From: Methylomarinum sp. Ch1-1
Lineage (GTDB): Bacteria > Pseudomonadota > Gammaproteobacteria > Methylococcales > Methylomonadaceae
Reading direction: 5' to 3'
Length of the DNA stretch: 64,000 nt
Assembly (NCBI RefSeq): GCF_030717995.2
Contig: NZ_CP157743.1
Span: forward strand, 2,382,501-2,446,500
Every line of letters starts with the position of its first letter. The first letter of the stretch is position 1. This document shows, piece after piece, positions 1 through 64,000 of the stretch. The notes under the pieces are model-generated. The model saw only the letters and a list, made by a program, of their open reading frames with translations. It was not told the origin of the DNA and made no database searches. The position numbers were made by a program, and so were the translations under genes.

Positions 1-500
1 GTATCCCCACACCAATTCGGCGGTAAAACGCCTTGTTCAACATAGCGATGGAATGAGGAATATGGCCAGTCTTGAGCCCGTGCCACATGGCCATGTTTTA
101 ACGGGTTGGCGTGGATATAGTCCACATGACGGGCATAGTCTTCGGCGGTTAAAATCGTATGTTCCCAATAGCGCCGTTGCCAAATGCCCCGTTCCGAACG
201 GCGTCGGCGAACCGCCGGTAATCGTTCGTTTTTCGGCAAGCCTTTGGAAAATAACAATTTGATTAACCGCCAGCGAATCGCATAATCATCGGTATCGTCC
301 GGCAAAGTCCAAATACAATGCATATGATCCGGCAAGACCACCCAGGCGTCGATGTGAAATGGGTGTAGACGGCGTATCCGTCGGACAGAGTCGCGCAATA
401 GATCAATGTGATCTGTCAGCAATGACCGTCGCCGATCCATTAGGTTGACCGTAAAGAAATAACAGCCGCCTGCCACCCAGTTGCGTCGATAATTGGACAT
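1..500 (-). CDS. REP-associated tyrosine transposase (RAYT), 3' end outside window
   Basis: The minus strand is open from an ATG at 500 to the window edge (about 166 codons, no stop). The product starts MSNYRRNWVAGGCYFFTVNL and carries the Y1-transposase signature WVVLPDHMHCIW, with HMH as the metal-binding HUH-type triad, then DYIHANPLKHG, which holds the likely catalytic tyrosine. This is the IS200-related TnpA_REP family, which acts on REP hairpins. A strong ribosome site (GGAGGAG) lies 6 nt before the ATG. A REP hairpin preceded by GTAG sits between the start codon and the neighbouring DUF2207 gene, the arrangement known for RAYT genes. Only the C-terminus is missing, because of the window boundary. 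Confidence 0.9.
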   Translation of the reverse strand, partial: MSNYRRNWVAGGCYFFTVNLMDRRRSLLTDHIDLLRDSVRRIRRLHPFHIDAWVVLPDHMHCIWTLPDDTDDYAIRWRLIKLLFSKGLPKNERLPAVRRRRSERGIWQRRYWEHTILTAEDYARHVDYIHANPLKHGHVARAQDWPYSSFHRYVEQGVLPPNWCGD

Positions 501-527
501 GTTCTGCTCCTCCTTCATAAGCCACTA

Positions 528-558
528 GGCGGATTGCCTGTCGGCGAATCCACCCTAC
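528..558 (-). repeat. REP hairpin directly upstream of the RAYT gene
   Basis: On the minus strand this reads GTAGGGTGGATTCGCCGACA and continues GGCAATCCGCC. GGATTCGCC pairs with GGCAATCC around a short loop with one bulge, and GTAG lies at the 5' side. The same sequence with a one-base change recurs many times in the arrays at 3.6, 8.7-9.3, 19.6-20.6, 32.3 and 38.9-39.7 kb. It lies 28 nt before the RAYT start codon and 6 nt after the DUF2207 stop. Confidence 0.85.
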
Positions 559-563
559 GGCTG

Positions 564-2480
564 CTACCAACCGCCGCCGCCACCGCCTCCACCTCCGCCG
601 CCCGAGAATCCGCCGCCACCGCCGGAACGTGAGCCCGGGGCGGTCGATGACGAGGCGATCGCCGTCGCCATGCTGCCGCCAATGGTCGAGGCGAAGCTGG
701 TGAAATCATGCTGTCCATGATGACTGGAATGGTACCAGCGCGGCTGATAATCGGAGCCCAGGCTGGCCTGTTGCAAGATATCGGCGAATTTTTCCGACCA
801 TTGTTGTTCCACGTCCAAAGCCAAAGCGTAGGGCAGCAGGTGTTCAAATAATTGCGGAGTTTTTTGTGGTGGGTGGAGGAAGTTTAATTCGTCTTTTTCG
901 GCGACAGACAGATAAAGTTGCAGACCGTCAAACTTGTCCAGTACTTTTCGCCCGGCCAAGGTGGGCGCCTTCAACCATTGATAAAAACCATAATTGATCA
1001 GCGCCAGCAGGGGCAGGGTGATGGCGATGCTGAATGAGCCTTCTCTCGCCAGCATGCTCAGTCCAAAGACCTCGCCAAGAGCAAAGGGGATGGCGAACAG
1101 CGTGTTGATCAGCGCCGGCGTCAGCGTCAATAAGGTGCGGTTGGAAAAATAAGTTTTCCAGCGTCTGTAGGCGTGCATGCACAGCGCGAGCACGGCGATG
1201 CTCCAGATCGACAGCCAGACCAGGAAAAATAATACCGCCTCGATTTGAGCCCCCTCCGGCATCACGATCATCATAATCGCCGGTGTGGCGACGGTGAAAA
1301 CGAGGCCCGGCGCGAGATAGCTTGAATTGGTCAAGAAATACAGCTTCTGATAATTCCTTTGCAAAGACTTTTTATGCGCCTGCAGCGCTTTTTTTAGCTG
1401 TTTATGATTGCTGTTCTTAAGCTCGATGAACTGGCGGTCGAATGAGAACAGTTTGTTCAATAAGGCCTTTTCGCCGGGCGCCAGCGCCGCGCCGCTTTGT
1501 TTTCGGCTCAGCACGAATTTGCCGCTGGCGCCTTCCTCGATATTTAAATGGCCTTTGACGGCCAGATTGATCACCGCGGCGGCAAAGGTCTTGTGGTCAT
1601 AGCCCATGCGTTTGATAAAGCGCATCGAGGCCGGCGAAAATCCCGGCGGTGCTTGATAAAGCGGCGCGATGACGCCGGCTTCAGGGTCTTTACCTATTTT
1701 GGCCCAGGCCAATAAATAATAGCCTAGGATCACGGTCAGGCCGATCACGGCGACGACCGATTCGGGATTGTCGGCGAGAAAATAATGGAGCCGGGCGGCG
1801 GCGTCCGGTTCGATGACATGGTTTTTCGGCCAGCTGGCGACGATGGTCAAGCCTTGGCCGGGCGGGAAGGGGCGGGTCGATTGAAAAAAAGCGCTTTTCG
1901 GATTCGGTTGATAGGCCAGGTAATCACTGCCTTGTTGGCCGGTTTTTCCGGTATATGCGGCCAGCGCGACCGAGTTTTCCGGCATCGACGCCGGGAAATG
2001 CACAGTGGCCGTGGCTTTTTGGATTGGGAAACGCCAGCCGTGTCCGGTGACGTTCCAATAGAGCTCGTCGTGGTCGGCGAAGAATCCTAATTGCCGGTTG
2101 GTTTGATAGCGGAGAGTATAGGTGTAAGTTCCCGGTTCCAGGTAATGGTTCTTTGCACCGATATAGATTCTTACGCCGTTACTGCGCTTTGTTATATGGA
2201 ATGGCTCCGGATGTCCGTCTCTCGACGCGCCTAATACCTTAAAGCCCACTTGATAGCGCTGGCCGGAAGGGCTACGATAGTCGGTTGGGAAATCTCGGTA
2301 GATGCCATGTTTTATTTGATTGCCTTCGGCGCTGACGGTGATGGTTTCGACGACCTGCATCGATGCGTCGCGGTGAATGCTGATTTCGCTGTCAAAACGG
2401 TGGATCGTCTCGGTGGCGTGGCCGGTGGGCGGCAAGAGCGATAAGGCAAAAAATAAAATTAGGCGATTGGGTATTGTCAT
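564..2480 (-). CDS. DUF2207 (YciQ-like) membrane protein
   Basis: A 638-residue predicted inner-membrane protein. Residues 1-22 form a signal peptide ending in GHA. Residues 25-230 are the extracytoplasmic DUF2207 beta-rich domain. A membrane helix at about 240-262 (VVAVIGLTVILGYYLLAW) and a group of helices around 385-495 follow. The C-terminus ends in a long glycine-rich tail (GGGGFSGGGGG then a terminal tryptophan), typical of this family. The exact function is unknown; members are commonly paired with LemA proteins, as here, where lemA ends 8 bp upstream on the same strand. The two genes probably form an operon. Confidence 0.85.
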   Translation of the reverse strand: MTIPNRLILFFALSLLPPTGHATETIHRFDSEISIHRDASMQVVETITVSAEGNQIKHGIYRDFPTDYRSPSGQRYQVGFKVLGASRDGHPEPFHITKRSNGVRIYIGAKNHYLEPGTYTYTLRYQTNRQLGFFADHDELYWNVTGHGWRFPIQKATATVHFPASMPENSVALAAYTGKTGQQGSDYLAYQPNPKSAFFQSTRPFPPGQGLTIVASWPKNHVIEPDAAARLHYFLADNPESVVAVIGLTVILGYYLLAWAKIGKDPEAGVIAPLYQAPPGFSPASMRFIKRMGYDHKTFAAAVINLAVKGHLNIEEGASGKFVLSRKQSGAALAPGEKALLNKLFSFDRQFIELKNSNHKQLKKALQAHKKSLQRNYQKLYFLTNSSYLAPGLVFTVATPAIMMIVMPEGAQIEAVLFFLVWLSIWSIAVLALCMHAYRRWKTYFSNRTLLTLTPALINTLFAIPFALGEVFGLSMLAREGSFSIAITLPLLALINYGFYQWLKAPTLAGRKVLDKFDGLQLYLSVAEKDELNFLHPPQKTPQLFEHLLPYALALDVEQQWSEKFADILQQASLGSDYQPRWYHSSHHGQHDFTSFASTIGGSMATAIASSSTAPGSRSGGGGGFSGGGGGGGGGGGW

Positions 2481-2488
2481 GGCGTTGC

Positions 2489-3022
2489 TTAATGAGTCGA
2501 TGGGCCTAATTGTAGTTCAAAGAAGGTCGCCGGTTTAAGATTGAGCAGCCTGGCGATCAGTAAGTCGGGAAAAGAGTCGATGCGGGTGTTTAAGTTGCGG
2601 ACGGCGCCGTTATAATAGCGTCTAGCCGACTGTATCGTGTTTTCGATCTCGCTCAAATTGTCTTGCAAACTGAGATATTGTTGATTCGTCTTGATATCCG
2701 GGTAATTTTCCATCAGTAGCAGAATCTGTCTGAAGTTGTCGCCGAGTCGGTTTTCTAGCAGTGATTTTTGTTCCGGTCTGTCGCTGTTTTGGCTGGCTGT
2801 GCGCAGCTCGATAATTCGGGTCAATGTCTGTTGTTCATAATGGCCATAGGAGTCGACCACAGCGATCAGCTTGGGGATGAGTTGGTGACGTCTGGCGAGT
2901 TGGACATTAATATCGCTCCAAGCGGCCAACACCCGGTTTTTGTCCCTGATGAGGCGGTTGTAGCTGATGGTTGCAAGGATGAGCAGTGAAGCTAAGAAAA
3001 TAATCAGGATAGTCGTCAGCAT
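2489..3022 (-). CDS. lemA: LemA family protein
   Basis: 177 residues: one N-terminal membrane helix (LTTILIIFLASLLILATIS) followed by a helical-bundle LemA domain with the characteristic RDKNRVLAAWSDINVQLARR and HQLIPKLIAVVDSYGHYEQ segments. LemA proteins are membrane-anchored with an exposed helical bundle. Their role is poorly defined, but they are consistently found next to DUF2207/TPM-type membrane proteins. Here lemA is the first gene of a two-gene minus-strand unit with the DUF2207 gene. Confidence 0.9.
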   Translation of the reverse strand: MLTTILIIFLASLLILATISYNRLIRDKNRVLAAWSDINVQLARRHQLIPKLIAVVDSYGHYEQQTLTRIIELRTASQNSDRPEQKSLLENRLGDNFRQILLLMENYPDIKTNQQYLSLQDNLSEIENTIQSARRYYNGAVRNLNTRIDSFPDLLIARLLNLKPATFFELQLGPSTH

Positions 3023-3206
3023 GGTTATTCGATTTGCAAGGACGAGTCATGGAGGGCGGTAATTTTACCGCTCGGGAAATTTTCGTAATACGATTTTGGG
3101 CTGACAAACATTGGCTTTACTAGGGATTTTAAGTTCTATTTAAGCTGGAAAAAAATAAAATATAGTCTAATTTTAGTCATTGTTATCTATTGGTTGAGTA
3201 TAGGGC

Positions 3207-3587
3207 ATGGAAAAAAGAGTTTATCCCCGTGTAGCGGCCAATTTTTCGGCTGTCATCGCTAATGAGGATGGTATTAAGTTGAAGGTGATGGCTATGGATG
3301 CTTCCAGCGAAGGACTTTGCGTGGAGTGCAATACCATAGAAAGAAACTTGGTGACGCCAGGCGGAAATTTTGTCCGCGATGGTAAACCGGTCGAGTTGTT
3401 CGTTTGGTTGGATCTGCCTGATGAGAATGGCGGCACTGCCAAGATCGAGGCTCGTTGTCATGTGGCATTTTCGCGCCGCATCGCCAATGACAGGTGTAAG
3501 ATAGGCATGCGCTATCTTAATCTGGAAAAAAAGGCTTATGAAAAATTGATTCGATTCATCGAATATGCCATGGCATCCAACGATTAG
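3207..3587 (+). CDS. PilZ domain protein (putative c-di-GMP receptor)
   Basis: 126 residues, essentially one PilZ domain. The c-di-GMP-binding RxxxR is at R4-R8 (RVYPR) and the second motif appears as DASSEG near residue 31, so ligand binding looks intact. No output domain is fused, so it probably acts by binding a partner protein. It is a single gene with no close same-strand neighbour. Its last 46 bp are duplicated at about 3905-3950, together with about 170 bp of downstream repeat sequence. The HD-GYP regulator at 18.1 kb may be a source of c-di-GMP turnover, but nothing here links the two directly. Confidence 0.85.
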   Translation: MEKRVYPRVAANFSAVIANEDGIKLKVMAMDASSEGLCVECNTIERNLVTPGGNFVRDGKPVELFVWLDLPDENGGTAKIEARCHVAFSRRIANDRCKIGMRYLNLEKKAYEKLIRFIEYAMASND

Positions 3588-3754
3588 GCTGGGTAGTATC
3601 CAGGCGGATTGCCTGGCGGCGAATCCACCCTGCGGTTGCGATGCGTGACTCTTGTTCCCACGCTCCTGCGTGGGAATGCATACCGGGGGGCATAAGGTGG
3701 CAAAGTATGGGTTCCCACGGAGGACCGTGGGAACCAGGAACGTCAGCACACCCT
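3542..3754 (+). repeat. Segmental direct duplication, copy 1 (includes PilZ 3' end)
   Basis: About 213 bp starting inside the PilZ gene and running through a REP unit and two palindromes (TTCCCACGCTCCTGCGTGGGAA and GTTCCCACGGAGGACCGTGG with its arm). It matches 3905-4116 with one substitution and one G-run length change. The two copies are 363 bp apart. Confidence 0.9.
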
Positions 3755-3904
3755 GACCCTCGTTCCCACGCTCCTGCGTGGGAATGCATACCGGGGCATA
3801 AGGTGGCAAAGTATGGGTTCCCACGGAGGACCGCTCATCGTTATACACATCTTTATGTGAATCATGTCATTCCGGCAGGGATTGCCGAAATCCAGGCTAC
3901 AAGG

Positions 3905-4116
3905 AAAATTGATTCGATTCATCGAATATGCCATGGCATCCAACGATTAGGCTGGGTAGTATCCAGGCGGATTGCCTGGCGGCGAATCCACCCTGCGGTT
4001 GCGATGCGTGACTCTCGTTCCCACGCTCCTGCGTGGGAATGCATACCGGGGGCATAAGGTGGCAAAGTATGGGTTCCCACGGAGGACCGTGGGAACCAGG
4101 AACGTCAGCACACCCT
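3905..4116 (+). repeat. Segmental direct duplication, copy 2
   Basis: Near-identical copy of 3542-3754. It carries a decapitated 46-bp PilZ 3' end including the stop codon, then the GTAG-type REP and the TTCCCACGC palindrome. The interval between the copies (3755-3904) holds another copy of the TTCCCACGC palindrome and about 60 bp of unrelated sequence. The region 3588-4174 has no gene of its own. Confidence 0.9.
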
Positions 4117-4174
4117 ACCGCATCGTAGGGCGGCTTCGCGAAGCAAGCCGCCAATTTGGCTGCGATGTAGAGAA

Positions 4175-6814
4175 TCAGCCGTCCAATAGTTCCAATATTA
4201 AATTCTTCAATTCAGCCAGGGTGTCGGCGTCTTTGATCGGTTGTGAATGCCGGTCCGTAATATAAAACATGTCTTCCGCGCGACTGCCGATCGTCGTGAT
4301 CCTGGCGTCATGCAATTGAATGTTTTTCTGCCTGAATGCCTGACCGATGATCGATAGTAGCCCGGCTCTGTCGGTGGTAATCAATTCCATGGCGGTGTGC
4401 TTATGCATGGGGTCTTCCAGATAAGAAATCCGGGTCTTGATCGGGAAATGGCGCGCCTGTCTGGATTGTCTGTGAACGTTTTTCTGGCGTTTTAATTTTC
4501 GGCTGATCAGGTTATTGCGTAGCGAGGTGCAAATATGTATTTCTCTATGCAGATCGTTGATCGCTTCGCCCGATTGCTCGAGGATTTGAAAGCTGTTCAG
4601 GACGTATTGGTCGGCCGTCGTGATGATGCGCGCATCCATAATGTTCATGCCCAGGCGGTCCAGGGTGGCCGTGCAGATCGAAAACAACTTGTCCTTGTTT
4701 TGCGTGTAGACGAAGATTTCGGCGCTGCCGCGCTGGGTGTGCGGGCGCAACAGCACCAGCGGCAGGTCCTCGGGCTTAGATGCGGCGATGGCGATGGTGT
4801 GCCAGGCAATTTCGTCCCCCGAATAGCGCAGAAAATAGTCGTCGTTGAAGTGTTGCCAGGATTGTTTGATCGTGGCCGGCGAGATGCCCAGCCTGAGGAG
4901 TTCGTCGGCGGCTTCTTTTTTGTTATCCTCCAGGCGTTCCGAGCGGGCGATTGGTTTGTCCAGGCCGCGGTGCAGGGCGTTGTGGGTGGAAATGTAGAGC
5001 TCTTTCAGCAGCGAGTCTTTCCAGGAATTCCATAGGCTGGGATTGGTGGCGCGTATATCGGCGACGGTGAGCAGGTATAAATAGTTCAGATATTTGATGC
5101 TGCCGACCTGCTGTGCGAATTCATGGATGATCGTCGGATCGCTGATGTCTTTTTTCTGTGCCGTGGTCGACATCAGCAGGTGATGGCGCACCAACCAGGT
5201 AATCAGTTTGCGGTCGCGGGAAGGCAGGTCGTGCTGTAGGCAGAAGTCATTGGCGATCTTTTCGCCGAGCTGCGAATGATCGCCGCCCTTGCCCTTGGCG
5301 ATATCATGAAACAAGGCGGCGATGTAAAGAATGTCCGGACTTGGAATCAACAAGAAGATGTTGTTGCAAAATGGCAGTTCGTTGTTGTGTTTATCCAGCG
5401 CAAAGCGGCGTAGGTTGCGGATCACGAACAGGGTGTGCTCATCGACGGTGTAAATATGAAATAAATCATATTGCATGCGCTGGACGATATTGGCGAAGCT
5501 GGGCAGGTAGGCGGCCAGGATGCCGTAACGATTCATGCGGCGCAATTGATGAGTGATGCCTCGAGGTTGGCGCAGGATCTCGATAAAAAGACGATTGGCT
5601 TTCTTGTTGCGCCTGAAGTCATCGTCGATTAGATGCAGGCTTTTGCGGATCAAGCGGATCGTCGTGGCTCTGATTCCCTTGATCGACGGACTTTGTTGCA
5701 GCAATAAGAAGATTTCCAGCAGGGTCAGCGGGTTGTCGTTAAAAACATCTTTATGGCTGACTTCGAGGTAGCCGTTGATGACCGAAAAATTTGCGGTAAT
5801 CGGCGAGGGCTTGCTGTTTTTAGCGGCCTTGATGAAGCGTTCGTTAAACAGCTGCAGCAAGATTTCGTTCAGCTGTTCTATATTGGCCACCGTTTTAAAA
5901 TAAAACTGCATGAAGGCTTCGACATCCGGCTGCTGTTTCTGATCCAAGTAGCCGAATTGCTTGGCCAAGTCGCGTTGATAATCGAATAGCAACCTGTTTT
6001 CGCAACGGTTGGTCAGCGCATGCAGGGCGAATCTGAGGCGCCACAGGATGTTTCTGGCCAGGATCAGCTCGTCATATTCGGACGCCGGCATGAAATCGTA
6101 TTTGATCAGTTCCCGCAGCGTCGGCGAATCATAATGTCGTTTGAAAACCCAGGCGATGATTTGTAGGTCGCGCAGGCCGCCAGGGCCTTCCTTGATATTG
6201 GGCTCCAGGTTGTAGGCGGTGTCATGGAATTTATTGTAACGCTGGGTTTGTTCCGCCATCTTAGCCTGGAAGAAGCTCGCCGACGGCCATAGTCGATCGC
6301 TGGAAATTTGCGTTTTGAGTCGTTGCGCCAACTCTTCGTTGCCGGTGATCAGGCGCATCTCCATCAGACTCGTGATGATGGTTTGGTCCTCGCAGGCTTT
6401 GTCGATGCATTCCTCGATGGTGCGGACGCTTTGCCCGGGGTTGAGGCCGATATCCCAAAGAAAATTGCAGAACTTCGGGAGTTTCTCCTTGAAGTCGTTA
6501 TCTTGTTGATCGTTTAACAGGATGACGATGTCGATATCGGAATGGGGAAACAGTTCGTTGCGACCGTAACCCCCGGTTGCGATCAGGCTGTGCGAGGAGG
6601 CGTGTGTGTCTAAAAAATGACGCCAGCACGCGCTCAGGACATGGTCGATAAATAAGGATTTTTCCCTGAGTAAATCAAGCACATCGTGCTGCGGGTCGAA
6701 TTTGTTTGTCAGTTGTGCGTTTTTATCGATAATCGCTTCTTTGAACAAAGCGATGGCGTTGGTTTGCGCAAAATACTGAGTAAACGAGGCGATGGCGTCG
6801 CTTTCTGTGTTCAC
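4175..6814 (-). CDS. glnD: Bifunctional [protein-PII] uridylyltransferase / uridylyl-removing enzyme
   Basis: 879 residues, normal for GlnD. It senses glutamine and adds or removes UMP on PII proteins (GlnB/GlnK), controlling nitrogen assimilation. The nucleotidyltransferase domain carries GGYGRNELFPHSDIDI (residues 81-96) with the two catalytic aspartates. The HD hydrolase domain carries HDIAKGKGGDHSQLG near residue 503. Two ACT domains (from about 690 and 805) close the protein and bind glutamine. Its start codon overlaps the map stop by 4 bp, so the genes are translationally coupled. The map-glnD pairing is common in gammaproteobacteria. Confidence 0.97.
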   Translation of the reverse strand: MNTESDAIASFTQYFAQTNAIALFKEAIIDKNAQLTNKFDPQHDVLDLLREKSLFIDHVLSACWRHFLDTHASSHSLIATGGYGRNELFPHSDIDIVILLNDQQDNDFKEKLPKFCNFLWDIGLNPGQSVRTIEECIDKACEDQTIITSLMEMRLITGNEELAQRLKTQISSDRLWPSASFFQAKMAEQTQRYNKFHDTAYNLEPNIKEGPGGLRDLQIIAWVFKRHYDSPTLRELIKYDFMPASEYDELILARNILWRLRFALHALTNRCENRLLFDYQRDLAKQFGYLDQKQQPDVEAFMQFYFKTVANIEQLNEILLQLFNERFIKAAKNSKPSPITANFSVINGYLEVSHKDVFNDNPLTLLEIFLLLQQSPSIKGIRATTIRLIRKSLHLIDDDFRRNKKANRLFIEILRQPRGITHQLRRMNRYGILAAYLPSFANIVQRMQYDLFHIYTVDEHTLFVIRNLRRFALDKHNNELPFCNNIFLLIPSPDILYIAALFHDIAKGKGGDHSQLGEKIANDFCLQHDLPSRDRKLITWLVRHHLLMSTTAQKKDISDPTIIHEFAQQVGSIKYLNYLYLLTVADIRATNPSLWNSWKDSLLKELYISTHNALHRGLDKPIARSERLEDNKKEAADELLRLGISPATIKQSWQHFNDDYFLRYSGDEIAWHTIAIAASKPEDLPLVLLRPHTQRGSAEIFVYTQNKDKLFSICTATLDRLGMNIMDARIITTADQYVLNSFQILEQSGEAINDLHREIHICTSLRNNLISRKLKRQKNVHRQSRQARHFPIKTRISYLEDPMHKHTAMELITTDRAGLLSIIGQAFRQKNIQLHDARITTIGSRAEDMFYITDRHSQPIKDADTLAELKNLILELLDG

Positions 6815-7575
6815 AATTCTTCTTGTCGTAATGTCAGGATTTCATGGCTGTCATCGGTGACCAAAATGGTATGTTCCCATTGCGCCGACAGGCTACGGTC
6901 CTTGGTGACCGCGGTCCAGCCGTCCTTGAGGATTTTCATATGGCGTTTGCCCAGATTCAGCATCGGCTCGATGGTGAAGATCATGCCCGGTTTCAGTACG
7001 GCTCCTTCGCCAGGCTTGCCGAAATGCATGACGTGAGGGTCCTCATGGAAATTTTGACCGATGCCGTGGCCGCAGAATTCTCTCACCACCGAATAGCGAT
7101 TCGATTCGGCATGTTTCTGAATGGCGTGGCCGATATCTCCGAGGGTCGCGCCCGGCTTGACTTGCTCGATGCCGAGGAACATCGCCTCGCGGGTGATGTC
7201 CACCAGGCGCTTGGCGTGCGGGGTCACCTTGCCGACGCAGAACATCTTGCTGGTGTCGCCATGGTAACCGTCCTTGATCACGGTGATATCGATATTGACG
7301 ATGTCGCCGTTCTTGAGCTTTTTTTCGCTGGGAATGCCGTGGCAAATCTGCTGATTGATCGAGGTGCAGATTGATTTAGGGAAGCCCCGATAGTTTAGCG
7401 GCGCCGGGATTGCTTGCTGTTCATTGACGATATAGTCATGACAAATTCGGTCTAGCTCGTTGGTCGTGACGCCGGCGACCACGTGCGGGGCGATCATTTC
7501 CAGAACTTCGGCGGCCAGTTTTCCGGCGATGCGCATTTTTTCGATTTCATCGGCCGTTTTGATTGTAATGCTCAT
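6811..7575 (-). CDS. map: Type I methionine aminopeptidase
   Basis: 254 residues. It removes the initiator methionine from nascent proteins. All five metal ligands are visible: D96, D107, H170, E203 and E234, with the catalytic H79 in QQICHGIP. No N-terminal zinc-finger extension, so the short type Ia form. The gene is divergent from rpsB, as in many gammaproteobacteria, but the shared intergenic region has been expanded to 1.9 kb by repeats. It is followed by glnD with a 4-bp overlap. Confidence 0.97.
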   Translation of the reverse strand: MSITIKTADEIEKMRIAGKLAAEVLEMIAPHVVAGVTTNELDRICHDYIVNEQQAIPAPLNYRGFPKSICTSINQQICHGIPSEKKLKNGDIVNIDITVIKDGYHGDTSKMFCVGKVTPHAKRLVDITREAMFLGIEQVKPGATLGDIGHAIQKHAESNRYSVVREFCGHGIGQNFHEDPHVMHFGKPGEGAVLKPGMIFTIEPMLNLGKRHMKILKDGWTAVTKDRSLSAQWEHTILVTDDSHEILTLRQEEL

Positions 7576-7799
7576 GTTGTGTGATTTAATACGCTTTGAT
7601 TGTTAGCTTGCGGTTCGGGTGGTTGATAGCGTTTGACGATGGGTGTGAACACCGGAGAGAAAATCAGTCGAGTGTAACCGTATCCTTATGTTGTTGACAG
7701 CCATTTAAGTTTTATAGGGCTTCGGTCTATCGCTTTAACGGCGATAGTCGAGGCGGTCCCGGCGGCGTCGGTCCTTGTCATCGTCTAGCTTATCGGAAT

Positions 7800-8108
7800 G
7801 TAATTATTCGACAATATCATAGACTATTGGCTATGATTTATAATCGTCGTTTATTTCAGTAATTCCCAGTTTGAGCATTTTTGCTGTGTTTAGGGCATGG
7901 GGTGTGTCTGTCGAGGAGCGCCGTAAACCCATCCCTGGGGGCTTGACGGCCGCATCCTTGCTGCCGACATCCTCGCCAAACACACCCCATGCCCTTTTTG
8001 AACGCCAAAGTGGGAATTGCTGCGTTTATTTAGGTTAGGTGCTGGGTGAACGCGTCCCGAGAAATCAATGACCTGCTGCCTAAATCCTGAAAGAGACTGA
8101 ATAGTTGC
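7800..8108 (-). mobile_element. Family C MITE-like element with a nested family B element
   Basis: Ends are GTAATTATTC at 7800 and GAATAGTTGC at 8108. An 8-bp direct repeat ATCGGAAT flanks it (7792-7799 and 8109-8116). The right half matches the reverse of the 17.0-kb copy, including the CGCGTCCCGAGAAATCAATG stretch. The left inverted repeat is shortened. A 166-bp family B element is inserted inside, so the original length was about 134 bp. There is no coding capacity for a transposase. Confidence 0.85.
7857..8022 (+). mobile_element. Family B MITE-like element, 166 bp, 9-bp target duplication
   Basis: Begins CAGTAATTCCCAGTTTGAGC and ends AAAGTGGGAATTGCTG, giving imperfect terminal inverted repeats. 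It is flanked by the perfect 9-bp duplication CGTTTATTT (7848-7856 and 8023-8031). The interior is an imperfect palindrome (GGCATGGGGTGTG facing CACACCCCATGCC). It lies inside a family C element. Confidence 0.9.
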
Positions 8109-8214
8109 ATCGGAATTTAGTGCGGTCAAGATGTCTGCAAGGCCTAACTATAACAAAATCCGTCAGTCGAGAACAATTGTCGTTATGTAATATTCAGGAT
8201 AATCACGTGATGCC

Positions 8215-9290
8215 GCGGGTGATTGTTACGTAATTCGCTCCCTTGTCTTTTCACGCGGGGCGGGTTATTTAACCCGCCCCGAACATTTGTAGATGCGCTG
8301 AACTGCGTGAAGCGCATCAAAAAACCGGTGCGCTTCCTATCGTCAGCACACCCTACCGCATCATAGGGTGGCTTCGCGTAGGGTGGCTTTGCGTAGAGTG
8401 GCTTTGCGTAGGGTGGCTTTGCGTAGGGTGGCTTTGCGTAGGGTGGCTTTGCGTAGGGTGGCTTTGCGTAGGGTGGCTTTGCGTAGGGTGGCTTTGCGTA
8501 GGGTGGCTTTGCGTAGGGTGGCTTTGCGTAGGGTGGCTTCGCGTAGGGTGGCTTCGCGAAGCAAGCCACCAAAACCCGCACAAAACCCGCACCGAGGGCC
8601 AAATTGGCGTAGGGGGATCAAGCGCAGCGGGTCCGCCAAACCCCGCACCGGGGTCAAAATTGGCCGTTGTGCGTATCCAGGCGGATTGCCTGGCGGCGAA
8701 TCCACCCTACGGTCGCGATGCCTTTCGTAGGATGTGCTGAACGAACGTGAAGCGCATCAAAAACCGGTGCGCTTCCTATCGTCAGCACACCCTACCCACA
8801 TCCGTGAGGTGGAACACGCGCAGCGGATCCGCCAACGTAGGGCGGCTTCGCGTAGGGTGGCTTCGCGAAGCAAGCCACCACAACCCGCACCGTGGGCCAA
8901 ATTGGCGTAGGATGGATCAAGCGCGGCGGATCCGCCAAACCCCGCACCGAGGAATCAAAATTGGCCGTTGTGCGTATCCAGGCGGATTGCCTGGCGGCGA
9001 ATCCGCCCTACGGTCGCGATGCCTTTCGTAGGATGTGCTGAACAACGTGAAGCGCATCAAAAACTGGTGCGCTTCCTATCGTCAGCACACCCTACCGCAG
9101 CGTAGGGTGGCTTCGCGAAGCAAGCCACCAAAACCCGCACAAAACCCGCACCGTGGGCCAAATTGGCGTAGGATGGATCAAGCGCAGCGGATCCGCCAAA
9201 ACCCCGCACCGGGGGGGGGGGCAAAATTGGCCGTTGTACGTATCCAGGCGTATTGCCTGGCGGCGAATCCACTACGGTTGTGAGGGCAAT
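8215..9290 (+). repeat. GTAG-type REP array between map and rpsB
   Basis: A non-coding mosaic of REP hairpins. It starts with the palindrome GGGGCGGGTTATTTAACCCG (arm completed by CCCC) near 8256. The units GTAGGGTGGCTTCGCG, GTAGGATGGATCAAGCG, GTAGGGTGGATTCGCC (as its complement) and GTAGGATGTGCTGAAC then alternate, each followed by its pairing arm. Three full composite units occur (around 8580-8800, 8870-9100 and 9120-9275). Every open frame across the array is a by-product of the repeats. Confidence 0.85.
8366..8560 (+). repeat. 15-bp tandem repeat (about 13 copies) of a REP half-unit
   Basis: The unit is GTGGCTTTGCGTAGG, repeated about 13 times with C/T and A/G variants at the first two and last two units. 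The unit equals the GTAG tetranucleotide plus the 5' stem arm of the adjacent REP (GTAGGGTGGCTTCGCG). The opposite arm (AAGCCACC) appears only once, at the right end. Confidence 0.9.
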
Positions 9291-9318
9291 GTAGCTTTTT
9301 GTTCGGGCGGAGGCGGTA

Positions 9319-9347
9319 TTGCTGTTAATAGAGATTTATGGTATAAA
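9319..9347 (+). promoter_or_regulatory. Candidate sigma70 promoter for rpsB-tsf
   Basis: TTGCTG (9319-9324), a 17-nt spacer, then TATAAA (9342-9347), about 145 bp before the rpsB start. It is the first unique sequence after the repeat array. Predicted by eye only. Confidence 0.45.
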
Positions 9348-9490
9348 GGTAAGTTCATTTTTTAATACTCACACTTGTCGGCACGGCTGGTAGGGTGCCT
9401 TTCTATGCTTAGCATGGCAGGTTTCCAGGCGGGACAGGTGGAGGCGTAACCCAATGCCGGCAAGATCCGGCGATTTTTAGGAGAAAATCA

Positions 9491-10234
9491 ATGGCAGCAG
9501 TGTCAATGCGTCAAATGCTAGAAGCGGGTGTTCATTTTGGACATCAGACCCGTTACTGGAACCCAAAAATGGCTCCCTATCTGTTCGGAGCTCGTAATAA
9601 AATTCATATCATCGATCTTGAGCAAACGCTTCCTCTGTTTAACGATGCGATGAATTATCTGGGTCAGATGACCGCTAACAAAGGCAATATCCTGTTCGTC
9701 GGCACTAAGAAAGCCGCGCGTAAAGTGGTGGCGGAAGAAGCCAAGCGTTGTGGCATGCCTTATGTCAACCATCGTTGGTTGGGCGGCATGTTGACCAACT
9801 TCAAAACCATCAAGAAATCGATCAATCGCTTGAAAGAACTGGAAGCGATGAAGGCCGACGGCACCTTATATCAACGTTTCAATAAAAAAGAGGCGTTGGG
9901 TATGGAGCGCGAGATGGAAAAGCTTGAGCGTAGCCTGGGCGGCATCAAGGATATGCGCGGCATCCCCGACGCAATCTTTGTCTTGGATGTCGGTTATGAA
10001 AAAAATGCCGTCATGGAAGCGAAAAAACTGGGCGTCCCTGTCGTTGCTATCGTTGACTCGAACAACTCTCCGGACAACGTCGATTATGTGATCCCTGGTA
10101 ACGATGACTCTATTCGCGCCGTCAAGCTGTATTGCCAAGCCGCTTCCGCCGCAGTGCTGGAAGCAAAAACAGCGGTGCTGGACAGCTCGGCAAAAACGGA
10201 CGAATTTGTCGAAGAAGTCTCTACCGAAGAGTAA
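9491..10234 (+). CDS. rpsB: 30S ribosomal protein S2
   Basis: 247 residues, full-length S2. It starts [20 protein letters not shown], the conserved N-terminal signature, and contains [21 protein letters not shown] and the [12 protein letters not shown] segment. It binds the 16S rRNA head-body junction late in 30S assembly. The start is fixed by TAGGAG 8 nt upstream. tsf follows after a hairpin, as in E. coli. The roughly 140-nt leader after the candidate promoter could carry S2 autoregulation, but I cannot show a structure with certainty. Confidence 0.98.
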
Positions 10235-10326
10235 TTCTTGTTGCTTTGCATCGGCGGCTTAATGATGCACGGCGACTATTTAATCCGGCCGGTTTTCGCG
10301 TCGGCCTGGATTCGCTAAGCCTTTTT

Positions 10327-10354
10327 AAACGCCTCCTTCGTGAGGCGTTTTTTT
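10327..10354 (+). terminator. Intrinsic terminator or attenuator between rpsB and tsf
   Basis: AAACGCCTC, loop CTTC, GTGAGGCGTTT followed by a T-run: an 8-bp-plus stem with a U tract, 30 nt before tsf. It may act as a partial terminator that sets the S2 to EF-Ts ratio. Confidence 0.8.
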
Positions 10355-10383
10355 AGTTTAAGAAATATTGAGGAAATAAGATA

Positions 10384-11259
10384 ATGAGTATTACTGCCGC
10401 AATGGTTAAGGAACTGCGTGAGAGAACCGGTTCCGGTATGATGGAATGTAAAAAAGCCTTGGTTGAGGCGAATGGCGATATGGATACGGCCATTGAGAAC
10501 ATGCGCAAAGCCGGACTGGCGAAAGCGGATAAGAAATCCGATCGTACTGCCGCCGAAGGTGTGATCGGCGCAAAAGTGTCCGACGATGCCAAGACAGCGG
10601 TCATGGTGGATGTTAACTGTGAAACCGATTTTGTCGCCAAGGGCGATGACTTCGTCAATTTCGTTGATGCCATCACCGATGTACTGCTGAGCAACGACAT
10701 CGCCGATATCGATCAGTTGCTGGCGGCTGAATTGGCGAGCGGTGAAAGCGTCGATGACACGCGTCGCGCCTTGATCGCCAAGTTGGGTGAAAACATCACC
10801 GTCAGACGCTTCGCCAAATACAATGCCGAAGGCGGCACGGCTTATTACCTGCATGGCAGCAAAATCGGCGTGATTGTTGAATTGGCAAAAGCCGACGCCG
10901 AGTTGGGCAAGGATATTGCGATGCATGTGGCGGCCAGCAATCCGGCTTATTTGAACGAAGACCAGGTTGATCCGGCGGCGGTCGAAAAAGAGAAGGAAAT
11001 TTTCACGGCGCAAGCCCTGGAAAGCGGCAAACCAGCGGAAATCGTCGAGAAAATGATTACCGGCCGGATCAAGAAATTCCTCGGCGAAATCACCTTGGTG
11101 GGTCAACCGTTTATCAAGGACGACAAAATGTCGGTTGGACAATTGTTGAAATCCAAGGATAATTCGGTCGTGCGTTATGCGCGTTTCGAAGTGGGTGAAG
11201 GCATCGAGAAAAAAGAAGAGAACTTCGCCGAAGAGGTTATGGCTCAGGTAAGAGGCTGA
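10384..11259 (+). CDS. tsf: Translation elongation factor Ts
   Basis: 291 residues. It is the nucleotide-exchange factor for EF-Tu. The N-terminal UBA-like part (ITAAMVKELRERTGSGMMEC) is followed by the core with the TDFVAKGDDF signature near residue 81, which inserts next to the EF-Tu nucleotide pocket. The C-terminal part ends with VGEGIEKKEENFAEEVMAQV. The start is preceded by a GAGGAAA ribosome site. It is co-directional with rpsB and ends at a clear terminator. Confidence 0.98.
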   Translation: MSITAAMVKELRERTGSGMMECKKALVEANGDMDTAIENMRKAGLAKADKKSDRTAAEGVIGAKVSDDAKTAVMVDVNCETDFVAKGDDFVNFVDAITDVLLSNDIADIDQLLAAELASGESVDDTRRALIAKLGENITVRRFAKYNAEGGTAYYLHGSKIGVIVELAKADAELGKDIAMHVAASNPAYLNEDQVDPAAVEKEKEIFTAQALESGKPAEIVEKMITGRIKKFLGEITLVGQPFIKDDKMSVGQLLKSKDNSVVRYARFEVGEGIEKKEENFAEEVMAQVRG

Positions 11260-11270
11260 TAACTCTCGGA

Positions 11271-11295
11271 AAACCCGGTTTTTACCGGGTTTTTT
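11271..11295 (+). terminator. Rho-independent terminator after tsf
   Basis: AAACCCGGT, loop TTTT, ACCGGGTTTTTT: a strong GC stem with a T tract 11 nt after the tsf stop. It separates rpsB-tsf from the pyrH unit. Confidence 0.9.
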
Positions 11296-11494
11296 GTGTG
11301 AGCTGTTTATTTTGGGGTTTGGAGGTCAATCATTTCCCTTTTTGCATTGGGCTTGAGTGAGGAAAGAAGGCGTATCGTTCGGATGTATCGTCGATACGTC
11401 ACGTTTCGGTGCTTCTTGCAACCTAGTGATGGCGAGAAATAATTTTTCACCAAATCCTTAACACCTTTTACATAGACACAGTGGATTTTGGATT

Positions 11495-12229
11495 ATGAGT
11501 CAATTGATTTGCCGGAGAATTTTACTTAAATTAAGTGGCGAAGCGCTGATGAGCGAGCAGGGCGGCAGTATCGACCCGAATATCGTCAGGCGTCTTGCTC
11601 AAGAAGTGATGGATCTCTGTGAAGCCGGTATACAGGTGGGGCTGGTAATTGGCGGCGGCAATATATTGAGAGGCGCGGAAACCGCTTCGGAGGGACTTAA
11701 CCGAGTGACCAGCGATCAGATGGGGATGCTGGCGACCGTCATCAACGCCTTGGCGATGCAGGATGCATTGGAATATTTGGGCCAACCGGTTCGAGTCATG
11801 ACGGCCTTGAAAATTAATCAAGTCTGTGAAGATTATATTCGCCGCCGCGCGGTCAGGCATCTGGAAAAAGGTCGGGTGGTCATATTCGCCGCCGGCACCG
11901 GCAACCCGTTTTTTACCACCGATTCCGCCGCCAGTCTGAGAGCCATCGAGATTAATGCGGAGTTGATGATAAAGGCCACAAAAGTTAAGGGGGTTTATTC
12001 CGCCGATCCGGAAAAGGTCAAGGATGCGGTGTTCTATCCGCACCTGACTTATGATGAAGCCTTGGATCAACGCTTGAATGTGATGGATACGACGGCGTTG
12101 GTTTTATGTCGGGATAACGATTTACCTATGCGTGTGATGAATATTTTTGAGTCGGGAGCCATCATGCGACTGATGCAGGGTGAGGATATTGGCTCCCTTA
12201 TCGAGAAGAGGAAAAAAAATGATCAGTGA
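11495..12229 (+). CDS. pyrH: Uridylate kinase (UMP kinase)
   Basis: 244 residues of the amino-acid-kinase fold. It phosphorylates UMP to UDP in pyrimidine synthesis and is an allosteric hexamer in bacteria. It shows [13 protein letters not shown] near the N-terminus, the GGGNILRG glycine loop, and [11 protein letters not shown] and [12 protein letters not shown], which contact phosphate and nucleotide. It overlaps the frr start by 11 bp, and the pyrH-frr-uppS order is conserved. It is preceded by 200 bp of unique sequence after the tsf terminator, so it probably has its own promoter there. Confidence 0.97.
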
Positions 12230-12776
12230 TATTCAACAGGATGCTTCAGCCCGTATGGCGAAGAGTATTGAGGCATTACAAAAAGCTTTTTCCAAAATCA
12301 GAACGGGCCGCGCCCACCCCAGTCTGCTGGATCAGATCAACGTCTCCTATTACGGTTCTGAAACTCCGCTGTCCCAGGTCGCCAATGTCTCGGTCGAGGA
12401 TTCGCGGACGCTGAAGGTGACGCCATGGGAAAAAGGCATGGTGCAGGCGATAGAAAAAGCCATCATGACCTCCGATCTAGGCTTGAACCCTGCGACCCAA
12501 GGCGCCGTGATCCGCATTCCCTTGCCGCCGCTGACCGAGGAGCGTCGTCGTGATCTGGTCAAACTCGTTAAACAGGAAGCCGAGCAGGGACGGGTGGCGA
12601 TCAGAAACATCAGACGAGACGCCAACAGCGAAATCAAGGAAGCGTTGAAGGAAAAAATGATTTCCGAAGACGAGGCGCGTGCGGGGGAAGAAAAAATCCA
12701 GAAAATCACCGACCAGTTTATCAAGGAAGTAGAAAAGCATCTTGAAGAAAAAGAGGCTGATTTACTCTCCATGTGA
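12219..12776 (+). CDS. frr: Ribosome recycling factor
   Basis: 185 residues, exactly the family length with the start at [20 protein letters not shown]. With EF-G it splits the post-termination ribosome. It carries the [17 protein letters not shown] segment and the highly conserved [20 protein letters not shown] hinge and arm. An upstream in-frame ATG at 12180 would add 13 residues inside pyrH and is unlikely, because an AGAGG ribosome site precedes 12219. It overlaps pyrH by 11 bp and uppS by 4 bp. Confidence 0.96.
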
Positions 12777-13549
12777 TTGAGCCGTCAAAAATGACAACTG
12801 ATGTAAATAAAACTATTACGCCCGATAGCGGGAATCCACGTCATATCGCCATTATCATGGACGGTAACGGACGCTGGGCGCAAAGGCGCATGATGCCCAG
12901 AGTGATGGGGCACCGTGCAGGCGTCAAGACGGTGCGTAAGGTCGTCGAATACTGTGCCGAACAGAAAATCGAGGTGTTATCGTTATTTGCATTCAGTAGT
13001 GAAAACTGGCGTCGGCCTAAAGGCGAAGTCAATACGTTGATGGAACTGTTCATGGCGACCCTGCAGAGCGAAGTCGATAAGCTGGATGAAAATGATATTC
13101 GCCTGCGCATCATCGGTGAAAAAACGGCTTTTTCCGACAAATTGCAGGCGAAAATCGCCGATGCGGAGGCGCAGACACGGGATAACAAAGGTTTGACCCT
13201 GGTCATCGCCGCCAACTACGGCGGTCGCTGGGATATCACACAGGCTTTCAGACAGATCACGGCAAAAATTGCCGCCGGTGAGCTGCAAGCCGACGATCTC
13301 ACCGAGGAGTTGATCGGCCAACACTTGTCCACGGCCGATTTGCCGGAGCCGGATCTGTTTATACGCTCCGGCGGCGAGCAGCGGGTCAGTAATTTTTTGT
13401 TATGGCAATTGGCCTATACCGAATTTTATTTTACCCCGGCGCTGTGGCCTGATTTCGACCAAGCCTTGTTGGCGGACGCCATCGATAGTTTTAAACGCAG
13501 ACAAAGACGTTTCGGCCACACCGGCGAACAAGTCATTAAAAAATCATAA
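12773..13549 (+). CDS. uppS: Isoprenyl (undecaprenyl diphosphate) synthase
   Basis: 258 residues. This cis-prenyltransferase makes the C55 lipid carrier for peptidoglycan and [16 protein letters not shown] (residues 26-37) holds the catalytic D30, with [11 protein letters not shown] and [19 protein letters not shown] further on. The ATG at 12773 overlaps the frr stop (ATGA). A second in-frame ATG at 12791 (MTTDVNK) gives a slightly shorter protein and is also possible. It leads into cdsA 19 bp downstream. Confidence 0.97.
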
Positions 13550-13568
13550 TAATTACCTTAATATCATC

Positions 13569-14444
13569 ATGCTATTACCTCGTATCTTAACCGCTTTGGT
13601 CTTGGTTGCAGTCGCCGTCTCCGCGGTTTTTCTGTTGCCAATCCATTATTTTGCATTGTTTATCGGCCTGATTGTGTTGTTGGGCGCCTGGGAATGGACG
13701 GCCTTGGTCGGTATCGACAAGTTGCCCGCTAAATTAGGTTTTATTGTCGCTCTGATTGTTCCGATGCTGGGCATTCAATTCTGGACGGTGTTGCTGGAAA
13801 TTTTGGCTCAAGCGCTGGAGTGGCCAGGCGTAAAGGAATACTCGGGAGTCTTGGAATGGCTAGTCATCGGCCCGGTTTTGTTCTGGGTGGTGATGATGCT
13901 GCTGATCAGAAGAGTGCCGGATCAGTTGTTGGAACTGGACTTGAAACGCAAATATAAGGCTTTCACCGGTTGGTTTGTGTTATTGTCTGCATGGATGTTC
14001 TTGACTAAATTGAGGGCGTATTACGGTTCTGAAATGGTGATGTATTTTTTGATCCTGATTTGGGCCGCCGATATCGCCGCTTATTTTAGCGGTAAAAAAT
14101 TCGGCAAGGAAAAATTGTGTGAGCCGATCAGTCCGGGTAAGACTTTGCAGGGCATGTATGGGGCATTATGTGCAGGCCTGTTGTGCGCCGTCGTGCTGAG
14201 CCTGATTTATGGTTTTCCGTTTATGATCGCGACCGATTTCACGCTGCTGTCGGTATTGACGGTGCTGGTGTCGATTTATGGCGATTTGTTCTTCAGTTTG
14301 GTGAAAAGACAAAAGGGCGTCAAGGATAGCGGAGCCTTGCTGCCGGGGCACGGAGGCGTGTTGGACCGGATCGATAGCATTATCGCCGCGGCGCCGTTTT
14401 ATTATGCCGGTATTATTTTGATCGGTCGGAGCGTGTTTTCATGA
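13569..14444 (+). CDS. cdsA: Phosphatidate cytidylyltransferase (CDP-diglyceride synthase)
   Basis: 291 residues, polytopic inner-membrane enzyme making CDP-diacylglycerol from phosphatidate and CTP. Several hydrophobic helices lead to the family signature near the C-terminus: [13 protein letters not shown] followed by [11 protein letters not shown], which contains the metal-binding aspartates. Its stop overlaps the dxr start by 4 bp (ATGA). It lies between uppS and dxr in the usual order. Confidence 0.96.
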
Positions 14445-15625
14445 AAGGTATTTGCATACTCGGGGCCACGGGCTCAATCGGCGTCAGCACCCTGGATGTG
14501 GTCGCCAGGCATGCGGACCATTATCGGGTCGTTGCCTTGACCGCCAATAACAATGTTGAGGTATTATATCAACAGTGTCTGACTCACCATCCTGAATATG
14601 TCGTCGTCGCGGCCGAAGACAAGGCCGATGCGTTTAGGGAAAAGATCGCTGCATCGCCGGTCGCCGATATCAAGGTGCTGGCCGGCGCCGACGCCTTGCA
14701 GCAGGTCGCTACGCTGGATCAAGTCGATTCGGTGATGGCGGCGATCGTCGGCGCCGCCGGCTTGTTGCCGACGCTGGCCGCCGCGAAGGCCGGCAAAACG
14801 GTATTGCTGGCCAATAAAGAGGCCTTGGTGATGTCCGGGGATATCTTCATGCAGGCCGTCAAGGAGTCCGGCGCCCACTTGCTGCCGATCGACAGCGAAC
14901 ATAACGCCATCTTTCAGTGCATGCCGGGCGGCTATGTGGCCGGTTCCAATGCCAAACAGGCCAGGCGTATACTGTTGACGGCCTCCGGCGGACCTTTTCG
15001 GACAACCCCGATTGAAGCCTTGGACGATGTGACCCCCGAACAGGCCGTCGCCCACCCTAAATGGGATATGGGCCGGAAAATATCGGTGGATTCGGCGACG
15101 ATGATGAACAAGGGCTTGGAGCTGATCGAGGCCTGTTTGCTGTTCACTATGTCGCCCGATGATATTCAAGTGGTGATACACAAGCAGAGCATCATCCATT
15201 CGATGGTCGATTATGTGGATGGCTCGGTGTTGGCTCAGATGGGCAATCCGGATATGCGCATTCCGATCGCTCACGCGATGGCCTGGCCAGACCGTTTCGA
15301 TTCCGGTGTCGAACCATTGAATATTTTTGATGTCAAGCAAATGGATTTCGAAGAACCTGATTTGCAGCGCTTTCCCTGCTTGCGGTTAGCTTATGAAGCG
15401 ATCAAGGCGGGCGGCATCATGCCGACTGTATTGAATGCAGCCAATGAAATCGCAGTGGACGCCTTTTTGCATGAACGGATACGTTTTACCGAGATTGCCA
15501 ACATTATCGAGAATACTATGAGTCAATTTAGCGCTGACAAAGCGGATTCCTTGGAGCAGGTGCTGCGGGCCGATCAACAGGCTAGAGATGCGGCGGAACG
15601 TCTCATAGAGACCTTGGTCGTCTGA
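14441..15625 (+). CDS. dxr: 1-deoxy-D-xylulose 5-phosphate reductoisomerase
   Basis: 394 residues. It converts DXP to MEP, the committed step of the non-mevalonate isoprenoid pathway. The NADPH-binding loop GATGSIG is at residues 8-14. [12 protein letters not shown] and [17 protein letters not shown] carry the metal and substrate residues, and [11 protein letters not shown] is also present. It overlaps cdsA by 4 bp and rseP by 1 bp (TGATG), so it sits in a tightly coupled operon; it feeds the prenyl pathway that UppS also uses. Confidence 0.97.
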
Positions 15626-16983
15626 TGGAAGTGTTGCACAGCCTATTTTATTTTGTCGTGGCTGTCAGTATTTTGGTGGCCTTCCATGAATTCGGTCACT
15701 TCTGGGTCGCCCGAAAATCGGGCGTCAAGGTCCTGCGTTTCTCCATCGGCTTCGGCAAGGCGGTCTGGTCGTATCAAAAAAACCCGGAAACGACCGAATA
15801 TGTGGTCTCGGCGATCCCTTTGGGCGGCTATGTCAAAATGGTCGATGAAAGGGAAGGCGAAGTCAAGGAAGAGGATCTGCCTTATTCCTTCAATCGTCAG
15901 TCCCTGGGCGCTCGTTCGGCGATCGTCGCCGCCGGGCCGATCTTTAATTTGATTTTGGCGGTTTTTTTATTCTGGTGGGTGTTGATTCTTGGCGAAACCG
16001 GCATCCGACCGATCATCGGCGCGGTCGAGCCGGGCACGTTGGCGGCCGAAGCCGGCCTGTTGGAGGGCGAGGAAATCCTCAAGATCAATGATAAACCGGC
16101 GCCGACCTGGTCGGAAGCGATCGGCTTATTGTTTTCGGAGGCTAACAGCGGCGATCGCATGATTGAGTTGACCGTGAAAACCCCGGATGACACGGAAGCA
16201 ACCCGCATGCTCAAGCTGGTCGATAGCGATATCGCCAAGCCGCAAACCCTCTATAAACGGCTTGGCTTGAAGCCTTGGTATCCGAATTTGCCGCCGCTAA
16301 TCAGCAAGGTGCTCGATGGCGGGGCGGCGCAGGAAGCCGGATTGCGCGCCGGCGATCTGATTATCAGCGCCGACGGCGAGGTTATCAATGATTGGATGGC
16401 CTGGGTCGAGTATGTACAGCAGCGGCCAAACACCTTGATTAAGCTGGTCGTGGAAAGAGATGGCGTCCGATTGCCGCTCAATGTCATTCCCAATGCCTTG
16501 GAGCAGGAGGATGAAACGGTCGGCAAGATAGGGGCCGCCGTCGAGGTGCCGGAAGATTTGCTGGAAGAAATTCGAGTCACTTATAGTTTATCGCCATGGG
16601 CGGCGATTCCGGCGGCCTTCGAAAAAACTTGGCTGTATTCGGTCGGAACGTTGAAGATGATGGGGAAAATGTTGATAGGCAAGGCCTCGGTTGAGAATCT
16701 GAGCGGTCCTATCAGTATCGCCCAATATGCCGGCCAGTCTGCGGAAATGGGCTTGGTGTCGTTTTTGAAATACCTGGGGCTGATCAGCGTCAGCCTGGGA
16801 ATCTTGAATCTGCTGCCGATTCCGGTCCTCGATGGCGGGCATTTGCTGTTTTTCGCTATCGAGGCGATCAAGGGCAGTCCGGTTTCGGAAAATGTGCAGA
16901 TTTATTTTCAGCAACTCGGCGTTCTGTTATTAGTCACCTTGATGATGTTGGCTATTTTTCTCGATCTTGATCGTCTGTTTTAA
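15625..16983 (+). CDS. rseP: Site-2 intramembrane zinc metalloprotease RseP
   Basis: 452 residues. It cleaves RseA in the sigma-E envelope stress pathway and clears signal peptides. HEFGH at residues 21-25 is the zinc-binding motif in the first membrane helix. Two PDZ domains (about 115-190 and 205-290) sit in the periplasm. The second metal motif is NLLPIPVLDGGHLLFF near the C-terminus. In many gammaproteobacteria bamA follows rseP directly. Here the block ends, a MITE follows 25 bp downstream, and bamA is 41 kb away. Confidence 0.96.
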   Translation: MEVLHSLFYFVVAVSILVAFHEFGHFWVARKSGVKVLRFSIGFGKAVWSYQKNPETTEYVVSAIPLGGYVKMVDEREGEVKEEDLPYSFNRQSLGARSAIVAAGPIFNLILAVFLFWWVLILGETGIRPIIGAVEPGTLAAEAGLLEGEEILKINDKPAPTWSEAIGLLFSEANSGDRMIELTVKTPDDTEATRMLKLVDSDIAKPQTLYKRLGLKPWYPNLPPLISKVLDGGAAQEAGLRAGDLIISADGEVINDWMAWVEYVQQRPNTLIKLVVERDGVRLPLNVIPNALEQEDETVGKIGAAVEVPEDLLEEIRVTYSLSPWAAIPAAFEKTWLYSVGTLKMMGKMLIGKASVENLSGPISIAQYAGQSAEMGLVSFLKYLGLISVSLGILNLLPIPVLDGGHLLFFAIEAIKGSPVSENVQIYFQQLGVLLLVTLMMLAIFLDLDRLF

Positions 16984-17008
16984 TATCGAGCATAGCGCAA
17001 CATTTGTT

Positions 17009-17285
17009 GTAACTATTCAGTATCTTTCAGGGTTTAGGGAGTAGACCATTGATTTCTCGGGACGCGTTCACCCAGCACCTAAATTAACGAAGATTATTAA
17101 TCATAGCCAATAACCTAGGGTATTTAGGTGCTGGGTGAATACATCCATGGCTGCTAACAGCATCCTGCTTCACGCTGCACTTGCACTTCCTTGTGCGGCG
17201 TAAGCTCTGGCTGCAACGTCCTGTTGCAGACAGCCCGATAAATCAATAGCCTACTCCCTCTGATAAAAATACGCTGAATAATTAC
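17009..17285 (+). mobile_element. Family C MITE-like element, 277 bp, 8-bp target duplication
   Basis: Reference copy of family C. It starts GTAACTATTCAGTATCTTTC and ends ATACGCTGAATAATTAC. The terminal inverted repeats extend imperfectly about 50 bp, including TTTAGGGAGTAG facing CTACTCCCTC and TTGATTT facing AAATCAAT. The flanking 8-bp direct repeat is CATTTGTT (17001-17008, 17286-17293). It contains an inner palindrome with ends TTCACCCAGCACCTAAATT at 17079-17147. No transposase gene fits inside. Confidence 0.92.
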
Positions 17286-17371
17286 CATTTGTTTACCCGG
17301 CAGGAAACTAAAGAGGGCTGCAATAGTCGAACGGCCATCGTAAATTTATTAGATCACCGCTAAGGAAATCG

Positions 17372-18079
17372 ATGAAAAAAATAATCAAACTCGCCGCGCT
17401 GTCCAGCGCCCTCCTTATTTCGAGCGTTCAAGCCGATGAAGCGTCTATCAGGCAGGCTCTCGGTGTTTCCATGCCTGCGCTGGAGATTGATGCCGTCAAG
17501 CCTTCGGAAATAGACGGTCTCTATGAGGTGACGGTCGGCTCCAATATCTTTTATGTATCCGATGACGGCAAATACCTGGTGCAAGGCCATGTTATCGATA
17601 TTGCCGCGAGAAAGGATTTAACCGAAAATAAACTCGCCGGTAACAGGGTTGCGGCCATCGAGGAACTGGGCGAGGAGCAAACGATTATCTTTAAACCGGA
17701 AAACAGTCGTTATAAGGTTTCCGTGTTTACCGATATCGATTGTGGATATTGTCGTAAACTGCATTCGGAGCTGGATCAGTACATGGCCGAAGGCATCACC
17801 ATCCAATATTTGTTTTTCCCGCGCGCCGGCAAAGGATCCGATTCCTACAAAAAGGCGATTTCGGTATGGTGCGCCGACGACCGCAATGCCGCGTTGACTT
17901 CGGCGAAACAAGGCAATGAGCCGGAAGCGAAAACTTGCGACAATCCGGTCGATGAGCACATGCAGTTAGGCGCGGAATTCGAAGCGAGAGGGACGCCGAT
18001 GATCGTCACCGAGAAAGGCAATATCTTTCCCGGTTATGTGCCGGCCAAGCAATTGGCAAGGGCATTGGCGGCCGAATAA
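17372..18079 (+). CDS. dsbC: Periplasmic thiol:disulfide interchange protein DsbC
   Basis: 235 residues. A signal peptide (MKKIIKLAALSSALLISSVQA) is followed by an N-terminal dimerisation domain (to about residue 80) and a thioredoxin-fold domain. The active site is C124-G-Y-C127, with the cis-proline loop RGTPMIV near the end and a second cysteine pair (WCADD and KTCDN), as in E. coli DsbC. It isomerises wrong disulfides in exported proteins. The gene converges on the HD-GYP gene with only 18 bp between stops. Confidence 0.95.
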   Translation: MKKIIKLAALSSALLISSVQADEASIRQALGVSMPALEIDAVKPSEIDGLYEVTVGSNIFYVSDDGKYLVQGHVIDIAARKDLTENKLAGNRVAAIEELGEEQTIIFKPENSRYKVSVFTDIDCGYCRKLHSELDQYMAEGITIQYLFFPRAGKGSDSYKKAISVWCADDRNAALTSAKQGNEPEAKTCDNPVDEHMQLGAEFEARGTPMIVTEKGNIFPGYVPAKQLARALAAE

Positions 18080-18097
18080 ACCTCGCCTTATTTCGGG

Positions 18098-19156
18098 TTA
18101 CGGTTCGGCGTAGCGTTGCTTGATGGCAACGATTGCCGGTAATTGCTCTGCGAAAACATCGGTTAGCGCCGGGTCGAAATGCAGGCCGCGGTTGTCGAGG
18201 ATAAAACTGAGCGCAGCCTCGACGCTCCAGGCCTTTTTATAGGGGCGCTGCGAGGTTAGGGCGTCGAATACGTCGGCCAGTGCGGCGATGCGTCCGGCTT
18301 GGGGGATTTCTTCGCCGACCAAGCCGTTAGGATAGCCGCTGCCGTCCCATTTTTCGTGGTGCGTCAGTGCGATATCTCGGGCCATGCGCAGCAGCTCGGA
18401 GTCGTCTCCGTCGAGCAGTTTGGCCCCGATTTCTGCATGGCTCTTCATGATTTCCCATTCTTCCGGCTCGAATTTTCCCGGTTTCAATAATATGGCGTCG
18501 GGAATGCCGATCTTGCCGATGTCATGCATCGGGCTGGCGTTCAGGATCAAGTCGCATTGCGCCTCGTCCCAGCCGATGGCTTCGGCTAGCAACGCGCAAA
18601 TGTGACTCATGCGCAAAATATGATTGCCGGTTTCCTCGTCGCGATATTCCGAAGCCATGCCTAAGCGCTGCACGATCTGAAGCCGGGTGTGGTGCAGCTC
18701 TTCGGTGCGTATGCTCACCATCTTTTCCAATACCGATTTTTGATCGTGCAGCAGGCGATGAGCCAACTGCGCCTCCAATAAATTGTGTACGCGCATCACC
18801 AGTTCATTGCGGTCGAATGGCTTGGTGATGAAGTCGCGGGCGCCGGCGGCCAAGGCCCGCATCAAGAAGTCTTTGCTGTGTTGGGCGGTCAAGATCACGA
18901 TGGGAGGCAATAAGGGGTCGTGCTGCGCCTGCAATTGTTCCATCACCTGATAGCCGTCCAGGTGGGGCATATTGAGGTCGAGCAGGATCAGGTCCGTTCG
19001 CTCCTCGAGATAACGGTCGACGACCTCGCGCGGGTCTTCCACCAGCACCAGGTTCTGGTAGCCTTGCTGACGCAAGGTTCTATCCAACAGCTTGAGGTTC
19101 ACCGGTTCGTCGTCAATGAGTAGAATGCGTTCGTTTTTTAGGACTTCAGGGCACAT
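18098..19156 (-). CDS. Response regulator with HD-GYP phosphodiesterase domain
   Basis: 352 residues. The receiver domain (1-125) has the acidic pair D15/D16 in LLIDDEP, the phospho-acceptor D60 and K112 in TKPFD. A helical linker leads to the HD-GYP domain with H211-D212 (MHDIGKIGIPD) and HHEKWDGSGYPNGL (GYP at 274-276). The domain pair predicts phosphorylation-controlled hydrolysis of c-di-GMP. The cognate kinase is not fixed by the sequence, but a large hybrid kinase lies 1.7 kb upstream on the same strand, across a REP array. Confidence 0.93.
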   Translation of the reverse strand: MCPEVLKNERILLIDDEPVNLKLLDRTLRQQGYQNLVLVEDPREVVDRYLEERTDLILLDLNMPHLDGYQVMEQLQAQHDPLLPPIVILTAQHSKDFLMRALAAGARDFITKPFDRNELVMRVHNLLEAQLAHRLLHDQKSVLEKMVSIRTEELHHTRLQIVQRLGMASEYRDEETGNHILRMSHICALLAEAIGWDEAQCDLILNASPMHDIGKIGIPDAILLKPGKFEPEEWEIMKSHAEIGAKLLDGDDSELLRMARDIALTHHEKWDGSGYPNGLVGEEIPQAGRIAALADVFDALTSQRPYKKAWSVEAALSFILDNRGLHFDPALTDVFAEQLPAIVAIKQRYAEP

Positions 19157-19191
19157 GCGGTTGAATGTGATTAGTTATTTAAGAAAACGGG

Positions 19192-19255
19192 TAACTATTC
19201 GGTATAAAAATGCTTTTTTATCAGTTGTTTCAGTAGACGCCGTTCACCCAGCGCC
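19192..19255 (+). repeat. Truncated family C end
   Basis: GTAACTATTCGGTATAAAAA followed by TGCTTTTTTATCAG and CGCCGTTCACCCAGCGCC. It matches the outer end of family C and then the inner ACCCAGC palindrome arm, with no partner end nearby. Confidence 0.6.
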
Positions 19256-19297
19256 TTCTCGGCGGCCGCCGATGCACTGTAGGAACTGCCGGTTTAA

Positions 19298-19450
19298 TCA
19301 GCGCTTCCTTAGGTTGCGATCGATTTTATCGTGCAAGTCTAACATATCTATAGGTTTTGTCAGGTAATCGTCGAAGCCAGCTGCGATGCCGCGTTCGATG
19401 TCGATTGGCATGGCGTTGGCGCTGACCGCGACGACCGGGATAGTCTGGGT
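19298..19450 (-). pseudogene. C-terminal fragment of a hybrid kinase receiver domain
   Basis: The reading frame ending at 19298 encodes TIPVVAVSANAMPIDIERGI then AAGFDDYLTKPIDMLDL and a stop. This is the last third of a receiver domain, including the lysine of LTKPI. It is closely similar to the end of the hybrid kinase at 20898 (TIPVVAITANAMPRDIARGK). Upstream, the frame runs into the GGGGCGGGTTATTTAACCAG palindrome and the REP array at 19450, where homology stops. The beginning of the domain and any kinase part are missing, so this is a remnant of a paralogous hybrid kinase. Confidence 0.8.
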
Positions 19451-20830
19451 GAGGGGCGGGTTATTTAACCAGCCCCAAACGTTCAAAGTCTGCCCGTAGG
19501 AGGCCCGCCCTCGGGCCGAATGGCTCTTTTCGCGCCGAGGGCGGCGCTCCTACGCAAAGCACCGTCTTGCCTTCCCCCCACCGGGGGAAATTGGCCGTTG
19601 TGCGTATCCAGGCGGATTGCCTGGCGGCGAATCCACCCTACGGTCGCGATGCCTTTCGTAGGATGTGCTGAACAACGTGAAGCGCATCAAAAACTGGTGC
19701 GCTTCCTATCGTCAGCACACCCTACCGCATCGCGGAGGACGGCTTCGCGTAGGGTGGCTTCGCGAAGCAAGCCACCAAAACCCGCACCGGGGGCAAAATT
19801 GGCGTGGGTGGATCAAGCGCAGCGGATCCGCCAAAACCCGCGCCGGGGCCAAATTGGCTGTTATTGGTATCCAGGCGGATTGCCTGGCGGCGAATCCACC
19901 CTACGGTCGCGATGCCTTTCGTAGGATGTGCTGAACAACGTGAAGCGCATCAAAAAATGGTGCGCTTCCTATCGTCAGCACACCCTACCGCATCGCGGAG
20001 GACGGCTTCGCGTAGGGTGGCTTCGCGAAGCAAGCCACCAAAACCCGCGCCGGGGCCAAATTGGCTGTTATTGGTATCCAGGCGGATTGCCTGACGGCGA
20101 ATCCACCCTACGGTCGCGATGCCTTTCGTAGGATGCCTGAACAACGTGAAGCGCATCAAAAACTGGTGCGCTTCCTATCGTCAGCACACCCCGTACCGGT
20201 AGGGCGGATCAAGCGCAGCGGATCCGCCGCCAACGTAGGGCGGCTTCGCGTAGGGTGGCTTCGCGAAGCAAGCCACCAAAACCCGCGCCGGGGCAAAATT
20301 GGCCATTGTGCGTATCCAGAGGCGGATTGCCTGGCGGCGAATCCACCCTACGGTCGCGATGCCTTTCGTAGGATGCCTGAACAACGTGAAGCGCATCAAA
20401 AAATGGTGCGCTTCCTATCGTCAGCACACCCTACCGCATCGCGGAGGACGGCTTCGCGAAGCAAGCCACCAAAACCCGCACCGGGGGCAAAATTGGCGTG
20501 GGTGGATCAAGCGCAGCGGATCCGCCAAAACCCGCGCCGGGGCCAAATTGGCTGTTATTGGTATCCAGGCGGATTGCCTGGCGGCGAATCCACCCTACGG
20601 TCGCGATGCCTTTCGTAGGATGTGCTGAACAACGCGAAGGCATCAAAAACTGGTGCGCTTCCTATCGTCAGCACACCCTACCCGCACTGTAGGGCGGAGC
20701 GGGCGCCGCGGCTTCGCCAAAGTCCTCCCGTAGGAGGCCCGCCCTCGGGCCGAATGGCTCTTTTCGCGCCGAGGGCGGCGCTCCTACGCAAAGCATCGTC
20801 TTGCCTTCGGTAAAACGTAGGCGATCGCGC
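19450..20830 (+). repeat. GTAG-type REP array, five composite units
   Basis: Opens with the GGGGCGGGTTATTTAACC palindrome and the hairpin GTAGGAGGCCCGCCCTCGGG (19496). Five composite units of 210-290 bp follow, each marked by GATGCCTTTCGTAGGATG (near 19647, 19910, 20122, 20363, 20603). It closes with a second copy of the GTAGGAGG hairpin at 20727-20790. Within the units GTAGGGTGGCTTCGCG, GGATCAAGCGCAGCGGATCC, GGCGGATTGCCTGGCGGCGA and the TGTGCTGA/AGCGCATC hairpin recur in fixed order. No gene. The many open frames have repeat-derived sequences. Confidence 0.88.
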
Positions 20831-20897
20831 CTAGGGTAAAAATGCAGGCCGTAAAATTGCATGATCAAGTCTAGATAGGTTTCGGCTCAGGAATCTA

Positions 20898-23800
20898 TCA
20901 TGACATTGGGGAGACGGGGTTGCGATTCAGGAAGCGGTTCATGACGGCATGAAATTGCTTGATATCCAGCGGCTTGGTTAGATACTCGGCGAAACCGGCT
21001 TGCTTGCCTCGGGCGATATCGCGAGGCATCGCATTGGCGGTAATCGCGACGACCGGGATGGTTTTCAAGTCGAGCTCGCTTTGCAAGACCTTGATCACTT
21101 GATAACCGTTCATCGACGGCATGTTGATGTCGAGCAGGATCAAATCGGGACGTCGCGTGCGCGCCAGTTCGATGCCCAATTCGGCGGTATGCGCGGTGAG
21201 CAAGTGGATATGTTTGCGCCGCTCTAGTATCTGGTTGACCAATCTAAGATTCGAGGGGTTATCCTCGATATAAAGGACGAGGTTTTCTCCGGGCATGACG
21301 TCCGCCGCCGTCGAAGATAGGCTCGATGATGGTGCGGAACGATAATTCGGCTGGGGCTGGGCGGACTGCGGCAGCTCGATGAGGAAGCGGCTGCCGACGC
21401 CGACTTCGCTTTCCACGTGTACGGCGCCGCCCATCATTGCGACGATGCGATGGGTGATGGTGAGTCCGATGCCGGTGCCCTCGACGCCGCTGTTTTCGGC
21501 GTCGAGACGGTTGAAGGGGTGAAATAGTTCCGGCAAGCGTTCGGCGGCGATGCCGTGACCGGTGTCCGTCACCTGGATGCCCAACCTTTCCTCGCCTAGC
21601 GATATGACTTCGATCGTGACGTCGCCGCTGTCGCGATTGTATTTGATCGCGTTCGAGAGTAGGTTCAGCAGGGCCTGTTTCAGTCGGGTGCGGTCACTTT
21701 GCGCCACCGCCGCATCAAGCTTCTTATGGCGTAGACGGATTTGACGTTTGTCGGCGAGCGTCTGGACCAGACTCAAGCATTCCTCGATCAGCGGTCCGAT
21801 CATGACCGGCTCCAGTGATAAGGAAAGCCGGCCCGATTCCAGCTTGGCCAGATCCAAGATATCGTTGATCAGATCCAGCAGGTGGCGTCCGGCATTAAGA
21901 ATTTCTCGTACGTCGTCCCTATGGGTTTCGCCTAATAACTCGTCAAGTTCCATCAGTTGGCCGAAGCCGATGATCGCATTCAAAGGCGTGCGCAGTTCGT
22001 GGCTCATGCTGGATAGGAAATCGGATTTGGCTTGATTGGCGCGGTTGGCGGCGTCGCGAGCGTCGATCAAGGCCTGCTCGGCTTGTTTGCGGTCGCCGAT
22101 ATCTTGCACCACGCCCAGCATCTGCAGCGGTCGACCCTCGGAGCTCCGCCTCACGGCGCCATGCTCCTGTAGCCATCGCACGGTGCCATCGGGCCAGATC
22201 ACCCTGTGCTCGATGTTGTATTCGGTGTCGTTTTCGATGCAGTTATTAATGGCGTCGTTCACGGCCTGACGGTCGTCCGGATGGATTGCATCCATAAAGC
22301 GATCGTAGCGGGTGCTCAAGTCGCCCTTGGGGAGGCCGAACAGTGGTCCGATGCTTTCCGACCAATAGATCTGGCCGCTGCTGATGTCCCATTCCCAGGT
22401 GCCGATATTGGCGTAGAGTTGTCCTCGACGCAGACGCTCCTCGCTTTTTTCCAGGGCTTCGGTGGCCTTGAGGCTTTCGCTGACATCCTCGGCAATGCCG
22501 ACAAAGTGGGTCAACTGAGAGGATTCATCGAAAACCGGTGCGATATGGAGTTGGTTCCAGAAGAGGTCGCCGTTCTTGCGATAATTGCGCAGCAGCACTT
22601 TGGCGTCCCGGCCTTCAGTCAATGCCTGGCGTAATTCGACCAGAGCCGGTTGATCGCGGTCCTCGCGCTGAAGCAATCGACAATTCTTGCCTAATACCTC
22701 ATCTTGCCGATAGCCGGTGATTCGTTCAAAAGCCGGGTTGACATAGATCAGTGGTCTATCGGCTTGCCGCGCGTCTACAATGCTGATGGCGCTATTGCTC
22801 GCTGCGAGCGCGCGTTGCGCTAGTCGTAAGCGTTGTTCCGCCGTCTTGATATCGGTGATGTCGGTGCGGATCGAAACGTATTGATAAGGGCGTCCCTGAT
22901 TATCGAAAAATGGGGTGATCGTCGTTTTGACCCAATAGGGGCGGCCGTCTTTGCGTCGATTGCAGATTTCGCCTTGCCAGATTTCGCCGTCGAGGATCGT
23001 TTGCCATAAGTCCTGGTAAAAAGCGGGAGGATGTTCGCCGGATTTAACAATGCGGTGATTTTGGCCTAACAGTTCGTCGTGGCTATAGCCGCTGATTTGG
23101 CAAAACTTGTCGTTGACGTAGGTGATATTCCCGGCCCGGTCGGCAATGCTGACGATGGCGTGCTGATTGATTGTCGTATGCTCGCGTTCTAGCTCGTAAC
23201 GCGAGGCTTGGTAACGTTGTTGGAGTGTGTTTTTTTGCCGCGCCCGTCGGGCTTGAATCGTGACTTCGCCGATCAGCTGCTTAGGGTGTGCGGGTACGCT
23301 TAGAAAACCGTCATGGGCGGGCTTGTTTGCCAGCACCCTTCGAGCCAAGTCGGTGTCGGCGGAAGTGAGCAGAATAGCGAAATAGGCGTCATGGTCGCGC
23401 TCGCGCAATAGCTCTGCCAATTCCGAGCCGTGGGCTTCGGGCATGAAGACATCGAGCAGGACCACTTCGGGAGCGAATTCATCCATGATCTCCAGTATCC
23501 GCAACGCTTGCGTCGAAGTCCTCGTTTCCATGCCTGCGCAGCGCAGTATCGCGGCGTGCGCTTCGAGTTGCAGCGGGTCGTCGTTGATCAGCAGGACGCG
23601 GTAGGCTTGTTGCGGCTGGCGGTTGCTCAGCTCTTCCAGAATCTCGGTTAGGCGCAGGGCGTCAACCGGTTTGCGCAGATAGTGACGAGCCCCGGCCCGC
23701 AACGCCGCCAGTCGCGCCGCGAGATCGTCTGTTTCCGACAGCACGATGATGGGGATTTCGCATTCCTTGTCGAGGTCGAGTTCGGCGATGGTCGGCGCAT

Positions 23801-24371
23801 TTTTCGACTGTTGTTCAGGGTTGTGGTCCACGATCACGGCGGCCGGTCGTTCAGCGGCGGAGGTTTTCAAGGCGGTGCGAAATTCCGTTGTTTCCTTGAA
23901 ACAGCGGGTGCGGAAGCCCGCTTCCCGTAAAACGCGCAGGATCGTTTCGTTCTGGACCGGATCATTCCCCAGCATGTGAACTAACGGCGCAGCGTCGAGG
24001 CGTGCGTTCAGATGTGGAGGGTAAGGCGTTTCGGCATCATGGTCTAGCCGGCTGAGGGCAAGTTGCCGCAAGCTGTTCAGTGATGAATCGATGGTTTGCC
24101 GGGTGGTTTCGTCGGGCGCTATGCCGGCCCGAACCACTTCCGCAACCTGGGCTTCTGTCACTCGGGCGGCATAGCTTAGCGATTGCATGCCGAATGTGCC
24201 GGCTAGGCCTATCAGATCATGGATCCCCCGGTGCAGGGCTGCGCTTTCTTCCGATAGCCAAAGGCTGGCGTCCGTGCGCTGAAAATGTTCATACATGGCG
24301 GCTAGCCTGATTGGCAGTTGTTGGTGGAATTGCCGGCGTAAATCGAACAAAGAAGGTGACTGAGCTTGCAT
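20898..24371 (-). CDS. Hybrid sensor histidine kinase with HPt-like, three receiver and three PAS domains
   Basis: 1157 residues, no membrane helix seen, so probably cytoplasmic. In order: an HPt-like helix with H51 in IHDLIGLAGTFGM; receiver 1 (about 130-245, acceptor in AVIVDHN); receiver 2 (about 255-375, LLINDDP and VVLLDVFMP, lysine position degenerate); PAS-PAC 1 (about 400-515); PAS-PAC 2 (525-640); PAS 3 (650-765); HisKA with SMSHELRTPLNAIIGFGQ; HATPase with NLLSNAIKYN, DTGHGIA and GTGIGLTI; and receiver 3 (LILLDINMP, LTKPLD). The arrangement suggests a multi-step phosphorelay. Neighbours are the REP array, the receiver fragment at 19.3 kb and the HD-GYP regulator. The HPt-like site lacks the usual lysine after the histidine (HDLIG), so transfer from it is uncertain. 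Confidence 0.9.
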   Translation of the reverse strand: MQAQSPSLFDLRRQFHQQLPIRLAAMYEHFQRTDASLWLSEESAALHRGIHDLIGLAGTFGMQSLSYAARVTEAQVAEVVRAGIAPDETTRQTIDSSLNSLRQLALSRLDHDAETPYPPHLNARLDAAPLVHMLGNDPVQNETILRVLREAGFRTRCFKETTEFRTALKTSAAERPAAVIVDHNPEQQSKNAPTIAELDLDKECEIPIIVLSETDDLAARLAALRAGARHYLRKPVDALRLTEILEELSNRQPQQAYRVLLINDDPLQLEAHAAILRCAGMETRTSTQALRILEIMDEFAPEVVLLDVFMPEAHGSELAELLRERDHDAYFAILLTSADTDLARRVLANKPAHDGFLSVPAHPKQLIGEVTIQARRARQKNTLQQRYQASRYELEREHTTINQHAIVSIADRAGNITYVNDKFCQISGYSHDELLGQNHRIVKSGEHPPAFYQDLWQTILDGEIWQGEICNRRKDGRPYWVKTTITPFFDNQGRPYQYVSIRTDITDIKTAEQRLRLAQRALAASNSAISIVDARQADRPLIYVNPAFERITGYRQDEVLGKNCRLLQREDRDQPALVELRQALTEGRDAKVLLRNYRKNGDLFWNQLHIAPVFDESSQLTHFVGIAEDVSESLKATEALEKSEERLRRGQLYANIGTWEWDISSGQIYWSESIGPLFGLPKGDLSTRYDRFMDAIHPDDRQAVNDAINNCIENDTEYNIEHRVIWPDGTVRWLQEHGAVRRSSEGRPLQMLGVVQDIGDRKQAEQALIDARDAANRANQAKSDFLSSMSHELRTPLNAIIGFGQLMELDELLGETHRDDVREILNAGRHLLDLINDILDLAKLESGRLSLSLEPVMIGPLIEECLSLVQTLADKRQIRLRHKKLDAAVAQSDRTRLKQALLNLLSNAIKYNRDSGDVTIEVISLGEERLGIQVTDTGHGIAAERLPELFHPFNRLDAENSGVEGTGIGLTITHRIVAMMGGAVHVESEVGVGSRFLIELPQSAQPQPNYRSAPSSSLSSTAADVMPGENLVLYIEDNPSNLRLVNQILERRKHIHLLTAHTAELGIELARTRRPDLILLDINMPSMNGYQVIKVLQSELDLKTIPVVAITANAMPRDIARGKQAGFAEYLTKPLDIKQFHAVMNRFLNRNPVSPMS

Positions 24372-24449
24372 TTGAAAAGACTTGAGTTATGTTTATTAGT
24401 ATTGTCTTTAGCAGGAATATTTTAATTTTCAAACGTTATAGGCAGTTAG

Positions 24450-24498
24450 CAGCAATTCCCAGTTTGAGCATTTTTGAACGCCAAAGTGGGAATTGCTG
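24450..24498 (+). mobile_element. Minimal 49-bp family B element with 9-bp target duplication
   Basis: Starts CAGCAATTCCCAGTTTGAGC and ends GCCAAAGTGGGAATTGCTG, so it consists of little more than its two terminal inverted repeats. The perfect 9-bp direct repeat GGCAGTTAG flanks it at 24441-24449 and 24499-24507. Confidence 0.9.
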
Positions 24499-24618
24499 GG
24501 CAGTTAGAAAAAATGCGATCGAGGTCACGAAAATGTGTTGACAGCCTAAATATGCCTGGTAAGTTCCAATAAATACTTGGATAGTGATTCTCGGGAAATG
24601 GCGGCAATATTTCCTGAA

Positions 24619-24640
24619 CATGTAATCAATAGATTACATG
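24619..24640. promoter_or_regulatory. Perfect palindrome upstream of cheY (operator candidate)
   Basis: CATGTAATC, AATA, GATTACATG: 9-bp arms and a 4-nt centre, about 80 bp before the cheY start. The flanks AATATTTC and GAAATATTT add outer symmetry. The T tract of a terminator is absent, so a protein-binding site is more likely than a terminator. The regulator is unknown. Confidence 0.5.
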
Positions 24641-24719
24641 AAATATTTAATGTACTACAATAAAAAATACAACTAGTTTAATACATCATTAAAGATTAAT
24701 GATTAACGAGGAGATTAAT

Positions 24720-25082
24720 GTGGCAACTATTCTTTCTGTAGATGATTCGGCATCGATGAGACAAATGGTCTCGTTCACCTTGAAAGGGGCGGGCCACACC
24801 GTCGTTGAGGCGGTTGACGGCGTCGATGCGCTGAATAAAGCAAAAGCCCAAAAATTCGATTGCGTCGTGACCGATGTCAATATGCCGAATAAAGACGGTA
24901 TTGCCTTGATCAAGGATTTGCGCGCGTTGCCGGCTTATAAATTCACCCCTCTGCTGATGCTGACCACCGAGTCGGGAACCGACAAAAAACAATTGGGCAA
25001 GGCGGCCGGCGCGACCGGCTGGATCGTCAAGCCTTTTAATCCAGACCAATTGTTAAAAACCATCAAGAAAGTCATCGGCTAG
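24720..25082 (+). CDS. cheY: Chemotaxis response regulator CheY
   Basis: 120 residues from the GTG at 24720 (MATILSVDDSASMRQMV), the usual CheY N-terminus, with GAGGAG 6 nt upstream. An ATG at 24699 would add 7 residues and has no ribosome site. D8/D9, D52, T82 and K104 (IVKPF) are all in place, so it is a functional receiver. Phospho-CheY normally binds the flagellar or pilus motor. It opens the chemosensory cluster, 171 bp before cheA. Confidence 0.93.
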   Translation: MATILSVDDSASMRQMVSFTLKGAGHTVVEAVDGVDALNKAKAQKFDCVVTDVNMPNKDGIALIKDLRALPAYKFTPLLMLTTESGTDKKQLGKAAGATGWIVKPFNPDQLLKTIKKVIG

Positions 25083-25253
25083 TCGATAAGCTGTTGGAGA
25101 ACGATTGAGCATGCGGCTTTTTTTGCATGATGTAACCATCCAGCTTGGTATTGAGGGAATATTCCCTCATCGATTGTTGCCGGGCGCCGAGCAACCCTGA
25201 ATAAATGTCAAAGCAGACTCCCTAAATGACGTCCACACTGTACAGGCAGTCCT

Positions 25254-27332
25254 ATGTCTATTGATATGGCTCAGTTTCATCAGGTTTTTTTCGAAGAAAG
25301 TTTCGAAGGCCTGGACGCGATGGAAACCGGATTGTTGAATCTGGATGAGGGCGATATCGATGCAATCAACACCATCTTCAGAGCCGCCCATTCCATTAAA
25401 GGCGGCAGTGGCACCTTCGGTTTTACCTCGGTTTCCGATTTTACTCATGTCATGGAAACCCTGCTCGATGAAATGCGCGACGGCAGTCGACCGGTCACTC
25501 AGTCCGCGGTCGATGTTTTGCTCGGTTCGGTCGATTGTTTGCGAGAAATGCTGACCGCCATCCGCGATCAGCAGAATCTCGATACGGAAAGCGTCGCCGC
25601 CCATCAACAAGCGCTGCAACGGGAATTCGAAAGCGGCGGCTCGGTATCCCCTCGGTCAGACGATACCGGTGTGGAAGGCAACGCTGTCGCCGAGCAAGCG
25701 AGCGAGGTCGAAGGCTGGCGCATCGCTTTCAGTCCGCATACCGATTTGCTCAGAACCGGCAACGATCCGGTGAGAATGTTCCGAGAACTAGCCGAACTCG
25801 GCGACATCGAAGCCACGGTCGATTTTCAGGGCGTTCCGGATATTCATGACTTGGATCCAGAAGAATGTCATCTATCCTGGCAGCTAAGCGTCAATGGGGA
25901 TATTCCCAGGGCCGAAATCGATGAGATTTTCGCTTGGGTCGAAGACGAGTGCGATTTGGCGATACAGGCGTCGCTCGGCGGCGTTACGGAGCATAATGAG
26001 GCGCCGCAAGCAACACAAAACGAAACAGGCGACCGATTCAGCGCGCCTCGACAAGTTCAGGCGCCCGTTAAAACGGGGACGAATGATTCGACGAAGCCGG
26101 CCGATTCATCACCGGCGAAGCCTAAAGATGCAAAAAAAGAAGCCAGCAAATCCACTCAGAAAGGCTCCAGTTCGATACGCGTCGATACCGCAAAAATCGA
26201 TACCCTAATCAACATGGTCGGCGAATTGGTCATTACTCAATCGATGCTCAGCCTGATCGGCGAACATTTTGAGGTCAATAAGCTCGACCAGCTGAAAAAC
26301 GGTCTGTCTCAGTTGGAGCGCCATACCCGCGAGCTGCAGGAAAGCGTGATGAATATTCGCATGCTGCCTATCAGCTTCGTATTCAGCCGTTTTCCAAGAT
26401 TGGTTCATGACCTAAGCGCAAAGCTGGGTAAAAAAATCGAACTGAAGCTGGTCGGCGAACAGACCGAAGTCGATAAGACCGTGGTGGAGTTGCTGAGTGA
26501 TCCGCTGGTGCATCTGGTTCGCAACAGCCTGGATCATGGCATCGAAATGCCGGAAGAAAGAAGGGCGGCCGGTAAGCCGGAGATCGGCACGGTGGTGCTG
26601 GAGGCCTATCATCGCGGCGGCAACATCGTCATCGAGGTGGTTGATGACGGCCGTGGATTGGACAAGGATAAGCTGCGCGCGAAGGCCATCGAAAAAGGCT
26701 TGATTGAGGAAGACGCGATCCTGAACGATAAACAAACCTATGAATTGATTTTTATGCCGGGCTTTTCCACGGCGGCGCAACTGACCGATGTGTCCGGACG
26801 CGGCGTCGGCATGGATGTGGTGCGGAAGAACATCCAGGCCTTGGGCGGCAACATCGAGCTCGTTTCCGAGTTGGGCAAAGGCTCGACGATATCGATTCAT
26901 CTGCCGCTGACCTTGGCGATTCTGGACGGGCAGTCGGTCGCCGTTGGCGAAGAGCGCTTCATCGTGCCGCTGGGCTCGATCGTCGAATCGATGAATATCG
27001 GCGAAGACAGAGTCAACAGCGTCGCCGGCAAAGGAGAGACATTTCGCCTGCGCAACGAATATCTGCCGATCGTGCGCATGCATGAGATTTTTAATGTCGA
27101 GTCGGCGCGAGCCACCCAGTTGAGCGAGGGCTTGCTCGTCGTCGTCGAAGGCCAGGGCGTTAAATGCGGCTTGTTCGTCGACGATTTACTGGGTCAGCAG
27201 CAGGTGGTGATCAAGTCGCTGGAAGCCAATTATCGGCGTATTGAAGGCGTGTCCGGCGCGACCATATTGGGCGACGGCTCGGTGGCGCTGATTCTCGATA
27301 TTCCCGGGCTAGTGCGCTTGTCTAACCAATAA
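25254..27332 (+). CDS. cheA: Chemotaxis histidine kinase CheA
   Basis: 692 residues. The HPt domain has phospho-accepting H46 (AAHSIKGGSGTFGF). A regulatory P2-like domain follows (about 155-245, FSPHTDLLRTGNDP onward), then a lysine- and serine-rich linker (250-305). The dimerisation helices start IRVDTAKIDTLINMVGELV near 309. The ATPase domain shows HLVRNSLDHGIE, DDGRGLD and SGRGVGMDVV. The C-terminal CheW-like P5 domain covers about 560-690. It phosphorylates CheY and CheB under receptor control. cheW follows 18 bp downstream. Confidence 0.97.
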   Translation: MSIDMAQFHQVFFEESFEGLDAMETGLLNLDEGDIDAINTIFRAAHSIKGGSGTFGFTSVSDFTHVMETLLDEMRDGSRPVTQSAVDVLLGSVDCLREMLTAIRDQQNLDTESVAAHQQALQREFESGGSVSPRSDDTGVEGNAVAEQASEVEGWRIAFSPHTDLLRTGNDPVRMFRELAELGDIEATVDFQGVPDIHDLDPEECHLSWQLSVNGDIPRAEIDEIFAWVEDECDLAIQASLGGVTEHNEAPQATQNETGDRFSAPRQVQAPVKTGTNDSTKPADSSPAKPKDAKKEASKSTQKGSSSIRVDTAKIDTLINMVGELVITQSMLSLIGEHFEVNKLDQLKNGLSQLERHTRELQESVMNIRMLPISFVFSRFPRLVHDLSAKLGKKIELKLVGEQTEVDKTVVELLSDPLVHLVRNSLDHGIEMPEERRAAGKPEIGTVVLEAYHRGGNIVIEVVDDGRGLDKDKLRAKAIEKGLIEEDAILNDKQTYELIFMPGFSTAAQLTDVSGRGVGMDVVRKNIQALGGNIELVSELGKGSTISIHLPLTLAILDGQSVAVGEERFIVPLGSIVESMNIGEDRVNSVAGKGETFRLRNEYLPIVRMHEIFNVESARATQLSEGLLVVVEGQGVKCGLFVDDLLGQQQVVIKSLEANYRRIEGVSGATILGDGSVALILDIPGLVRLSNQ

Positions 27333-27350
27333 TTCGGATTTGAGTGAGAT

Positions 27351-27875
27351 ATGACAGCAGAATTGGCAATGCAGCAGACCGAAGTCGTCGGGGACGGCAA
27401 GCCGTCGGCCGATGCGATGCAGATCCTGAGTTTTACCTTGGGTCAGGAGGAATACGGCGTCGATATACTTCGGGTTCAGGAAATTCGCAGTTGGGAACCC
27501 GTGTCGCGCATCCCCAATGTGCCCGGTTACGAAAAAGGGGTGGTCAACTTGCGCGGCGCGATCGTGCCGATTATCGACTTAAGGGAGCGTTTCGGCCTGG
27601 GCCATCTGGATTACAGTCCGTTGACCGTGGTCGTGGTGTTGCAGGCATATATCTCTGGTAGGACGCGGGCGATGGGAGTCGTCGTCGACGCCGTTTCCGA
27701 TGTCGTCGATATCGACAAAAGCGTCATTCAGACGACGCCCAATTTCGGCGTCAAGGTCAGCACAGAGTTTATTAACGGACTGGCCGCTGTCAACGACAAG
27801 ATGGTCATGTTGTTGGATGTGGATAAATTACTAAATCTTGAGAGTCTGGATGGGGATGATGAACATAAAGAATAA
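27351..27875 (+). CDS. cheW: CheW adaptor protein (first copy)
   Basis: 174 residues. A 20-residue polar N-terminal extension precedes one CheW domain (ILSFTLGQEEYGVDILRVQE, VVNLRGAIVPIIDLRERF, VVDAVSDVVDI). It links CheA to receptors. About 60 percent like the second CheW at 30448 by eye. A family C MITE is inserted immediately after its stop codon, and the 8-bp target duplication includes that stop. Confidence 0.96.
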   Translation: MTAELAMQQTEVVGDGKPSADAMQILSFTLGQEEYGVDILRVQEIRSWEPVSRIPNVPGYEKGVVNLRGAIVPIIDLRERFGLGHLDYSPLTVVVVLQAYISGRTRAMGVVVDAVSDVVDIDKSVIQTTPNFGVKVSTEFINGLAAVNDKMVMLLDVDKLLNLESLDGDDEHKE

Positions 27876-27876
27876 T

Positions 27877-28034
27877 CGTAACTATTCAGTATCTTTCAAG
27901 GTTTAGGGAGTAGACCATTGATTTCTCGGGACGCGTGAATACTTCCATGTAAGCTCTGACTGCAACGTCCTGTTGCAGACAGCCCGATAAATCAATAGCC
28001 TACTCCCCCTGATAAAAATACGCTGAATAATTAC
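27877..28034 (+). mobile_element. Family C MITE-like element, 158 bp, directly after the cheW stop
   Basis: Starts GTAACTATTCAGTATCTTTC and ends ACGCTGAATAATTAC. The 8-bp direct repeat GAATAATC flanks it (27869-27876 and 28035-28042). It is an internally deleted version of the 17.0-kb copy: the inner ACCCAGC palindrome and the GCACTTGCACTTCC part are gone. It separates cheW from the downstream receptor gene but leaves both frames intact. Confidence 0.92.
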
Positions 28035-28073
28035 GAATAATCAATATAACTGGGTCGCAAAGGAGAATTTAGC

Positions 28074-30425
28074 ATGAGAATCAACCACCCGGTCACCGAT
28101 CACGAAGTCTTGATGAAACAGGGGACAATACTGGTCACCCGCACCAATCTGAAAGGCATTATCACTTACGCCAATGACGCCTTCGTCGAGATCAGCGGCT
28201 TCACTCGCGAAGAGTTGGTCGGATCGAACCATAACATCGTCCGTCATCCCGATATGCCGCCGGCGGCGTTCGAGGATCTGTGGCAGTGTCTGAAGGCGGG
28301 CAAAGCGTGGACGGCGCCGATCAAAAACCGAACTAAGTCGGGCGATTATTATTGGGTGGAAGCCAATGTGACGCCGGTTTATAAAAACGGTAAGGTGCAG
28401 GAATTTCTGTCGGTCCGCTATGCGCCGACCCGTGAGCAGATCATGCGGGCGGAGGAGCTTTATCGACGACTCAACGCCAATAAGGCGCAGCTCAGGCCCA
28501 AGGGCGTCGCCGCCGTGGTTAAAAACCTCAAGGAAATGTCCATCTGGAAAAAGGCCGGACTGGCCACGGCTGGCTTCCTGGCTCCCGACCTGTATTTGCT
28601 GTACCAACTTTATCTGCAACAAAACTGGAGTTTGTTGGCGTTGATGACCTTGTTGACTGTGGCCGCGGTCTTTGTCGGCGGGGCGATGGTGAAAAAATTC
28701 GTCGATACCTTGGCCGAATCCTCCGATATCTTCTATCGCCTTGCCGATGAACAATTCCGGAACAAGATCGAGCTGAACCGCAACGATCAGATCGGCGAAT
28801 TCCAGCGTGCGCTTTACAGCATGCAGGTTAAATTGAATTCCGATTTGGCCCATTCCAAGGAGGTCGGCGCCGCCAACCTGCGGATCAAGCAGGCGTTGGA
28901 TAACGTCGGCTCTTGCGTGATGGTGGCGAATAATGATCTGGACATCATATACATGAATCACACCGTTCAGAAGATGTTTGAAACCGCCGAGGCGGATATA
29001 CGCCAGCAGTTGCCGAATTTCTCCGCGGCAGATCTGATGGGCGCGAACATAGATCAGTTTCATAAGAACCCGGCCCATCAACGCGATTTATTGGGGCGTC
29101 TGGACAGAACCTTTGCTTCGACGCTGGTGATCGGCAATCGACACATGGATATCGTCGCCAACCCGGTTAAGAACGATGGCAATGAACGCATCGGCATCGT
29201 CGTGGAATGGGTGGACAGAACGCACGAGGTGAAAATCGAGCAGGAGATCGCCGATATCGTCGAGGCGGTGAAAACGGGACAGTTGAATAATCGCATCGAA
29301 TTGGCCGATAAAGACGGCTTCTTCGCCAAATTGAGCGAAGGCATCAATGAATTGGCCGACGTCATCGAAAATGTCTTCAGCGATGTGGGCAGCACGATGA
29401 AGAGCATGGCCGGTGGCGATTTGAACAACAAAATCAGCAGTGAATATGAAGGCGCGTATTTGGCCTGTAAAAACGATATCAATGCGACGATCGATAAATT
29501 GGCCGATATTTTCGCTCAGATCAATAGTTCGGCCAGCTTCATCAACAATTCCTCCCAGGAAATCGCCAGCGGCAATAATAATCTCTCGCAGCGCGCCGAG
29601 CAGCAGGCTTCCAGTCTCGAGGAAACCGCTTCCAGCATGGAGGAGCTGACCAGCACCGTCAAGAATAATGCCGACAACGCCCAACAGGCCAATAGCTTGG
29701 CTAACAACGCCAGGGAATTGGCGGAACGAGGCGGCTCAGTCGTTTCTTCGGCGGTTTCGGCGATGCAGGAGATCAACGAGAGTAGTAATAAAATTGCCGA
29801 CATCATCGGTGTCATCGATGAGATTGCCTTCCAGACCAATTTGTTGGCCCTGAACGCTTCGGTGGAAGCGGCGAGAGCCGGTGAGCAGGGCCGCGGTTTC
29901 TCGGTGGTTGCGACGGAAGTGAGGAATTTGGCGCAACGCAGTGCGACAGCGGCCAAAGAAAGTAAGGAGCTGATTCAAAACAGCGTGCAAAAGGTTAAAA
30001 CAGGCACCGAGTTTGTCAACGAAACCGGCAGTGCGCTGAACGAAATTGTCGGCGGCGTTAAAAAAGTCGGCGATATTGTCGCGGAAATCGCCGCGGCCAG
30101 CGCCGAACAATCCGCCGGCATCGAACAGGTGAACCAGGCCGTCGCCCAAATGGATGAGATTACTCAGCAAAACGCGGCGTTGGCCGAACAGGCCTCGGCC
30201 GCCAGCGTTTCGATGAGCGAACAATCGGATCAGATGGTGGAACTGTTGTCTTTTTTCAAGATCGACGGCGTCAAGGCGGAGAGCGTCCAAAGCGGGCAGT
30301 CGCAAGCCAGGACAGAAGCCGGGCTGTCAAAGCCGACCAAGACGGCGGAGCCGAGTCAGGTCTCGTATTCAGAAAGTAAGCGTTATAGTTCCACCCTCGA
30401 TGATGATGAATGGGAAGAGTTTTGA
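28074..30425 (+). CDS. PAS-containing methyl-accepting chemotaxis protein (Aer-like)
   Basis: 783 residues. The N-terminal PAS domain (about 15-115, [20 protein letters not shown] and [14 protein letters not shown]) resembles Aer redox sensors. A hydrophobic hairpin follows at about 165-205 with no periplasmic domain, then a second PAS-like region (about 280-385), HAMP-like segments and the MCP signalling domain. The hairpin tip ([24 protein letters not shown]) is well conserved. The C-terminus DEWEEF resembles the pentapeptide tether for CheR/CheB. It probably senses internal redox or energy state. The start is preceded by AAAGGAG. It lies between the two cheW genes. Confidence 0.94.
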
Positions 30426-30447
30426 TTAATGGCCGGGAACTCCAATC

Positions 30448-30933
30448 ATGACAGATGACGCATTGTCCAATAAAGAAATCGATCAATTTTTGACCTTCGA
30501 AATCGCCGGCGAAGTCTATGGGGTCGACATTCTGAAGGTTCAGGAAATTAGAGGTTGGGAGCCGGTTCGAGAGATTCCGAATACCCCGGCTTTCATCAAA
30601 GGCGCCTTAAATCTGCGCGGTTCTATCGTGCCGATTGTCGACTTGAGAGAGCGCTTTAAGATGGACAGGACCGACTACTCGCCGATGACGGTTGTCATTG
30701 TCCTCTGTGTCGAGCATCAATCGGGGACCTCGGTGATGGGGATTGTGGCCGATTCGGTTTCCGATGTTTTGGATGTCAATGCAGTCGATATCAAGGAGGC
30801 GCCCAATCTCGGTTCCCATATCGACACCCGCTATATGCGCGGCATGTATGTCATCGAGGACAAGATGGTGTTATTGCTGAATGTAGCCAAGTTGCTGAAT
30901 CCGGAAGAGTTTGACGGGGTCGAGGGACTTTGA
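30448..30933 (+). CDS. cheW: CheW adaptor protein (second copy)
   Basis: 161 residues, one CheW domain with FEIAGEVYGVDILKVQEIRG, ALNLRGSIVPIVDLRERFKM and IVADSVSDVLDV. It shares motif order and many residues with the first CheW but has a shorter N-terminus. Its stop codon overlaps the parA-like start by one base (TGATG), which suggests translational coupling. Two CheW copies around one receptor gene could give different receptor pairing or array architecture; that is inference. Confidence 0.95.
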   Translation: MTDDALSNKEIDQFLTFEIAGEVYGVDILKVQEIRGWEPVREIPNTPAFIKGALNLRGSIVPIVDLRERFKMDRTDYSPMTVVIVLCVEHQSGTSVMGIVADSVSDVLDVNAVDIKEAPNLGSHIDTRYMRGMYVIEDKMVLLLNVAKLLNPEEFDGVEGL

Positions 30934-31694
30934 TGGGAGCGAGGATCGTCGGCGTACTCAATCAGAAAGGCGGCGTCGGAAAAACAACGATATCGGCGAA
31001 TCTGACGCATGCGCTGGCCAGGATGGGCTACAAAGTCACCGTCATCGATCTGGACCCGCAAGGCCATCTGGCCGTTTCGCTGGGCATGGTCGCCGTCGAT
31101 AGAGCCGGCATCGACGAGGTGATGCTGGGAACGGCCGATATTGACCAGCAGTTGTTGGAGGTCAGGGAGAATCTGAATTTGATCGCCGCCGGACCGAGGC
31201 TGCAGGAAATTGAGCAATTGGCCGCAGGGGGCGCGGCTAGAGGAGGCTTGTTGAGCAGGGCGCTACGGCAAAGCTTGCATGATCAGGATTTCGTCTTTAT
31301 CGATTGCCCGCCTTCTTCGGGCGTATTGGTTGCCAACGCGCTGTTCGCCGCCGATGAGATTTTGATTCCGATGAGCGGTGATTTCTTGTCGTTGCAGGGC
31401 CTTGCTTATTTGATGGGCACGATCAAGCGTTTTGAGAAAGCATTGCGTAAGCACTACAAGACGGCGTTGCTGATGTCTCGCTATGCGACGACCCGGAGGA
31501 TCTCTCGGGAAGTGCTGAACACGCTGCAGAAACATTTCCCCAAACAGATATTGGCGACGGTGATCCGGGAGTCTGCCTTATTGGCGGAATGTCCCAGCGC
31601 CGGCAAGACAATCCACGAATATCGGCCCGGCAGCCGTTCGGCAAGGGATTTCAGGAATCTGGCGCAGGACTTTTTGGAAAATAAGGTGATGTGA
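30933..31694 (+). CDS. ParA/Soj-type ATPase in the chemosensory operon
   Basis: 253 residues from the ATG at 30933. A deviant Walker A KGGVGKTT lies at 12-19, with DLDPQGHL and FIDCPPSSGVLVANAL (Walker B) further on. This family positions DNA or protein complexes. ParA homologues inside che operons (ParC, PpfA types) place chemoreceptor arrays, and that is the likely role here. No ParB or obvious ParP partner is adjacent. It overlaps by one base both the preceding cheW and the following STAS gene, so all three are tightly coupled. Confidence 0.92.
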   Translation: MGARIVGVLNQKGGVGKTTISANLTHALARMGYKVTVIDLDPQGHLAVSLGMVAVDRAGIDEVMLGTADIDQQLLEVRENLNLIAAGPRLQEIEQLAAGGAARGGLLSRALRQSLHDQDFVFIDCPPSSGVLVANALFAADEILIPMSGDFLSLQGLAYLMGTIKRFEKALRKHYKTALLMSRYATTRRISREVLNTLQKHFPKQILATVIRESALLAECPSAGKTIHEYRPGSRSARDFRNLAQDFLENKVM

Positions 31695-32182
31695 TGGCGG
31701 AAAAACAACAGCATGGTTTGATCGGTTATGATCCGCTGGCTTGGCTGGAACAGCAAGAAAATCAAGTCGAGGCGCCCCCCGTCGAAGGGCCCGGCGATGA
31801 TGCGCATATTTTCGCCGAAGCCGAAAATGAAGCGGAGGCGATGGCGGTGAGACAAGTGGACGGCGAGGATGATACTGGCGCATATTCCGAGCAGGCAGCG
31901 TTGCTATTGGACTCGACGTTGACGATTGCTCATGTCGCGGCTTTGCATCAGGATATGATCGCCAGGCTGGACAGTCGTGAAAAAATCGAGATAGATGCCT
32001 CACGGGTTAATTCGATTGATACCGCTGTGATGCAGTTGTTGATCGTATTGAAGATATCGGCGCTCAAGGCCGGTAAGGAGGTGGTCATCGATTTTCCTTC
32101 GGAAAACTTTATTGAAGCGGCTGAATTACTGGGCTTGGCGGAAATGCTGGATGTGGACCAGGCTGCCGCCGGATTTTTTTAA
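31694..32182 (+). CDS. STAS domain protein
   Basis: 162 residues. An acidic N-terminal extension of about 70 residues (rich in Glu and Asp) precedes a STAS domain (about 75-160) with IDASRVNSIDTAVMQLLIVL. The residue at the usual phosphorylation position appears to be in SIDT. STAS proteins act as anti-anti-sigma factors or in protein switches. It is coupled to the parA-like gene by TGATG. A second STAS gene ends the cluster at 36979. The partner kinase or phosphatase is not in the window. Confidence 0.85.
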   Translation: MAEKQQHGLIGYDPLAWLEQQENQVEAPPVEGPGDDAHIFAEAENEAEAMAVRQVDGEDDTGAYSEQAALLLDSTLTIAHVAALHQDMIARLDSREKIEIDASRVNSIDTAVMQLLIVLKISALKAGKEVVIDFPSENFIEAAELLGLAEMLDVDQAAAGFF

Positions 32183-32219
32183 CTGATCGTGTAACTTATT
32201 TAGACCGGGTTGGTCATCG

Positions 32220-32785
32220 TTCCGCCCCGCCCTACGGTGTGGGTAGGGTGTGCTGACGATAGGAAGCGCACCATGTTTCGATGTGCTTCACGACGATCGG
32301 CTTTACATGGGCATCGCAACCGTAGGGTGGATTCGCCGCCAGGCAATCCGCCTGGATACCAATAACGGCTAATTTGGCTCCGGTGCGGGGGGTTGGCGGA
32401 TCCGCTGCGCTTGATCCATCCTACGCCAATTTGGCCCTCGGTGCGGGTTGTGGTGGCTTGCTTCGCGAAGCCACCCTACGCGAAGCCGCCCTACGATGCG
32501 GTAGGGTGTGCTGACGATAGGAAGCGCACCATGTGTTGATGCGCTTCACGCTGCTCGGCACATCCGAAGGCAAGGCGGTGCTTTGCGTAGGAGCGCCGCC
32601 CTCGGCGCGAAAAGAGCCATTCGGCCCGAGGGCGGGCCTCCTACGGGCAGACGTTGGCGGAGCCACGGCGCAAGTAGCCGCATGTCGCTATGCGAAATGC
32701 AGGTCAACGAGGTCCTGAACGATTCAACCGTGACTAGAGTCAGTTAAACGTTTGGGGCGGGTTAAATAACCCGCCCCGCCCAGAG
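32220..32785 (-). repeat. GTAG-type REP array interrupting the che cluster
   Basis: Lies between the STAS gene and cheR. It carries inverted composite units (GTAGGGTGTGCTGACG twice, GTAGGGTGGATTCGCC, the GGATCC hairpin, the GCTTCGCGAAGC hairpin), then the long GTAGGAGCGCCGCCCTCGG hairpin (32587-32646), a conserved spacer with GAGGTCCTGAACGATTCAAC, and the palindrome GGGGCGGGTTAAATAACCCG. The same tail order recurs at 39.84-40.03 and 44.70-44.84 kb. Confidence 0.85.
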
Positions 32786-32829
32786 GGATGACGCGATATT
32801 AGCCAATGTGTTGGTTCAGGTATTTTTTA

Positions 32830-33684
32830 ATGAGGGAGTCCCGGAACAAAGTGAAAGAGAACTTGCGAGAATTCCCCTATACTTGGGACGATTTTAATGT
32901 GCTCAGGAAATTATCCAATGAGCATTCCGGCATTTTGGTCCCGGATGACAAATTCGACATGTTTTATTCACGCCTCTCGAAACGCGTGCGTAAGCTGGGT
33001 GTGCCTGATTTCGAGCATTATTGTCGATTTTTGCAGGCTCATCCCGATCGCGAGTTTGGCGAATTCATCAATGCGATTACGACTAACCTGACCTCTTTTT
33101 TTCGGGAGCGGCATCATTTCGATTATCTGCAAGAACAGCTGCTTCCGAAGCTGTTGAAAGAAAAAAAGGCCGAAAAACAAGTCAGGGTTTGGTCCGCCGG
33201 TTGCTCCAGTGGAGAGGAGCCGTATTCCATCGCCATGGCGCTGGCCGAGCGCTTACCGGGCGATTGGACGGTCAAAATACTGGCGACCGACCTCGATACT
33301 CAGGTATTGCGGGCCGCCGCCGATGGCGTTTATACGATGGATCGGGTCGCGGCGTTGCCGCGTCAACGTCTGCAACGATGGTTCAGAAAAGGAACGGGAA
33401 GGAATGCTGACAAGGTGAAGGTGAAAGAGGAGCTGCAGCGGATGATTCACTTTAAGCAACTGAATTTGATGAAGGAGTGGCCGCTAAAAGGACCCTTCGA
33501 TTTCATTTTTTGTCGCAATGTATTGATTTATTTCGATCGGACGACCAAGGAATCGTTAGCGAACCGGTTTGGCGCTTTAATGCCGGCCGGCGCTCATCTA
33601 TTCATCGGCCATTCCGAGTCTTTGCATGCCCTTGAGACCGGTTTCAAACTGATCGGCAATACCATCTATCGTAAAATCCAATAG
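32830..33684 (+). CDS. cheR: Chemotaxis protein methyltransferase CheR
   Basis: 284 residues from the ATG at 32830. Other in-frame starts exist at 32806 (ATG) and 32851 (GTG), and no strong ribosome site decides between them. The helical N-domain (about 20-85) is followed by the SAM-binding domain with VRVWSAGCSSGEEPYSIAM, ILATDLDTQVL and FDFIFCRNVLIYFD. It methylates receptor glutamates. A REP array ends 45 bp before it and may have changed its leader and start. Confidence 0.95.
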   Translation: MRESRNKVKENLREFPYTWDDFNVLRKLSNEHSGILVPDDKFDMFYSRLSKRVRKLGVPDFEHYCRFLQAHPDREFGEFINAITTNLTSFFRERHHFDYLQEQLLPKLLKEKKAEKQVRVWSAGCSSGEEPYSIAMALAERLPGDWTVKILATDLDTQVLRAAADGVYTMDRVAALPRQRLQRWFRKGTGRNADKVKVKEELQRMIHFKQLNLMKEWPLKGPFDFIFCRNVLIYFDRTTKESLANRFGALMPAGAHLFIGHSESLHALETGFKLIGNTIYRKIQ

Positions 33685-33695
33685 CGGGGGGCAGC

Positions 33696-34325
33696 TTGAA
33701 TACCATTGTCAAACCTTCGTTGCCGGGATTTTCCGGCATCAAACGCTATTGGGATAGGCAACATGAGATGACGGCGGCTAAATTGTTGCCCGGTGAATAC
33801 TATGTCACCCGCGACGATGAGTTGATCACGACGGTATTGGGTTCCTGCATTTCCGCCTGTATCAGGGACCGCGAATTGGCCATCGGCGGTATGAACCACT
33901 TCATGCTGCCGGAAACATCGGTAGAGCGCTTGACAGGCGGCGATGAAGCGGTCGTCGGCACTGCGACGCGCTATGGTAATTATGCGATGGAGCATTTAAT
34001 CAACAGCATTCTACGTTATGGCGGTAAGCGTAAAAATCTCGAGGTTAAGTTGTTTGGCGGGGGTAAAATTATTCCGACCTTAGGCGATGTGGGGCAAAGG
34101 AATATCGATTTTGTTCTAGAATATATCGATACCGAAGCGCTTAAGCTGGTGTCCCGTGATTTAGGCGACATCTATCCCCGCAAGGTCAATTATTATCCCC
34201 GTACAGGACGGGTCAGGGTTAAGAAGATCAAAGACTTGCATAATGACACCATCGTCAATAGAGAAAGACAGTATCGCTCGGCGATTAAGGATATCCCGGT
34301 CGAGGGCGAAGTGGAATTATTCTAA
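33696..34325 (+). CDS. cheD: Chemoreceptor glutamine deamidase CheD
   Basis: 209 residues from TTG at 33696 (GGGGGG ribosome site just upstream), giving [20 protein letters not shown]. The catalytic Cys is C51 in LGSCISAC and the His is H68 in GMNHFMLPE. CheD deamidates receptor glutamines. The C-terminus ends EGEVELF, identical to the last residues of the MCP encoded two genes downstream. Its stop overlaps the cheB start (TAATG). Confidence 0.95.
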
Positions 34326-35404
34326 TGGAAAAAATCAAGATATTAATCATTGATGACTCGGCCTTAATCAGAAAAATGCTGACCGAGATTTTTAACTCGT
34401 CGGGTGAGCTGGAAGTGGTCGGTACGGCGGCGGATCCCTATGTCGCGAGAACGAAAATCAAACAGCTAAATCCCGATGTATTAACGTTGGATGTCGAAAT
34501 GCCGCGGATGGATGGTTTGACTTTTCTGCGCAATCTGATGCGCTTACGGCCGATGCCGGTGGTGATGATTTCGACGTTGACCGAGAAAGGCGCCGAAGTC
34601 ACCTTGAATGCCTTGCAATTAGGCGCGGTGGATTTTGTATCCAAGCCGAAGATCGATGTGGCTAATTCCCTGCAGGATTATGCCGAGGAGATCATCGCCA
34701 AGGTCAAGGCGGCGGCCAAGGCCCATGTCCGAACGCTGACGCCAGCGCCAAAACGTCAAGTGAGCGCTGCGCTTCATTCCGGAAGACACTCGGTCGATGC
34801 GGTGCTGAGACCGTCGGCAGGCAAAAAACACTTCGCCACCACCGATAAGCTCATCGTCTTCGGTTCTTCCACCGGCGGCACCGAGGCGCTTAAAAATGTC
34901 GTGGCGAATTTGCCGGCGGACACGCCGCCTATCGTGGTGACTCAGCATTTACCGGCGGCCTTCAGCGCCTCTTTCGCCAAGCATGTCGACGAGGCGAGCG
35001 CGATGAACGCCTGCCTCGCCGTGGACGGTCAACAGATCTTGCCGGGCAATATCTATATTGCTCCCGGCGATCGGCATTTATTGGTGACTCGAGATGGCGC
35101 GCGCTATATTTGTCGTCTCAATGACGGTCTACCGGTCAATCGGCATAAACCGTCTGTCGACGTGCTGTTTCGCTCGGCGGCGCAGAATGTCGGCAGCAAT
35201 GCGATAGGCGTGATGCTGACCGGCATGGGGACCGATGGCGCGGTGGCTATGAAGGAAATGAGCGATGCCGGCAGCATCAATATCGTCCAGGATGAAGCCA
35301 GCAGCGTCGTGTGGGGAATGCCCGGCGAGGCCTATAGGCTGGGGGCGGCTCACCATGTATTGGCGCTGGATAAAATAGCCGAGCAATTATTGACTTTACT
35401 CTGA
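34325..35404 (+). CDS. cheB: Chemotaxis response regulator protein-glutamate methylesterase CheB
   Basis: 359 residues. The receiver domain has D10/D11, phospho-acceptor D56 and a lysine in VSKPK. After a linker of about 45 residues the methylesterase domain has the Ser-His-Asp triad in [23 protein letters not shown] and LTGMGTDGA. It removes methyl groups added by CheR. It is coupled to cheD by a one-base overlap and followed 10 bp later by an MCP gene. Confidence 0.96.
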
Positions 35405-35414
35405 CAGGTATGCG

Positions 35415-36611
35415 ATGAAAGAATTAATAAAAACGAACGGCCTTTGTATTTCGACCACCATTGCTGTACTGTTATTGAGTTTTGTCATCAGTGTGGAAAC
35501 GGCATTTTGGCTCGGCGTGCCGTTGATGGCGATAATATGGTTGGCGAGTAATTTTAATAAGGAAAGGTTGGCCAAGCAGGATAAGGAAACGGGCAACGAT
35601 TATGAGCGTCTGGATGAGGCTATCGACGCCTATGTCGGCGAATTGGAGCAATGCATCGGCCAGGAAGTCGATAATTTCCAGCAAGAACTCCTACAGCTAA
35701 AATCGGTTGTCGCCGATGCCGTCGTCACGATGTCGAACAGTTTTAATGGTTTGCATTCGCTGACCGAAGGGCAGTCCAATATCGTTTATTCGCTGGTGTC
35801 GGATTTTGGCGATACCAGCGATAACGATGGAGAAGGACTCAATTTCAAGGAATTTGCCGAGGAAACCGATGATGTGTTGGGCTTTTTTATCGATCATATC
35901 GTGCAAATCAGTAAACAAAGCATGCAAATGGTCAGCGTGATTCATGATGTCGGCGAGCATATGGGCCAAGTGGAGAAATTATTGAGTGATGTTCAGGGCA
36001 TCGCGGATCAAACCAATCTGTTGGCCTTGAATGCCGCCATCGAAGCGGCCAGAGCCGGCGAAGCGGGGCGCGGTTTTGCCGTGGTAGCCGACGAGGTGCG
36101 CAATTTGTCGAAAAATTCCGATAAATTCAGTGAGGAAATCAGGATGGTGGTGAATGCTTCGAAAAACAATATCGATGTGGCCCAGTCGATGATCGAAAAA
36201 ATGGCCTCCAAGGATATGAATCTGACCATTAACTCGAAAGCCAATATCGATAAAATGATGACCGAGATTGCGGCGATGAATCAATCGATTGCCGATAAAT
36301 TGAGTCAAGTTTCCAGCCTCAATATGCAGATCGATAGCACCGTTAACGATGCGGTTCGGGGACTACAGTTTGAGGATATGGCCAGACAAATTGTTGAGTA
36401 TCTACAATTCAGCACGCAGCACTTTCAGGCCATGGCCGATGAAATGCGCATCGGCTTAGGGGTATTCAAGACCGGCGATGGTCAGCGATGGATTAATGAA
36501 TTGCGGGAAGGAACGCAGCGCTTGCATGAAATGAAAAATCAATGGCAAGTAAGAGAAAAAAAGACCGTCACTCAGTCTGCGATGGATGAAGGTGAAGTGG
36601 AATTATTTTGA
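35415..36611 (+). CDS. Short membrane-anchored methyl-accepting chemotaxis protein
   Basis: 398 residues. Two closely spaced hydrophobic segments near the N-terminus (about 10-45, [20 protein letters not shown] and [16 protein letters not shown]) with no periplasmic sensor domain. A coiled-coil region and the MCP signalling core follow ([35 protein letters not shown]). After the core a long helix with [15 protein letters not shown] resembles class members that pair with CheD. The C-terminus is EGEVELF, the same as CheD. It sits directly after cheB. Its ligand, if any, is unknown. Confidence 0.92.
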
Positions 36612-36978
36612 TTGGAAATGTTAGCGGATGCAAATCATGGCTAACGGCTTCAAGGTTTGCGATTAAGGAATATGAACAAAATAACTTCGATCAATAGTAA
36701 GCTTTTTGAAGGTTCGACAACTCGCTTGACAGGGCGCCGTGAATATACATCCTTGGCGGCTAACAACTCCTGCTTAGCGCCGCACTTGCACATCCTTGTG
36801 CGGCGTAGACTTGAAGGCGGCATCTGCCCGCCAGGGAATGGTGGAAATGCAGATTTTGCAGGAGCAAAAAATCTGCCCTGCCACCGACACCTGTCAATCG
36901 AGATACCGAACTCTCTTCGCACATTTGAAAGTTATTTCATGCTCGTTCCTAAATTGATTCTTTATTAAGGAATAGAAA
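36612..36978. other. Intergenic region with diverged repeat fragments
   Basis: No gene seen. 36738-36815 contains a diverged piece of the family C interior (GCACTTGCACATCCTTGTGC and GGCGGCTAACAACTCCTGC). After it, GTGGAAATGCAGATTTTGCA and its partial arm ATCTGCC form a hairpin that recurs at 48832. A short GGAAT ribosome site precedes the STAS gene. Confidence 0.5.
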
Positions 36979-37284
36979 ATGGGCGTAACGACGAAACTTG
37001 ATTCCAATACTGGCACTTTGCACATTGAGGTCAGCGGCCGCTTTGATTTCGGTGTCCATCAACAATTTCGCGATGCGACAAACCTGACCGATGACAAGAT
37101 TAATGTAATCGAGGTGAATTTGGCGCAAACCGACTATTTGGATAGTTCGGCGCTGGGCATGTTGCTGGTATTGCGTGATAGGCTCGGTGAAAACAGAAAT
37201 GCGGTAAGGATAAAAAATGCCAAGCCGGAAGTCAGAAAAATTCTGGAAATCGCCAACTTTGATAAATTGTTCACGTTGGTTTGA
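36979..37284 (+). CDS. STAS domain anti-sigma factor antagonist-like protein
   Basis: 101 residues, a single STAS domain. The conserved loop TDYLDSSALGMLLVL carries the serine that SpoIIAB-type kinases phosphorylate in this family. FDFGVHQQFRDA and VRIKNAKPEVRKILEIANF also fit. It closes the chemosensory cluster. The other STAS protein at 31694 is longer and acidic. No anti-sigma kinase lies nearby, so a link to receptor output is inferred only from position. Confidence 0.88.
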   Translation: MGVTTKLDSNTGTLHIEVSGRFDFGVHQQFRDATNLTDDKINVIEVNLAQTDYLDSSALGMLLVLRDRLGENRNAVRIKNAKPEVRKILEIANFDKLFTLV

Positions 37285-37351
37285 TTGAGGTGATGTTTTT
37301 GATGACAATTCCGCGCATTTTCACATTGTGGGCCGGCCATGATTGCCAGCG

Positions 37352-37432
37352 ATGGCGATGAAAGACGGCAGCAGTCGCCGACATCCTCGCCAAACACCCG
37401 AAGCCCTCTTTGTTATCCAAATTGGGAATTGC
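37352..37432 (+). repeat. Family B right-end fragment
   Basis: Includes GCCGACATCCTCGCCAAACA, then CCAAATTGGGAATTGCTG, the right terminus of family B. The left half is missing. The rest of 37285-37566 shows no gene. Confidence 0.7.
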
Positions 37433-37566
37433 TGCCGATTTAGCGTTTCATTGACTTTTATATTGTAATGCCGACCTGATTTGAGGGCGGCTTTCATCAG
37501 TTTCCGGGCTAGGTTAGTGTAGCGAACAACAACAATAACAACAATTCTGTCAATCCATTACCGATA

Positions 37567-38667
37567 ATGACTACACAAACTGATTTCTCCAATCTGACTT
37601 TTATCCGCGACTTTTTTCATCGTTTTTTGCCTAATTCCCAGGCGATCGTCTTGGCGGTAATCCTGATTGTCGGCTCCTTGCTGATTTACGCCTTATCAGG
37701 CTTGTTAATGCCGGTGTTTGCTTCCGTCGTTCTGGCTTATTTGCTGGAAGGCTTGGTGGCAAAAGCGGAACGGAAAAAACTGCCGCGGTTACCGGCCGTG
37801 TATTTGGTGTTTTCGGGCTTTATGGCGATTCTGGGTTTCATGATTTTTGTGTTGATGCCGATGGTTTCCGGTCAGGCGGTGCAATTGGTGCAGAACATTC
37901 CGGAAATCGTCAAAAGCGCGCAAACGGAGATCATGAATTTGCCGGTCATGTATCCGCAATTTATTTCCGAAAGCAGAATCAGGGAAATCATGTTTACGGT
38001 ACAACGAGAGTTATTGAAATATGGTCAGGACGTGATCTCCAGTTCGGCTTCCTCGGTGCTCGGGATTGCCACGACCATCGTTTATTTGTTCCTGGTGCCG
38101 TTTATGGTGTTTTTCTTCTTAAAAGATAAAAAACTGATATTGGACTGGTTTATACAGTTCTTGCCCAGGGACCGTCATTTGACGGTTCGGGTTTGGAATG
38201 AGGTCGATGTGCAGATCGGTAATTATGTCAGGGGGAAGTTTGTCGAGGTCTTCATCCTCTGGTTTGTTAGTTATATCGCTTATTCGACGCTGGGGCTGAA
38301 TTATGCGATGCTGCTGGCCGTGCTGATGGGGCTTTCGGTGGTGATCCCCTATGTTGGGGCGACCTTGGTGACCTTTCCAGTGCTTGCGGTGGCCTATATC
38401 CAATGGGGGGTGACCAGCGATCAATTCATGTATGTGGTGATTGTCTATTCAGTGATACAGGCGCTGGACGGCGTGGTGTTGGTGCCGTTGCTGTTTTCCG
38501 AAGCGGTTAATTTGCATCCGGTGGCGATCATCGTCGCGATTTTTTTCTTTGGCGGCTTATGGGGATTTTGGGGGGTGTTTTTCGCCATTCCGTTGGCGAC
38601 GCTGGTTAAGGCCGTGCTGACCGCTTGGCCGCGTATCGAGGACAAGCATATGTCCAGCAATTTATAG
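37567..38667 (+). CDS. AI-2E family transporter (PerM/YdiK-type permease)
   Basis: 366 residues with about seven or eight predicted membrane helices and a long extramembrane loop around 110-160. Family features are the N-terminal helix pair (AIVLAVILIVGSLLIYALSG), VPFMVFFFLKDKKLI, YVRGKFVEVFILWFVSY and GLSVVIPYVGATLVTFPVL. Substrates range from AI-2 export to ion exchange across the family, so substrate cannot be assigned. It stands alone between a repeat fragment and a REP array. Confidence 0.9.
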   Translation: MTTQTDFSNLTFIRDFFHRFLPNSQAIVLAVILIVGSLLIYALSGLLMPVFASVVLAYLLEGLVAKAERKKLPRLPAVYLVFSGFMAILGFMIFVLMPMVSGQAVQLVQNIPEIVKSAQTEIMNLPVMYPQFISESRIREIMFTVQRELLKYGQDVISSSASSVLGIATTIVYLFLVPFMVFFFLKDKKLILDWFIQFLPRDRHLTVRVWNEVDVQIGNYVRGKFVEVFILWFVSYIAYSTLGLNYAMLLAVLMGLSVVIPYVGATLVTFPVLAVAYIQWGVTSDQFMYVVIVYSVIQALDGVVLVPLLFSEAVNLHPVAIIVAIFFFGGLWGFWGVFFAIPLATLVKAVLTAWPRIEDKHMSSNL

Positions 38668-38682
38668 CCATCCGGAAAGAAA

Positions 38683-38705
38683 AAGGGGACAGGCTACTTT
38701 ACTTT
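38683..38705 (-). repeat. AGTAGCCTGTCCCC repeat
   Basis: AAAAAGGGGACAGGCTACTT on the plus strand. Its complement (AAAAGTAGCCTGTCCCC) occurs twice in tandem at 54924-54975. No gene association is evident. Confidence 0.6.
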
Positions 38706-38708
38706 AAC

Positions 38709-40036
38709 CTGAGTTCGGATTAAGTAACCCGCCGGTATCAGGTAGATTTTCCAGAAGACGCGCGAATTGAATGCTTTTGGCGGATTCGCTGCGCGTGATT
38801 CATCTTACGGTGCGGGTAGGGTGTGCTGACGATAGGAAGCGCACCGGTTTTTGATGCGCTTCACGTTGTTCAGCACATCCTACGAAAGGCATCGCGACCG
38901 TAGGGTGGATTCGCCGCCAGGCAATCCGCTTGGATATGCACAACGGCCAATTTTCCCCCGGTGCGGGGTTTGGCGGCTTGCTTCGCGAAGCCGCCCTACG
39001 CTGGCTGAAGTTTCCCAGTTTGAGCATTTTTGCTGTGTTTGACCTGAGTTCGGATTAAGAAACCCGCCGGTATCAGGTAGATCTTCCAGAAGACGCGCGA
39101 ATTGAATGCTTTTGGCGGATTCGCTGCGCGTGATCCATCTTACGGATGCGGGTAGGGTGTGCTGACGATAGGAAGCGCACCAGTTTTTGATGCGCTTCAC
39201 GTTGTTCAGCACATCCTACGAAAGGCATCGCGACCGTAGGGTGGATTCGCCGCCAGGCAATCCGCCTGGATATGCACAACGGCCAATTTTCCCCCGGTGC
39301 GGGGTTTGGCGGCTTGCTTCGCGAAGCCGCCCTACATTGGCGGATTCGCTGCGCGTGATTCATCTTACGGTGCGGGTAGGGTGTGCTGACGATAGGAAGC
39401 GCACCGGTTTTTGATGCGCTTCACGTTGTTCAGCACATCCTACGAAAGGCATCGCGACCGTAGGGTGGATTCGCCGCCAGGCAATCCGCTTGGATATGCA
39501 CAACGGCCAATTTTCCCCCGGTGCGGGGTTTGGCGGCTTGCTTCGCGAAGCCGCCCTACGTTGGCGGATCCGCTGCGCGTGATCCATCTTACGGATGCGG
39601 GTAGGGTGTGCTGACGATAGGAAGCGCACCAGTTTTTGATGCGCTTCACGTTGTTCAGCACATCCTACGAAAGGCATCGCGACCGTAGGGTGGATTCGCC
39701 GCCAGGCAATTGCACAACGGCCAATTTTCCCCCGGTGCGGGGTTTGGCGGCTTGCTTTGCGAAGCCGCCCTACGCTGGCGGATCCGCTGCGCTTGATCCA
39801 CCCTACCGGTACGGGGTGTGATGACGAAAGGCAAGACGGTGCTTTGCGTAGGAGCGCCGCCCTTGGCGCGAAAAGAGCCATTCGGCCCGAGGACGGGCCT
39901 CCTACGGGCAGACTTTGGCGGAGCCGCATCGCAAGTAGCCGCATGTCGCTATGCAGGTCAACGAGGTCCTGAACGATTCAACTGTGCCTAAAGTAAATTA
40001 AACGTACGGGGCGGGTTAAATAACCCGCCCCGCCCA
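38709..40036 (-). repeat. GTAG-type REP array with higher-order duplication
   Basis: Four inverted composite units. Units 1 (38778-39000) and 3 (39338-39560) read identical over 223 bp, including the rare CCGCTTGG variant; units 2 and 4 share other variants (GATCCATCTTACGGATGCGG). The leader GAGTTCGGATTAAG...CGCGCGAATTGAATGC occurs at 38709 and again at 39043. A 26-bp family B end (TTTCCCAGTTTGAGCATTTT) is at 39009-39040. The array ends with the GTAGGAGCGCCGCC hairpin and the GGGGCGGGTTAAATAACC palindrome (40010-40033). No gene. Confidence 0.88.
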
Positions 40037-40093
40037 GACAGGGAGTCCCACAATCTATCGTGAGGCGCGCACTGGCGCGCCGCGCCGGTACGT

Positions 40094-41509
40094 TTATAGT
40101 ATTTCCGAGGCGTAGTCGGCTAGGCGCGAACGCTCGCCGCGACGCAGGGTAATATGCGCGCTGTTTTGCCAGCTTTTGAAACGGTCGACGACATAGGTCA
40201 GGCCTGACGTCGTTGCGGTAAGGTAGGGCGTGTCAATTTGCCCCAGATTGCCGATGCAGATCACCTTGCTGCCGGGCCCTGAGCGGGTGATCAGGGTTTT
40301 CATCTGCTTGGGAGTTAGGTTTTGCGCCTCATCGATGATCAGGTAACGATTCAAAAATGTCCGGCCGCGCATAAAATTCAGTGAACGGATTTTAACCCGG
40401 TTCATCAGGATATTATGACTGGCGCCTTGTTCCCATTCGTTGTTGCCGGAACGGCTGCCCAGCAGCTCCAAATTATCCATTAATGCGCCCATCCAGGGCG
40501 CCATTTTTTCTTCCTCGCTGCCTGGCAAAAAGCCGATGTCTTCACCCACCGGCACGGTTTGCCGGGTCATGACGATTTCCTGATAGAGTTTATGTTCCAT
40601 GGTCATGGTTAGGCCGGCGGCCAGCGCCAGCAATGTCTTACCGGTGCCAGCGGTTCCCAATAGGGTGACGAAATCAATATCGGGGTCGAGTAGCACATTG
40701 AGGGCGAAATTCTGTTCGCGATTCTTGGCGCTGATTCCCCAGATATTGTTATGTTTGCTGCGATAGTCGCGAAGCAACTCCAACGTCGCTGTTTCGCCAT
40801 CGCAGGTCCTGACGATGGCTTCAAAGTTGGATTCATTTTCCATGTACAAGTACTGGTTCGGATACCAGTCGGCCACCAGGGGGCCATTGAGCTTATAGAA
40901 GGTGCGGCCATTGTTTAGCCAGGATTCCATTTTCGAGCCGTGTACTTCCCAGAAGTCATCGCTCAAGCCCTGGGCGCCGCTATAGAGCAGATCGATATCC
41001 TCCAGCGTTTGATCACTGTGATAGTCTTCGGCGTTCAGTTCCAGCGCTGCGGCTTTGATGCGCATATTGATGTCTTTTGACACCAAGATAATATTGGTGC
41101 TGGGATGTTCTTTAGTCAACGCCAGCACGACCGATAAAATCGAATTGTCGGCGATATGGCCCGGCATGCTCGCAGGCAGTGAGTCATTTAGCTGGCGGGT
41201 CTGGAAGTAGAGGCGGCCGTCAAACGACGATTCGGTATTCGGGCCATGTTCGATACGGGACAAAGGCAAGCCATCGGTTATCGATTGGCGATCGGCGCCA
41301 TGGATCAGTTCATCGAGAAAGCGGCTGACCTGACGCACGTTTCTGGAGACATCGGAGAGGCCGCGCTTGGTGCGATCCAGCTCTTCCAGAACAACCATCG
41401 GAATGAAAATATTATGTTCCTGGAAATGAAAAATTGAAGTGGGATCATGCATCAACACATTGGTATCAAGAACAAACAGTTTTTTATTGTCCGATGACTC
41501 TAAATTCAT
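40094..41509 (-). CDS. PhoH family PIN-ATPase fusion (YlaK type)
   Basis: 471 residues. An N-terminal PIN nuclease domain (about 10-145) starts FVLDTNVLMHDP and has the expected acidic residues (DTN, EELDRTKRG, DNSILS). The C-terminal PhoH ATPase (about 240-471) has Walker A LLGTAGTGKTLLALAAG and YLIIDEAQNLTPKQM (Walker B). PIN-PhoH proteins unwind and cleave RNA. It is the third gene of a minus-strand run gcvR-like, bcp, phoH, with 19 bp between bcp and phoH. Confidence 0.93.
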   Translation of the reverse strand: MNLESSDNKKLFVLDTNVLMHDPTSIFHFQEHNIFIPMVVLEELDRTKRGLSDVSRNVRQVSRFLDELIHGADRQSITDGLPLSRIEHGPNTESSFDGRLYFQTRQLNDSLPASMPGHIADNSILSVVLALTKEHPSTNIILVSKDINMRIKAAALELNAEDYHSDQTLEDIDLLYSGAQGLSDDFWEVHGSKMESWLNNGRTFYKLNGPLVADWYPNQYLYMENESNFEAIVRTCDGETATLELLRDYRSKHNNIWGISAKNREQNFALNVLLDPDIDFVTLLGTAGTGKTLLALAAGLTMTMEHKLYQEIVMTRQTVPVGEDIGFLPGSEEEKMAPWMGALMDNLELLGSRSGNNEWEQGASHNILMNRVKIRSLNFMRGRTFLNRYLIIDEAQNLTPKQMKTLITRSGPGSKVICIGNLGQIDTPYLTATTSGLTYVVDRFKSWQNSAHITLRRGERSRLADYASEIL

Positions 41510-41528
41510 ATGTCGATTTCCCTCTCTG

Positions 41529-41999
41529 TCAGGACAGTTCGTTGAGTTTTTGCAAAATTTCTTCGATATGCGTCTTTACTTTTACTTTGCGCCATTCATG
41601 AACCAGTACGCCTTGTTCGTCGATCAGAAAGGTGCTGCGTTCTATGCCTCTGACTTGCTTGCCATACATGTTTTTCATCTTGATGACATCGAATAATTGG
41701 CACAGTTGTTCTTCCTTGTCCGAGAGCAAATCGAAAGGAAATTCTTGTTTGCATTTGAAGCCTTCGTGAACCTTGACGCTGTCTCTGGAGACGCCTAGGA
41801 TGACGGTATTCAAGTCATTGAATTTTTCGATGTTATCGCGAAAATCACGGCCTTCCTGGGTGCAGCCCGGGGTGTTGTCCTTGGGATAAAAATATAGGAC
41901 CACTTTTTTGCCACGATAGTCGGAAAGTTTGAAGGTTTTATCGCCGGTCGCGGGGGCTTCAAAATCGGGTACGGTTTCGTTAATGTTGATCATCGTCAT
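41529..41999 (-). CDS. bcp: Thioredoxin-dependent peroxiredoxin (BCP/PrxQ family)
   Basis: 156 residues. The peroxidatic C46 is in FYPKDNTPGCTQEGRDFRDN. The resolving cysteine found five residues later in E. coli BCP is arginine here, so it works as a one-Cys enzyme or uses a different cysteine (KCKQEF and EEQLCQLF are candidates). It reduces hydroperoxides with thioredoxin. The gcvR-bcp order, here 6 bp apart, is the same as in E. coli. Confidence 0.94.
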   Translation of the reverse strand: MTMININETVPDFEAPATGDKTFKLSDYRGKKVVLYFYPKDNTPGCTQEGRDFRDNIEKFNDLNTVILGVSRDSVKVHEGFKCKQEFPFDLLSDKEEQLCQLFDVIKMKNMYGKQVRGIERSTFLIDEQGVLVHEWRKVKVKTHIEEILQKLNELS

Positions 42000-42005
42000 G
42001 GTTTG

Positions 42006-42530
42006 TTAGCGTTTAATGGGTTCCAAAATAGCGTCCAGATTGAGATTGTCGCAAAAATCGAGGAATTCTTCTCGTAACGAGAGTAAACGGATCTCCGGGG
42101 GAATGGTGAGGATGAAGCGAGTTGAAAAAATTGGGCTTTGGCAATAGGGAGCCAGGTAGCGGCTGGCGGAAATTTCTTCGATACCGATGTCGCGGTTCAT
42201 TAAAAATGCAGTGATATCCTGGATCACGTCATTGCGGTATAAGGACAAGGTTTCTAGGGAATAGGGAATGCCATCGCTAGCGGATTTAGTGGTCTCCGGT
42301 CTCATCGATTGGAATTGAATGCCGAGGCGGTCCTGTAAACCGTCTAAAATATTTTCCAGTTTGGCAATATGATTCCAATTGCCTTCAATGAGCAGATAAG
42401 CGGCAGAGGTGGTGGCCAATTGAGAGGTTCTTAGTTCTACGACATTACATTTACAATTGCTGATTGCCGATAAAACTTCGGCCAAATAAAGGGTCGTTTT
42501 TGTGCCTAACGCGGTAATTGCCAGTTGCAT
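42006..42530 (-). CDS. gcvR: GcvR-like ACT-domain regulator
   Basis: 174 residues, two tandem ACT domains (about 3-75 and 90-170), no DNA-binding domain. It starts MQLAITALGTKTTLYLAEVL and has RTSQLATTSAAYLLIEG. GcvR in E. coli binds GcvA and represses the glycine cleavage operon. Position directly before bcp supports the assignment. GcvA is not seen in the window, so the target is inferred. Confidence 0.8.
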   Translation of the reverse strand: MQLAITALGTKTTLYLAEVLSAISNCKCNVVELRTSQLATTSAAYLLIEGNWNHIAKLENILDGLQDRLGIQFQSMRPETTKSASDGIPYSLETLSLYRNDVIQDITAFLMNRDIGIEEISASRYLAPYCQSPIFSTRFILTIPPEIRLLSLREEFLDFCDNLNLDAILEPIKR

Positions 42531-42809
42531 AAAAGATAACCTGTTTTTCGTTTTCAGTTTAGCATCAAAATTGCATTAAAAGATAACAATTATTATGGGA
42601 GGTGAGATTAAACCGACACTTCGTTCGATTTACCAGAAATTTCATTCTCTTGCCCGCCATGAGGGGGGCGACGCTTAATAATGATAAATCGACACCTCCA
42701 ATGCTTGCGTTAGTACGCTACAACTTTCTAGGATGCGGACTATACTGAGCGCTTAATTGAGTATAATGTTTGTCGATACCGGCAAACTTAAACGGCGACG
42801 CCGCAGAGA

Positions 42810-44279
42810 ATGAAAATGGCTGACTCTTCCGAAAATAACAAAACTGAAACAAACAAGCTAGTCGATGACTTCGATTCAATGTTGGATGAATCTGAAAAAT
42901 CGACGGATCGCTCCGATGAATTGATCGATGATGAAGACGCAATCGATCGTCTGTTAATGGATAATGCCTTTGATAGCCCGATCGATGAAGAAGAGGACGA
43001 ATTTGCCGAAATCGATGAGCTGATCGGTGACGGCGCCAACGAGAGCCCACCCTCTCAGTTCGATGACGGGGAAGAGGAAGTGGATGAGTTTGCCGATGAT
43101 GAGCCGTTTGTGGAACTGGATGGCGGAAAGGAACAAACGCCGGAAGATGCTGGCATCGATGAATTCGCCGAGCAGCAATTCGATGATGAACTAGCAGCGC
43201 AGGTAGAGGACGCGGATGAATTTGCTCAACAGGATGAGCCGTCCGATCAGACGGAAAATACCGAGGTTGAGCAGGACTTCATGCTGTCCGATTTTGATAT
43301 TTCGGCGGATGAGGCGGAGGTTGAAGAGGACTGGGCGGATCAGGAAGAGCAGGGCGGCGTTGATGCCGCCGACTCTGAGACAAAACAAGCGCCGCTTAAC
43401 GAAAAAGCCGAGAGCGACGCCGCCATCGCCGCCATCCATACGCAACTGGCTGCGTTACAAAGCGCTCAGGAAATGTTCAGGCAACAATTGGCAGCGATCG
43501 AGCATAAAGAGGGCAAGGCGGTTGCCCTGACTGAAGAAATGGACGAGCTCAGTGGTGGACAGAAAAAAATGTCGCGCAAGGTTGCGGCGTTGGAGCAGCA
43601 AAAGCCGGTATTTGCCTATGCCGCATTAGCCGTCGCCATCCTTGCGTTGCTGCTGGGGGGGGGCTTGGGTATCGTCGGCTTCTCCGCCAATTCCAGGACC
43701 GCCGATTTGTCACAGGCCTTGATCAGCCTGGAAGAACAAGTCGATGCCTGGATTGCGAGGGATAATAACAGCGATCAGTTGAATTCGGTGAGTGTTCGTT
43801 TGGATCGTATGGATAGCGAGGTCGCCCGTTATTCTGCGCAAATAACCGAGCTGAACAAGCAGATGCAGGCGTTGCAAGGCAGTTCTGGCGGTGAATCTCT
43901 AGACAATCAATTAACTCAGTTGGCCGAACGCAATATGCAAACTGGGGCGGTGCTTGAGGCGCTGCAACAAAAAGTCGACGAGCTGGAAAGCAAAAACATC
44001 GCGGCGGTGAAAAAAACGCCTAAAAAAGCCCCAGTCGTCAAACAAAACTGGGTCGTTAACCTGGTTTCGTTCAAACAGCAGTGGTATGCCAAACGCAAGG
44101 CGGCGGAATTCGAAAAACAAGGCGTTCCGGTTGAAGTGATGAACGTTGAGGTTAAAGGAGAAGACTGGTTTCGCTTGCGGGTGACAGGTTTTCAGAGCAA
44201 ATATAAGGCCGCCGCTTATGCCGCGAAGGTTAAAAAAACGCTGAATTTAAGTTCCGTTTGGGTCACTAAAGACGGTTAA
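42810..44279 (+). CDS. SPOR domain membrane protein with acidic N-terminus
   Basis: 489 residues. The first 190 are very acidic and low complexity (Glu/Asp-rich, DEFAE-type repeats). A coiled coil lies around 205-260, one membrane helix at about 267-292 (VFAYAALAVAILALLLGGGL), a second periplasmic coiled coil at 300-395, then a SPOR domain at about 405-487 (WVVNLVSFKQQWYAKRKAAE). SPOR domains bind denuded peptidoglycan glycans at division septa. The topology is cytoplasm-in N-terminus and periplasmic SPOR. An alternative ATG lies at 42816. No operon partner. Confidence 0.87.
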   Translation: MKMADSSENNKTETNKLVDDFDSMLDESEKSTDRSDELIDDEDAIDRLLMDNAFDSPIDEEEDEFAEIDELIGDGANESPPSQFDDGEEEVDEFADDEPFVELDGGKEQTPEDAGIDEFAEQQFDDELAAQVEDADEFAQQDEPSDQTENTEVEQDFMLSDFDISADEAEVEEDWADQEEQGGVDAADSETKQAPLNEKAESDAAIAAIHTQLAALQSAQEMFRQQLAAIEHKEGKAVALTEEMDELSGGQKKMSRKVAALEQQKPVFAYAALAVAILALLLGGGLGIVGFSANSRTADLSQALISLEEQVDAWIARDNNSDQLNSVSVRLDRMDSEVARYSAQITELNKQMQALQGSSGGESLDNQLTQLAERNMQTGAVLEALQQKVDELESKNIAAVKKTPKKAPVVKQNWVVNLVSFKQQWYAKRKAAEFEKQGVPVEVMNVEVKGEDWFRLRVTGFQSKYKAAAYAAKVKKTLNLSSVWVTKDG

Positions 44280-45200
44280 CCCGGATATTTCATGAAGCCG
44301 GCCGTTGTCTTTGAATGACTGTCGGTTAACAACCCATGCATGAGGATTAATAGGACGCCCATTATCCGGCCGGATGGCCGATTTTGGTTCTGTCCGCCAA
44401 GGAAATGTAGAAAATGCAGGAGCAATTATCCCGAACCGAGGTTATGTTTAGGAAGTGTCTCGAGGAGCGCCGTTCACCCAGCAGCTAAATTATCCTGGAA
44501 TGTAAGATGTAGCCCAAAAGCCATGAAATTTAGCTCAGGGCTGCCTCATTGCGTACACGGCCAATTTTTCCCCGGAGGCGGTTTTTGGCGGCTTGCTTCG
44601 CGAAGCCGCCCTACGGTGCGGGTGTGCTGACGATAGGAAGCGCACCGGTTTTTGATGCGCTTCACGCTGTTCAGCACATTCGAAGGCAAGACGGTGCTTT
44701 GCGTAGGAGCGCCGCCCTCGGCGCGAAAAGCAAGTAGCCCACATGTCGCTTGCGAAATACAGATTAACGAGGTCCTGAACGATTCAACCGTCACTAGAGT
44801 AAGTTAAACGTTTGGGGCGGGTTAAATAATCCGCCCCGCCCAAGGAAGCGTCTGTCGAGGAGCACCGTTCACCCAGCAGTTAAATTATCCTGGAATGTAA
44901 GATGTAGCCCAAAAGCCATGGAATTTAGCTGCTGGGGGCTTGACGGCAGCATCCTTCTGTCGACATCCTCGCCAAACACACCCTAAGCCCTCTTTGTGAT
45001 CCAAACTGGAATTTGCAAAGTCTCTCAAATCAAAGCCTGCTCATGGCAGTGGCGATGTTTGTCCAAGCTGCTTCGTCCGCCTTCCCAAGGGGAGGGCGTC
45101 AAATTTTCAGGTCTCGGCGGTTATTAAAATAGAGATCTTCGTCACAAACACAAACTGGTAAAAATTTAATTTCTGTCTATCCTTGTGGTAATACCGCTAG
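44280..45200. repeat. Gene-free mosaic of degenerate repeats
   Basis: 44462-44545 and 44852-44940: two diverged copies of the family B/C inner palindrome (GTTCACCCAGCAGCTAAATT onward to TTTAGCT). 44555-44842: a reduced REP array ending in the GTAGGAGCGCCGCC half-hairpin, the GAGGTCCTGAACGATTCAAC spacer and the GGGGCGGGTTAAATAATC palindrome. 44940-45015: a family B right half (GACATCCTCGCCAAACACAC). The last 180 bp before the next gene look unique and may hold its promoter. Confidence 0.7.
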
Positions 45201-45210
45201 AGACTTGGCA

Positions 45211-45912
45211 ATGCCTACTTATCATTCCATATTAATTCATCACCATACGAAAGCTGATCGGCCGACCCAATATGAGTTCCTGCGCACCAATCGCGTCATT
45301 TATCATCCCTGCGAGCTGAGTGAAGATAAGGAGATAGAAAACCTGGTTTATCGGGTCGTGCAAAAACCCAAGAATCTATTGCTACACATGCAAAGAATTT
45401 TTGCTTGTTATCGACAACGAAGATCGGAACAGCTCTATGCGGCTTTGGCCGACTTGCTTACCCTGTTGTCGGGTGGCGGGAAGAATCTGGCATATAGAGT
45501 GATCAAAGGAACGGCGAGGGGGATGGATCGCGAACAATTGGCGAACTTGCAGCGCTATTTTCAAGGCGGTCATCGCTTGCCCGGCAATGGATTTAGCATC
45601 CTGACAGAGGGACAGGTGGGCGACCCGCAGATCATTGAAAAAACCGCCGCCGTAACGATAGAGCATGATTATTTGGCATTGGCTCATGACTACATTGAAT
45701 ACAGTCAACTCGATGAAGCGATGGATGTGCTCGAACAAGGAGTCAACGAGGCGCCTTTTAGGGAAGATTTACAGGAGCAATTACTGGAGTTGTATCGACT
45801 CACCGATAATCAGGCTCGTTTCAAGTCGATGTATGCATCGGTATCGCAAAGTAGACATGATATGATCCCCGCTTGGAATTCATTGGAACACTATTTTAAC
45901 GGGCGGAAATAA
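45211..45912 (+). CDS. Hypothetical protein, TPR-like C-terminus, first gene of the GTPase cassette
   Basis: 233 residues from the ATG at 45211 (MPTYHSILIHHHTKADRPTQ). I do not recognise a named family. The N-terminal part is basic and rich in His, Tyr and Arg. The last 85 residues (YLALAHDYIEYSQLDEAMDV then LEQGVNEAPFREDLQEQLLE) look like two TPR helices, similar in style to the FimV C-terminal TPR that binds polar proteins. No signal peptide or membrane helix. Its stop overlaps the next start by one base (TAATG), so it is coupled to the pseudo-receiver gene. Confidence 0.75.
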   Translation: MPTYHSILIHHHTKADRPTQYEFLRTNRVIYHPCELSEDKEIENLVYRVVQKPKNLLLHMQRIFACYRQRRSEQLYAALADLLTLLSGGGKNLAYRVIKGTARGMDREQLANLQRYFQGGHRLPGNGFSILTEGQVGDPQIIEKTAAVTIEHDYLALAHDYIEYSQLDEAMDVLEQGVNEAPFREDLQEQLLELYRLTDNQARFKSMYASVSQSRHDMIPAWNSLEHYFNGRK

Positions 45913-47141
45913 TGAAAGCTAAGGATAAGAAGCCGTTGCAAGTGGCGCTTTATGGCATGGATGGCCGCAGTTACAAAACCATGGTGATGTATCTGCAGGG
46001 ACCCTGTAACGGGGCTGCCGTTGTCGTCGAAGACATCGACGCGGAGATCGATATTATCGATGCCGATTATCCCACCGCAAGAGAAATCTTAGAACAACGC
46101 AAGCAATCTAGCCCAGATCGGCCGATTATCGCGATGTCATTGGAGAACCTGCAGCTGGAAAACAGCATTTTTCTGAAAAAGCCAATCAAGCGGGAGAGTC
46201 TGCTGACCGCGTTAGAGCAAGCTAAGACACTGGCTCGAAAGCAAAGCGAAAAAACCTTATTTGTTAAGCCGTCGATGAATGGGATGCAATCCGACAACAA
46301 GGATCGCAGTGGCGCTGTGGCGCAAGCAACGGTTGAGAGCTCGCGACAATCCTCTAAGAAAACGATTAACGAAGAAGAGCGGAAGAAAACCGCCAAGCAT
46401 CAAACGGCCAAACAATATAATGAAGGCGGCTTTTCCACCTTCATCGGCGTTCTTCCGGACATCGATTTCAACAATCAAGAGCAGGTGCGCAAGGCTGTTT
46501 ATAATCCGCTTAATTTTTATCAAGGCTATGTCAAGTCCGCTTTCAAAGTCGCTAAGGCCAAAGCCAGGGTCGTGCAGTTAAATTCCGGTTGGAAACCGCT
46601 ACTGATTTTTCCACAAAGTCATGAAGTATGGTTGGATGCCGATGATATGCAGTTAAGAGCCTTCGCCGGCATCACCATCAACAATAGCTCAGGCTCGGGG
46701 ATGTCATTGTCGCCTATCAATTTAAAAGAGGCCCAAAACGGAGGGGCGTTGGATAAATTTCTCAGCATGGATGCGTTCATCTGGAAATTAACGCTATGGA
46801 CTTCTAAGGGGCGTTATCCCTCCAATCTCGATATCGATAAGCCGGTTTTTTTGAAGAGATGGCCTAATATGACCCGTCTGGTCAATACGCCGCATGCGTT
46901 GCGTATCGCCGCTCTGTTGATCAGGGAACCGAGACCGCTGATGAATATTGCCGAAGTGCTTAATATTAAGCCGCAGTATGTGTTTGTCTTTGTCAGCGCA
47001 TGTCATGCGCTTGATCTGTTGGGGCAGGCAGAACGCAAGGCCGATCAAATGGTGGCGCCCGAAAACATCAAAGCGACGCAATCCAGCGGTTTGTTCAACA
47101 AGATATTAAGTAAATTAAGAGCCGCGAAATCAGCCGAATAA
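45912..47141 (+). CDS. Hypothetical protein with pseudo-receiver N-terminal domain
   Basis: 409 residues. Residues 5-110 look like a receiver fold (VALYGMDGRSYKTMVMYLQG, IDIIDADYPTAREIL, RPIIAMS, LKKPIKRESLLTAL) but the N-terminal acidic pair is missing, so phosphorylation is unlikely. A charged linker (130-175) leads to a conserved-looking C-terminal region (180-385) with no family I can name; it ends in a helical part (MNIAEVLNIKPQYVFVFVSA) like a winged-helix or PatA-type domain. Coupled to the genes on both sides, with 6 bp to the GTPase. Confidence 0.72.
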   Translation: MKAKDKKPLQVALYGMDGRSYKTMVMYLQGPCNGAAVVVEDIDAEIDIIDADYPTAREILEQRKQSSPDRPIIAMSLENLQLENSIFLKKPIKRESLLTALEQAKTLARKQSEKTLFVKPSMNGMQSDNKDRSGAVAQATVESSRQSSKKTINEEERKKTAKHQTAKQYNEGGFSTFIGVLPDIDFNNQEQVRKAVYNPLNFYQGYVKSAFKVAKAKARVVQLNSGWKPLLIFPQSHEVWLDADDMQLRAFAGITINNSSGSGMSLSPINLKEAQNGGALDKFLSMDAFIWKLTLWTSKGRYPSNLDIDKPVFLKRWPNMTRLVNTPHALRIAALLIREPRPLMNIAEVLNIKPQYVFVFVSACHALDLLGQAERKADQMVAPENIKATQSSGLFNKILSKLRAAKSAE

Positions 47142-47147
47142 AACTAT

Positions 47148-47687
47148 ATGAGTCAATACAAAATTATTTTCACCGGACCGGTAGGAGCAGGTAAAACCAC
47201 GGCAATTAACTCTATCAGCGATGTTCCGCCGGTTAAAACAGATGCGGTAGCCAGTGACATGACCAAGAGCCGGAAATCGGCCACGACGGTCGCGATGGAT
47301 TATGGCGTGATGAATCTCGACGGCGGCGAAAAAATACATCTTTATGGAACGCCGGGTCAGGAACGCTTCGATTTTATGTGGGATATCCTGACTACCGGCG
47401 GGATAGGCTTGGTTTTATTGCTGGACAATAGCAGGCTCGACCCATTTCAGGATATGAAGTTTTTTCTTGATTCCTTCGACAGTTTCATCGGTCAAACCAG
47501 TGTCGCGATTGGCGTCACCCAGATGGATTTAAACAATAAACCGACGATCGATGACTACCATATCCAACTGCAGGGTTATCGTATCAAGCCAGCTGTTTTT
47601 TCAGTCGATGCCCGGGAAAAAAATGATGTGTCATTGTTGGTGCAGGCCTTACTGTATTCAATTGATCCAGGCATAGAGAGTGAATGA
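47148..47687 (+). CDS. Small Ras-like GTPase (COG2229 / MglA-related)
   Basis: 179 residues. P-loop GPVGAGKTT at 10-18; switch II region YGTPGQERFDFMW, with GTPG at 67-70 in place of DxxG; G4 appears as TQMD at 124-127. Bacterial proteins of this type are encoded next to roadblock/LC7 proteins, which act as GAPs or GEFs, as in MglA-MglB of Myxococcus. Here one roadblock-like protein follows directly (3 bp) and another further down. A polarity or motility switch is a reasonable inference, but no experimental link is visible. Confidence 0.88.
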   Translation: MSQYKIIFTGPVGAGKTTAINSISDVPPVKTDAVASDMTKSRKSATTVAMDYGVMNLDGGEKIHLYGTPGQERFDFMWDILTTGGIGLVLLLDNSRLDPFQDMKFFLDSFDSFIGQTSVAIGVTQMDLNNKPTIDDYHIQLQGYRIKPAVFSVDAREKNDVSLLVQALLYSIDPGIESE

Positions 47688-47690
47688 TAA

Positions 47691-48335
47691 ATGAGCGCAT
47701 ATAAGCTGGTTGAAGGTCTGTTCCTGTTGCCGACGCCGTCCGGGGCTTATTACGCAATCGCCTCGAATGAGGAAGAAAGGGCGAGAAAATTTTTGCGTAA
47801 GTTGCTGCAAAGCGCCAAGACGCCGGAGCTGAGCATCGAACAATTACTGCGCTTGAGCGATGTCGATGATGAGGAGAAGGCGCTGGAATTGCTGCATCAT
47901 TGTCAGAAACTGGGCTGGGTTCAAGGCGTCGATGAGGCGTTGTCTCCTCCGGCAGGGGTGTTGGAAGAAACATTGCCGGATTTACTGAAACACGTTTCTG
48001 AATCGGGCAAAGTGCTGCTGGCGGACGATCAGGGCTTTTATCTGGCCAGTGAGGGTTTCGCCCATGAAACCGCCGAAGAGTTATCGGCTTTGAGCGCCGA
48101 AATTGCGACGGTGCATAATCGGCGCTCTGGCTTGATACGAAATAATCTGGGCATGGCCAGTCATGCCTGGGCGATCGTCGATGCCTATGGGCACAGTCAA
48201 ATAGGTTTTTGGCCGGTTTTTATTGGCGCTAACCGTTTCGTGATAGCGATTGCAGGGATACCGCATTTCAACCGCGCGGAATTTGTCAATTTGATCTGGG
48301 CGTTGAGTATTCGATATTCTGGCGGCATGGCATGA
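47691..48335 (+). CDS. Hypothetical protein, partner of the GTPase, roadblock-like C-terminus
   Basis: 214 residues. The N-terminal half (about 1-85) is helical (EERARKFLRKLLQSAKTPEL, IEQLLRLSDVDDEEKALELL) and may be a winged-helix domain. The C-terminal half (95-210) has the strand-helix pattern of a roadblock/LC7 fold (VLLADDQGFYLASEGFAHET, then GFWPVFIGANRFVIAIAGIP). The assignment is by fold pattern only. It sits 3 bp after the GTPase, so they are probably co-expressed and interact. Confidence 0.75.
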   Translation: MSAYKLVEGLFLLPTPSGAYYAIASNEEERARKFLRKLLQSAKTPELSIEQLLRLSDVDDEEKALELLHHCQKLGWVQGVDEALSPPAGVLEETLPDLLKHVSESGKVLLADDQGFYLASEGFAHETAEELSALSAEIATVHNRRSGLIRNNLGMASHAWAIVDAYGHSQIGFWPVFIGANRFVIAIAGIPHFNRAEFVNLIWALSIRYSGGMA

Positions 48336-48500
48336 CAACAGTGGCTGCAAGATTGATGCTTATACAAAACTGTATCAGGAAAACATAACTCGATATTAAT
48401 TCTAATCGATCGATTTTTAAAGTTTATTTTAAAAGCAAGGCCGCCTGTCCGGGTTAGGTATTTAAGCGTAGTCTTTCTAAAAACGTAACGACTCACCCCC

Positions 48501-48576
48501 ATTCGGGTGGATAAGCGGAGCGCATCCACCGGGTCGGCATCTTTGGTGGATGCGCCCTTCAGGCTTATCCACCCTA
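48501..48576 (-). repeat. Isolated GTAG-type REP hairpin
   Basis: On the minus strand GTAGGGTGGATAAGCCTGAA leads into a long hairpin whose distal arm is CTTATCCACCC. GTAG lies at the 5' side, as in the arrays, but the stem sequence is another variant. Confidence 0.75.
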
Positions 48577-48628
48577 CATGCCCTGCCGCGTTCGATAAGT
48601 GGAGCGAGCAGTTACCTAAAAACTAAAT

Positions 48629-48840
48629 ATAACTATTCAGTATAAAAAATGCTTTTTCTATCAGTTACTTGCTTTAGAAGACGTCGTTCAGCCAGCATCT
48701 AAATTATTCTGGCATGTAAAATGAAGTGAAAAAGCTATGGAATTTAGGTGCTGGGGGCTTGACGGCGGACTCCCTGCCGCCGAAATCCTCGCCAAACACA
48801 CCCCAAGCCCTGTTTGTTATCCAAATAGGGTGGAAATGCA
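48629..48840 (+). repeat. Degenerate family C end fused to a family B-like interior
   Basis: TAACTATTCAGTATAAAAAA (family C end), then CGTTCAGCCAGCATCTAAAT with its inverted arm AATTTAGGTGCTGGG (inner palindrome), then GCCGAAATCCTCGCCAAACA (family B right half) and CCAAATAGGGTGGAAATGC. No target duplication visible. Confidence 0.7.
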
Positions 48841-48848
48841 GATTTTGC

Positions 48849-49040
48849 CATAATGCCAAGGATGGCGTGTAGTAGAGCAATGCAGGAGCAATTGCCGATA
48901 ACGCCATGGATGGCGTGTAGTAGAGCAATGCAGGAGCAATTGCCGATAACGCCATGGAGGGCGTGTAGTAGAGCAATGCAGGAGCAATTGCCGATAACGC
49001 CATGGAGGGCGTGTAGTAGAGCAATGCAGGAGCAATTGCC
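48849..49040 (+). repeat. 48-bp tandem repeat, four copies
   Basis: Unit starts GATAACGCCATGGAGGGCGT and ends CAGGAGCAATTGCC; four copies end at 48896, 48944, 48992 and 49040. Copies 3 and 4 are identical to each other and differ from copy 2 by one base; copy 1 differs at its left end. The unit length is a multiple of three, which opens reading frames on both strands without evidence of translation. Confidence 0.9.
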
Positions 49041-49146
49041 GAGGAACATAAATCTGCCTTGTCGCATAGACTGCTTTCGCAAGTGGCTGATAGTCGCGGC
49101 AATATTTTTTTAACACCAAGCTGAATCGTTACAACTAAATAAACAC

Positions 49147-49528
49147 GTAATTATTCAGCGTAGTTTTACTAAGAGGGAGTAGGTTATTGATTTATCGGGC
49201 TGTCTGCAACAGGACGTTGCCAGCAATTCCCAGTTTGAGTATTTTTGCGGGGTTTAGGGCATGGGGTGTGTCTGTCGAGGAGCGCCGTAAACCCATCCAT
49301 GGGGGCTTGACGGCAGCATCCTTGCTGCCGACATCCTCGCCAAACACACCCCATGCCCTTTTTGAACGCCAAAGGGAATTGCTGGGACGTTGCAGTCAGA
49401 GCTTACGCCGCACAGGGAAGTGCAAGTGCCGCGTGAAGCAGGATGCTGTTAGCTGCCGTGGAAGTATTCACGCGTCCCGAGAAATCAATGACCTACTGCC
49501 TAAAACCCGAAAGATACTGAATAGTTAC
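49147..49528 (-). mobile_element. Family C MITE-like element carrying a nested family B element
   Basis: Ends GTAATTATTCAG (49147) and CTGAATAGTTAC (49528), with the 8-bp direct repeat ATAAACAC outside (49139-49146 and 49529-49536). Inverted relative to the 17.0-kb copy. Removing the inserted family B element and one copy of its duplication restores an uninterrupted GCAACAGGACGTTGCAGTCA as in the 28-kb copy. It ends 45 bp before the roadblock gene. Confidence 0.93.
49221..49384 (+). mobile_element. Family B MITE-like element, 164 bp, inserted in family C
   Basis: Starts CAGCAATTCCCAGTTTGAGT and ends CCAAAGGGAATTGCTG. The 9-bp duplication GGACGTTGC is present at 49212-49220 and 49385-49393, while empty family C sites contain it once. 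This gives direct proof of insertion and of the exact element ends. Confidence 0.95.
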
Positions 49529-49573
49529 ATAAACACAAATAATGATGATGAGATTGTTAAGAGGAAACAGATT

Positions 49574-49936
49574 ATGAGAGCAGATATGCTGACCTCAGTT
49601 TTGACTGAACTGAACGGAACATCGGCGGATATCGAAGCGTCGGGGGTAATTTCCACTGATGGTTTGATGATGGCCTCGGTATTGCCGGCGGGGCTGGATG
49701 AAGACCGGGTCGGTGCGATGAGCGCCGCAATGCTTTCGCTGGGTGATAGAACCGCCCAAGAATTGCAGCGCGGCGGTTTGGAGCAGGTATTGATCAAAGG
49801 CGACAGCGGCTATGTTTTGATGACGTATGCCGGCGAAGAAGCGGTGTTGACGGTGATGGCCAAGCCGAATGCTAAATTGGGGCTTATTTTCCTGGACGTT
49901 AAGAGGGCGGCCGAAAGCATCGCTGAATTATTGTAG
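49574..49936 (+). CDS. Roadblock/LC7 domain protein (MglB-like)
   Basis: 120 residues from the ATG at 49574 (MRADMLTSVLTELNGTSADI), with GAGGAAA upstream. The frame is open further upstream through the MITE, but that extension is repeat sequence. A complete roadblock fold is seen: DIEASGVISTDGLMMASVL, RTAQELQRGGLEQVLIKGDS, and a C-terminal helix. MglB-type homologues regulate small GTPases; the COG2229 GTPase lies 1.9 kb upstream. The gene has been cut off from it by 1.2 kb of repeats, so it may now have its own promoter. Confidence 0.9.
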   Translation: MRADMLTSVLTELNGTSADIEASGVISTDGLMMASVLPAGLDEDRVGAMSAAMLSLGDRTAQELQRGGLEQVLIKGDSGYVLMTYAGEEAVLTVMAKPNAKLGLIFLDVKRAAESIAELL

Positions 49937-49965
49937 GACAAGGATGAAATTTAACGGAGCACAGC

Positions 49966-50442
49966 ATGATTAGTGATATGAAGGCCGAAGATATCATGGG
50001 GGAATACAAGGAAACCACCTTGAATTTATATCATTCAATATCCAGAAAAGTGTTATATACGGAGATTGAAACGCCTTATCCGGACGGTAAGTTGATTGTT
50101 TCCACAACCACGCCGGAGGGCGTCATTACCCATGTCAATCAGTCTTTTATTGAAATGTCGGGTTATACCGAGGAAGAATTGATTGGCGCGCCTCACTCGA
50201 TATTGAGGCATCCCGACATGCCGCCCGCGGCGTTTAAGGATTTATGGGATACCGTCAAACGGGGAGAGAAATGGCAAGGATTCGTCAAAAATCTACGCAA
50301 AGATGGGGGCTATTATTGGGTCAAGGCGACGGTGATTCCCAATGTTCGTCATGGCCGGGTTGTCGGCTATACTTCGGTGCGCCGGAAGCCTTCTCGAACC
50401 AAGGTGGAAGAATGCATTAAACTTTATCCGACCCTGTTTTAA
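49966..50442 (+). CDS. PAS domain sensor protein, stand-alone
   Basis: 158 residues, one PAS domain (about 42-145) with [40 protein letters not shown] and GGYYWVKATVIPNV. It is clearly similar to the Aer-type PAS at the N-terminus of the MCP at 28074 ([23 protein letters not shown]), but has no signalling domain. The short N-terminal helix could mediate contacts. It probably senses redox or oxygen for the roadblock/GTPase cassette; that is inferred from position, 29 bp after the roadblock gene. Confidence 0.85.
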   Translation: MISDMKAEDIMGEYKETTLNLYHSISRKVLYTEIETPYPDGKLIVSTTTPEGVITHVNQSFIEMSGYTEEELIGAPHSILRHPDMPPAAFKDLWDTVKRGEKWQGFVKNLRKDGGYYWVKATVIPNVRHGRVVGYTSVRRKPSRTKVEECIKLYPTLF

Positions 50443-50458
50443 TTTGCGGAGATCACGA

Positions 50459-51205
50459 ATGACGTTTATGTTTACGGTCAGCCCCGATTTTACCCCGGAT
50501 CATTTGTCTGGCTGGTATATTTTCAACACCTGGTTGCAGAAACAGACCGGCGAAGGGATTCATCTGGAAATGTATAATGACTTTCAAAACCAGAGACAGG
50601 CGATTGAGGACGATAAGGTGGATCTGATCTATGCCAATCCCTTCGATGCCGCGATGTTGGTTAGGGAAAAAGGTTTTCAGCCGCTGGTGAAGGCGGAAGG
50701 TGTCGCCGATGAAGCGATCATCGCCGTCAACGCCGATAATGCGGTCGAGGATGTCGCCCATTTGTCGCCGGGCGTTAAGGTGGCTTATACCGAGGATCCC
50801 GATGTACAGATGATGGGCATGATTATGCTCGAACCGGGGGATCTCGATGGCAATAATATCAAACCGCAGCTCTGCGATAGCTATGTGTTGGTTGCAAAGC
50901 ATCTGTTGAGGGGGGATGCCGACGTCGGGATTTTTCTGGCCGAAGCCTACGATGACTTGTCGTCGGTCATCAAAAAACAACTGCGCGTTTTAGTGCGTAG
51001 CCAGATCAGCGTTATTCATCATGCCTTGATGATCGGACCGAAATTGCAGCATAGGCGCGCCGATATCGAAGCGGCGCTGTTGGCCATGGGCCAAGACGAA
51101 AAGACTCGGGGCGTGTTGAACAGTCTAGGGTTCTCCGCCTGGAACAAGGTGGACGATGAAGAAATGGAGTTTATGATCGATTTAATGGATACGCTCGTTA
51201 TTTAA
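50459..51205 (+). CDS. PhnD-like periplasmic-binding-protein fold, no signal peptide
   Basis: 248 residues from the ATG at 50459, with GCGGAG upstream. It resembles phosphate/phosphonate-type binding proteins (PhnD, SBP type 3): FTVSPDFTPDHLSGWYIFN, DLIYANPFDAAMLVREKGFQ, ADVGIFLAEAYDDL. No signal peptide or lipobox is visible, so it should stay in the cytoplasm, and no ABC permease or ATPase is adjacent. It may bind a small phosphorylated ligand for sensing. The start of the 5'-nucleotidase overlaps its stop (TAATG). Confidence 0.8.
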   Translation: MTFMFTVSPDFTPDHLSGWYIFNTWLQKQTGEGIHLEMYNDFQNQRQAIEDDKVDLIYANPFDAAMLVREKGFQPLVKAEGVADEAIIAVNADNAVEDVAHLSPGVKVAYTEDPDVQMMGMIMLEPGDLDGNNIKPQLCDSYVLVAKHLLRGDADVGIFLAEAYDDLSSVIKKQLRVLVRSQISVIHHALMIGPKLQHRRADIEAALLAMGQDEKTRGVLNSLGFSAWNKVDDEEMEFMIDLMDTLVI

Positions 51206-52098
51206 TGGAAAAGTTGGTGGTGGCGATTTCATCGAGGGCCTTGTTCGACCTCGATGAGTCGCACAATATATTTCAGCAACAGGGCAAAGAGGCTTTTTGC
51301 CGTTATCAAATCGAACACGAAAACGAAATATTGAAGCCGGGTTTCGGTTTCAATCTGGTCAAGAAATTCCTCAACCTTAATCTATTGTTCCCAGGCGAAC
51401 CGTTGGTGGAAATTATCCTGCTGTCACAGAACAGCGCCGACACCGGTTTGCGCATTTTTAATTCAATTGAGCATTACGAGCTCGATATCAGCAGGGCAGC
51501 CTTTACCAGCGGCGACTCGCCGTACCGATATATGCCTGCCTTTGGCGCCCATTTGTTTTTGTCGGCCAATGGCGAGGATGTCGAAAAGGCGTTGGCCAGT
51601 GGCTATGCGGCGGCGACCATCGTTTGCGGCTCCGAAAACGTTCGCTCCGAGCAATTGCGCATCGCCTTCGATGGCGATGCGGTTCTTTTTTCCGATGAAT
51701 CGGAGCGAGTTTATCAACAACAGGGGCTGGATGCATTTGCCGAGAAAGAACGTCAAGACGCCCGAAAACCCCTGGTCGGCGGGCCGTTCAAGAGCTTTCT
51801 AGCGGCTCTACACCGTATTCAAGCGCAATGCCAGCAAACACCGGCGCCGATTAGAACGGCTTTAGTGACCGCGCGTTCCGCGCCGGCCCATGAGCGGGTG
51901 GTGCGCACGTTAAGGGCCTGGGATATCCGCATCGATGAGGCGATGTTTTTGGGTGGGCGCGCCAAGGGGCCTTTTTTGCGGGCCTTTGGCGCCGATATTT
52001 TTTTCGATGACCAGCAAGGGCATTGCCAATCCGCGCAGCAACACAAGATTAGTGCCGCGCATGTGCCTCATGGCGTGGCGAGTCAAAAGCGACCTTGA
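51205..52098 (+). CDS. 5'-nucleotidase (cytosolic NT5C1 / PF06189 type)
   Basis: 297 residues. The family pattern is visible: MEKLVVAISSRALFDLDESH (DLDE at the catalytic centre), FCRYQIEHENEILKPGFGF, ILLSQNSADTGLRIFNSIEH, RAAFTSGDSPYRYMPAFGAH, and GGRAKGPFLRAFGADIFFDD near the C-terminus. It hydrolyses nucleoside monophosphates. Coupled by a one-base overlap to the PhnD-like gene, and its last 50 bp overlap the convergent gene 52049-53593. Confidence 0.9.
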   Translation: MEKLVVAISSRALFDLDESHNIFQQQGKEAFCRYQIEHENEILKPGFGFNLVKKFLNLNLLFPGEPLVEIILLSQNSADTGLRIFNSIEHYELDISRAAFTSGDSPYRYMPAFGAHLFLSANGEDVEKALASGYAAATIVCGSENVRSEQLRIAFDGDAVLFSDESERVYQQQGLDAFAEKERQDARKPLVGGPFKSFLAALHRIQAQCQQTPAPIRTALVTARSAPAHERVVRTLRAWDIRIDEAMFLGGRAKGPFLRAFGADIFFDDQQGHCQSAQQHKISAAHVPHGVASQKRP

Positions 52099-53593
52099 AG
52101 CGGACAAATAGAGGGCTGTAATCCAGCAATGCTTCGAGTCGGACGGTTTTGCCGGTCAGCACCAGCGTTGAACCATTGCGATATTTGCCATAGTTCAAGA
52201 TCGCCTCTGGATGGTCGGTTTTTTCGTTGACGAGGATAATCGCGGTATTCTGTCGACGTTCGCTCAAGCCGCTGTGTGCCGATAATTCACCCTGTATCTT
52301 TTCAATCAAGAGCGTCGTCGCTTGCGTGTTTTCGATCTTTTTTGCTTGCCTTATCACGCCGGGAATCAGGGCATTTTTATGATCGCTCAGGATGACCAGG
52401 TCACCGACCGAGCAGTCGCTTTGCTTGCTCTCTGCAAGCAGATAGTTTTTGTTTTTGTTTAGCAAGAGCTTAACCGTCTGGCCCGTTTTCGGGGCATTCG
52501 GATGCGATGCGATTTTCTGTTGCGGGGTAGAAAAATTGCTCAGGAAACTTTTTTCATGTTCCAGCGGTTCCAGCGCCATGCTCGAGTTGTGCGTCTCGAC
52601 GATTTGCGCGCTAAGCCTGTTGATACGGTTTAACTTTTCCTGTTGAGTCAAAAAATCGTAAACTGGCTTGAACCCCGACAACATAGTGAATTGAACAGGC
52701 GCCGCCGGGATGCTGTCGCCAATCAGTTTCTTATAGCCCGACAAATGCTGGTGCAAGCGTTGGAGTTCGCTGGTGCCGATCGCCGACTCGAATGAATCCG
52801 GTCGTAGATGGTGGAGTAGCTCCGTTGTGTCCAAGCTGATTTCATGATTCTGTAAAGCTTCACTGGGACGTTGCATGGGACCGGGGATGCCGTTGCTATA
52901 GTTCCAACAGAAATGACCGTGTGGCTGCTGAACAGGATCGAAATTCAGTAACGAGGCATATTGGTTGGCGAAATCGAACAAAGCCTGATTATCGGACGCC
53001 GATAAGCGGTGAAAGGCGATGAGGGTAAATAATAAATTGCGCTTTATGGCCTGCTCGATGGATGACTGGTGTTTGAATTCGGCAATTCTAGTGTTGATGT
53101 TTTGTTGAAGTCCATTGTTATTTTTGGCGAAAATGAAGAGTTCGCCGCTTTTGTGCCAGAGGGTCTCGGACGGGAGTTCATGAAACAGACTGCTGAGACG
53201 CAAGTACTGGCCGATCAGTTGTAAGGCGAAGTAACTCGCTTGTAGTTTCTGCGTTAGCGGCAGTTGCTCGGCTTCCTGTCCGGCATGCAAGACGAGACTT
53301 AGATTTCTCAATAACTGTAGGCTCAGCCTGGCGATTTTCGCCGATCTGTTGTCTGTTTGCGGCCCCGGTTGCAACGCCGCAGTCAGGGCATGGGCTGAAT
53401 GCAGTGTCGCCGGCGTCAGCTTTAATAGCAGAGGGAACAGGGTGTTGATGTCATCGTCCAGTTTTCTGAGCTGAGCGATGGCTTGGTTCAGTTGACTGCC
53501 GGCATTGATGGTGCTTAAACGGCTGAGCGTTTCCAGCCAGCGGGTCAGCGAATCGTCATTTAAGTCAAAAGGAAGTGTATGCGTATCTGACAT
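52049..53593 (-). CDS. Uncharacterised protein, 514 residues
   Basis: I do not recognise the family with confidence. Residues 1-330 are mostly helical (for example LSRLSTINAGSQLNQAIAQL). The C-terminal 150 residues (about 360-510) look like small beta domains (GQTVKLLLNKNKNYLLAESK, SVGDLVILSDHKNALIPGVI), in the style of PilZ-related or beta-barrel modules. No signal peptide and no membrane helix, so cytoplasmic. The gene converges on the 5'-nucleotidase and the two overlap by 50 bp at their 3' ends. Orthologues with the same neighbour would help to define it. Confidence 0.7.
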   Translation of the reverse strand: MSDTHTLPFDLNDDSLTRWLETLSRLSTINAGSQLNQAIAQLRKLDDDINTLFPLLLKLTPATLHSAHALTAALQPGPQTDNRSAKIARLSLQLLRNLSLVLHAGQEAEQLPLTQKLQASYFALQLIGQYLRLSSLFHELPSETLWHKSGELFIFAKNNNGLQQNINTRIAEFKHQSSIEQAIKRNLLFTLIAFHRLSASDNQALFDFANQYASLLNFDPVQQPHGHFCWNYSNGIPGPMQRPSEALQNHEISLDTTELLHHLRPDSFESAIGTSELQRLHQHLSGYKKLIGDSIPAAPVQFTMLSGFKPVYDFLTQQEKLNRINRLSAQIVETHNSSMALEPLEHEKSFLSNFSTPQQKIASHPNAPKTGQTVKLLLNKNKNYLLAESKQSDCSVGDLVILSDHKNALIPGVIRQAKKIENTQATTLLIEKIQGELSAHSGLSERRQNTAIILVNEKTDHPEAILNYGKYRNGSTLVLTGKTVRLEALLDYSPLFVRFKVAFDSPRHEAHARH

Positions 53594-53635
53594 TAAAGGT
53601 TAACGGGGTGATGAAAAAGATGATTCAAGTTTAGT

Positions 53636-53790
53636 TTATTTATCAGTGTTTTCTGAGAGAAGTTTGGCTTTTTGACAATTATCTTCAAGAAGCTGTAAAT
53701 ACTCCCTGTAAGTTTGGGTGTAGTTTCCCTTGGCTGCATAGATGCCTACCGTCAACGGATGATGCTCGTATATCGGAACAAGAATCTTTT
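53636..53790 (-). pseudogene. Fragment of a LysR-like C-terminal coding sequence
   Basis: The minus frame ending in a stop at 53636-53638 reads ILVPIYEHHPLTVGIYAAKG then NYTQTYREYLQLLED. It resembles the end of a LysR-family effector domain, but only about 50 codons remain and there is no start. Assignment to LysR is tentative. Confidence 0.4.
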
Positions 53791-53798
53791 TTAAACCG

Positions 53799-53914
53799 TT
53801 CTATTTGGAAATGGGAGCATTGTGTTGGCGGCACGGATTAAAACTCAGTCCAGATAATATCCAGCTTAAACTGCAAAAACAAGAACAGTGGCATCAGAAA
53901 ACAAAAGTGGCGTA
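53799..53914 (+). pseudogene. Truncated coding fragment before RAYT 2
   Basis: A plus-strand frame of about 38 codons without a plausible start, reading FYLEMGALCWRHGLKLSPDN and ending TKVA before TAA. It abuts the LysR-like fragment on the opposite strand and the REPs of the RAYT gene. It is the end of a decayed gene of unknown family. Confidence 0.4.
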
Positions 53915-53924
53915 ACAGAATATC

Positions 53925-53975
53925 GGAGTGCAAAAGCTTCAGCTTTTGCCTAAAAAACTGAAGCTTTTTTACTCC
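53925..53975. repeat. Inverted pair of GGAG-type REPs upstream of RAYT 2
   Basis: GGAGTGCAAAAGCTTCAGCT continues TTTGCC, and an inverse unit CTGAAGCTTTTTTACTCC follows. The stem GCAAAAGCT pairs with AGCTTTTGC. The pair is bracketed by GGAGT and ACTCC, as expected for a BIME. It ends 17 nt before the RAYT start. Confidence 0.85.
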
Positions 53976-53992
53976 GTACAAAAAAGAGAGCA

Positions 53993-54529
53993 ATGTCGGT
54001 TAAAAAATATCTGCACAATCCCGCTCATTTGTTTATGGACGATGCGGTTTACTTTATTACCGGTGCAACCTATCAAAAACAACGGTTTATAATTGCTGAT
54101 GGTGCAAAAAAATTGCTGTTAGAGTGCATGCGTAAAGCATTTTCAGACTATGGCTGGGAACTGCATCATTGGGTGATTTTGGATAACCATTATCATCTAC
54201 TGGGCAGAAGCGATAAAGGAAATGATCTGCCTCAATTGATTAAAAAAATACATGCGCAATCCGGTTTTCATATCAAGCGAATAGCAGATATATCGGGTAA
54301 GGTGTGGTGGAATTATTGGGATTATTGCCTGCGTGATGAAAATGACTATTTTCGACACTTGAACTATTTATTTTATAACCCGATTAAGCACGGTTATGTG
54401 ACCGACTTGAATGACTACCCATATTCCAGCTTTCCGGACATTATGCAACAACAGGGGCGTGCATTTTTACGGAATCAGTTTAAACATTATGCTGACTATA
54501 AAACGCTATCGCTAGATGATGAATTTTAG
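53993..54529 (+). CDS. REP-associated tyrosine transposase (RAYT 2)
   Basis: 178 residues, complete. HHWVILDNHYHLLGR holds the HYH metal triad (near residue 60) and YLFYNPIKHGYV the putative catalytic tyrosine. It is only moderately similar to RAYT 1, so it belongs to a different subgroup. No strong ribosome site lies before the ATG at 53993. The gene is bracketed by its own REPs, upstream (53925-53975) and downstream (54535-54677), which carry GGAG instead of GTAG. It is a separate REPtron in the same window. Confidence 0.93.
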   Translation: MSVKKYLHNPAHLFMDDAVYFITGATYQKQRFIIADGAKKLLLECMRKAFSDYGWELHHWVILDNHYHLLGRSDKGNDLPQLIKKIHAQSGFHIKRIADISGKVWWNYWDYCLRDENDYFRHLNYLFYNPIKHGYVTDLNDYPYSSFPDIMQQQGRAFLRNQFKHYADYKTLSLDDEF

Positions 54530-54534
54530 ATTGT

Positions 54535-54677
54535 TGCAAAAGCTGAAGCATTTGCACTCCAGGTATAGAAACAACGTATAGGAGTAAAATAATTAGTTTT
54601 TTAAGCACAAGCTGAAGCATTTTGCATTTCAGGCATAAAAAAGAACTATTTGGAGTTAAAAAGCTTCAGCTTTTTTA
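54535..54677. repeat. GGAG-type REPs downstream of RAYT 2
   Basis: Three units: GCAAAAGCTGAAGCATTTGC then ACTCC (inverted GGAGT at 54556-54560); GGAGTAAAAT at 54581 with a partner AGCTGAAGCATTTTGC; and GGAGTTAAAAAGCTTCAGCT (54652) ending TTTTTTAA. The GCTTCAGC core is the same as upstream of the gene. Confidence 0.8.
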
Positions 54678-54740
54678 ACAACTAGGCTTGTATTGAGTAT
54701 TGGGACTATTTCAAAGCAAAGCGACCTTTCGTAATTTAAG

Positions 54741-54997
54741 TCGCTACTGTGATTCTGCATGAAAAACATTTTTCGAGTTGGCAGCCGACAGCTATTACAG
54801 CAAGGTGAAATTCATTGATGCGGACTGTGAAGAGGCGTTTGATTTGGTAGGGAGGCTACGGAACGATATCAGGACTGAGAAAGCGTGTTTTGACTATCAC
54901 AAAACACTTGAGGCCATTTCCGAGTAAAAGTAGCCTGTCCCCTTTTCCCGAGTAAAAGTAGCCTGTCCCCTTTTCCAAGAACTATAAACGCCATCGC
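54741..54997 (+). other. Decayed coding remnant and AGTAGCCTGTCCCC tandem
   Basis: From about 54790 a plus frame reads YYSKVKFIDADCEEAFDLVG then RLRNDIRTEKACFDYHKTLE and a stop at 54925. No start is visible. Its style is like a transposase C-terminus, but I cannot name the family. It is followed by two tandem copies of GTAAAAGTAGCCTGTCCCCT (54925-54975). No intact gene. Confidence 0.45.
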
Positions 54998-55984
54998 TTA
55001 AGAAATCATTATCTTGTTCGGCGCCCCGGCCACTTCTTTGACTAATTTAGGCGTTAGGTAACCGGGTAGATGTTTTTTAATCTGGTTCATCAATAACAGC
55101 GCTTGCTCTTGACTGACGGCAAAGTGTCCGGTGCCGCTGGCCTTGTCGAGCATGTGCAGGTAATACGGCAATACGCCTATCGAAAATAACTTTTCATTGA
55201 GTTCGCATAGGGCGCTCACGGTATCGTTAACGCCCTTCAATAAAACGCTTTGATTCAATAAAGTGACGCCCTGGTTCTTCAGTTGGCCGCATGCCCCTTT
55301 TACGGCGTCGCTTAATTCATTGCCATGGTTGGCGTGCAGCACGATAACCACCGGTTTCGCGCATAGGCGAAGACAATCGAGGAGGGCGGGGGTGACGCGC
55401 GCCGGCAATACAATTGGCAAACGACTGTGTATGCGGATGCGTTCGAGATGAGGGATTTGTTCCAGTTGCCGAATCAAGGCAATCAGTTTGTCGTCGCTTA
55501 GCAACATCGGGTCGCCGCCGCTGAGTATTATCTCGCTGATATCGGGATGAGTTTTTAAATAGGCGATCGCCCTGGCTTGTCTTTGTGGCGTTAATTGCAC
55601 ATCCGAGTAAGGGAAGTTGCGGCGGAAACAATAACGACAATTGATCGCGCACGCGCCCGTCATGATGAATAACGCCCGTCCCTGATACTTATGCAGGACG
55701 CCCGCTTCCGCTAGCGCGTCCAGGTCGCCTACCGGGTCGGCGCTAAAACCGGGTAAATCGGATAGCTCTTGCTGCAATGGCAGTACTTGACGCAGCAGCG
55801 GATCGGCCGGGTTTCCTGCTTCGATACAGTCGACGAAGCTGCGCGGCGCCTTCAGTGGAAAGGCTTTATGGTCCGCTAATACCGGTAGGTCTTCGATAGC
55901 GATGTTTAAATGACGACATAAATCGTTTAGGTCGGTAAAGGCCTCGGCAAGCTGTTGCTGCCAGCTAGTGTTGTTAAGTTCCAC
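54998..55984 (-). CDS. epmB: EF-P beta-lysylation protein EpmB (lysine 2,3-aminomutase family)
   Basis: 328 residues, radical SAM enzyme. The [4Fe-4S] cysteines are C112, C116 and C119 (GACAINCRYCFRRNFPY), with ISEIILSGGDPMLLSDDKL as the SAM/PLP region. It converts L-alpha-lysine to (R)-beta-lysine for EF-P modification and is shorter than true lysine 2,3-aminomutases. It is divergent from efp; a degenerate family B element fills the 440-bp gap. Confidence 0.95.
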   Translation of the reverse strand: MELNNTSWQQQLAEAFTDLNDLCRHLNIAIEDLPVLADHKAFPLKAPRSFVDCIEAGNPADPLLRQVLPLQQELSDLPGFSADPVGDLDALAEAGVLHKYQGRALFIMTGACAINCRYCFRRNFPYSDVQLTPQRQARAIAYLKTHPDISEIILSGGDPMLLSDDKLIALIRQLEQIPHLERIRIHSRLPIVLPARVTPALLDCLRLCAKPVVIVLHANHGNELSDAVKGACGQLKNQGVTLLNQSVLLKGVNDTVSALCELNEKLFSIGVLPYYLHMLDKASGTGHFAVSQEQALLLMNQIKKHLPGYLTPKLVKEVAGAPNKIMIS

Positions 55985-56050
55985 TCGATTCTATAGTTAC
56001 TAAATTGCGGTTTAAGGAATTCAATGGCGATAGGAGGGCGTTAATTGTTA

Positions 56051-56276
56051 CGGCAATTCCCAGTTGAACGTTTTAGCGGTGTTTAGGGCATGGGGAGTGT
56101 CTATCGAGGAACGCCGTTCACCCAGCACCTAAATTATGCTGGAATGTAAAATATAGTCCAGTAGCCATGGAAATTTAGGTGCTGGGTAAACCCATCCCTG
56201 GGGGCTTGACGGCAGCATCCTTGCTGCCGACATCCTCGCCAAACACACCCCAAGCCCTCTTTGTTATCTAAATTGG
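56051..56276 (+). mobile_element. Degenerate family B element between epmB and efp
   Basis: CGGCAATTCCCAGTTGAACG on the left, AATTGGGAATTGCT on the right. It contains the long form of the inner palindrome (TTCACCCAGCACCTAAATTA to AATTTAGGTGCTGGG, about 73 bp). A second right-end-like stretch follows to about 56345. No clear target duplication, so it is probably old or recombined. Confidence 0.75.
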
Positions 56277-56423
56277 GAATTGCTACCGACACCCTCGCCA
56301 GACATACCCCGCACCCTGTTCGATGCTAAAATTGAAAATTGCAGTTCCTGTTGAGTCAATTTCCTATCAAAAAACATATCCATTATAATGCCTCGCACTA
56401 TTGTTTGTTCAGACGAGGAAAAA

Positions 56424-56993
56424 ATGGCTACCTATAGCACCAACGAATTTAAGGCCGGTTTGAAAATTATGCTGGATGCGGACCCTTGTTCGATTATTGA
56501 AAATGAATTTGTAAAACCAGGCAAGGGACAAGCCTTTAACCGGGTGAAGATCAGAAACCTTAAAACCGGACGTGTGATTGAACGCACCTTCAAATCGGGA
56601 GAATCGGTTGAAGGCGCCGATGTGGTCGAAGTCGAAATGCAATATCTGTATAACGATGGAGAGTTTTGGCATTTCATGGAGCCAAACACGTTTGAACAAT
56701 ATCAGGCCGATGCCAGCGCCGTGGCCGATGCGGTCAAATGGTTGAAGGAACAGGATATTTGTACGATGACGTTGTGGAATGATGCGCCTTTGATTGTGAC
56801 GCCGCCAAACTTTGTTGAATTGGCGATCACCGAAACCGATCCCGGCTTGAAAGGCGATACTTCCGGCGGTGGGGGTAAGCCGGCCACGTTGGAAACCGGC
56901 GCCGTTGTCCGCGTACCGTTATTTGTCCAAATCGGCGAATTGATTAAAGTGGATACGCGCACCGGCGAATATGTCTCCCGCGTCAAAGAATAG
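56424..56993 (+). CDS. efp: Translation elongation factor P
   Basis: 189 residues from the ATG at 56424 ([20 protein letters not shown]), with CGAGGA 8 nt upstream. The in-frame ATG at 56388 has no ribosome site and lies in poorly conserved sequence. KPGKGQ carries the modified lysine at K34, matching E. coli K34, so it is an EpmA/EpmB target. It rescues ribosomes at polyproline. Its stop overlaps the epmA start (TAGTG). Confidence 0.97.
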
Positions 56994-57973
56994 TGTCGGA
57001 GGCATGGCGTCCGAGCTGTCAGGTGGAGCAGTTGCGCGCGAGGGCGCAATTGCTGGCGGCGGTTCGGGCCTTTTTTCAATCCAGAAAGGTGCTGGAGGTG
57101 GAAACGCCGCTGTTGTGCCAGGCCACCGGAACCGATCCGCAACTGGACTTTTTCTGCACTGATGGACAAAGGTCGGTTCAGCGGTCCTCGCTGTATCTGC
57201 AAACTTCGCCGGAATTCGCTATGAAGCGTCTGTTGGCGGCCGGCAGCGGTTCCATTTACCAGATTTGCAAGGCTTTCAGGAATGGCGAAAGCGGCCGTTT
57301 TCACAATCCTGAATTTACCATTCTGGAATGGTATAGGGTCGATTACTGTTTGCATGAGTTGATGCATGAAGTCGCCGAATTAATCACGACGTTGCTGGAA
57401 CCTCATCGAGTCTTAGGACCGACGCGGATCATCGCTTATCAGCAATTGTTTATCGACGAAACGGGGCTGGATCCGTTGGTTTTTAGCGTCGAGCAATACC
57501 GTGATTATGCGCGAAGACAGGGTTTTGGAGAGGCCATAGACATTTGTGAGGATAATCATTCGATGTGGTTGGATTTTATTTTCAGTCATAAAATTCAACC
57601 GAGCATGGGTGAAGAGTCGTTGTGTTTAGTGCATGGCTATCCGGCCATACAGTCTTCGCTGGCGCGCATCAGTGCAAGCGACGCGAGGGTTGCCGAGCGT
57701 TTCGAAGTCTTTGTTCGAGGAATCGAGTTGGGTAACGGTTTTTTTGAATTGGCGGACGCCGCCGAGCAGGAAGAACGCTTCGATCAAGAGATTGCCGAGC
57801 GGCGATCGCGGCGCTTGCCGGCGGTCGAAAAAGACCGTCGTTTTTTGGCGGCGCTGCAGTCTGGTCTGCCTGATTGCAGCGGTGTGGCGATTGGCCTGGA
57901 CCGGCTGCTGATGATCCTGACCGGCGCCGCCTGCATTGATGATATACTGGCGTTTCCTATCGCCAGGGCTTGA
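56993..57973 (+). CDS. epmA: EF-P--(R)-beta-lysine ligase EpmA (GenX/PoxA)
   Basis: 326 residues from GTG at 56993 (MSEAWRPSCQVEQLRARAQL). It is a truncated class II lysyl-tRNA synthetase-like catalytic domain lacking the anticodon-binding domain. LQTSPEFAMKRLLAAG, FRNGESGRFHNPEFTILEWY and GVAIGLDRLLMIL are the three class II motifs. It attaches beta-lysine to EF-P K34. It directly follows efp, and epmB lies on the other side, so the modification pathway is complete here. Confidence 0.95.
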   Translation: MSEAWRPSCQVEQLRARAQLLAAVRAFFQSRKVLEVETPLLCQATGTDPQLDFFCTDGQRSVQRSSLYLQTSPEFAMKRLLAAGSGSIYQICKAFRNGESGRFHNPEFTILEWYRVDYCLHELMHEVAELITTLLEPHRVLGPTRIIAYQQLFIDETGLDPLVFSVEQYRDYARRQGFGEAIDICEDNHSMWLDFIFSHKIQPSMGEESLCLVHGYPAIQSSLARISASDARVAERFEVFVRGIELGNGFFELADAAEQEERFDQEIAERRSRRLPAVEKDRRFLAALQSGLPDCSGVAIGLDRLLMILTGAACIDDILAFPIARA

Positions 57974-57992
57974 TTCGGCCGCAGGCGCAAGG

Positions 57993-58231
57993 CAGCCATT
58001 CCCATCAGTTTGGCGTTCAAAAAGGGCATTGGGTGTGTTTGGCGAGGATGTCGGCAGCAAGGATGCTGCCGTCAAGCCCCCATGGATGGGTTTACCCAGC
58101 ACCTAAATTTCCATGGCTACTGGACTATATTTTACATTCCAGCATAATTTAGGTGCTGGGTGAACGGCGCTCCTCGACAGACACACCCCATGCCCTAAAC
58201 ACAGCAAAAATGCTCAAACTGGGAATTGCTG
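57993..58231 (-). mobile_element. Family B MITE-like element, long form, 239 bp, 9-bp target duplication
   Basis: Left end CAGCCATTCCCATCAGTTTG, right end CAAACTGGGAATTGCTG. The 9-bp direct repeat GGCGCAAGG flanks it at 57984-57992 and 58232-58240. Orientation is opposite to the 49.2-kb copy. It includes the inner palindrome (ACCCAGCACCTAAATTT to ATTTAGGTGCTGGGT). It begins 20 bp after the epmA stop. The next 215 bp before bamA are unique; they probably hold its promoter. Confidence 0.93.
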
Positions 58232-58445
58232 GGCGCAAGGTGTTGGCGTCAAGGCTTCTGTGGGCATGCTATAATCGATGCTATTTTGTCGGTGACGGCT
58301 ATTGGCGTAGCGCATGGCGCTGATCGGTTTGTCTGCGTTCATTGCGGGAAGGCTGATTCATTTGGCGCGAGGAGATCTTGCGTGCGAACATCGATGAGTG
58401 CGAATAACTTGACCATAGTCATTCTATTTTTTAACTGGTAACCCC

Positions 58446-60722
58446 GTGAGCAAGAAACGTTTTTTTCATATTCTGATGCTGGCTGCTTTGGCCTCGCCAA
58501 CGGTTAAAGGGGCGGACAGTTTTGTCGTCGAAGACATACAAGTCAGGGGCTTGCAAAGAATTTCGGCGGGGACCGTTTTTAACTATTTGCCGGTGAATAT
58601 CGGGGAAAAATTCACCGTGCAAAAAGCCGGTCCATCGATCAGGGCGCTTTTCAAGACCGGATTTTTCAAGGACATCACGTTGGAGCGGGAAGGGGGAACG
58701 CTGATCGTGAATGTAGTGGAAAGACCCTCGATCGCCAAGATTATTTTTGAAGGCAATAAGGATCTGAGCACCGAGGATTTGCAAAAAGCGCTGAATTCGA
58801 TCGGTCTGGCCGAGGGCAAGGTGTTCAACCGTTTGGTGTTGGAAAAAGTTGAGCAGGAATTAAGACGACAATATTTTAGTCATGGCAAATACGGTCTAAA
58901 AATCAAAACCGATGTCTCACGTTTGACCCGTAACCGGGTCGGCATTCATATTAAGATTTCAGAAGGCCGCGTCGCCAAGATTAAACAGATCAATGTCGTT
59001 GGCAACAAGGTATTCGATAAAGACGAGTTGTTGAAGCAATTCGAACTGAGCACAACGAATTTGTTGTCCTTCTATACCAAGGATGATCAGTATTCCAAAC
59101 AGAAGTTGTCCGCGGATCTAGAGCGTTTACGCTCTTACTATCTGGATCGCGGTTATATCAATTTCGCCATCGATTCGACCCAGGTCGCCATCACGCCGGA
59201 TAAAAAAGAGATTTATATTACCGTCAATGTCAAGGAAGGAGAGTTGTACACGCTGGAGAAGGTCAAACTGACCGGCAACCTGATCGTGCCGCCGGAGGAG
59301 TTGATAGGCCTGGTGCAAGTCGGGCCGGGGGAGATTTTTTCTCGTAAAAATGCAACCCAAACCTCAAAGGCGATTTCCGATCGATTGGGCGATGAGGGCT
59401 ATGCTTTCGCCAACGTCAACATGGTGCCGGAGATCGATGAGGAGCAGAAAACGGTGGCGATGACCTTCTTCGTCGATCCCGGGAAGCGCGTCTATGTGCG
59501 TCGGATTAATATGCGCGGCAACACCAAGACCCGGGATGAAGTGCTGCGCCGGGAACTTAGACAGATGGAGTCGAGCTGGGCGTCGACGGCCAAGATCGAG
59601 CGCTCGAAGACGCGACTGGAGCGCTTGGGTTATTTCGAGTCGGTGAATGTCGAGACGCCGCCTGTCGTTGGCACCGCCGATCAGATCGACGTTAACTACA
59701 GCGTCGTCGAGAAGGCGTCCGGCAATCTGATGGCCGGCGTCGGTTTCTCGCAAACTCAGGGCATCGTGTTTAACGCCAACATCTCCCAGGATAATGTATT
59801 CGGTTCCGGTAAAAGAGTGAATCTGGCCTTCAACAACAGCGATATCACCACCCAGTATCGCTTCGGCTATTTCGATCCGTATTTTACCTTGGACGGCGTC
59901 AGCATGGGGTATGACATCGGCTACAGCGCCCGGGACGCGAACCAGGCCAATATTTCCAATTATTCGACCGACGTCATCAACAGCGGTTTTAATTTTGGCA
60001 TCCCGTTGAACGAATTTGACCGTCTGCGCTTCAATATCGATCTCAAGCACACTAAGCTGAATACCTCGTCGTTTACATCAACCGAAATCACCAATTTCGT
60101 CGAAGACCAAGGCGATAAGTTTCTCACACTGGCGACTTCGATCGGCTGGACCCACGACACCCTGAACCGGGCGATTTTCCCCAGCGCCGGGGGGCAGCAG
60201 CGCTTGTCGGCGTTGGCGACGATTCCGGGCAGCGATCTGGAGTATTACAAGGTCTCCTATAAGCAGCAGCAATATTTTCCATTGGCCAAGGACTTGACCT
60301 TTAGGTTGTTGGGGGAGGTCGCTTACGGGGATGGCTATGGCGATACCGACGGCTTGCCGTTTTTCGAGCACTATTTCGCCGGCGGCGTGCGTTCGGTCAG
60401 GGGCTTCAATGACAACACGATAGGACCGCGTGATTCAAACAATCGGCCTTTCGGCGGTTCCAGTAAGATTATCGGCAAAGCCGAGTTGTTCTTCCCGGTG
60501 CCTTTCATCGAAGACGCGAAGTCGATACGTCTAGGGTCGTTCTTTGATGCCGGCACCGTCAGCGACGGCTTCGAAGTCAGCAATCTGCGTTATTCGGTCG
60601 GTCTGTCGGGTGAGTGGTTGTCGCCTTTCGGGGCCTTGGCGGTAAGCGTCGCCTTGCCGCTGAACGCCGATGAAAATGACGATGAACAGATGTTCCAATT
60701 TTCCTTCGGCTCAGGATTTTAG
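58446..60722 (+). CDS. bamA: Outer membrane protein assembly factor BamA
   Basis: 758 residues from GTG at 58446. Signal peptide of about 23 residues ending VKGA. Five POTRA domains (about 25-420) are followed by a 16-strand barrel with the conserved VRGF motif (GVRSVRGFNDN) and a C-terminal strand ending in FSFGSGF, the expected terminal Phe. It inserts beta-barrel proteins into the outer membrane. In E. coli rseP is directly upstream; here the rseP block is 41 kb away. Confidence 0.97.
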   Translation: MSKKRFFHILMLAALASPTVKGADSFVVEDIQVRGLQRISAGTVFNYLPVNIGEKFTVQKAGPSIRALFKTGFFKDITLEREGGTLIVNVVERPSIAKIIFEGNKDLSTEDLQKALNSIGLAEGKVFNRLVLEKVEQELRRQYFSHGKYGLKIKTDVSRLTRNRVGIHIKISEGRVAKIKQINVVGNKVFDKDELLKQFELSTTNLLSFYTKDDQYSKQKLSADLERLRSYYLDRGYINFAIDSTQVAITPDKKEIYITVNVKEGELYTLEKVKLTGNLIVPPEELIGLVQVGPGEIFSRKNATQTSKAISDRLGDEGYAFANVNMVPEIDEEQKTVAMTFFVDPGKRVYVRRINMRGNTKTRDEVLRRELRQMESSWASTAKIERSKTRLERLGYFESVNVETPPVVGTADQIDVNYSVVEKASGNLMAGVGFSQTQGIVFNANISQDNVFGSGKRVNLAFNNSDITTQYRFGYFDPYFTLDGVSMGYDIGYSARDANQANISNYSTDVINSGFNFGIPLNEFDRLRFNIDLKHTKLNTSSFTSTEITNFVEDQGDKFLTLATSIGWTHDTLNRAIFPSAGGQQRLSALATIPGSDLEYYKVSYKQQQYFPLAKDLTFRLLGEVAYGDGYGDTDGLPFFEHYFAGGVRSVRGFNDNTIGPRDSNNRPFGGSSKIIGKAELFFPVPFIEDAKSIRLGSFFDAGTVSDGFEVSNLRYSVGLSGEWLSPFGALAVSVALPLNADENDDEQMFQFSFGSGF

Positions 60723-61025
60723 TTTAGTTTGACCGAGTTTTACCCTATAATCGACAACCTATTAGTCAATTGAGTTGTTCGGTGTTGTTGACGCTTGGAC
60801 CTCGGTTCCCTGCAGCGAAAGCGCTGAAGATATTCCACCAGGATTTCTCGGCGCTCGGCCAAAGGGAACAGCGGATCTTCCTTGGCCGTTCTTGTACGGC
60901 AGGGATGACCGGCGAAAAGCGAACTTTTCACGAGGCGGTCCAACTCTCCAATCTGCGACCCCTAACGGCAATAGGCCTAGGGACAGATTACCCACAAATA
61001 AACCTAAGCGGAGATGGTTTTAACG
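60723..61025. other. Unusual bamA-skp spacer
   Basis: 303 bp without a supported gene. Small open frames exist on both strands but have no ribosome site or recognisable product. GGTTCCCTGCAGCGAAAGCG and AAAGGGAAC could pair loosely. It does not match any of the repeat families in the window. Confidence 0.4.
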
Positions 61026-61526
61026 ATGAAAAATAAAATTGCTTTGTTTTTGGCGCTGATGTTTACAGCTAATTTAAGTTACGCTGAATTAAAAATCGGT
61101 TTTGTTAATGTAGCCAGAGTGTTGGAAAAAGCGCCGCAAGCAGCCAAGGCAAAACAGCGATTGGAAAAGGAATTTTCACCCCGTGATAAGCATTTGGTCG
61201 CGCAACAAAAAGAAATCAAGGCGCTGGAAGAAAAGCTGGCTCGCGATGCCTCGGTGATGGGGGAGTCCGAACGTCGTAAGCTGGAAAGGGATATTATCGG
61301 CAAGAAAAGGGACGCCAAACGCTCTCAACAGGAGTTCAGCGAGGATTTCAATATGCGCAGAAATGAGGAGCTGGGGAAATTACAACGGCGCATCATCGAA
61401 GCGATCAGAGCATTGGCCAAAGAGGAAAATTACGATTTGCTGTTAACCGATGGCGTTATCTATGCCGGCGAGCAAATTGACGTGACCAGTCAAGTACAGG
61501 AAAAACTAACCAATCTGTCGGACTGA
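61026..61526 (+). CDS. skp: Periplasmic chaperone Skp (OmpH family)
   Basis: 166 residues from the ATG at 61026, giving a classic signal peptide (MKNKIALFLALMFTANLSYA). An ATG at 61014 would add four residues and has a ribosome-like GGAG directly abutting, so 61026 is preferred. The long coiled-coil tentacles (FSPRDKHLVAQQKEIKALEE, RRKLERDIIGKKRDAKRSQQ) are evident. It holds unfolded outer-membrane proteins for BamA. Confidence 0.93.
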   Translation: MKNKIALFLALMFTANLSYAELKIGFVNVARVLEKAPQAAKAKQRLEKEFSPRDKHLVAQQKEIKALEEKLARDASVMGESERRKLERDIIGKKRDAKRSQQEFSEDFNMRRNEELGKLQRRIIEAIRALAKEENYDLLLTDGVIYAGEQIDVTSQVQEKLTNLSD

Positions 61527-61631
61527 TTGTTTTAATGAATTAAGATTATCGACTGCTGGCGGGGCGGAAAGATCACCCTGTTCTGGGCTTGGTCGAGAGT
61601 CATTTGAGAGATTTGAGGGAATATAGGAATT

Positions 61632-62075
61632 ATGGCCGGACAGTTGGATATATTAGAAATCCAGGAATTTTTACCGCATAGGTATCCGTTTCTTTTGGTT
61701 GATAAGGTCGTCGAGTGCGAGCCGGGGGTGCGCCTGCTAGCGGTGAAAAATGTCACCTATAACGAGCCCTTTTTTCAAGGGCATTTCCCCCATGTGCCTA
61801 TTTTCCCGGGCGTCTTGATCATGGAGGCGTTGGCCCAGGCAACGGGCCTGTTGGCGTCGCAAACGGACGAAAGCCTGGGTAAGGGCATGACTTATTATCT
61901 GGCCGGTATCGATAAGGCCCGTTTTAAAAGGCCGGTCGGCCCGGGCGATCAGTTAATGCTGGAAGTGATCTATGTCAGGAATAAGCGCAACATCTGGACA
62001 TTTGATTGTCGCGCCGAAGTGGAAGGCGAGCTGGCGGCCAGCGCTCAAATTATGTGTGCAGCAGCGGTAGAATAG
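61632..62075 (+). CDS. fabZ: 3-hydroxyacyl-ACP dehydratase FabZ
   Basis: 147 residues. The hotdog-fold active site has H51 and E65 in [33 protein letters not shown] is the N-terminal signature. It dehydrates hydroxyacyl-ACP in fatty-acid synthesis. In E. coli lpxD lies between skp and fabZ; here it is absent. The stop codon overlaps the lpxA start (TAGTG). Confidence 0.97.
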
Positions 62076-62845
62076 TGATAGATCCAAAAGCAGTCGTCGA
62101 TATCAATGCCGATATCGCCGATGATGTAAAAATCGGCCCTTTCTCGGTGATCGGACCGGATGTCAGAATCGACTCGGGCACGGTCATCGGTCCGCATGTC
62201 GTCATTAAAGGTCCTACCGCGATCGGTAAGGACAATCAGATTTATCAATTCGCCTCGATCGGCGAGGATCCGCAGGATAAAAAATACGCCGATGAAATTA
62301 CCCGCCTGGAAATTGGCGACAGGAATACGATCCGAGAATTCTGCACGATGCACAGAGGAACACAGCAAGATCAGGGCTTGACCTTGATAGGCAGCGATAA
62401 CCTGTTCATGGCTTATACTCACGTCGCTCATGATTGCGTCATCGGCGACCATGTCATCATGGCTAACGGCGCCTCGATCGCCGGTCATGTTCACATGGGC
62501 GATCATGCGATCTTGGGGGGCTTCACTCTGGTGCATCAATTTACCCAGATCGGCGAATACAGTTTTTCCGCGATGGGCAGCGCCGTGACCCAGGATATTC
62601 CGCCATTCGTCATGGTCGGCGGACGTCCGACCCGGCCGCATGGCATCAATTCGGTCGGCATGGAGCGGGACGGCATCTCCGCGGAAGTGATACGGCAGAT
62701 ACGTAAGGCCTATAAAATTCTCTATAAGAACAATCTGCGTCTTGAGGATGCGATCGAAGAAATCGAAGATCTGGCCGGCGAGAGCAATGAGCTTTCCAAT
62801 ATGGTCAGCTTTCTGCGTAATGTCACCCGCGGCATTTTGCGTTAA
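62075..62845 (+). CDS. lpxA: UDP-N-acetylglucosamine O-acyltransferase LpxA
   Basis: 256 residues from GTG at 62075 (MIDPKAVVDINADIADDVKI), chosen because it couples to fabZ; a longer frame from 62006 runs inside fabZ. Left-handed beta-helix hexapeptide repeats (IGPFSVIGPDV, IGPHVVIKGPT) dominate. The catalytic His is H119 in YTHVAHDCVIGDH. The C-terminal helical domain ends FLRNVTRGIL. It acylates UDP-GlcNAc as first step of lipid A synthesis. lpxB does not follow; rnhB is next, 7 bp on. Confidence 0.96.
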   Translation: MIDPKAVVDINADIADDVKIGPFSVIGPDVRIDSGTVIGPHVVIKGPTAIGKDNQIYQFASIGEDPQDKKYADEITRLEIGDRNTIREFCTMHRGTQQDQGLTLIGSDNLFMAYTHVAHDCVIGDHVIMANGASIAGHVHMGDHAILGGFTLVHQFTQIGEYSFSAMGSAVTQDIPPFVMVGGRPTRPHGINSVGMERDGISAEVIRQIRKAYKILYKNNLRLEDAIEEIEDLAGESNELSNMVSFLRNVTRGILR

Positions 62846-62852
62846 TTGATCC

Positions 62853-63413
62853 GTGTTAGCCGGTATCGATGAGGTGGGGCGGGGGTGTATCGTCGGTCCT
62901 GTGGTTGCGGCGGTCGTGGTGTTGAATCCCGATAAGCCGATTGCCGGTTTGACCGATTCGAAGAAACTGACAGCCAGAAAGCGACAGCAATTGGCCGCAG
63001 AAATAAAGCGGTCGGCGCTGGATTGGGCGATAGGCAGGGCGGAAGCCAGTGAAATCGATCGTCTGAATATCTTGCAGGCTTCGCTGCTGGCGATGAAGCG
63101 CGCCTTTGCCCAACTGTCCACAACGGTCGAAAAAACCTTGGTCGATGGCAAATTTTACCCGGATATCGCCTGTCCGGGCGAGACCGTGGTGCAAGGCGAC
63201 TTGAGCGTCGCCGAGATTTCCGCGGCTTCGATACTGGCTAAGGTCGCCCGCGACGATGAAATGTCCGTGCTCGACCGGCTCTATCCGGGCTATCAGTTTG
63301 CCGCCCACAAAGGTTATCCGACCAAAATCCATCTGCAACAATTACAGCAATTAGGCGTCACCGAGCAGCACCGTAAATCATTCGCTCCCGTTAAAAGATT
63401 GCTGGTCGATTGA
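62853..63413 (+). CDS. rnhB: Ribonuclease HII
   Basis: 186 residues from GTG at 62853. The active-site acidic residues are in GIDEVGRG (D6, E7), with the VDGKFYPD and AEISAASILAKVARDDEM segments and YPGYQFAAHKGYPTKIH. It removes ribonucleotides from DNA. It sits between lpxA and dnaE as in E. coli, except that lpxB is missing between lpxA and rnhB. Confidence 0.96.
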   Translation: MLAGIDEVGRGCIVGPVVAAVVVLNPDKPIAGLTDSKKLTARKRQQLAAEIKRSALDWAIGRAEASEIDRLNILQASLLAMKRAFAQLSTTVEKTLVDGKFYPDIACPGETVVQGDLSVAEISAASILAKVARDDEMSVLDRLYPGYQFAAHKGYPTKIHLQQLQQLGVTEQHRKSFAPVKRLLVD

Positions 63414-63436
63414 ACCCTTCATCGGGCCATCATGTT

Positions 63437-64000
63437 ATGAATCCTGCGTTTGTTCATTTACGTATTCATTCCGAATTTTCCCTGGTCGACGGCATCGTCA
63501 AAATCAAGCCGTTGGTGGAAAAGCTTGCCGGCTACCAGATGCCGGCGGCGGCGTTGACCGAGCACTCCAATCTGTTTTCGCTGGTCAAATTCTATCGCGC
63601 GACTCAAGGTCAGGGCATCAAGGCGATCGTCGGCGCCGACGTCAATGTGTTCAATCCCGAGGAGCCGGCCACGCCCTATCGGATGACTTTTCTGGCGCGT
63701 AACGGGCGCGGCTATGTGGTGTTGACCGAATTGATTTCCAGAGCCTATCAGGAGGGGCAGCATCTTGGCGTGCCCATGCTGCGCAGGGAATGGATAGAAC
63801 AGAATCATGGCGATTTGATCGCGCTGTCCGGTGCGATGGACGGCGATATCGGTCAGGCCTTGTTGGCCGACAAAGACGAACAGGCCAAACAATACGCCGA
63901 GTACTGGTCTGCGTTGTTTGCCGATAGTTTTTATCTGGAGCTGCAGCGAGTAGGCAAGCCTGATGAGGAGCGTTATATTCAGGCGGCCGTCGATCTGGCT
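63437..64000 (+). CDS. dnaE: DNA polymerase III alpha subunit, 5' part
   Basis: 188 codons from the ATG at 63437 to the window edge, all in frame. MNPAFVHLRIHSEFSLVDG is the conserved start of the PHP domain; LTEHSNLFSLVKFYRAT follows. The replicative polymerase subunit continues beyond the window. An ATG at 63432 is out of frame and stops after two codons. Confidence 0.97.
   Translation, partial: MNPAFVHLRIHSEFSLVDGIVKIKPLVEKLAGYQMPAAALTEHSNLFSLVKFYRATQGQGIKAIVGADVNVFNPEEPATPYRMTFLARNGRGYVVLTELISRAYQEGQHLGVPMLRREWIEQNHGDLIALSGAMDGDIGQALLADKDEQAKQYAEYWSALFADSFYLELQRVGKPDEERYIQAAVDLA

Follow-up and report, generated by a model that had tools for sequence, protein, structure and literature searches.

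The insertion between two housekeeping genes at positions 7800-8108 of the analysed 64,000-nucleotide stretch of the Methylomarinum sp. Ch1-1 genome (the window) consists of three nested layers: a 166-bp element of family B was inserted in the remnant of a 65-bp palindromic module, M, and this remnant is itself part of a copy of family C. The outer element C, delimited from the sequence and by script, occupies 7800-8108 with the ends GTAATTATTC (7800) and GAATAGTTGC (8108), and is bordered on both sides by the 8-bp target duplication (TSD) ATCGGAAT (7792-7799 and 8109-8116, 8/8 identical). It is interrupted at 7857-8022 by B (plus strand; ends CAGTAATTCCCA..TGGGAATTGCTG), which is flanked by the 9-bp TSD CGTTTATTT (7848-7856 and 8023-8031, 9/9 identical) and which folds into a single long hairpin (-53.5 kcal/mol as DNA, z -9.8). 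The copy of C is an internally deleted MITE with IS66-type ends; it lies on the minus strand, reversed with respect to the C157 reference, and measures 309 bp including B, or 134 bp once B and one copy of its TSD are subtracted. It is incomplete: one arm (8047-8108, minus strand, ending in the IS66-type terminus) and the M remnant have been kept, and of the other half a deletion has left just the final ~10 bp of the terminus. The M remnant comprises a left part (7812-7856), within which the left TSD of B lies, and a right end (8032-8046; AGGTTAGGTGCTGGG, containing a 5-bp internal duplication), and was recognised when the empty site was rejoined and an nhmmer match to M spanned the junction (E 8e-4). 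More generally, the empty sites that are rejoined by taking out B and one TSD copy give unbroken C or M sequence over the junction. The sequence-only reading had described this locus as a second, independent insertion of B into C; its coordinates proved exact, and the C copy, the TSD and the spot all differ from those of the other nest in the window (B at 49221-49384, TSD GGACGTTGC, within C at 49147-49528, TSD ATAAACAC).

We consider it very probable that the nest was built from three layers of non-autonomous transposable elements, with C carrying M as the older layers and B as the younger one, an order that follows from the interruption of C by B. In a first step, an internal deletion would have cost a C-type MITE with the 65-bp M one of its halves. 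This MITE now lies in the map-rpsB interval, its 8-bp TSD intact; as this TSD would also survive a deletion after insertion, it does not fix the order of deletion and insertion. In a second step, a B-type MITE would have inserted into the M remnant, thereby creating the 9-bp TSD. The most likely agents are an IS66 transposase for C and a DDE transposase of the DDE_Tnp_1 / DDE_Tnp_1_assoc type (IS4/ISAs1-like) for B, both presumably acting in trans. The region is rich in repeats, with a 15-bp unit tandemly repeated 13 times close by, and an assembly artefact or chance palindromes might therefore be suspected, but both are hardly conceivable: B and C occur in dozens of copies across the genome, each with its own distinct TSD, and a misjoin would not place matching termini between duplications that are 8/8 and 9/9 identical.

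The nest is located between an ORF at 6811-7575 (minus strand) and an ORF at 9491-10234 (plus strand), which we take to be map and rpsB, respectively, by recognition and by the conserved synteny in congeners. The two genes are 1,915 bp apart here, while two congeneric genomes have 480 and 409 bp between them, so that the region is expanded in this genome, in part by the nest and in part by repeat arrays. The 15-bp tandem array (TAGGGTGGCTTTGCG, 13 copies) is found in the same intergenic region at 8364-8558, beside further dispersed repeats. A cmscan of the window recovered no known RNA family within the nest, its sole match being t44, before rpsB.

The properties of the two families were collected from a sample of 100 stretches of 20 kb, taken at 44-kb intervals along the main contig (2.0 Mb in all, 45% of that contig; the genome measures 4.77 Mb), to which the best 30 B loci and the best 30 C loci were added; the family assignments were made from the element ends, the TSD lengths and Pfam and NCBIfam domain models. 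C-type ends with an 8-bp TSD (at most one mismatch) were found at 47 places in the 2-Mb sample: 41 are MITE-size (84-581 bp, the copy at 7800-8108 included), five measure 1,670-1,673 bp and one, of 1,845 bp, holds another transposase-like gene. The five 1.67-kb elements (L098, L100, L121, L135 and L141) have the same ends and 8-bp TSD as C and encode a DDE_Tnp_IS66 domain (E 3e-28), the transposase ORF being intact (547 aa) in two of them (L098 and L100; 1,673 bp). C has the traits of a MITE with IS66-derived ends, namely terminal inverted repeats starting with GTAA, an 8-bp TSD and a partner with the same ends and an IS66 transposase, and it folds into a long hairpin (z -7.4 with respect to shuffled sequence). 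The GTAA start and the TSD length are those of the IS66 family, as is the transposase domain of the partner; C itself is geneless. Many members of the IS66 family work with accessory genes, whereas the 1.67-kb elements here hold the transposase ORF only.

B-type ends with a 9-bp TSD were recovered at 30 places in the 2-Mb sample and fall into three size classes: MITE-size elements, elements of 1,408-1,433 bp with a DDE_Tnp_1 transposase, and three elements of 1,704-1,712 bp. B is short (166 bp) and noncoding, has terminal inverted repeats (CAGYAATTCCCA), and shows the constant TSD length of a MITE, with perfect 9-bp TSDs at 44 of the 51 candidate places. The genome also contains partners with the same ends, the same 9-bp TSD and a transposase gene (L128, L157 and L063; open frames of 439 aa and 463 aa). 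The transposase matches DDE_Tnp_1 (E 2e-5, 25.2 bits with a cut-off of 23), scores 22.2 bits for DDE_Tnp_1_assoc (Pfam cut-off 32.3) and stays under the NCBIfam cut-offs for IS4 and IS1380, so that its subfamily placement is tentative. The link between B and this partner, drawn from ~12 bp of common termini, the TSD length and their presence in one genome, is likely; like B, the IS4/ISAs1-like DDE elements (DDE_Tnp_1, DDE_Tnp_1_assoc) have ends starting with CAG and a 9-bp TSD, and the DDE_Tnp_1 domain is found in the 1.41-1.43-kb partner. The three elements of 1,704-1,712 bp (L096 8262-9973, L097 17806-19509 and L103 16885-18588) carry an IS110-family transposase gene between B-like ends; as their 9-bp TSDs are all different, they appear to have been moved together with this cargo.

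The sequence-only reading had further noted that two of four clear C copies carry B and had offered two explanations, a preference of B for C-like or palindromic targets, or the abundance of both families. Both families are abundant indeed, B sequence making up 0.8% of the 2-Mb sample and C plus M 0.7%, almost entirely in intergenic DNA. The two nests in the window are real, but their proportion reflects a local fluctuation: only three of the ~41 MITE-size C copies with a TSD in this sample contain B, and two of these three are the ones from the window. The preference was evaluated on 47 B insertions, gathered from the 2-Mb sample and the 30 added B loci after four doubtful places had been dropped. 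The host element of each B was identified by searching the sequence that results when B and a single copy of its TSD are excised, and the expectation was derived from all intergenic 9-mers weighted by the target profile of B; C plus half of M then represents 3.3%, and this share rises to 5.2% after correction of the crude gene mask, whose coding fraction of 76% is probably an underestimate. Four of the 47 insertions lie in C (the nest at 7857, window 49221, L136 15427 and L018), where 1.5-2.4 were expected (P = 0.07-0.23), two lie in M outside a recognised C match (L025 and L030) and one lies in another B (L023), which gives 7/47 for the three repeats (B, C and M) together (P = 0.03-0.20). A selective targeting of C or of palindromes by B, with nesting as the outcome of a functional preference, could draw on these four C-nested and seven repeat-nested copies, and against the unscaled intergenic expectation of 6.4% the latter number gives P = 0.03. 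We nevertheless regard it as improbable: without the two cases from the window that prompted the idea only 2/45 insertions remain in C (P = 0.43-0.69), a smaller and realistic intergenic space brings P to 0.2-0.7, 40 of the 47 copies interrupt no B, C or M, and the four target spots within C are all different, with the TSDs CGTTTATTT, GGACGTTGC, CCATGTAAG and GATTTATCG. No excess of B in C beyond the genome share of C had been named as the outcome that would speak against a preference; this is what was found at the intergenic share, whereas at the raw genome share (0.7%) an excess does appear, which merely mirrors the avoidance of genes by B. B has a weak target profile (G/C at both ends, an A/T-rich core, intergenic), and it would land wherever this composition preference permits, C being one such place among many. 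The reverse nesting, C in B, was found at L076 336 and L092 3009; in the latter case (3009-3234, TSD CCCAGTTT), C interrupts a B element within its terminal inverted repeat. Adjoining the other nest in the window, at 48629-49132, lies a mosaic with C-type ends and an 8-bp TSD (AACTAAAT) that contains, besides an M-like stretch, a fragment of B and a 48-bp tandem repeat.

The interiors of B and C are related as well. Local alignment of B gave a score of 53 against C157 and of 49 against the reversed C165, where the maxima over 300 dinucleotide shuffles were 28. Judged by this alignment, B and C are homologous internally although their ends are those of two unrelated transposons, and what they share is a core of two hairpins (GGACGCCGTRAATACGTCC..GGCTTGACGGCRGC..GCYGCCGAC). 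In related genomes the same core was found between other arms, including those of an element at L220 whose ends are GGCTATGTTCGCGTTA and whose TSD measures 8 bp. The pairing of the second core hairpin is kept despite two-sided changes in 76 of 109 cores, versus 17 of 109 after shuffling, with GACGGCAGC/GCTGCCGAC, CTGCAA/TTGCAG, GCCAGC/GCTGGC and GACGGCGGC/GCCGCCGAC as paired variants, although hairpin-templated correction could be an alternative cause of such two-sided changes. The ends may have been swapped around a resident core, or the core may have moved into different shells.

The interior homology, together with the presence of the core within families of relatives that have other arms, favours one half of a further explanation, which holds that B and C form one palindromic lineage with termini exchanged between insertion sequences, and that the nest arose by recombination between related palindromes instead of transposition. 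The common lineage is supported, but the recombination is not. Both elements at 7.8-8.1 kb are flanked by perfect TSDs of the length that is typical of their own ends, where homologous exchange would leave none, and B in the nest sits in M, outside the shared core. The TSDs largely refute recombination for this locus, and as a whole the explanation is very unlikely; the nest is better read as the product of successive transpositions.

Module M is a 65-bp palindrome (CCCAGCACCTAAAT..ATTTAGGTGCTGGG) that occurs, in either orientation, in the middle of B (166 bp becoming 235 bp) and in the middle of C (157 bp becoming 226 bp). It occupies one fixed position at the tip of a core hairpin, exactly CG^TRAA, where it is present in 62 and absent from 47 of the 109 cores. 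In relatives the flanks of M are TGAA/TGAA in 47 cases and TAAA/TAAA in 20, but TGAA/TAAA in only 3 (93 in total), an apparent match to the pattern of a 4-bp target duplication TRAA; in the genome of the window the left flank is mostly TTCA, for which a simple TSD does not account. Among the matches listed from a contig scan with the exact pattern, M was also found in Methylotuvimicrobium/Methylomicrobium and in gammaproteobacterial MAGs. An origin of M as a REPIN mobilised by a RAYT was considered and rejected, since 35 Y1_Tnp loci from five genomes gave a single match to an M end, 109 bp into L356. In a genome of the same genus (G001), an IS200-type Y1 transposase gene is present in ~95 near-identical copies (e.g. 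L351), most of which contain one in-frame TGA.

Bacterial MITEs that are mobilised in trans by an insertion sequence include RUP, NEMIS, ERIC and Nezha (PMC3733652). B and C resemble these in being short, noncoding and intergenic, in their terminal inverted repeats, TSDs, high copy number and strong hairpins, and in the presence of a transposase-bearing partner in the genome; they differ in combining two end types (IS66-like and IS4/ISAs1-like) over a homologous core and in the further palindrome inserted in it. In the open-licence papers we found no direct precedent for nested or end-swapped bacterial MITEs, or for MITEs of methanotrophs, beyond the REP dimers that occur in longer palindromes (GTAG-15 of Anabaena variabilis and CGTC-1 of H. 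neapolitanus; PMC3733652). There a small palindrome is central in a larger one, like M in B and C, but the end repeats of M are long, its apparent TSD measures 4 bp, and the examined RAYT loci are not flanked by M ends. Nested MITEs on their own are common and yield relative dating only, and the nesting described here is mechanistically ordinary; the new part is the shared core with apparently exchanged ends and an M inserted at its tip. The shared core suggests that miniature elements can switch transposase by gaining new ends, which, if true, would explain how MITE families outlive their parent insertion sequence, and the filled and empty M sites at one position, flanked by TGAA/TGAA or TAAA/TAAA, make a tiny mobile palindrome directly testable.

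For the Methylomonadaceae we tentatively put forward a wider scheme, which may well need revision: one palindromic core would have been passed among at least three unrelated transposon families, two of which supply IS66-type and IS4/ISAs1-type ends, its mobility being independent of any single transposase; M would jump into the fixed hairpin tip of this core with a 4-bp TRAA duplication; and the M-like ends of GIY-YIG insertions in 23S rRNA genes would make M a hairpin-tip parasite of MITEs and rRNA genes alike. The likeness between these ends is a lead only. The insertions concerned encode GIY-YIG proteins, lie in hairpins of the 23S rRNA gene and have the M-like ends CCCCGCACCTAAATT and CCCCGCCCCTAAATT; they were found in this genome and in two further ones from the family. 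Each of the two 23S rRNA genes in the sample holds two GIY-YIG insertions, bounded by inverted repeats that look like M ends (L061 1318-1610 and 2921-3439, and their equivalents in L068).
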